Virus record (IMG/VR): IMGVR_UViG_3300033153_009470
Span: 1-27,838 of that record
Length of the DNA: 27,838 nucleotides
Reading direction: 5' to 3' (one strand)
Source: a virus
In this document: positions 1 to 27,838 of the stretch, piece after piece
Numbering within the stretch: the first letter of the stretch is position 1
Layout of the letters: every line of letters begins with the position of its first letter
Notes under the pieces: model-generated
What the model saw: the letters and a program-made list of their open reading frames with translations, nothing else
Databases searched by the model: none
What the model was told of the DNA's origin: nothing
Position numbers and translations under genes: made by a program

Positions 1-1958
1 ATGGAAATCAATCGGCACAAGGTCCATATGGAGGAAGAGGGGTTCCTATCTCATTCCCATATGAATTGACCTATAATGAAAGAGTTCCTGGTGGAAGAAA
101 TGCAGGTCAGAAGTCTATTACTTCTGACGGTACTACAGATAGAGTAATTAAAGGCCAGGGCCCTAGTGGTTTTGGTCATATTGGTTCATATACTTATACC
201 GATGAAAATGGAAAAAGATATGAGATTATGATGGCTCATGGTGATCAACAATTTGCAACATTCAATGAAGGTCAGAAAATACCAGCAGGTACAGTTCTTG
301 GATATCAAGGGGCTTCTGGTTCTAGTGACGATGCTGCTGGTGGATTATATGACCATATATCTTTCCATGTTAATGATATTGATGGTGGAGACCCAAATAA
401 AGTTATACGACAATTCACAAATTCATTAATCAGTGGTGATGGAGTAAAGATTCGACAAAAATCACCACAAGTTACTGCACCCGCAGAAAGAACAACTGCA
501 GAAGATATTAGTAAACAGACAGATTATGAAAAAATGAGAACAATTTTCATGCCTATTACATCACCTAATAATGGTGGTGGTGATTCTGGTTCTGGTGGTG
601 GAGCTCCATCTATTATTGGTGGGTCTTCGAGAGATACATACTTACAGATTATGACGGAACCTCAAACAGGTCCCGGTAATCTAAAGAAATTTGTGATTAC
701 TTCTAATAATAGTGGTGACCAAGTTGATTTGGCTAACGGTGTTGTAGAATATCGTTATTACGAAAATGTGTTATCAAACTATATTACATCCAGTGCAATA
801 GTTGTAGAGTCTGGTGAAAAACTTGATGGTGCTGCACCAAGTACATTGGACTCTTTACCTATTAGAGGTGGTGAAAAGACTGATATTATTATTGAAGATG
901 TTGTTGGGAATGAGATAAAGATTGATGAGGGAATGTATGTCAATAGGGTAAAGAATGGTGCTCCAGGTACAGAAAAGGACTTATATCAACTTGATTTTGT
1001 ATCTAAAGAATATTTTTTAAATGAACAGTCAAGAGTTGTCAAAAGATATGAAGGAAATATTTCAACCAATGTTGGAGTAATTTTAGCAGATGTATTGAAA
1101 ACAGAAGAACTAATTGATATTGATGAAACTCAAAATTCTTATAATTTTTTGGGTAATACTAGAAGTCCCTTCTACACTTGTACTTGGTTAGCATCTAAAT
1201 CAATCCCATCATCATCTGGAGAAACTAGTGGACCAGGTGGGTTTTTATTTTTTCAGACAAGAGATGGTTTATGTTTTAAATCTATTGATAAACTATTTGG
1301 AAAGGACCCAATCAAGAAATTTTTGTTTAACAATACTGGCAAATTAGTTGCTGGTTATGATGCAAATATATTGTCATATAGTATTGATAGTGATATTGAT
1401 ATGAATCGAAATATGACTATGGGTGCATATAATAATGTCACGACTTATTTTGATTATTCTGGTATGATTAATAAGTATACAAAGTTTAATATTGATGTTG
1501 CACGGGATAGTGTAACAACAGCCGGTAGGGATTATATCAATGTCAATAAGAATTTCATCAAAGCTCCATCTAGATATTTTACGTATATTAAAGATATTGG
1601 GGTCAATCCAGATGGAAAGGGAAATGAACAATTAGATCGTTGGAAAAACGATAAAACAAAACAAAACTTTGATGCTGAACAAGTACTTGTTCAGTCGATT
1701 ATGAGATATAATCAGTTGTTTACTGTTGTTACTAATATTATCATTGCAGGAGATTTTTCAATCAGGGCTGGTGATATTGTTGAGTGTGATTTCCCACAGT
1801 TAGAAGCTCAATTAAATAAAGAAACAAACCCCCAAAGTGGTGGTAAATATATGGTAGCCAGTGTATGTCATAGGATGACTCCTAGGGAAACATATACGAG
1901 TTTAGGTTTAGTGAGAGATTCCTTCGGTAAAACTACAGGTTTTGGTGGTACAAACTAA
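1..1958 (+). CDS. Baseplate hub protein, gp27-like, with N-terminal M23-peptidase-like domain (5' partial)
   Basis: The reading frame is open from base 3, and the first in-frame start-like codon is a TTG at 66 with no ribosome binding site, so the true start lies upstream and about 651 residues are visible. The first ~140 visible residues resemble an M23/LytM endopeptidase core: an MMAHGD strand, a GQKIPAGTVLGYQG turn and a terminal YDHISFHV strand. A Gly/Ser linker follows (about nt 570-620). The rest (about nt 640-1958) is beta-rich and ends in a segment (AGDIVECDFPQLEAQ) typical of T4 gp27 / Mu gp44-type hub proteins, which form the ring that holds the spike. By family logic the protein would sit at the centre of the baseplate and help breach the cell wall. 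The usual HxH zinc motif reads HIS, so peptidase activity is uncertain. The stop overlaps the next start (TAATG). The hub call is by fold style and position, not by alignment. Confidence 0.7.
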   Translation, partial: GNQSAQGPYGGRGVPISFPYELTYNERVPGGRNAGQKSITSDGTTDRVIKGQGPSGFGHIGSYTYTDENGKRYEIMMAHGDQQFATFNEGQKIPAGTVLGYQGASGSSDDAAGGLYDHISFHVNDIDGGDPNKVIRQFTNSLISGDGVKIRQKSPQVTAPAERTTAEDISKQTDYEKMRTIFMPITSPNNGGGDSGSGGGAPSIIGGSSRDTYLQIMTEPQTGPGNLKKFVITSNNSGDQVDLANGVVEYRYYENVLSNYITSSAIVVESGEKLDGAAPSTLDSLPIRGGEKTDIIIEDVVGNEIKIDEGMYVNRVKNGAPGTEKDLYQLDFVSKEYFLNEQSRVVKRYEGNISTNVGVILADVLKTEELIDIDETQNSYNFLGNTRSPFYTCTWLASKSIPSSSGETSGPGGFLFFQTRDGLCFKSIDKLFGKDPIKKFLFNNTGKLVAGYDANILSYSIDSDIDMNRNMTMGAYNNVTTYFDYSGMINKYTKFNIDVARDSVTTAGRDYINVNKNFIKAPSRYFTYIKDIGVNPDGKGNEQLDRWKNDKTKQNFDAEQVLVQSIMRYNQLFTVVTNIIIAGDFSIRAGDIVECDFPQLEAQLNKETNPQSGGKYMVASVCHRMTPRETYTSLGLVRDSFGKTTGFGGTN

Positions 1959-4672
1959 TGTTAGATAACAGTTTAATTAAGACTCATTCAATAGGTAGAG
2001 ATGGGTATGTTTGGTGGGTAGGACAGATTGCTAGTGAGGAATCGTGGAAAGATAATAAACCACCTAATCCTCAAGAATCTAATGATGATATAAAGGGGTT
2101 TGCTGAGAGGTATAGAGTTGCAATTATTGGTTATACTCCGTTTGAAACTCAAGAAGTTACTGATGATGAATTATATTGGGCATATGTTGAATATCCAGTA
2201 ACTGCAGGAAGTGGTGGTAGAGGGTCATCACAATCTGCAAACTTGGCTCAAGGTGATTTTGTTCGTGGTTATTTTCTTGATGGTGAGGAGGGTCAGATAC
2301 CAATTATTAGTGCAGTAATTGGAAAAAACGAATATCAAGCAATTGTAAAAAATAGACCACAGCAAGTAAGATTTGTTCCTTACAGTGGTTTTTTACCAGA
2401 TGATTATGTTCCATTCTATACTCAAAAAATAGAAAAAGGTGGAGAAATAATTTTTGCATCAGAAACCGAGGAGAATGGTGGGGAACAATCAGTACCTGGA
2501 ACTCAAACGGGAAGACCAAATAATGAGGTATTAGCAGAATCAGTTACTGGTTCGAGTTCGACTATTGATGCTGCATCAGAAGCCGCATCACAGGAACCAA
2601 CACAACCACTTGCAGTACCATCTGATTGTGAGCCTATACCTCTTGGTAAAATACAACAAGAAATTAAGAATGTTGTTGTAGAAATCCAGAAAATTCAGAA
2701 ATCAATTTATGATTATAGTCAAGCAGTACAGAATCAAATTGGTGATATCCAAAATAAAATCAATAGTGCACTTGATAAGGCATCAAAATTTGTTGCAAGT
2801 GGAATAAAATGGATTTTTACTCAAATTCAAAAATTTGTTATTAAGACTACTAATAACGCACTGAAGAAGACATATTCACTTTTGTTTCCAAATGAAAGAC
2901 CCGCACTTAAAGTTGCAGTTGAAAATATCAATGATTTGATTGCATGTCTCTTTAAAAAGTTGATTGGTCAATTACTGTCTATAATTGGTAATTTTCTTAA
3001 AGAGTCTGCAAATAAAGTTATCAATGGAGTAGAGTGTCTTGTAGAGAATTTGATTGGTAATATTTTAGGTAAACTTATTTCATCAATATCAGATATTATA
3101 AATGGAGCTTTATCATCAATCACTTCATTGATTGGTCAGGCTACAGATATTGTTGGAGAAGTTTTAGGTATCATTACTGATGTGCTGTCATTCTTGACTT
3201 GTGAAGAAAAACCACAATGTTCTTCTGTAAATGAATGGAATATTTTGAGTGGTGCAGGTAAAGTATCTGCTGGAAACATTGAGTCTATTGTTGATAAAGC
3301 AAAGAATATTGCCTCATCATTTCAGGATTCTGTAGAGAATGTAGGAGACAGTATTGATAATGCATTTGATATGAATATGGATGATGTATTCAATCAAACT
3401 GGTTGTGATATTGGACCTGTATTCTGTGGTCCCCCTCAATCACAATTTTTTGGAAGTGGTACTGGGGCTGCAGGTAATCTTATTATTGGTAGTTTAGGTG
3501 AGGTTATTGGAATTGATATGGTCAGTTTTGGAGTTGGTTATGATGAAAACTCCTATTCAAGGGTATATGATAATTGTGGTAAAGGAACTGGTGCATACAT
3601 TAGACCTATCATCAGTAACTATACTGATAATGAAGGTAATCAACAAACTGGTGGTATTACAGATGTTGAAATTATAAGTCCTGGAACTGGTTATCTTCCT
3701 GCACCTGATGGAAGTAGAGGTGGAAATGAGTATACTTGGTCTGACCCAGAAGATACAGTTATAAATTACCCTGATGGTACTTGGTTACCTATTCCTCCTG
3801 GTGAAGTAGTTTCTGTTGTACCAGATATTACTGTTATTACTCCACCAAATACTATCGTTGTAACAGAACCATTACCTGGTCAAGGCGGCGGTGGTGATGG
3901 TGGTACTGGTACTGGTCCTAATGTTCCTGAACGTATAATATTGATACCACCAATCACAGAAGGTGATGGTACAGGTGGTGATGGTATTGGTGGTGGTGGT
4001 CTTATTCCTGCTCCTGGTCCTGGTGAAGGTGGTGGAACTGTGACCACACCTGGTCAAGGTGGTATTCCTGGGACTGGTACAGGTGGTGATGGTACTGGTG
4101 GTGGTGGGGGTGGTATTCCCGGCCCTGGAGCTGGTGGTGGTATCCCCGGTACTGGTGGTGGTGGAGTTCCTGGTTTTGGTCCTGGTGAAGTTATTGTTGT
4201 TGAGCCAGGTCAAGGTGGTGGAGGTGGAGGTGAGATTATTAGAGGTGGAAATGATTATCTAGTTCGACTTCCTGGTCTCTTCACAACACCAAAACCCGAT
4301 TACTCAAGAGTGTCAGGTGATTATCCAACATCTTCAACTGGTTCTTATCCTGTTATCTTATATCTCTGTGAAATTTATATTGACCAGAGTGGTATCAATT
4401 ATACCCCTGGAGATAATATTGTTATTGAACCAGACCTTGGTGCAACTGCAGAACCTAAGTTTGATAGACAAGGTAGAGTATATTCAATCAAAGTCACTCA
4501 AAGTGGTGAAGGTTTCACTGAATACCCAAGAATTTACATTGAATCTGAAACAGGTTATAATGCAGTATTACGACCAAAATTTTGTATAGATAGAGTTGGT
4601 AATGATGAACTCAAAGAACCAGAATTCCAAGATAAAATTGTAACCGTTATTGATTGTGTAGGTAAGGTCTAA
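1958..4672 (+). CDS. Baseplate hub/spike protein with T4 gp5-type N-terminal OB fold
   Basis: This 904-aa protein begins with a domain (about residues 1-125) resembling the OB fold of T4 gp5: a GRDGYVWWVGQI strand, YWAYVEYPV, then GDFVRGYFLDGEEGQIPII and a closing AVIGKNEYQ. In T4 this domain binds the gp27 ring. No T4-lysozyme domain follows. Instead there is a low-complexity linker, a helical region (about 225-325), a strongly hydrophobic amphipathic stretch (about 327-414), GsGY-type beta modules, a glycine/proline-rich arm (about 643-763) and a C-terminal beta domain with another GsGY module. The start overlaps the upstream stop (TAATG), and the stop overlaps the start of the beta-helical gene in the same way. 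The likely role is the trunk of the central spike. The OB assignment is fairly firm; the roles of the other parts are unknown. Confidence 0.75.
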   Translation: MLDNSLIKTHSIGRDGYVWWVGQIASEESWKDNKPPNPQESNDDIKGFAERYRVAIIGYTPFETQEVTDDELYWAYVEYPVTAGSGGRGSSQSANLAQGDFVRGYFLDGEEGQIPIISAVIGKNEYQAIVKNRPQQVRFVPYSGFLPDDYVPFYTQKIEKGGEIIFASETEENGGEQSVPGTQTGRPNNEVLAESVTGSSSTIDAASEAASQEPTQPLAVPSDCEPIPLGKIQQEIKNVVVEIQKIQKSIYDYSQAVQNQIGDIQNKINSALDKASKFVASGIKWIFTQIQKFVIKTTNNALKKTYSLLFPNERPALKVAVENINDLIACLFKKLIGQLLSIIGNFLKESANKVINGVECLVENLIGNILGKLISSISDIINGALSSITSLIGQATDIVGEVLGIITDVLSFLTCEEKPQCSSVNEWNILSGAGKVSAGNIESIVDKAKNIASSFQDSVENVGDSIDNAFDMNMDDVFNQTGCDIGPVFCGPPQSQFFGSGTGAAGNLIIGSLGEVIGIDMVSFGVGYDENSYSRVYDNCGKGTGAYIRPIISNYTDNEGNQQTGGITDVEIISPGTGYLPAPDGSRGGNEYTWSDPEDTVINYPDGTWLPIPPGEVVSVVPDITVITPPNTIVVTEPLPGQGGGGDGGTGTGPNVPERIILIPPITEGDGTGGDGIGGGGLIPAPGPGEGGGTVTTPGQGGIPGTGTGGDGTGGGGGGIPGPGAGGGIPGTGGGGVPGFGPGEVIVVEPGQGGGGGGEIIRGGNDYLVRLPGLFTTPKPDYSRVSGDYPTSSTGSYPVILYLCEIYIDQSGINYTPGDNIVIEPDLGATAEPKFDRQGRVYSIKVTQSGEGFTEYPRIYIESETGYNAVLRPKFCIDRVGNDELKEPEFQDKIVTVIDCVGKV

Positions 4673-5253
4673 TGGCAGAACTAAAAAATTATCATACTAT
4701 TAGATACGGAACTGCAGATGGTGAAATAAAGTTTGGACATATCACACAAGATAATGTTCTTTCATCCGTATTGTTGAGAAATGGTTTAGTGAAAAACCAT
4801 TATATTACGATGGATTCGTCTGGTGATTCTCATCGTAAATATGGAACCATCTGTCGTTCACCTGGTTCGTTTCAGGTAAGGGCAGGTGATAATGTTGAAG
4901 AAGACATACCAGGAGTATATGTTGAAGCAGTCAGTGGTGATTTAGTTCTTCGAGCACCAAGTGGAAGAGTTCGAATAGAAGGAGTCAATATTGATTTGAT
5001 TGCAGCTGGTGCCGATGGTAAAAATGGTGTTATCACTATTGATGGTAATGAAAAAGTACTCTTAAGGGCACAAACCATTGATGTTTCCTCTAAAGTATCT
5101 ACTAGGGTATTCTCTGAGAAGACAGTTGAACTCATTGGTAACGCAATCTTAAATATGTACGGTGGCTTTATTGATTGTGCAGATGGTGCAACAGCAATCA
5201 AAGGTTCAATCCTTCCATCAACAAATGAAATTCAAAACGCAATTAAGCTTTAA
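4672..5253 (+). CDS. Small beta-helical spike-like protein (gp5 C-terminal-like)
   Basis: This 193-aa protein starts in a TAATG overlap with the OB-fold gene. From about residue 83 to 170 it shows short alternating hydrophobic strands broken by Gly/Asn/Asp, such as VEAVSGDLVLRAPSGRVRIE and NEKVLLRAQTIDVSSKVS. This pattern is typical of the triple-stranded beta-helix needles of T4 gp5C and VgrG proteins. The N-terminal part contains a KYGTICRSPGSFQVRAGD stretch that could be an adaptor or small beta domain. Given its place directly after the OB-fold protein, it is a good candidate for the membrane-piercing needle that in T4 is the C-terminus of gp5. A simple baseplate structural protein is the alternative. 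No signal peptide or membrane segment is seen. Confidence 0.55.
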   Translation: MAELKNYHTIRYGTADGEIKFGHITQDNVLSSVLLRNGLVKNHYITMDSSGDSHRKYGTICRSPGSFQVRAGDNVEEDIPGVYVEAVSGDLVLRAPSGRVRIEGVNIDLIAAGADGKNGVITIDGNEKVLLRAQTIDVSSKVSTRVFSEKTVELIGNAILNMYGGFIDCADGATAIKGSILPSTNEIQNAIKL

Positions 5254-5588
5254 TGACTTTAAATATCCCTCATCCACAGAAGAAAGGTAAAAGACTTGAA
5301 TACTCCTCTTTACATGGACCCGAAAATGGTGTATATTATAGAGGTAGATTGAGAGGTCACGATAGAATTGAACTGCCTGAGGTATGGAGAGACCTTGTAG
5401 AAGAACTTTCTATTACAGTATCACTTACCCCAATTGGTATGGAACAAAGTATTATTGTGAAAGGTATTCAAGATAATGCCGTGATATTAGGTTCAAGACC
5501 TGGTATTCCAATTGATTGCTATTATCATGTATATGGTGAAAGAAAAGATGTACCAAGACTCAAGACAGAAGGAAAGAGTAAATCATGA
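5253..5588 (+). CDS. Small virion protein consisting of one IPHPxKxGxRL/ELPxxW domain
   Basis: This 111-aa protein is almost entirely one domain, beginning LNIPHPQKKGKRLEYSSLHG and continuing with VYYRGRL, RIELPEVW, SITVSLTPIGM and CYYHVYGERKD. The same domain forms the C-terminal half of the next two genes, so this is the minimal, stand-alone copy. Similar stretches are known to me at the C-termini of marine phage tail proteins, but no enzymatic role is established and I see no catalytic motif. It starts in a TAATG overlap with the beta-helical gene and ends in an ATGA four-base overlap with the next gene. Position suggests a spike-tip or baseplate component. It could also be a folding or capping module acting in trans; that is inference. 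Confidence 0.6.
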   Translation: MTLNIPHPQKKGKRLEYSSLHGPENGVYYRGRLRGHDRIELPEVWRDLVEELSITVSLTPIGMEQSIIVKGIQDNAVILGSRPGIPIDCYYHVYGERKDVPRLKTEGKSKS

Positions 5589-6361
5589 AGGTACCTGACT
5601 TAAATGTAGGTAAGAGATTATTTGTTGGTCTAGGAAATCCAGAATGTCTGGGTAGAGGACCAGCAGAAATTCGTGGGTCTACTTATATGCAGGGTCCTAC
5701 TATCACAGGGGCCCCAGTATTTCCTAATGTTTGGGGTGCTAGTATGGTTGGACCTCTGGTCAATCCAGAGTCTACACCACCACTAATTCCCGGTACTCTT
5801 TGTATGGGAGTTAGTAACCCATACTCTCTTGCTGTCATTGGTCCAGCTGCATTCATGGGTAATGTTGACACAAACTTTAGTGTCAATGTAGGATTGAATC
5901 TAATTGCTCAAGGAGAGGTAATATCACGTTGTGGACTTCATGTGTTGTCTGCAAAGAAGAACTTTGATATTCCCCATCCATCTAAAGATGGTTGGAGATT
6001 GAGACATACCTGTCCAGAAGCACCAACCAATGATGTATATGTTAGGGGAACAGTTAAAGATGATAATGTCATTGAACTTCCATCTTATTGGAAGGATTTT
6101 GTACATCAGGACTCAATTACTGTTAGTCTGACTCCAGTTGGAATGCATCAAGATATAATCGTTGAGAAAATCGACGAAGATAAAATTTATCTTCACTCAA
6201 AATCAGAAACTCCAATTCATTGTTTCTATCATGTTTATGGTGAAAGAAGTGATGGAGATAGTTTGATTCCAGAGTATGAAGGTACTACACCAGAAGATTA
6301 TCCTGGAGATAATCGACAATATTCAATTTCAGGATTCCATTACGACATTAAGGAGCAATAA
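5585..6361 (+). CDS. Virion protein with glycine-rich N-terminus and shared IPHPxKxGxRL/ELPxxW C-terminal domain
   Basis: This 258-aa protein overlaps the previous gene by four bases (ATGA) and is preceded by AAGGA about 11 nt upstream. Residues 1-120 are rich in Gly, Pro and short hydrophobic strands (LFVGLGNPE, YMQGPTITGAPVFPNVWG, LAVIGPAAFMGNV) and end with CGLHVLSAKKN. From residue 127 the shared domain starts (FDIPHPSKDGWRLRHTCPEA) and runs through IELPSYW, SITVSLTPVGM and CFYHVYGERSDGD to a tail YEGTTPEDYPGDN. The N-terminal half looks like a trimeric beta structure carrying the domain at its end, as in a short tail spike. It is not a PAAR protein despite a GPAEIRG sequence. The exact function is unknown; a role in the baseplate spike tip is inferred from the operon. 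Confidence 0.6.
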   Translation: MKVPDLNVGKRLFVGLGNPECLGRGPAEIRGSTYMQGPTITGAPVFPNVWGASMVGPLVNPESTPPLIPGTLCMGVSNPYSLAVIGPAAFMGNVDTNFSVNVGLNLIAQGEVISRCGLHVLSAKKNFDIPHPSKDGWRLRHTCPEAPTNDVYVRGTVKDDNVIELPSYWKDFVHQDSITVSLTPVGMHQDIIVEKIDEDKIYLHSKSETPIHCFYHVYGERSDGDSLIPEYEGTTPEDYPGDNRQYSISGFHYDIKEQ

Positions 6362-7146
6362 TGACACAATCAGTTTCTGCAGGATTTATACCAAGAAGTA
6401 TTGGAAAACAGGATTGTGCTGATAAACCAATAGGTGGAGCACCTTCTGGAATTTATTCCTACATCTCAAAACCAGACAATAATGATTTAGTAGATGTCAC
6501 ACTTGAGTTAGTTGTTCCACCTTGTGTTCCATATTATCACTCTACCGCACAGATTGATTCATTACTGGTCAATACAAGTATTATTGGTGCTGGTATTATT
6601 AATCTTGCAGGAAAAATTACTTCTGCAGTATCGGTTACTGCACCAATATTCAATGGTACTGCAACAGGTAACAAACCAATTAGTGCCTTTGATATTCCTC
6701 ACATCAAAGATGAAACAAAGAGAGTTAGACATCTCATTCCAGAAGGACCAGAACCAGGAATTTATGTAAGAGGAAAACTAAAACATTCAAATAAGATTGA
6801 ACTACCAGAATATTGGGATGGTTTGATTGACCCAGACACAATTACTGTTACTCTGACACAAATAGGATATTCACAAGACCTTATTGTTGAGGAGATTCAA
6901 TGGGGTAAAATAGTCAAAATCAAGTCTGGTCTTGGTGCTAATATCCATTGTTATTATGAGGTTTGGGCTTCAAGGTGGTTGAATCCTATGGACCATACAG
7001 AAAAACCTCATGTAGTATACGAAGGTGATAGTCCTGAAGATTATCCAGGTGATAATAAAAACTTCTTGATTGGTGGATGGGATTACGATAGACGAGAGAC
7101 CAAGTGGAGGAGAGATGTTGACCTTGACAATGGCCAGATAGAATAG
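6361..7146 (+). CDS. Virion protein, paralogue of the preceding gene with the same C-terminal domain
   Basis: This 261-aa protein has an AAGGAG ribosome binding site five bases before an ATG that overlaps the upstream stop (TAATG). Residues 1-105 are a distinct beta-rich head (SIGKQDCADKPIGG, YSYISKPDNNDLVDVTLELV, IIGAGIINLAGKITSAVSV). From residue 110 the shared domain reads FDIPHIKDETKRVRHLIPEG, then GIYVRGKL, IELPEYW, TITVTLTQIGYSQDLIV and CYYEVWASRW. It ends with YEGDSPEDYPGDN, matching the tail of the neighbour. Compared with the other two copies it has lost the second Pro of IPHP and has WASR in place of YGER, so it is the most divergent. It is the last gene of the hub operon. Function is unknown beyond probable virion structure. 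Confidence 0.6.
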   Translation: MTQSVSAGFIPRSIGKQDCADKPIGGAPSGIYSYISKPDNNDLVDVTLELVVPPCVPYYHSTAQIDSLLVNTSIIGAGIINLAGKITSAVSVTAPIFNGTATGNKPISAFDIPHIKDETKRVRHLIPEGPEPGIYVRGKLKHSNKIELPEYWDGLIDPDTITVTLTQIGYSQDLIVEEIQWGKIVKIKSGLGANIHCYYEVWASRWLNPMDHTEKPHVVYEGDSPEDYPGDNKNFLIGGWDYDRRETKWRRDVDLDNGQIE

Positions 7147-7153
7147 TGTTCAT

Positions 7154-7170
7154 ACCCCCTTGACGGGGGT
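7154..7170 (+). other. Short GC-rich hairpin enclosing a -35 element
   Basis: ACCCCC and GGGGGT form a six-base-pair stem around the loop TTGAC, eight bases after the stop of the hub operon. It has no T-tract behind it, so it is not a convincing intrinsic terminator. The loop plus first stem G makes up the -35 box of the promoter described at 7160-7188. Confidence 0.6.
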
Positions 7171-7188
7171 GCCCAGAACCGTTATACT
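7160..7188 (+). promoter_or_regulatory. Consensus sigma-70-type promoter
   Basis: TTGACG (7160-7165) and TATACT (7183-7188) are separated by exactly 17 bases, each one mismatch from the bacterial consensus. The predicted start of transcription, around 7195, lies just before an AGGAG ribosome binding site and an ATG at 7210. This is a host-polymerase (early) type of promoter, unlike the late-type motifs elsewhere in the window. Confidence 0.75.
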
Positions 7189-7200
7189 AGTAGAGTAGAC

Positions 7201-7205
7201 AGGAG
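7201..7205 (+). promoter_or_regulatory. Ribosome binding site for the 71-aa gene
   Basis: AGGAG lies four bases before the ATG at 7210. It fixes this start and is stronger than most ribosome binding sites in the window. Confidence 0.7.
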
Positions 7206-7209
7206 TTCA

Positions 7210-7425
7210 ATGACCTACAAATCACAAGAAGACCAAGACTTTTTGACCCGTGTTGTAGTTGATACAAGTCTTCGTAAATTTTATCTCTACTCTAGTGAGG
7301 GTAACAGTAAAGTTGTTGACTGTGAGACTGTAGAACAGTTTATGAACGTCCTTGAGTTGGTACGTGCTCTAATCAAAGAGGACGACATTGTTTATGCAGA
7401 ACCTTTGGTATCTTCAGCAGAATGA
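7210..7425 (+). CDS. Conserved-type small acidic hypothetical protein
   Basis: This 71-aa protein is first in the cassette driven by the sigma-70-type promoter, with a good AGGAG site. The sequence is soluble and acidic, with a beta-type segment (TRVVVDTSLRKFYLYSSEG) followed by an amphipathic helix (ETVEQFMNVLELVRALIKE). No membrane segment, signal peptide or catalytic motif is visible. The style is that of small proteins I associate with T4-like cyanophages, but I do not know a function. Its stop overlaps a possible start at 7422 (ATGA). The promoter type suggests expression early in infection, unlike the surrounding structural genes. Confidence 0.65.
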   Translation: MTYKSQEDQDFLTRVVVDTSLRKFYLYSSEGNSKVVDCETVEQFMNVLELVRALIKEDDIVYAEPLVSSAE

Positions 7426-7583
7426 ACTATCCAGACCTTTACGAAGAAATTCTAAAATGTTACGATTATGAGACCAGAAACCCGTCAGTCTATGGAAATG
7501 TTGTTCTCTGCAAAATGGAATCTTCCAAAGGCAGCAAAAAACTGCAATCTTACACAGAAGGAAATGAAAATTACCTTCAATGA
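7422..7583 (+). CDS. Possible small ORF (53 aa) coupled to the 71-aa gene
   Basis: An ATG overlapping the stop of the 71-aa gene (ATGA) opens a 53-codon frame beginning MNYPDLYEEILKCYDYE and ending at TGA 7581-7583. The start is well placed for coupled translation. The second half (residues ~20-53) is low-quality sequence and overlaps the better-looking 58-aa frame starting at 7468. Perhaps only the first ~17 residues are meaningful and an older, longer gene was once read through from this frame into the 58-aa frame. No homologue is recognised. Confidence 0.35.
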   Translation: MNYPDLYEEILKCYDYETRNPSVYGNVVLCKMESSKGSKKLQSYTEGNENYLQ

Positions 7584-7644
7584 ATACTGTGTACTTCATC
7601 CACCAACCTGGGATATAGATGATGAAACAACTATTCATAGTTGA
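7468..7644 (+). CDS. Small protein with helix-turn-helix-like segment (58 aa)
   Basis: This frame (ATG 7468, TGA 7642-7644) encodes a basic, helical protein beginning MRPETRQSMEMLFSAKWNLP. The central part, WNLPKAAKNCNLTQKEMK followed by NEYCVLHPP, has the spacing of a small helix-turn-helix (LPKAA, a turn at NCN, then LTQKEMK), so a DNA-binding role is possible but unproven. The frame overlaps the 53-aa frame upstream and the 93-aa gene downstream (7619-7644). No clear ribosome binding site is seen; translation may depend on coupling. Protein-like composition favours this frame over the overlapping alternative. Confidence 0.5.
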   Translation: MRPETRQSMEMLFSAKWNLPKAAKNCNLTQKEMKITFNEYCVLHPPTWDIDDETTIHS

Positions 7645-7900
7645 TATTGGTAACGGTAGATGTGTTACTCATGATGGACATGTTCAATTAGGTAGTTTTA
7701 AACATTCTTTAGAGAAACACCTAGAACTATGTCCAGAACAAAACTGGCAGGTAACATATTGGATGCCTGACCCATTAGGTAAGAGATATAAGAGAATAAA
7801 TTTCCAACATACTATGAGAGCAAATGAAGGGTCTCCTAGAACTGATAACGCATTAGACAGTCGTCCTAGAGATTTTCCTGATACACCACCTAGCAACTAG
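7619..7900 (+). CDS. Small hypothetical protein (93 aa), last gene of the early-type cassette
   Basis: This 93-aa protein starts with two consecutive ATG codons (7619, 7622), either of which could be used; the upstream ribosome binding signal is weak (GGGAT). The N-terminal part is beta-rich (KQLFIVDIGNGRCVTHDGHV) and is followed by a mixed region with conserved-looking aromatic residues (NWQVTYWMPDPLGKRYKRIN). The C-terminus is polar and Pro/Asp-rich. There is no known family, signal peptide or membrane segment. The start overlaps the 58-aa gene by 26 bases. The stop codon TAG (7898-7900) lies inside the second arm of the intrinsic terminator, so translation and the terminator hairpin occupy the same sequence. 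Confidence 0.6.
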   Translation: MMKQLFIVDIGNGRCVTHDGHVQLGSFKHSLEKHLELCPEQNWQVTYWMPDPLGKRYKRINFQHTMRANEGSPRTDNALDSRPRDFPDTPPSN

Positions 7901-7911
7901 GTGGTTTTTTT
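7885..7911 (+). terminator. Intrinsic (rho-independent) terminator
   Basis: ACCACCTAG (7885-7893) pairs perfectly with CTAGGTGGT (7897-7905) around a three-base CAA loop and runs into seven T residues (7905-7911). It ends the small-gene cassette and insulates it from the next late gene. The stop codon of the 93-aa gene is in the stem. Confidence 0.9.
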
Positions 7912-7915
7912 ATGT

Positions 7916-7923
7916 AATAAATA
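7916..7923 (+). promoter_or_regulatory. Late promoter motif AATAAATA
   Basis: The motif matches the NATAAATA form of the T4-like late promoter (T4 consensus TATAAATA) and lies 29 bases before the ATG at 7953, right after the terminator T-tract. It is the likely promoter of the 1631-aa gene. Confidence 0.6.
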
Positions 7924-7952
7924 TCTAATAATAGATATAACGTGCGAGAAAG

Positions 7953-10900
7953 ATGCCTCTCTCAAGATTAGATAACTTTCTAAAGAACGTAAAAGGAAAT
8001 ATTTTATATGTTGACCCTACCAATCTGGATGCCACAGATGGTATTGAGAACCAGGGCAACTCGATGGCCCGACCATTTATAACTCTGCAGAGAGCTTTGG
8101 TTGAGGCATCTAGATTCTCCTATCAAAAGGGTCTTGATAATGATAGATTTGGACAGACTTCAGTCTGTATCTCTCCTGGTACTCATTATGTTGATAATAG
8201 ACCTGGTTGGATTCCTACGGGTACTCCTGGTTTTGAGTACTTACTTAGAAGTGGAGTCAACTCAAATGATTTCCCACCATTCAGCAACACATCCAACTTT
8301 GATCTTTTAGATAAGAACAATATTCTTTATAAACTCAATAGTATTTACGGTGGGGTCATTGTCCCTAGAGGTGTTTCTATTATTGGTCAGGATCTAAGAA
8401 AGACTGTTATCAGACCTCTATATGTTCCTAATCCAGAAAATAATCTAATTGAAAGATCCGCCATCTTTAGAGTGACTGGTGGATGTTATATGTTCCAGTT
8501 CACTTTGAAAGATGCTGATACAACACAACCAGCATATAAAGACTATACTTCAAATACATATACCCCAACATATTCTCACCACAAACTAACTTCTTTTGAG
8601 TATGCAGATGGTGCCACTCCTGTATCAATTCATGATGACTTCATTAATTATGTCACAGATCGTACTGATCTGGATATGTATTATGAGAAAGTTGGTATTG
8701 CATATGGTTCCGCAAGTGGAAGACCAATTTCACCTGATTACCCAAATGCCGGTGTAGATATCCAACCCAAGATTGATGAATACCGTATCGTTGGACCAGT
8801 ATCTGGTTCTATTGGTATTAGTAGTATCAAGTCTGGAGATGGTATAACACCAACACCTGATGTTAATGTAAAATTGACAGGTGGTCTTTTTGGTCTAAAT
8901 GTTGATACCAATGTTATTATCAACAATGTAACTGATACAAGATATAATGGTACATACCTTGTAACCTCAGTATTGGCTACTGATGAAGATGGAGTTACTG
9001 AATTTACATATGAAGTTCCAGTCACTCCTAGTGATGCATTACCAAATCCTTTAGGTTCTTCTGTAGAACTTTCTTCTGATACTGTAACAAGTTCCTCACC
9101 ATATATTTTCAATGTCTCTCAAAGGTCCATTTACGGCATGTGTGGAATGAATGCCGATGGTGCTAAGGCAGACGGATTTAAGTCTATGGTTGTAGCTCAA
9201 TTCACTGGAATTGGTCTTCAGGTTGATGATAATGCATTTGTACTTTATAATCCACAAAGTGGGTCATTTGATGACTCCAATACAATTCCAAATTTACATA
9301 CAAATATAAATGCTGTCTATAAACCATCATATTCTAATTATCACATCAAGGCATCAAATAATGGTCTAATTCAGTTAGTCTCTATCTTTGCTATTGGTTA
9401 TTCTGAGCAATTTGTAACTGAGTCGGGTGGTGATTTTTCAGTTACTAACTCTAACTCTAACTTTGGTGAAAGTGCTCTAATATCTAGAGGTTATAGAGAA
9501 AAGGCATTTGCACAAGATGATGTTGGATATGTCACACAAGTTATTCCACCACAAGCACTTAAGCCAGAATATACTACAGTTGAATTTCCTGCAATCGATA
9601 TTACAAAAACTGTAGGTGTTGCAGATACAAGTAGAATGTATCTTTACAACTACAATAACCAGGATATACTTCCACCAGGTGTAATCAATGGTTATAGATT
9701 TGGTGCAAATCGTAATGAAACTCTAAATGCAGTTATTCCAGTGGGAGGACAGAGTAAAGGATTTGATGCAAGAGTCGTCATGGCAGACACTGCATATGAT
9801 GTGAATAAAGCAACAGGAATGAAACTGTCGAGAATTGGTAGAAACGTCTCTACTGGTAATAGTATTACCAACTCAACAGCAACATTCACTCAAAACCATC
9901 AATTGATACAGGGTGAGACTGTAAGAGTTATTTCAAATGATGGTAGACTTCCAGATGGTCTTGAATCAAATAGAGTTTATTTTGCAATTGTTGATGGTCT
10001 TCCTCCAAATCAGGTACAATTTGCACAATCATTTAATGATTCTCTAACAGGTGATAAAGTCAATATTAACAATCTTGGTGATACTCTTATTGTACAAAGT
10101 AGAGTTAGTGATAAAGAACCTGGAGATGTTGGACATCCTATTCAATACGATGTCACTGAATCACAATGGTATGTGAATGTATCATCTGCATCCACCGAGA
10201 ATAATTTGTATCCAAAATTGGTTAGTGGTGGACTTGGAAGTATCACATCTAGAACTTATATCATTCGACAAAAGGATTCTAGACAGTCTGATGATAGAAT
10301 TCATCAATTGAGATTTGTTATTCCTGCAAATACAGGTGTATCATCTGCAAGACAACCTCTAGATGGTTATATTCTTCAAGAATCGAGTGATGTTACTGGT
10401 GCAACTAATGCAGAAGTTGCGCTATATTTCAATCCAGGTTCTGTATCGATGAGTAATGATACTCAAATGAGAAACTTTAGTTTCATTGCTGGTGTTGATT
10501 ATAAAGCAGGAATTACATATTACTCAACAGAACTACCACATAGACTTTCTATTGGTTCGAGTGTTATCATCGCTAATGTAAGAAGTACTTTGTTCCCAAC
10601 AGTTGGTTTTGGTAACTCTGGTTATAATGGAACATATGAAGTTAGTGGTATAACGAGTGCAAAAACCTTTGAGGTGAATTCTATTCCTCTTTCTCCTGGT
10701 GATTTTATCAATGATACTTCACAAAGAACTACAAGTCTACCAACATTTAGTAGAAGAAACTTTGCAAAAGACTTCTATGTTTATGATGTACAAACTGTTA
10801 CCGAGTATGTTAATAGTGAGCAAGATGGTATCTATTACTTATCGATACTCAATTCATCAAATGAGCCGAAAGTGTTCCCTTTCAATAAAAAAGAGTATTC

Positions 10901-12848
10901 ATATTCACAACCAGTTACTAACTATTACCCACAGTTAGATAGAGATAATCCAGTAACTGATGCCCCAGCTGCTGAATGTTATGCACTTTCGAATCAACTT
11001 GGAAAAGTTGTAATGGATGACCCCACACATAGCCTTACTAGGGAAACTATGGCTGAATTGTCATTAGGAGTTGGTATAGCAGTTACAGGTATTATATCAA
11101 ATAATGTAGGAACTGCGTATACTATCTTCACTGACGAAGACCACGGACTGAATAGAATTACTGTTCCATCTATCAACAATCCTGGTTCTGGATATGGTGA
11201 TGGTACTAATGCAATTCAGTATTATTATAATGCAAAGTTGGAAAATATCTCAAGTGGTTCAATCGGTGATTATGGTACTGCGTTGGTTACTGTTGATGGA
11301 ACATCTGCTGGTGAAATTATTGATATTCAAATTATGAGTGGTGGTTCGGCATATGTTAATGGCGACACCTTCCGAGTAGTTGGTATTGCAACCACAACTG
11401 GATTTAGTGCAGCAACTGGTAGTGTGAATAAAGTTTATGATAATAGAGGAGATACTTTTACTCTTGGTGGTATTCAGAGTTATGATGGTAAGAATTTCAA
11501 TCATATATATCGAATAGATGCAGTTCCAGAAACTCGTCAAATTGAGGTGAGTCCGGTAGTAAGTTCTCCAGGCATTACTACACTAGGTTATGGTCCAGAC
11601 CAAGTTGCTGGTGGTAGTATAGTACTCTTTGGACCATCTTACAAAACAGATAGTTTTGTTTATAATCAAAATGCAGGTGTTGCAACCGTAACAACTACGT
11701 ATAATAATAATTTTAGAGTCAATAACTCTGTTGTGGTAAGTGGTGCAGGTCAAACATTCTATAACGGTTCGTTTGTTTGTATTGATAAGATTGGACTGAC
11801 TACTGTAGTTCTTGATGTTGGTATCAATACAGTTACTCCTCCAATTGATGGAAATATTGAATTGTTCCCATCTGGTGTGACTGGTAACTTTGGTGACCTT
11901 ATCTCAAGAAATGGAAGACTTGCAGGAAGAGAAAGTCAAATCTATGCGGGTATCTCAACCACATTGTCTACAGCAATTACCAGTAAAACGACTGATACCA
12001 TCAATGTCAATAATATGACTGATTATGATTTCTTGATTGGTGACTATCTTAGAATTGATGATGAGTTGATGAGAATCAAAACTACAGTAAGTAGAACTGG
12101 TGGTTTTACACAACTCAAAGTGTTTAGAGGTGTATATGGTTCTATTGCCAATACTCATTTAGTAGGTGCAGTTGTTAATCGGGTTAGATTCTACCCTGTT
12201 GAATTTAGAAGGAACTCAATTATTAGAGCATCTGGTCATACCTTTGAATATATTGGTTATGGTCCTGGTAACTACTCTACTTCATTCCCAAGTAAACAGA
12301 CAAAGAGACTTACACTATCTCAACAAATCAACGCACAGTCCCGAACGGTAGCTGGTGGTGTTGTCAACTATACAGGTATGAATGATAGAGGTGACTTCTT
12401 CATTGGTAACAAGAGAATTGCTTCTAATACAGGTAGAGAACAAGTGTTCGATACTCCAGTTCAAACATATACTGGTGAAGACCCTTATTCTACTGGTGTC
12501 CGTGATGATGCATCTGATTTCAACTATATTGAAGGTTCCATCTTCAAAGTTGAAAGGAGTATGACAGTTGATGGTGGTGATAAAGGTAATATTCTTTCAC
12601 AGTTCAATGGACCTGTAGAATTTACCAAAAAAGTTACTAGCACATCTGAGCAAGGTATTGAAGCTAACAGTGTCTTTATTCAAGGTAATGCTCTAGTTTC
12701 AAGAAGGTTAACTGTTAGTACATCTATCCCAACAGTTGCTGGTACACCTGGTGATATCGTCTTCAATGCAAATCCAGCAAACAGTGGAACCGTTGGGTGG
12801 GTTTATACAACCAACAATGAATGGAGAACCTTCGGGTCAATCAGTTGA
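7953..12848 (+). CDS. Very large beta-helical virion structural protein (tail fibre / baseplate appendage)
   Basis: This 1631-aa protein begins MPLSRLDNFLKNVKGNILYV. The first 500 residues look like a right-handed beta-helix of the pectate-lyase type: DPTNLDATDG near residue 20, GVIVPRGVSIIGQDLRK near 134, and QLVSIFAIGYSEQF with SVTNSNSNFG near 473. Further on are Ser/Thr-rich beta segments, a GsGY-type module (around nt 11180-11400), and near residue 1431 an ASGHTFEYIGYGPGNY element followed by GDFFIGNKRI. The C-terminus has GTVGWVYTTNNEWRTFG, a common ending in cyanophage structural proteins. The beta-helix and the FEYIG element recur in the 1925-aa protein. It is probably a trimeric appendage contacting the cell. 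Which T4 part it replaces cannot be told. The start is preceded by a weak GAGAA site. Confidence 0.7.
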   Translation: MPLSRLDNFLKNVKGNILYVDPTNLDATDGIENQGNSMARPFITLQRALVEASRFSYQKGLDNDRFGQTSVCISPGTHYVDNRPGWIPTGTPGFEYLLRSGVNSNDFPPFSNTSNFDLLDKNNILYKLNSIYGGVIVPRGVSIIGQDLRKTVIRPLYVPNPENNLIERSAIFRVTGGCYMFQFTLKDADTTQPAYKDYTSNTYTPTYSHHKLTSFEYADGATPVSIHDDFINYVTDRTDLDMYYEKVGIAYGSASGRPISPDYPNAGVDIQPKIDEYRIVGPVSGSIGISSIKSGDGITPTPDVNVKLTGGLFGLNVDTNVIINNVTDTRYNGTYLVTSVLATDEDGVTEFTYEVPVTPSDALPNPLGSSVELSSDTVTSSSPYIFNVSQRSIYGMCGMNADGAKADGFKSMVVAQFTGIGLQVDDNAFVLYNPQSGSFDDSNTIPNLHTNINAVYKPSYSNYHIKASNNGLIQLVSIFAIGYSEQFVTESGGDFSVTNSNSNFGESALISRGYREKAFAQDDVGYVTQVIPPQALKPEYTTVEFPAIDITKTVGVADTSRMYLYNYNNQDILPPGVINGYRFGANRNETLNAVIPVGGQSKGFDARVVMADTAYDVNKATGMKLSRIGRNVSTGNSITNSTATFTQNHQLIQGETVRVISNDGRLPDGLESNRVYFAIVDGLPPNQVQFAQSFNDSLTGDKVNINNLGDTLIVQSRVSDKEPGDVGHPIQYDVTESQWYVNVSSASTENNLYPKLVSGGLGSITSRTYIIRQKDSRQSDDRIHQLRFVIPANTGVSSARQPLDGYILQESSDVTGATNAEVALYFNPGSVSMSNDTQMRNFSFIAGVDYKAGITYYSTELPHRLSIGSSVIIANVRSTLFPTVGFGNSGYNGTYEVSGITSAKTFEVNSIPLSPGDFINDTSQRTTSLPTFSRRNFAKDFYVYDVQTVTEYVNSEQDGIYYLSILNSSNEPKVFPFNKKEYSYSQPVTNYYPQLDRDNPVTDAPAAECYALSNQLGKVVMDDPTHSLTRETMAELSLGVGIAVTGIISNNVGTAYTIFTDEDHGLNRITVPSINNPGSGYGDGTNAIQYYYNAKLENISSGSIGDYGTALVTVDGTSAGEIIDIQIMSGGSAYVNGDTFRVVGIATTTGFSAATGSVNKVYDNRGDTFTLGGIQSYDGKNFNHIYRIDAVPETRQIEVSPVVSSPGITTLGYGPDQVAGGSIVLFGPSYKTDSFVYNQNAGVATVTTTYNNNFRVNNSVVVSGAGQTFYNGSFVCIDKIGLTTVVLDVGINTVTPPIDGNIELFPSGVTGNFGDLISRNGRLAGRESQIYAGISTTLSTAITSKTTDTINVNNMTDYDFLIGDYLRIDDELMRIKTTVSRTGGFTQLKVFRGVYGSIANTHLVGAVVNRVRFYPVEFRRNSIIRASGHTFEYIGYGPGNYSTSFPSKQTKRLTLSQQINAQSRTVAGGVVNYTGMNDRGDFFIGNKRIASNTGREQVFDTPVQTYTGEDPYSTGVRDDASDFNYIEGSIFKVERSMTVDGGDKGNILSQFNGPVEFTKKVTSTSEQGIEANSVFIQGNALVSRRLTVSTSIPTVAGTPGDIVFNANPANSGTVGWVYTTNNEWRTFGSIS

Positions 12849-12854
12849 TAAATA
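12847..12854 (+). promoter_or_regulatory. Late promoter motif GATAAATA overlapping a stop codon
   Basis: GATAAATA begins inside the TGA stop (12846-12848) of the 1631-aa gene and precedes the ATG at 12884 by 29 bases. It fits the NATAAATA late motif and probably drives the 1092-aa fibre gene. Confidence 0.6.
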
Positions 12855-12883
12855 AAAATAAGAATTTATAATTACCAAGATAG

Positions 12884-15800
12884 ATGTCAGTAGATAAGGA
12901 TTTTGTCGTAAAGAATGGCATTCAGGTCAATGAAAATCTACTTTATGCGGATGCTGATATCAGTAAAATTGGTATTGGAACAACAACACCTAGTAAAAAA
13001 CTTGTAGTTATTGGTGATGGAGAGATAAGTGGTCAACTTTCAGTTGGAACCACTATCTTTGCCGAGAGACTAGTAACAACTGGTGTCACTACATCTCAAA
13101 CAGGTCTTGAAGTTGGTGTTGGTGGAACTACCTTTACTAGTTCTACCTTTACCAAAAAGGCTGGTATCAACTCTTCTGTTCCAGAATATACCCTTGATGT
13201 TATTGGACCAGTTTCAATTGGCCAAACTACAGGGTACATTTATGGTGACCTAACAGTAACTGGTAATATTAAGGCTACAAGTTTAGATGGTCAGATTACT
13301 GCAGGTGGTACTGTTGGATTTACAAATGTTACTGTAGATAATGTATTAGATGCAAATAATGCAGAAGTATATAATTTATTCAGACTAGAAGAAGTTAATA
13401 GTGATACATTTAGATTTCTGACTGCAGGTAATCCTCCTGGTATTGGATTCACCCAAAATACAGATAATCCAGATATTTACCTTCTTAGAGGTCAAAACTA
13501 TCAATTTGAAATAGATTCTGGTGGTTTCCCTTTCTATATTAAGAGACAACCAACCGCAGATTTAAATAACATCTATCAAGATGGAGTGGAAGGTAACGGT
13601 ACTCAGGTTGGTATTCTTACCTTTAAGGTTCCATATAATGCACCAAATGTTCTTTATTACCAAGCGACAAATACCGCTGGTATGGGTGGAACAATTTATT
13701 TGAATAATGATGGTAAATCTATTGATGTTGGTTTTGCTACAGTCAGGGAAAGACTGGATAGTAGACGTTATGCAGATTTTGAGAACATCTATGTATCAGG
13801 TATTGGTACAATCAACAACATCAAGAGTAATAATTACAGTGTAAGTGCTGGTATTGTTACAGTAAGACAGGACCAAACAGCATTCATTGGTGTCTCTACT
13901 GGTGCAGATAGAGTTAGTGTTCAGACTACAAATAGTACTGCTACACATCAAGTTTCTTTTGTAAACAATGTAGGTCTGGGTTCAAACTACCCACTTCACT
14001 TAATTGATGCTGATGCAACACAATTAACCTATGTTCCTTCTACAAATGTACTATCTTGTACTAGATTTGTAGGTAATGTATCTGGTATTGCTACGGGTGC
14101 TGATAATATCAATGTAGACCAAACTAATAATAACACAAATTATCAAATCATCTTTAGTGATACTAATGCCTCAGCATATCAGAGGATGTATATTGATACA
14201 AACAATACACATCTAACATATAATCCATCCACAGAAACTCTTACTGTTGAAAATATTATTGGTAATCTTTTTGGTATTGCAACAAATGCAAACTTTATCA
14301 ATGTAGATACTGATAGTCAGAATACAAATCATCAAGTATTATTCAGTGCCAATCAAGGTGGTGGTTTCCAAAGACCTTATATTGATACTCAAAGTAATGA
14401 ACTAACCTATAATCCATCAACAAATACATTCTCAGTATCAAACATTGTTGGTGATTTGACTGGTGATGTAACTGGTAATCTTGCAGGTACTGCAACAAAT
14501 GCAAACTTTATCAATGTAGATGAAATTAATAGTAACACAAATTATCAGTTACTGTTCAGTACTAACCAGGCTGCTGATTATCAAAGACCTTATATTGATA
14601 GTAATTCAAATCAACTTACATATAATCCATCTACTAGAACCTTTAGGGTTCAGAATGTTATTGCAACTACTGTTACTGGTGTCACTTTTACAGGTACTGC
14701 AGAACAAGCTAATTTTATCAATGTAGATGAAACTGGTTCTAATCTAAACTATCAAGTATTGTTTAGTACTAATCAGGCTGCTGGTTATCAAAGACCTTAT
14801 ATTGATAGTGGTTCTGGTCAGTTCATTTATAATCCATCAACTAATCGATTGACAGTAGGAAACTTTACTGGTAATGGTGCAGGTCTTACTAATCTTGATG
14901 GTGGAAATGTTACAACTGGTGTTATCAATGAAGCAAGACTACCTAATGCATCTACTACTGCTCAGGGTGTTGTTCAATTAGACAATAGTATTACGAGTAC
15001 ATCTCAAACTCAAGCAGCATCATCAAAGGCAGTAAGTGATTTGAAATCCTTCGCAGCGAATGCATCAAATCTAACTGCAGGTACAGTCAATGTAGCAAGA
15101 CTACCTGATGCATCTACTAGTGCTCAAGGTGTTGTTCAATTGAACAATAGCATTAGTGGTACATCTCAAACTCAGGCTGCATCATCAAAAGCAGTAGGTG
15201 ACCTAAAGTCATTTTCATCAAACGCATCAAATCTATCTGCAGGTACAGTTAGTGTAGCAAGACTACCTGATGCATCTACTAGTGCTCAGGGTGTAGTTCA
15301 GTTAAGTAACAGTATCACAAGTACATCACAAACTCGAGCAGCATCTTCGAAGGCAGTAAGTGACCTGAAGTCATTTTCATCAAATGCATCAAATCTATCT
15401 GCAGGTACTGTAAATCCAGCAAGACTACCAGCAGCAACAAATAGTACTCAGGGTGCAGTCATCCCCATTAACACATATCCACCTACATCCACATCTACTG
15501 TTCAACCACCAAGTGCTGATGCATTCAGAAAACTCTATCTAAGTGCAGGGAATCTCATTCCTCCTGGTTCAAGAATGCTGTTCTATCAGACTGCAGCACC
15601 AACTGGTTGGACAAAACTAACTGTTGACAACAATAAGGCACTTAGAGTTGTAAATGGTAGTGGTGGTAATACTGGTGGTAATGTATCATTTACTGGTGCA
15701 TTTACAAATCGTGCTGTGGTTTTACCACTGCATAATCACTCTGCATCGTCTAATCCCAATACTACCAATCACACACATGGGGGTAACGCTGCTGGTGCAA

Positions 15801-16162
15801 ATGCAACTCACAGCCATGGTGGTAGTGCAAGTGGTGGAAGTCATAGTCACTCAGGTGGTGGAAATGTGTATGTTGGTGTTACTGGTACCAATAGTTCAAG
15901 TGGTGCCGGTGGTGGTAATAACACATATGTTACTGGAGACAATAAAGGCAACTCAAGTTTTAGTGTCAATGTAGGGGGTGGAGGTCATAGTCACAGTGTA
16001 GGAACCAACAATGCAAATGCTGGTCATTCCCATGGACTTTCACTTAATGCTCAAAACGCAAACCACAATCACGATATTCTTATTAGTTCTTCAGGTTTTT
16101 CTGGTGCACAAATGGACTTCAGTGTTCAGTACATTGATGTGATTGTTTGTAGTAAAGACTAA
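12884..16162 (+). CDS. Tail fibre protein with collar-like, seven-HxH C-terminal needle
   Basis: This 1092-aa protein has an N-terminal module FVVKNGIQVNENLLYADADI then IGIGTTTPSKKLVVIG, typical of the attachment ends of cyanophage fibres. Residues ~340-655 hold five repeats with INVD, YQRPYID and LTYNPST cores. Residues ~680-860 hold 54-aa repeats with STSAQGVVQL and AASSKAV cores, matching the phage tail-fibre repeat family (Pfam Phage_fiber_2). Near residue 890 a tail-collar signature appears (PPGSRMLFYQTAAPTGWTKL). The last 150 residues are a Gly/Ser/Asn-rich needle with HxH pairs at 950, 963, 976, 987, 1035, 1048 and 1061. In T4 gp37 and gp12, HxH motifs bind metal ions along the trimer axis. 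It is therefore probably a receptor-binding fibre. The stop overlaps the stop of the opposite-strand gene. Confidence 0.85.
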   Translation: MSVDKDFVVKNGIQVNENLLYADADISKIGIGTTTPSKKLVVIGDGEISGQLSVGTTIFAERLVTTGVTTSQTGLEVGVGGTTFTSSTFTKKAGINSSVPEYTLDVIGPVSIGQTTGYIYGDLTVTGNIKATSLDGQITAGGTVGFTNVTVDNVLDANNAEVYNLFRLEEVNSDTFRFLTAGNPPGIGFTQNTDNPDIYLLRGQNYQFEIDSGGFPFYIKRQPTADLNNIYQDGVEGNGTQVGILTFKVPYNAPNVLYYQATNTAGMGGTIYLNNDGKSIDVGFATVRERLDSRRYADFENIYVSGIGTINNIKSNNYSVSAGIVTVRQDQTAFIGVSTGADRVSVQTTNSTATHQVSFVNNVGLGSNYPLHLIDADATQLTYVPSTNVLSCTRFVGNVSGIATGADNINVDQTNNNTNYQIIFSDTNASAYQRMYIDTNNTHLTYNPSTETLTVENIIGNLFGIATNANFINVDTDSQNTNHQVLFSANQGGGFQRPYIDTQSNELTYNPSTNTFSVSNIVGDLTGDVTGNLAGTATNANFINVDEINSNTNYQLLFSTNQAADYQRPYIDSNSNQLTYNPSTRTFRVQNVIATTVTGVTFTGTAEQANFINVDETGSNLNYQVLFSTNQAAGYQRPYIDSGSGQFIYNPSTNRLTVGNFTGNGAGLTNLDGGNVTTGVINEARLPNASTTAQGVVQLDNSITSTSQTQAASSKAVSDLKSFAANASNLTAGTVNVARLPDASTSAQGVVQLNNSISGTSQTQAASSKAVGDLKSFSSNASNLSAGTVSVARLPDASTSAQGVVQLSNSITSTSQTRAASSKAVSDLKSFSSNASNLSAGTVNPARLPAATNSTQGAVIPINTYPPTSTSTVQPPSADAFRKLYLSAGNLIPPGSRMLFYQTAAPTGWTKLTVDNNKALRVVNGSGGNTGGNVSFTGAFTNRAVVLPLHNHSASSNPNTTNHTHGGNAAGANATHSHGGSASGGSHSHSGGGNVYVGVTGTNSSSGAGGGNNTYVTGDNKGNSSFSVNVGGGGHSHSVGTNNANAGHSHGLSLNAQNANHNHDILISSSGFSGAQMDFSVQYIDVIVCSKD
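13905..14845 (+). repeat. Five diverged ~190-213-nt repeats in the fibre gene
   Basis: Copies start near 13908, 14101, 14291, 14504 and 14711. Each encodes an INVD-type strand, a YQRPYID strand and LTYNPST. The last three are the most alike; the first is the most worn. Confidence 0.75.
14930..15460 (+). repeat. Tandem 162-nt (54-aa) tail-fibre repeats
   Basis: Equivalent positions fall at 14948, 15110, 15272 and 15434, an exact period of 162 bases. The encoded core is ARLPDASTSAQGVVQL followed by TSQTQAASSKAV. The fourth copy is truncated. Sequence identity at the DNA level is high between copies two and three. Confidence 0.85.
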
Positions 16163-16470
16163 CCTTCAATTAGAGGTGGGTGAGGTAGTTGACCACCTAT
16201 CACCCCTGTATCTAATCCTGCAGCATATAATTGTCTGTTTTTATAATTTTCTTCTACTACTTCGTTTCTAAAACTTTCTACAGCAGCACCAGTTTGATTT
16301 GACTTTTGTGCAATCTCAACTGCCATCATAGGCATCCAAGCCACAGCACATCTCCACTCATCTATCTCTTGACCAGTGTTTGGATTCACACCTCTAACAC
16401 ATGTGTACCAAGAACATTTTTCTTCAACACATTTTTTTTGAATTAGTGGACAAAATTCACCTTTTTTCAT
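16159..16470 (-). CDS. Small cysteine-rich protein on the opposite strand
   Basis: This 103-aa protein begins MKKGEFCPLIQKKCVEEKCS and continues with WYTCVRG, NPNTGQEIDEWRCA and QTGAAVESFRNEVVEENY. Five cysteines lie in the first 42 residues (CPLIQKKC, VEEKC, WYTC, WRC), a pattern that could bind zinc or an Fe-S cluster. I associate a similar protein with marine cyanophages of unknown function; the family assignment is from memory only. It is the only convincing minus-strand gene here. A perfect TATAAATA late motif lies 22 bases upstream of its ATG, so it is probably expressed late. Its TAG stop shares bases with the TAA stop of the convergent fibre gene. Confidence 0.75.
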   Translation of the reverse strand: MKKGEFCPLIQKKCVEEKCSWYTCVRGVNPNTGQEIDEWRCAVAWMPMMAVEIAQKSNQTGAAVESFRNEVVEENYKNRQLYAAGLDTGVIGGQLPHPPLIEG

Positions 16471-16492
16471 GATATATCATCATACCTGAAAA

Positions 16493-16500
16493 TATTTATA
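16493..16500 (-). promoter_or_regulatory. Late promoter motif TATAAATA (minus strand)
   Basis: A perfect T4-type late motif on the minus strand, 22 bases before the ATG of the cysteine-rich gene (16470). It is nine bases from an identical motif facing the other way. Confidence 0.7.
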
Positions 16501-16509
16501 TATACAGGT

Positions 16510-16517
16510 TATAAATA
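16510..16517 (+). promoter_or_regulatory. Late promoter motif TATAAATA (plus strand)
   Basis: A perfect T4-type late motif 27 bases before the ATG at 16545, the likely promoter of the 1925-aa gene. It is back to back with the minus-strand motif at 16493-16500. Confidence 0.75.
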
Positions 16518-16544
16518 AAAACAACGGATAAAACATTATAGATA

Positions 16545-19500
16545 ATGTCTTTACTTAGGGCCGACAAGCTAGCCAATAGGTACAATAACAGTGGTCCTAT
16601 TATTGTAGGTCCTTCTACGGTAAGTGGAAATTTTTCTGTTACTGGAATACTTACAGCGTTAGGTATTGGGGTAACAAATAACGTTGTTGTCGGTGGGGCA
16701 TTAACTACAAAGTTCCTTACTGCAACAAATAGTGCATCAATATTCAACGCATCTCTTACTGGTATCACCACTGCCGGTATTATCACCAATGCAACTTATT
16801 TTGGTGATGGTGTAAATCTATCAGGTATTGTAACTGAGATTCAACCTGGTCCTGGTATCCAGATTTCACCACTAACTGGTAAAGGAAAGGTTACAATCTC
16901 GGCAACAGGTGTTGAGGTTTCTGGTTATTCTACTAGTTCTGGTATTGCCACTGATGTCAAAGGTGGTGTTGCTGGTGCAGTTTTGTATCAGGCAGGTCCT
17001 AATGATACTGCATTTACTGCACAAGGTAATGCCGGAGAAATTCTTCAATCAAACGGAGCTACAACTCCGACTTGGGTAAATCTTGCAGCTATCAATGTAT
17101 CTTATGCTGATAGTGCTGGTATTTCTACCAACCTATTTGGTGGTTCTGCTGGCAGAATTCCTTATCAATCAGCATTAGACCAGACTACATTCTTACCAAT
17201 TGGTCCTACAGGTAATCTTCTTTTAGGTCAGGGTACATCTGCACCAAATTGGATTGACCCTAAAGCAAGTCTTGATGTAAGGTATGCAAGACTATCTGGT
17301 ATTTCTACTAGTGCCATTGGTGGTGTTGTAGATGTAACAGCACTCAAAGTTACTGGTATTACTACCCTGAGTGGTGGTAATGTAGAGGTAGATAATGACC
17401 TTCTTGTTAGTGGGATTACTACTACCACTCTTCTCAATGTTGGTACTGCTGCTACCATTTCTAACCTGACCCTATCAACTGGTCCTGGTGTTGGTGTTAC
17501 TGCCATCCTTGATGAGGATGACATGGTGTCAGACAGAGTTGATGCTCTGGCGACACAACAATCAATCAAAAAGTATGTTGATGACCAAGTAACAGCACAA
17601 GACCTTGATGGTACAGCTGATACTGGTACATTTGCAATTGACCTTGACACTCAGACACTTGACCTTCGTGGTGATACCAATCAGGTTTATATTACTGCAT
17701 CTGGTCAGACTGTCAATGTTGGTCTGGATACGAATGTAACCATCCCCAACAACCTTACAGTAACCAATCAAACTCAACTATCTGGTATGACCACTGTAAG
17801 TGGTACACTGGATGTTAATGGTGTTACTGATACACAATCACTCAATGTATCTGGTGTTGCTACAGTTGCAACCCTCGGTGTTACTGGTGTTACCACAACT
17901 CAATCTCTACAAGTAGTTGGTGTTACCACAACTGGTACATTATTGGTTGGTGGTAATACATCTACTCCTGGTAGTACTGATTACAGTTCAGTTACACTGA
18001 GTGGTCAGTCATCAGTATCATTCAATGTAACTTATACTAGACAAGCAACTGGTTTTACTCTTGATACTGGAACAGTATCAAGTGGTAATGCTCAGTTCAA
18101 TTCAAATAGTAATTACTATTACTATGTTGCTTCCTCTGGTCCTCAGGCAGATGGAAGAATTATCATCTTCAGTGAAGTAGATAATGCATGGGTTGTCCTT
18201 CTTGATATCGGTGAAAACTTTACTGAAGGAAATGTCTCCGATGGTGATGCACTTGGTTTTGTAACTGCTGAAGAGACAGTAACCGCAAACAGTACCACTG
18301 CAGATGGTAGAAACGTACCACAAGCATCATCTGATATTGTTTATGCAACATCCGGTGGTGGTACTACTACTGGTATTGGTGTTACAATCACCACTGATGG
18401 TAACGCAATCTTTGCAGGTATCGTTACTGCATCCACACTCAATGTAACTGGTCAATCAACACTTGGTGTTACAACTACTACTGACCTATCTTCAAATCAA
18501 TTAGTTGTTGCCGGTTTAACCACCCTTGCAGTAAATGGTGGTATTACGACAACAGGTGGTGACTTGTATGTTGGTGGTAACATATTTGTCAAGGAAGATA
18601 TTGTATTTGATGAGGTAGTAGGTAGAAACCTGAATATTACTGGTGTTGGTACAATCAACACCCTTGGAGTTACTGGTGTCACAACTACACAGTTCCTTGA
18701 AGTAACTGGAGTATCTACACTCACCGGATATGTTGGTGTTGGTAGTGGTCTAGTTGTAGCTGGTGTTGCAACATTCCTTGGTTCAGTTGATATTGGTGTT
18801 GGTGCTACCATCAATAATGCCAATCTATACAACGCAAATCTGACTGGTGTTACTACAGTGGCAACCCTTGGTGTTACGGGTATTACAACTGTTGGTATTC
18901 TTACGGCATATGGTAATGTGGAACTTACTCAAGACCTTGAAGTTGAAGGTCATACGATTTTAGATACTGTTCATGTATCGGGGATGGCAACATTCCGTGG
19001 TGGTATTGATATTGGTACTGGAACTACGATTAGAAATGCTGTTTTACATAATACAAATCTTACCGGTGTTACTACAGTTGCAACCCTTGGTGTTACTGGT
19101 GTTACCACTACACAGTTCCTTGAGGTAACTGGAGTATCCACACTGACGGGATATGTTGGTATTGGTAGTGGTCTGGTTGTAACTGGAACTGGTGTTACAG
19201 CAACCACACTGAATGTCTCTGGTGTATCCACAGTTGGTTTCCTGACTGTAACTGACAGTCTATATGTCTCTGGTATTGCATCAGTTGGTTCTGCCATTAC
19301 GATGTATGGTGCAACTGGTATCATCAGTGCTACATCCTTCTATGGTGATGGTTCCAACCTGACTGGTGTTGTTGGTCTGGTATCTGTTACCAATCAACTG
19401 TATGTTACACCTGATGGTAATGACGAGAATGATGGTTATCTGGTATCAACCGCCAAGAGAACTGTTGGTTCTGCACTGACTGTAGCCACACCAAGTACAG

Positions 19501-22322
19501 TTGTCAATATTGCTGCTGGTAATTATACTGAGAACAATCCAATCATTCTTCCTGAACAGGTTACTCTTCTTGGTGATAGCTTGAGAGAAGTCTCAATGAT
19601 ACCACAGAATAAGGATGAGGACTTTATCTACGTTTCGAATGGAAGTTATGTTGAGAATATGTCCTTCACAGGTACATTGAATGAAGGTAAAGCAATCATC
19701 TCATTCAACCCAGATGTACCATCTTTCATAACACAAGGACCATACATTAGAAACTGTACTAACTTCATCTCCAACAGTATTGGACTCAAAGTTGATGGTT
19801 CTGATGCTCTTGGTGCTACAAGAGCGATGAATGTTGATAGTTACACTCAACTAAACCAAGGTGGTATTGGTGTTTCTATCTCTAACGAGGGTTATGCTCA
19901 GTTAGTTTCTATCTTCACCATCTACAATGATCAGAGTATTGTATGTGTAAGTGGTGGTCAGTGTGACCTGACTAACTCCAACTCTTCCTTTGGTAGATTA
20001 GGTCTGGTTGCTGATGGTGTCGGCCCCACAAACTTCATCGGAACTGTTACTGAATTCACATCAGCTAACACCAATGTCTTCCCAATTGATGTAAGTACTG
20101 AAACTATATCAGTTGAGAATGCTGAGTATGACCATGTAACTGGATTGACAACCATTACTACATACAAACCAAATAATTTCACCAAGGGAATGAGTGTCAA
20201 TATCTCTGGTCTTGGTTTCACCTGTCCTCCTGATACTTCCACCTTTGTTGTTGGTCAATCTATTGCAAATGTTGAGACTACCACTGGAACTAGATTTACT
20301 GCTGGAAGTGGTACAACATACGACCCTGCAACTGGTCTTCTTGTTCTGGATATTGGTATTGGTCATGGTTTGACTGCTCAAACTGATTTTACCGCAACAA
20401 CTGGAACAACTTACAACCCTACTACAGGTGTTCTAACAGTTGTTACAACAAATTCTCATGGTATGATTACTGGCACATATGTCAAGTTTGCACCAGACTC
20501 ATTGACATTTAGTTGTGATAAAGATGGTAATGCAACCAACCACACCTATCCGAGAGCAACAGACCCAATCTACAATATGTGGAAACAGGTTACTGTGGTG
20601 GATGCAACAACCTTCCAAATGGATGTCGGTGTATCTAGTGATGTATCAACTCACACATTCGTGAGTGCTACTGCAAACGGTGTGAAGGTTGCAACAAAGA
20701 CTGTTAGTATTGTAGATGGGTCACTAATCTTCACATGTGCTACTGATGGTAATACTACTCAACATGCATATCCACGTCTCACTGACCCAGCTTCTGGTAG
20801 AGTATTTGGTATTGAAGCAATAAGTAGTACTTCTATTACATTGAACATTGGTTTGTCATCAGATACATCAGTCCATACATTTGTGTTGGGTGTTACAGAT
20901 GCTGTTGTTGAGAGAGCCAGAGGTACTGCATTCTCTGCAATTACTGGAACTACTTACGACGATGCAACTGGATTATTATTAGTTGATACTGGAACATCCA
21001 CCTCTGCCCTAACTGCCCCAACTGGTCTAACAGCAACTGCTGGTACACTTTATGTTCCTAATACTGGAACACTTAGGATTGTAACAACAACACCTCATGG
21101 TATGACAACCGGTGATATAGTCAAGATTAATCAGGAAGCAATTACATTCGTTTGTGAATCTGACAGTTATGGTTCACAAGTTTCTTATCCTAGAATCACT
21201 GACCCTATCTTCAATCAGTGGGTTCAAACAACTGTAATTGATGCAACAACATTTGATATCAATGTTGGTCCTACTGTTACTGGTGATTATCAACATATAT
21301 TTGTATCATGTACAGCAGGAGGAATTCTGTTGGCCAACAGTGTTTTGAATATTGTTGATGACGCATTTACATTCACATGTTCAAGAGATAATAACACTAC
21401 TCAAAAATCTTATCCAAGGTTCACAGACCCATTATCTAATAAGTTTGTTGGTATTGAAGCAGTTGCTGGTAATACATTCACTGTAAATATCGGTCAGGCT
21501 AACATTGCAACCTTCCCCGATAACTTTGGTAGAGTATTCCAAGTCAACAGTGTGATTGCTGGTGCAGGAACTTCATTCACCACATATGTTGGTGTTTCTA
21601 CTATTCAACACACTTACAATAGTGGTGGTAATACTAATATATTCGTTACCAGACCTTATGATGGTCAGGTTGTTTACTTTGATTCTATTTACAATAGTAT
21701 TGAGAATGTTACCATTACGAATGGTGGTGGTGGATATACAGAAGCTCCTCAAGTTGAATTCTCTAATCCATCTGAATCTTGGGGTATCAAAGCAACAGGA
21801 ACCGCAATTCTATCTAATGGAAGTGTGACTGGTATTCAGATGATTTCTAATGGTAGAGGTTACACTGGAACACCTACTGTAACCATCCCTGGTGGTGCCA
21901 CAGGTACTGCAAATATCCTACCTACATACTATGTGGTCAATCGTGCAACTCCAATTGTTGCAGGTGTCTCTACTGTAACATTCACTGAAAACGTACCTTA
22001 CGCAGTTGGTGTTGGAATTACAGTTCCATTCTTCAAACAGAGTAGAGTACTTGCATCATCACAAGCATTTGAATATATTGGTTCTGGTAACACCGCACTT
22101 ACTGCTCTCCCACAAAGAGGTGGTATAGCAATTCCAGAGAATGAAATTGTAAATAAGAATGGAGGTTTGGTTATCTATACTTCTACTGACCAGGCAGGTA
22201 ACTTCAAGATTGGTAATGGAGTTATTATAAATCAATTAGAAGGTTCTGTTTCTGGTGGTGATTATAATCGAAGTCTATTTGCAAATATCACACCATATAT
22301 TCTCGCATTAGGAGGAGAGTAA
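16545..22322 (+). CDS. Giant mosaic tail-fibre / virion structural protein (1925 aa)
   Basis: The protein begins MSLLRADKLANRYNNSGPII. Residues 1-480 and 630-950 are dominated by short VTGVTT / VSGVST-type strands, the signature of thin trimeric beta fibres, with LYQAGPNDT- and IPYQSALDQT-type turns. Residues ~478-628 are an inserted ~150-aa module (TDYSSVTLSG ... NYYYYVAS ... DNAWVVLLD ... TEGNV) that recurs twice downstream. Around 952-1130 is a beta-helix (YVTPDGNDENDGY, then QLVSIFTIYNDQS and LTNSNSSFG) like that of the 1631-aa protein. Residues ~1290-1680 hold four FxC...YPRxTDP units in two pairs. GsGY strands follow, then a FEYIGSG / GNFKIGNGV element, and the C-terminus ILALGGE. The likely role is host contact. 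No enzymatic site is apparent. Confidence 0.75.
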   Translation: MSLLRADKLANRYNNSGPIIVGPSTVSGNFSVTGILTALGIGVTNNVVVGGALTTKFLTATNSASIFNASLTGITTAGIITNATYFGDGVNLSGIVTEIQPGPGIQISPLTGKGKVTISATGVEVSGYSTSSGIATDVKGGVAGAVLYQAGPNDTAFTAQGNAGEILQSNGATTPTWVNLAAINVSYADSAGISTNLFGGSAGRIPYQSALDQTTFLPIGPTGNLLLGQGTSAPNWIDPKASLDVRYARLSGISTSAIGGVVDVTALKVTGITTLSGGNVEVDNDLLVSGITTTTLLNVGTAATISNLTLSTGPGVGVTAILDEDDMVSDRVDALATQQSIKKYVDDQVTAQDLDGTADTGTFAIDLDTQTLDLRGDTNQVYITASGQTVNVGLDTNVTIPNNLTVTNQTQLSGMTTVSGTLDVNGVTDTQSLNVSGVATVATLGVTGVTTTQSLQVVGVTTTGTLLVGGNTSTPGSTDYSSVTLSGQSSVSFNVTYTRQATGFTLDTGTVSSGNAQFNSNSNYYYYVASSGPQADGRIIIFSEVDNAWVVLLDIGENFTEGNVSDGDALGFVTAEETVTANSTTADGRNVPQASSDIVYATSGGGTTTGIGVTITTDGNAIFAGIVTASTLNVTGQSTLGVTTTTDLSSNQLVVAGLTTLAVNGGITTTGGDLYVGGNIFVKEDIVFDEVVGRNLNITGVGTINTLGVTGVTTTQFLEVTGVSTLTGYVGVGSGLVVAGVATFLGSVDIGVGATINNANLYNANLTGVTTVATLGVTGITTVGILTAYGNVELTQDLEVEGHTILDTVHVSGMATFRGGIDIGTGTTIRNAVLHNTNLTGVTTVATLGVTGVTTTQFLEVTGVSTLTGYVGIGSGLVVTGTGVTATTLNVSGVSTVGFLTVTDSLYVSGIASVGSAITMYGATGIISATSFYGDGSNLTGVVGLVSVTNQLYVTPDGNDENDGYLVSTAKRTVGSALTVATPSTVVNIAAGNYTENNPIILPEQVTLLGDSLREVSMIPQNKDEDFIYVSNGSYVENMSFTGTLNEGKAIISFNPDVPSFITQGPYIRNCTNFISNSIGLKVDGSDALGATRAMNVDSYTQLNQGGIGVSISNEGYAQLVSIFTIYNDQSIVCVSGGQCDLTNSNSSFGRLGLVADGVGPTNFIGTVTEFTSANTNVFPIDVSTETISVENAEYDHVTGLTTITTYKPNNFTKGMSVNISGLGFTCPPDTSTFVVGQSIANVETTTGTRFTAGSGTTYDPATGLLVLDIGIGHGLTAQTDFTATTGTTYNPTTGVLTVVTTNSHGMITGTYVKFAPDSLTFSCDKDGNATNHTYPRATDPIYNMWKQVTVVDATTFQMDVGVSSDVSTHTFVSATANGVKVATKTVSIVDGSLIFTCATDGNTTQHAYPRLTDPASGRVFGIEAISSTSITLNIGLSSDTSVHTFVLGVTDAVVERARGTAFSAITGTTYDDATGLLLVDTGTSTSALTAPTGLTATAGTLYVPNTGTLRIVTTTPHGMTTGDIVKINQEAITFVCESDSYGSQVSYPRITDPIFNQWVQTTVIDATTFDINVGPTVTGDYQHIFVSCTAGGILLANSVLNIVDDAFTFTCSRDNNTTQKSYPRFTDPLSNKFVGIEAVAGNTFTVNIGQANIATFPDNFGRVFQVNSVIAGAGTSFTTYVGVSTIQHTYNSGGNTNIFVTRPYDGQVVYFDSIYNSIENVTITNGGGGYTEAPQVEFSNPSESWGIKATGTAILSNGSVTGIQMISNGRGYTGTPTVTIPGGATGTANILPTYYVVNRATPIVAGVSTVTFTENVPYAVGVGITVPFFKQSRVLASSQAFEYIGSGNTALTALPQRGGIAIPENEIVNKNGGLVIYTSTDQAGNFKIGNGVIINQLEGSVSGGDYNRSLFANITPYILALGGE
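20508..21530 (+). repeat. Duplicated pair of FxC...YPRxTDP units (639-nt period)
   Basis: Units start at 20508, 20730, 21147 and 21372. The first and third are exactly 639 bases apart and share the DATTF strand after the YPRxTDP core. The second and fourth are 642 bases apart and share the GIEA strand. The arrangement is therefore A-B-A'-B'. Confidence 0.7.
22313..22317 (+). promoter_or_regulatory. Ribosome binding site for the 114-aa gene
   Basis: AGGAG lies within the final codons of the 1925-aa gene, nine bases before the ATG at 22327. It supports expression from the same transcript, since no late motif is present in the four-base gap. Confidence 0.6.
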
Positions 22323-22326
22323 CAAA

Positions 22327-22671
22327 ATGGCATTAGCCCTAAACAATTATAAAACAGTTACATCTGTTGTAGGACTCAATACGGTAGGTATTTACACCGC
22401 ACCGGTTGGATATAGTGCTATTATTCTTTTAGCACAGGCAACAAACATTGGTAGTGATACTCAAACTATAGAGTTTTCTTACGAGAAAACTGTAGCAGGT
22501 ATTGCCAATACCACTGAAATGTTGAAGGGATTTCCAGTTCCTTCTAATGATTCTGCTAATCTTTTGGCAGGTAAACTAGTTCTTGAAACTGGTGATAGTA
22601 TTGTCATGTCATCCAGTAGTAATACTGACGTTAAATTTATCTCATCTGTTCTAGAGACACTTAATCAGTAA
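22327..22671 (+). CDS. Small virion structural protein (114 aa)
   Basis: This protein, MALALNNYKTVTSVVGLNTV onward, is beta-rich with the core VGIYTAPVGYSAIILLAQAT, FPVPSNDSANLLAGKLVLETG and SSVLETLNQ at the end. The C-terminal two-thirds of the 175-aa protein at 26196 has the same plan (TVYTAS, SILVCGTFANLTD, IPVPTGSSFVISDAGKTIL, SLSILEGVA), so the two are paralogues. Such small proteins sit between fibre genes in cyanophage genomes and may be connectors or collars of fibres; that role is inferred. It lies four bases after the 1925-aa gene and five before the next gene. Confidence 0.6.
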   Translation: MALALNNYKTVTSVVGLNTVGIYTAPVGYSAIILLAQATNIGSDTQTIEFSYEKTVAGIANTTEMLKGFPVPSNDSANLLAGKLVLETGDSIVMSSSSNTDVKFISSVLETLNQ

Positions 22672-22676
22672 ATAAA

Positions 22677-23687
22677 ATGACAAGATACACTAGCGACAAC
22701 CGTCTAAATCTTAAGGTTGGTGTAAGTTCTTTTAGCAAAGACCTCACATCACTTGAGGTTATTGGTCGCGTTGGTATTAACTCTACTACAGCACAGAATG
22801 AGTTAGATGTTATAGGTTCAACTAATATTACAAACGGGTTATCGGTAGGTGGTCTTTCTACCTTTACTGGTGTAGGAACTTTTGGAAGTGACTTATATGT
22901 TGATGGAAATTTATATGTAAAAGATGATGTAGTATTTGATGAAATTTCTGCTAGAGATTTAAATATCACAGGACTTGCCACCGTTGGTAGTCTCAAAGTT
23001 ACAACTGACACAGAGATTGACCGTAATCTTTTAGTTACTGGTGTATCTACTCTTACTGGAATTGTTACCACAGGTACTGACCTTTATGTCGGTGGTAATC
23101 TCTTCTTTGGAGGTGGTGGAGGACAGTTAATAGCTGAAGACCTTGAGGTTACTGGTGTTGCTACTATTACAACTCTGGGTGTAAGTAGTACTACCACAAC
23201 AAAAGATTTAGTTGTTACTGGTATTGCAACCATTGGTACATCACTGGATGTCAATGGACCAGCAGATTTGGTTGATACTGTTGTATCAGGTGCTCTTACT
23301 GCAACAACCTTCCATGGTAATGGTATTGGTCTAACTGGTATCACCAGTGCAACGAACGCAACCAATATCTACGGTGGTCAGTCAGGTCAATTATTATATC
23401 AGGCACAACCAGGTCTAACTTCAGCATTCTATAATGGTAGTACTAATCAAGTACTTGCATCAAGAGGAGTAGGTAATCCTCCACAATGGGTACAGGCTGC
23501 ACCAGCTGGAGCTATTGAAGGTCTTCTCTTATTTGATGAAGGTGGTCAAGTAGGTTTAGGAACAACATATGCAGGTCTTGACTTTAGAGGTCTTGATGTC
23601 AGTGTACTTGGTGGTAATGATGGTGGTATTGCTACTCGGTCACATCACTTAGTAACTCTGGTATTACTACTCTCACTGGTTCTCTGA
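22677..23687 (+). CDS. Tail fibre protein, N-terminal part of a frameshifted gene
   Basis: This 336-aa frame begins MTRYTSDNRLNLKVGVSSFS and has a VGINSTTAQNELDVIG attachment-type motif. VTGVST-style fibre strands and a GGQSGQLLYQAQPG turn follow. The last ~16 residues (RSHHLVTLVLLLSLVL) are unlike anything else in the fibres and read as out-of-frame sequence. The normal fibre pattern (NSGITTLTGSLIVNGTTRAN) continues directly in the -1 frame, into the 814-aa frame that follows. The two were almost certainly one gene of about 1160 codons, broken near 23637-23642 by loss of one base, by sequencing error, or less likely by programmed slippage. The start ATG is five bases after the 114-aa gene. 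Confidence 0.6.
   Translation: MTRYTSDNRLNLKVGVSSFSKDLTSLEVIGRVGINSTTAQNELDVIGSTNITNGLSVGGLSTFTGVGTFGSDLYVDGNLYVKDDVVFDEISARDLNITGLATVGSLKVTTDTEIDRNLLVTGVSTLTGIVTTGTDLYVGGNLFFGGGGGQLIAEDLEVTGVATITTLGVSSTTTTKDLVVTGIATIGTSLDVNGPADLVDTVVSGALTATTFHGNGIGLTGITSATNATNIYGGQSGQLLYQAQPGLTSAFYNGSTNQVLASRGVGNPPQWVQAAPAGAIEGLLLFDEGGQVGLGTTYAGLDFRGLDVSVLGGNDGGIATRSHHLVTLVLLLSLVL
23618..23687 (+). other. Apparent frameshift site between two halves of a fibre gene
   Basis: The upstream frame ends at TGA 23685-23687. The downstream frame is open only after a TAA at 23615-23617. The switch must fall in this window. The change of protein style points to about 23637-23642, where one extra base would give a continuous fibre sequence. 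Confidence 0.65.
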
Positions 23688-23725
23688 TTGTTAATGGAAC
23701 CACAAGGGCTAATAATGGTCTAAAT

Positions 23726-26170
23726 GTGATAGGTGTATCTACACTCACTGGCTATGTCGGTGTTGGTAGTGGATTGAATGTTACTGGTGTTGTAACAGCG
23801 TCTCAATATGTTGGTGATGGTATAAGACTATCAGGTATTGTTACCTCTATTACAGCAGGTCCTAATATTGCTATCAGTTCTTCTGCAGGTAATGTAACGA
23901 TTACTGGTCTTGCCAACACTCAAGGTTTGGTTGCAGATTCATTATTTGTTGCTGGAATCTCAACACTTGGTATTATAACTGGTGCAGAATCTTTAGGTGT
24001 TGGAACTGTTTATGCAACTAACTTTGTTGGTGGTACATATAGTGGTGATGGTGTAGGACTATCAGGTATTGTTACCTCTATTACTGCTGGTGAGAATATC
24101 TCTATCAGTTCTACTACTGGTAATGTTACAATTACTGGTCTGGCAAAGACCGATAAAATTACAGCCGAGTCTTTAGTTGTTACTGGAGTTTCAACACTTG
24201 GTATTGTTACAGGTCTTGAGTCATTAGGTGTTTCAACTGTTTATTCAACTACTATCATCAATAATGATAAAGTTGGTATTGGAACTGATAATCCAACAAG
24301 AAAATTGGATGTTTTTGGTAATGTAAGTTTTGAGGGTGATGCCAGAATTACTGGTATATTGACTCTTGGTACTTCTTCCATAACACTTGATGGTGTCAAT
24401 AATATAATACAAGTTGGTAATGGTGTTACTCTTTATGGTAACACTGGTGTTGTTAGTGCTACAAATTACTATGGTTCTGGTGGTGCTTTATCAGGTATTG
24501 TAACTAATATTGTTGCTGGTGAGAATATCAGTATTGATACTTCTCAAGGTCAAGTTACAATTACTGGTCTTGCAAATACCGCAACTGTTTTAGCTGACTC
24601 ATTAGTTGTTACTGGAGTATCAACACTTGGTATCATTACTGGTGCGGAATCTTTAGGTGTTGGTACAGTCTATGCTGATAATTTTGTTGGTGGTACCTTC
24701 AATGGTAGTAGTGCAACATTCAGTGGAAATGTTACCATTGGTGGCACATTAACCTATGAAGATGTAACAAGTGTAGATGCTGTTGGATTTATTACAGCCA
24801 GAGAAGGTATTAATGTTGGTGGTGGAACGACAAGTAGTTCTTCTGTAACTGATTACTCTGAAGTCACACTAAGTGGTCTTTCTCCTAGTTCTTTCAATGA
24901 GACTTATACCAGACAGAGTTCAGGATTTGTTCTCGATACTGGTACAGTAGCATCTGGTAACGCTTTATTCCATTCAGATAGTAGTTATTACTATTATGTA
25001 GCATCAACAGGGTCGAGTCCTGACTCACGGATGTTGATTTGGAGTGTAGTAGATAATGCCTGGATTGCAGTCTTTAACTTCAATGGGACCAATTACACTG
25101 AGGGTAATGTTACAAACAACCAAGCCCTTGGTTCTAGTGGTATCTTCAGTACCACAGTAACCGCCACATCTCAAACTGCAGATGGTAGAAATGTACCACA
25201 AGCAAGTAGTAACATTGTTTATCCAACCACAGGTGGTGGTTCAACCGTATCTGGTATTGGAGTAACTATACTATCTGATGGTGATGCAGTATTTGCTGGT
25301 ATTGTAACTGCACAAAATCTTAATGTTGTTACTGAATTGACTGCTGGTTCAGCAGCATTCAGTGGAAATGTTACAATCGGGGGAACATTAACCTATGAAG
25401 ATGTAACGAGTGTAGATGCTGTTGGATTTGTTACTGCTCAACAAGGTATTAATGTTGGTGGTGGTGCAACAGATGATGCAGTTGTAACTAATTATTCAAT
25501 AGTCACACTGGGCAATTTATCACCCAATTCTTTCAATGAAACTTACAATCGACAGGCAACAGGATTTGTTCTTGATACTGGTACAGTAGCATCTGGTAAC
25601 GCTCTATTCCATGCAGATAGTAATTACTATTATTATGTTGCAACAACAGGGTTCCAGACTCATTCCCGAATGAATATCTGGAGTGTAGTAGATAATAGTT
25701 GGGTTACAGTTTTTGACTTCAATGGGACCCATTACACTGAGGGTAATGTTACAAACAATCAAGCCGTTGGTTCTAGTGGTATCTTCAGTGCCACAGTAAC
25801 CGGTCTTAGTACTGTTGTTGATGGTAGGAATATTGCACAACCATCCACTCATATTGTTTATCACACTAGTGGTAGTGGTGGTACTATTCGTGCTGGTATT
25901 GGAGTAACCATACTACCTGATGGTGATGCTATATTTGCTGGTATCGTAACATCACAAAATCTTGATGTTACTACTGAATTTAATGTTGGTTCTGCAACAT
26001 CACAATTCAATGTTGTATCATCTGGTTCCTCCATTATGGTGGGTATCGGAACTACAAGTGCTGATTATACATTAGATGTTAGGGGTGATACAAATATAGA
26101 AGGTGACCTAACTATCGATGGTAATACAGTTCCAACAATAGCAATGGTAATTGCACTTGGTGGATTCTAA
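23726..26170 (+). CDS. Tail fibre protein, C-terminal part of a frameshifted gene (814 aa from an internal GTG)
   Basis: The first start-like codon I find in this frame is a GTG at 23726 in the middle of a fibre repeat, with no ribosome binding site. The frame is open further upstream, so this is best read as the continuation of the gene starting at 22677. Residues 20-330 hold three copies of a strand set (LSGIVTSITAGENISIS, VTITGLA, VTGVSTLGIITGAESLGVGT). A VGIGTDNPTRKLDVFG motif lies around residue 185. Two 213-residue tandem copies carrying the ~150-aa TDYS...DNAW...TEGNV module begin near 375 and 588. The C-terminus is VGIGTTSADYTLDVRG followed by VIALGGF, similar to the ALGGE end of the 1925-aa protein. 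The role is probably an adhesion fibre. Confidence 0.65.
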   Translation: MIGVSTLTGYVGVGSGLNVTGVVTASQYVGDGIRLSGIVTSITAGPNIAISSSAGNVTITGLANTQGLVADSLFVAGISTLGIITGAESLGVGTVYATNFVGGTYSGDGVGLSGIVTSITAGENISISSTTGNVTITGLAKTDKITAESLVVTGVSTLGIVTGLESLGVSTVYSTTIINNDKVGIGTDNPTRKLDVFGNVSFEGDARITGILTLGTSSITLDGVNNIIQVGNGVTLYGNTGVVSATNYYGSGGALSGIVTNIVAGENISIDTSQGQVTITGLANTATVLADSLVVTGVSTLGIITGAESLGVGTVYADNFVGGTFNGSSATFSGNVTIGGTLTYEDVTSVDAVGFITAREGINVGGGTTSSSSVTDYSEVTLSGLSPSSFNETYTRQSSGFVLDTGTVASGNALFHSDSSYYYYVASTGSSPDSRMLIWSVVDNAWIAVFNFNGTNYTEGNVTNNQALGSSGIFSTTVTATSQTADGRNVPQASSNIVYPTTGGGSTVSGIGVTILSDGDAVFAGIVTAQNLNVVTELTAGSAAFSGNVTIGGTLTYEDVTSVDAVGFVTAQQGINVGGGATDDAVVTNYSIVTLGNLSPNSFNETYNRQATGFVLDTGTVASGNALFHADSNYYYYVATTGFQTHSRMNIWSVVDNSWVTVFDFNGTHYTEGNVTNNQAVGSSGIFSATVTGLSTVVDGRNIAQPSTHIVYHTSGSGGTIRAGIGVTILPDGDAIFAGIVTSQNLDVTTEFNVGSATSQFNVVSSGSSIMVGIGTTSADYTLDVRGDTNIEGDLTIDGNTVPTIAMVIALGGF
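24721..25998 (+). repeat. Tandem 639-nt duplication in the fibre gene
   Basis: The segment beginning CAGTGGAAATGTTAC at 24721 recurs at 25360. Long stretches are nearly identical at the DNA level, for example around 24748-24790 and 25387-25429. Each copy carries one ~150-aa insertion module. Confidence 0.8.
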
Positions 26171-26176
26171 TAAATA
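26169..26176 (+). promoter_or_regulatory. Late promoter motif AATAAATA overlapping a stop codon
   Basis: The motif begins within the TAA stop (26168-26170) of the fibre gene and lies 19 bases before the ATG at 26196. It probably drives the 175-aa and 242-aa genes. Confidence 0.55.
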
Positions 26177-26195
26177 ACTAAAAAGTATTAATAAA

Positions 26196-26723
26196 ATGGC
26201 GGAGTCATTTAACAATAAACTGACATCATCAACTGGAATTGTGACAACAACTACAGTTGCTAGTATTGGTGCTGCAGGAACAACCATTAGTGGTATATCA
26301 ACTAGTGGTATATCAGTTGGTGATATGGTTGATACTGTATTCTTTAGAGGTGGAACTAAAGTATACTCAATTGCAACGACTTCAGTTATTGTGGATAAGA
26401 CTTCTACAAATACAGCAACCGCATCAAATCAGGTTGTGAATTTTATGGGTCCTACGACTGTATATACTGCATCCACTAAATCGATTCTTGTATGTGGTAC
26501 TTTTGCAAATCTCACAGACAACTCTGTGAGTCTATACCTTGAAATTGGTATTGGTAACACTCTTGTAAACCTTGCAAATGATATTCCTGTTCCAACTGGA
26601 AGTTCATTTGTTATCAGTGATGCTGGTAAAACAATTCTAACACCTAATCAAGAAATTAGAGTTTATAGTAATACTGAAAATTCACTAGATGTAAGTCTTA
26701 GTATCTTAGAAGGAGTAGCCTGA
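26196..26723 (+). CDS. Virion structural protein (175 aa), paralogue of the 114-aa protein
   Basis: This protein begins MAESFNNKLTSSTGIVTTTT. Its first ~85 residues are a Ser/Thr/Gly beta segment (IGAAGTTISGISTSGISVGD, then VFFRGGTKVYSIATTSVIVD). The remaining ~90 follow the plan of the 114-aa protein: TVYTAS, KSILVCGTFANLTDNSVSLY, DIPVPTGSSFVISDAGKTIL and SLSILEGVA. It thus looks like that protein with an added N-terminal domain. It is probably a fibre-associated or baseplate structural protein; no catalytic motif is seen. The stop overlaps the start of the next gene (TGATG). Confidence 0.6.
   Translation: MAESFNNKLTSSTGIVTTTTVASIGAAGTTISGISTSGISVGDMVDTVFFRGGTKVYSIATTSVIVDKTSTNTATASNQVVNFMGPTTVYTASTKSILVCGTFANLTDNSVSLYLEIGIGNTLVNLANDIPVPTGSSFVISDAGKTILTPNQEIRVYSNTENSLDVSLSILEGVA
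26711..26715 (+). promoter_or_regulatory. Ribosome binding site for the 242-aa gene
   Basis: AGGAG lies seven bases before the ATG at 26723, inside the end of the 175-aa gene, and fixes the start used in the TGATG overlap. Confidence 0.65.
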
Positions 26724-27451
26724 TGATAGGGAATAACGGGTATATAGGTCGTAACCCTGGAGATTCTTCAGTTGTAATTGCCAGTCAGGTATATACTGTT
26801 ACCGGAAGTCAAACAACTTTTGTTTTTACTAGTGGATACCAAACTTCATATATTGAGGTGTATCTCAATGGTGCTAAATTAGTTAAATCTCAAGATTTTA
26901 ATGCAACAGATGGGAAAAATATTATTCTTGCAGTTCCTGCAAATACTGGTGATGTTGTAGAAGCGGTCACATATAAAGCATTTAATGCAGTTGTTCCAAT
27001 ATCAGATACACCAGGTAATCTTACTGTTGGTGGTGACTTAGTAGTTCAGGGTGATATTGATGTTAGTGGTGTATCTACTACTTTAATCTCTGCTATTGGT
27101 ATTCAGTCTGGTGGTACTCAGATTGGTACTGGTATTACAACTATAAACTTTATTGGTGTTGGCAATACTGTTAAGGTCAATGGTACAACTGTTGATGTCA
27201 GTATTGAAAGTGGTGCCTCTGGTGTTGGTACTGCGATTAATTATCCCAATAATGAAAAAAGTCCATTCAGTTATATCAATGCAACTACATATGTAACTGA
27301 AAACATTGTACTTGATACCAATAATGCTGGTAATGACTACTCTTATGTTGTCGTTCAAGAACCAAGAATTATCGTTCAAACTGGTGTAGCTGTCACTGTG
27401 GGTCTTGGTAAAACACTTGTAACTGACCTATATCAGTTGGGTGACCTCTGA
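26723..27451 (+). CDS. Tail fibre or fibre-adaptor protein (242 aa)
   Basis: The N-terminal ~90 residues (GYIGRNPGDSSVVIASQVYT, TGSQTTFVFTSGYQTSYIEV, YLNGAKLVKSQDFNATDGKN) match a module common at the N-terminus of marine phage tail proteins, where it probably serves attachment. Then come VTG-type fibre strands (NLTVGGDLVVQGDIDVSGVS) and a C-terminal half with DYSYVVVQEPRIIVQTGVAV and the ending LVTDLYQLGDL. It is short for a receptor-binding fibre and could be an adaptor for the longer fibres. It is translated from the same transcript as the 175-aa gene (one-base overlap with a good ribosome binding site). Its TGA stop overlaps the next late motif. Confidence 0.65.
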   Translation: MIGNNGYIGRNPGDSSVVIASQVYTVTGSQTTFVFTSGYQTSYIEVYLNGAKLVKSQDFNATDGKNIILAVPANTGDVVEAVTYKAFNAVVPISDTPGNLTVGGDLVVQGDIDVSGVSTTLISAIGIQSGGTQIGTGITTINFIGVGNTVKVNGTTVDVSIESGASGVGTAINYPNNEKSPFSYINATTYVTENIVLDTNNAGNDYSYVVVQEPRIIVQTGVAVTVGLGKTLVTDLYQLGDL

Positions 27452-27457
27452 TAAATA
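27450..27457 (+). promoter_or_regulatory. Late promoter motif GATAAATA overlapping a stop codon
   Basis: The motif begins inside the TGA stop (27449-27451) of the 242-aa gene and lies 19 bases before the ATG at 27477. It is the likely promoter of the last, incomplete gene. Confidence 0.55.
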
Positions 27458-27476
27458 CAATTAAAAGATATTAACA

Positions 27477-27838
27477 ATGTCAGCAATTAATGTAAATTCT
27501 ATTACAGGTAGGACTGGTACTCACGGACCAGTGCTGACGGGAGTGACTACCGTATCAAACGCACTAGATGTTGGTGGTAATGTAAAAGTTGGAGATTATG
27601 ACCTTTCTGATGGTACTAAACAAGGAATCTACCTTAATCAAGGTGGACCCATTTATGTCAATAGACTCGATGGAACGTTAGAAACATTTACCGGTCGCCT
27701 CGATGGTTCTATTACCAGTCAAATTCTTGCGAACGGCTCGGCTTCATTTGGTGGGACTGATGTTGTTTTAGATGACACTGGCATCTACTTAATGGATGGT
27801 GCAAACGCAGGACCAAGCAACTACAGGTCTCGTGTTCT
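27477..27838 (+). CDS. Tail fibre-like structural protein (3' partial)
   Basis: From ATG 27477 the frame stays open to the end of the window, giving 120 residues. It begins MSAINVNSITGRTGTHGPVL and continues TGVTTVSNALDVGGNVKVGD, then SDGTKQGIYLNQGGPIYVNR and GTDVVLDDTGIYLMDGANAG. The VTTV / ALDVGGN strands match the other fibre proteins here, so it is probably another fibre or tail structural protein. The motif IxVxSITGRTGTHGPVLTG is a recognisable start of cyanophage structural proteins to me, but I cannot name the family. Its length and C-terminal domains lie outside the window. Confidence 0.65.
   Translation, partial: MSAINVNSITGRTGTHGPVLTGVTTVSNALDVGGNVKVGDYDLSDGTKQGIYLNQGGPIYVNRLDGTLETFTGRLDGSITSQILANGSASFGGTDVVLDDTGIYLMDGANAGPSNYRSRV

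Follow-up and report, generated by a model that had tools for sequence, protein, structure and literature searches.

How does a self-contained block of small genes, with a host-type promoter at one end and a terminator at the other, come to lie among the late structural genes of a marine cyanophage? The initial annotation, made from the sequence alone, placed such a block at positions 7147–7911 and described it as a moron-like or regulatory cassette inserted between two late operons. The comparison with related phages described here leads to a different answer: the block is very probably a conserved slot for non-late transcription inside the late tail cluster of the T4-like cyanophages.

The locus and its neighbors

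The window, meaning the whole stretch of DNA that was analyzed, is an IMG/VR virus record of 27,838 bases from a marine cyanobacterial virus. Its proteins and its nearest DNA matches point to the T4-like Synechococcus phages (RB11-B, RN05-S, S-B05, and S-B43), and these DNA matches cover at most 13% of the query at 78–80% identity. The gene order in the window is a run of structural genes, then the block of small genes, then very long tail fiber genes, and the genes and signals of the locus described below are on the + strand.

The upstream run ends with a structural gene of 261 aa (6361–7146, phrog_28536/17490), and neighbors of this class are also seen in S-SM2, Bellamy, and SynMITS9220M01. 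The downstream border is a tail fiber gene of 1631 aa (7953–12848, phrog_529). Three adjoining structural genes at 5253–7146 (111, 258, and 261 aa) hit the same two PHROGs (17490 and 28536) and look like tandem paralogs. Searches of the window found no Rfam match and no tRNA gene.

A conserved host-type promoter

Ahead of the first small gene are a −35 box, TTGACG (7160–7165), and a −10 box, TATACT (7183–7188), separated by a 17-nt spacer. These are followed by a ribosome binding site, AGGAG (7201–7205), which precedes the ATG at 7210. The site at 7160 has 10 of 12 matches to the sigma-70 consensus. The motif alone proves little, because a generic scan of the window gives 50 promoter-like sites against a chance expectation of 59.

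What separates the promoter from chance is its conservation among relatives. Homologues of the 71-aa first gene were collected from complete phages as well as viral contigs, and the sequence ahead of each was examined over about 110 bases. A sigma-70 promoter with at least 10 of 12 matches precedes the gene in 90 of 94 loci (the window's own copy included), compared to 76 of 1800 random sites (4%) in the same loci; protein identity within the sample goes as low as about 40%, and these counts overstate the number of separate cases, as loci from close contigs are not independent. The spacer is 17 nt long in 71 of 77 distinct promoter sequences. Across 69 distinct promoters with this spacing, TTGAC and TATA.T show little or no variation and the spacer differs over much of its length; 3′ of the −10 box lies a GGTA..CA-like element. 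The pattern CCCCCTTGACGGGGG has at least 119 matches in viral contigs.

A matrix was also built from 59 promoters of relatives, all with a first gene that shares less than 70% identity with the 71-aa gene of the window. When both strands of the window are scored with this matrix, the site at 7160 comes out on top at 20.5 bits, with a gap of 11 bits to the runner-up at 9.7. Judged by its conservation, 7160–7188 is a real host-type (sigma-70) promoter. The near-perfect promoter of the initial annotation is thereby confirmed, and so is its ribosome binding site, in which AGGAG is invariant among near relatives.

In the window, the −35 box is surrounded by a 7-bp hairpin, TACCCCC-TTGAC-GGGGGTG (7153–7171, −12.2 kcal/mol), which was considered as an operator or as a promoter–stem-loop (PeSL) element and rejected in both roles. 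The hairpin is not found in close relatives, and no more than 7 of 38 promoter clusters have inverted repeats across the −35 box and spacer at p 0.05, with sequences that differ from that of the window. For these reasons it is kept out of the explanation given below.

The terminator and the late promoter

At the other end of the block is an intrinsic terminator (7885–7911), in which a 9-bp stem with a CAA loop (7885–7905, −13.3 kcal/mol) is followed by a run of T residues. It overlaps the end of the 93-aa gene. Stem and T-run are as originally described, and they are conserved among relatives. A terminator precedes the fiber gene in 73 of 102 loci, and it does so with 41 different stem sequences, which means that the pairing of the stem has been kept while its bases changed. 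The remaining 29 loci have no recognizable terminator before the fiber gene, so that read-through would be possible there.

Just beyond the terminator lies the late promoter motif ATAAATA (7917–7923), 36 nt ahead of the fiber ATG. The late promoter motif of S-PM2 is NATAAATA (PMC2984593), and the position expected of such a motif, just ahead of a structural gene, is where it is found at the fiber gene. On the + strand of the window, ATAAATA occurs at 7917, 12848, 16511, 26170, and 27451, in each case at or just ahead of a gene start. There is no excess of ATAAATA in the window (6 found compared to about 9 expected), so it is the position of the motif and not its number that serves as evidence. 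An exact ATAAATA within 45 nt of the fiber ATG, typically at 34–38 nt, is present in 92 of 102 loci compared to 40 of 6150 random stretches. This placement bears out the late-type motifs that had been assigned to the flanking genes. With promoter, terminator, and ATAAATA all conserved, the description of the block as a self-contained unit with a host-type promoter between late-type genes also stands.

The small genes of the block

The block had been credited with three or four small genes, of which three are retained. The first (7210–7425) encodes a 71-aa protein of the DUF7294 family (phrog_662, T4-GC29), which matches the family profile with a Pfam E of 9e-23 and 80.5 bits against a curated cut-off of 27. 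The second (7468–7644) encodes a 58-aa protein of phrog_1308 (T4-GC160). The third (7619–7900) encodes a 93-aa protein of phrog_1134, the 3′ end of which, by comparison with relatives, has been replaced via a deletion into the terminator. The putative fourth gene, an ORF of 53 aa (7422–7583), overlaps the 58-aa gene in another frame, and in most relatives it is interrupted or has no start; it was rejected as a gene. Some of the relatives do keep its first 16 or so codons in frame (7422–7467, DLYEEIL.CYEYETRN), and this stretch is possibly a leader or a remnant. None of the cassette proteins matched any of the defense-system models.

The AlphaFold model of the DUF7294 protein has a simple fold and a pLDDT of 72. 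When this model is compared to the PDB with Foldseek, the ten best matches are FtsH periplasmic domains (best E 0.014, TM 0.51). This likeness is a lead only and may be due to chance; the idea that DUF7294 mimics the FtsH periplasmic domain was set aside, given the weak model and the simple fold.

The 58-aa product is strongly conserved among relatives, and change in its gene is concentrated at third codon positions, which is the pattern of a coding gene. Its AlphaFold model (pLDDT 79) has helices at residues 3–13, 19–25, and 30–43, and the protein is predicted to be a tri-helical helix-turn-helix (HTH) protein with the turn between helices 2 and 3. In the PDB, the top Foldseek matches of the model are nearly all HTH proteins, including sigma-factor domains, with E near 1, which is to be expected of a protein this short. 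Among viral models, its own family comes first, followed by HTH and sigma-region-4 proteins. The predicted structure resembles the HTH domains of sigma factors and those of LuxR type, and a search against known HTH sequence families gave no match. An HTH-like segment, as noticed in the first reading of the sequence, is thus consistent with both the predicted fold and its structural neighbors.

The 58-aa HTH protein is present in 439 cyanophage records, and the homologue in S-SCSM1 was annotated by its depositors as “Rob transcription factor”. In S-PM2 and S-RIM44, homologues of the gene lie between gp44 and Dam/gp62/regA, which is a non-late setting. Given the predicted fold, a regulatory role for this protein is plausible.

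A slot with fixed borders

Comparison across relatives indicates that the promoter–gene–terminator block is a conserved slot, found at the same place in nearly all T4-like cyanophages (Kyanoviridae). The slot lies between structural genes associated with the gp5 hub and the tail fiber gene. Its order is a host-type promoter, the DUF7294 gene, variable cargo, usually a terminator, and ATAAATA about 36 nt before the fiber ATG. Loci were counted as informative when 2.5 kb or more of sequence was available upstream of the fiber gene; of 77 such loci, 75 carry the DUF7294 gene in the slot, at protein identities as low as about 40%. Complete genomes with this arrangement are S-SM2, SynMITS9220M01, Bellamy, S-SKS1, P-TIM68, S-CAM9, RN05-S, S-PRM1, S-SRM01, P-HM2, and S-SCSM1. 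In these 11 genomes the DUF7294 gene lies 3′ of structural genes, whether gp5-hub-associated or other, and a tail fiber closes the block.

In a second clade (S-SM1, Syn33, S-RIM2, S-RIM8, ACG-2014b, and P-RSM4), the first slot gene is T4-GC341. The S-SM1 member of T4-GC341 belongs to phrog_662, the PHROG of the 71-aa protein, and alignment of the two profiles with hhalign gives a probability of 83% and an E of 9e-6. In the phages of this clade that were read, a sigma-70-like promoter precedes the first gene, with a weak −35 box in S-SM1, and TATAAATA precedes the next structural gene. Phage records with a match number 46 for the 71-aa version and 287 for the T4-GC341 version, overlap included. 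The second slot gene in this clade belongs to phrog_375, “Phd-like antitoxin” (L243 3781–4011 in S-SM1 and L244 3793–4011 in Syn33), and in both phages the annotation shows no evident toxin partner.

From these comparisons, the two ends of the slot, promoter plus DUF7294 gene on one side and late-promoter border on the other, can be regarded as its old, fixed parts.

Variable cargo and piecemeal turnover

The cargo between these borders comprises the HTH protein, other small genes, tRNAs, and metabolic genes. In complete genomes it includes tRNAs, cpeT, 2OG-Fe(II) oxygenases, and a protein annotated as an acyl carrier protein. The distance from the DUF7294 gene to the fiber ATG ranges from 238 to 4658 bp with a median of 1208, and tRNA genes, mostly tRNA-Leu, are found in 50 of 89 blocks. 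In the smallest slots (L074, L077, L079, and P-TIM68), the DUF7294 gene stands alone between the borders and there is no terminator.

Near relatives of the window (L002, L007, L008, and L018) carry a 56-aa gene 3′ of the third gene; this gene (phrog_2818) is found in 79 of the sampled loci. Compared to these relatives, the window shows a deletion of about 280 bases, which took the 56-aa gene together with the last codons of the 93-aa gene and which ends at the terminator (7885–7900). A different loss is seen in L085 (6700–6760) and L086, where the promoter and the DUF7294 gene are absent and the 58-aa gene begins inside the end of a structural gene. A terminator-like hairpin is still present in these two loci, as are the 58-aa gene and one of the 56-aa type, and such genes can therefore do without the promoter. 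Taken together, the deletion in the window and the losses in L085 and L086 indicate that the slot is edited piecemeal.

Alternative origins and related systems

PeSLs are compact elements of a promoter and a stem-loop, repeated between genes. It is conceivable, though unlikely, that the block is a recombination cassette of this type, in which an early promoter and a stem-loop shuffle cargo in and out as in T4-type phages. A sigma-70 promoter at one end, a stem-loop terminator at the other, and shuffled content between them would all fit, with promoter and terminator as the shared sequences and, in the window, a hairpin over the −35 box. In the one case of cargo deletion seen, that of the window, the breakpoint falls at the terminator. 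In PeSLs (reportedly described in Arbiol 2010 and Comeau 2014; see also PMC4503421), a sigma-70-like promoter and a stem-loop terminator bound exchangeable small genes, much as they do in the slot. However, the slot has a single promoter and a single terminator 0.7 kb apart instead of a compact repeated element, and the −35 hairpin is not conserved. In addition, the high density of PeSLs in other T4-like phages is not seen in S-PM2 (PMC4503421).

Two further regions of cyanophage genomes invite comparison. Hyperplastic (hypervariable) regions, such as g15–g18 (Millard et al. 2009, as cited in PMC2984593), resemble the slot in holding variable small genes and host-derived metabolic genes inside a conserved structural module. 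As outlined in that source, they differ from the slot, which lies elsewhere (from the gp5-associated genes to the tail fiber) and is bounded by a fixed host-type promoter and first gene on one side and by a late promoter on the opposite side. The ORFanage region of S-PM2 (PMC4503421) likewise contains variable small cyanophage genes with a host-like promoter upstream. It was rejected as the same locus, given that the first 24 kb of S-PM2, which contain the ORFanage, have no annotated gp5 or fiber gene.

Less probable still is a true moron, that is, a unit of promoter, genes, and terminator gained recently as one block between two late operons. The layout of the block and its variable content are those of a moron, members of families 1308 and 1134 are found at different places in other cyanophage genomes, and phage morons share with the slot their own promoter and terminator and accessory-looking cargo among late genes. 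To this extent the moron-like layout of the initial annotation holds, but not the presence or absence of the block as a whole that such a layout implies, nor its insertion as one piece. The position and the first gene of the slot are conserved family-wide and are not sporadic, as seen in the 75 of 77 loci with DUF7294 at this spot, and the two loci that lack it retain other cargo and a hairpin. Comparison across relatives, which had been proposed as a way to detect gain or loss of the cassette as a block, found no empty site among the loci examined and revealed turnover piece by piece instead. The shared position largely refutes the moron.

Timing of expression

Across six phage genomes, one strand of the genome carries 98 sites of the pattern TTGAC-N18-TATANT and the opposite strand 2, compared to 7 in total for a reversed control pattern, and on this basis TTGAC-N18-TATANT represents a genome-wide promoter class in these phages. 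In S-SM2, it is found directly ahead of the gp45-44-62-regA and gp43-uvsX-gp41 operons, at tRNA clusters, and in the slot. As the slot shares its promoter class with replication operons and tRNA clusters of S-SM2, it is likely expressed before the late phase. On sequence grounds a non-late timing is well supported, but an early one is not. A 2016 study of phage Syn9 by Doron and colleagues is said to have found host-like promoters driving middle genes, and “middle” timing is more likely to fit the slot than strictly “early” timing. The block could also be transcribed by late read-through from the upstream genes. Least probable of all is an inactive promoter-like sequence, with the small genes solely late by read-through from the structural operon: the small genes are co-directional with the upstream run, and in L085 and L086 the 58-aa gene is joined to a structural gene without a promoter, but an inactive sequence would not keep its hexamers and 17-nt spacing around a largely variable spacer, and over whole genomes the promoter class favors one strand.

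Cyanomyoviruses are without homologues of alt, modA/B, motA, and asiA, and their early genes are thought to be transcribed by unmodified host polymerase (PMC2984593). One speculative and rather doubtful possibility is that the 58-aa HTH protein is a phage transcription regulator that replaces the missing AsiA and MotA. It would be encoded in the slot in some lineages and in the gp44–regA replication cluster in others, and it would tune or switch host-type promoters during infection.

In the preferred explanation, that of a conserved non-late slot, unmodified host RNA polymerase with its main sigma factor would start at about position 7195 before the late genes are on. The transcript would cover the DUF7294 gene, the small HTH protein gene, and the third small gene, and would end at the terminator, which would keep early or middle transcription out of the 4.9-kb fiber gene. 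The fiber gene would start later from its own ATAAATA promoter, via phage late factors of the gp55/gp33/gp45 type. Selection would fix both borders of the slot, and for this reason the cargo between them would be exchangeable. The presumed benefit is that this space could take up, swap, and lose small host-interaction genes, tRNAs, and metabolic genes with the virion genes undisturbed.

Significance of the slot

The ocean is rich in T4-like cyanophages, and these phages have many genes of host origin; where such genes are placed and when they are expressed is understood only in part. The block described here, with its variable cargo, belongs to the normal plan of T4-like cyanophages and is not a regulatory cassette special to one phage. 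Such a slot, shared family-wide and held between fixed regulatory borders, would explain how non-late genes can reside inside the tail cluster without disturbing it. It offers a fixed position at which cargo can be catalogued over many contigs, it is a natural place for gene exchange, and it draws attention to two small proteins that are widely conserved and uncharacterized, DUF7294 and phrog_1308.
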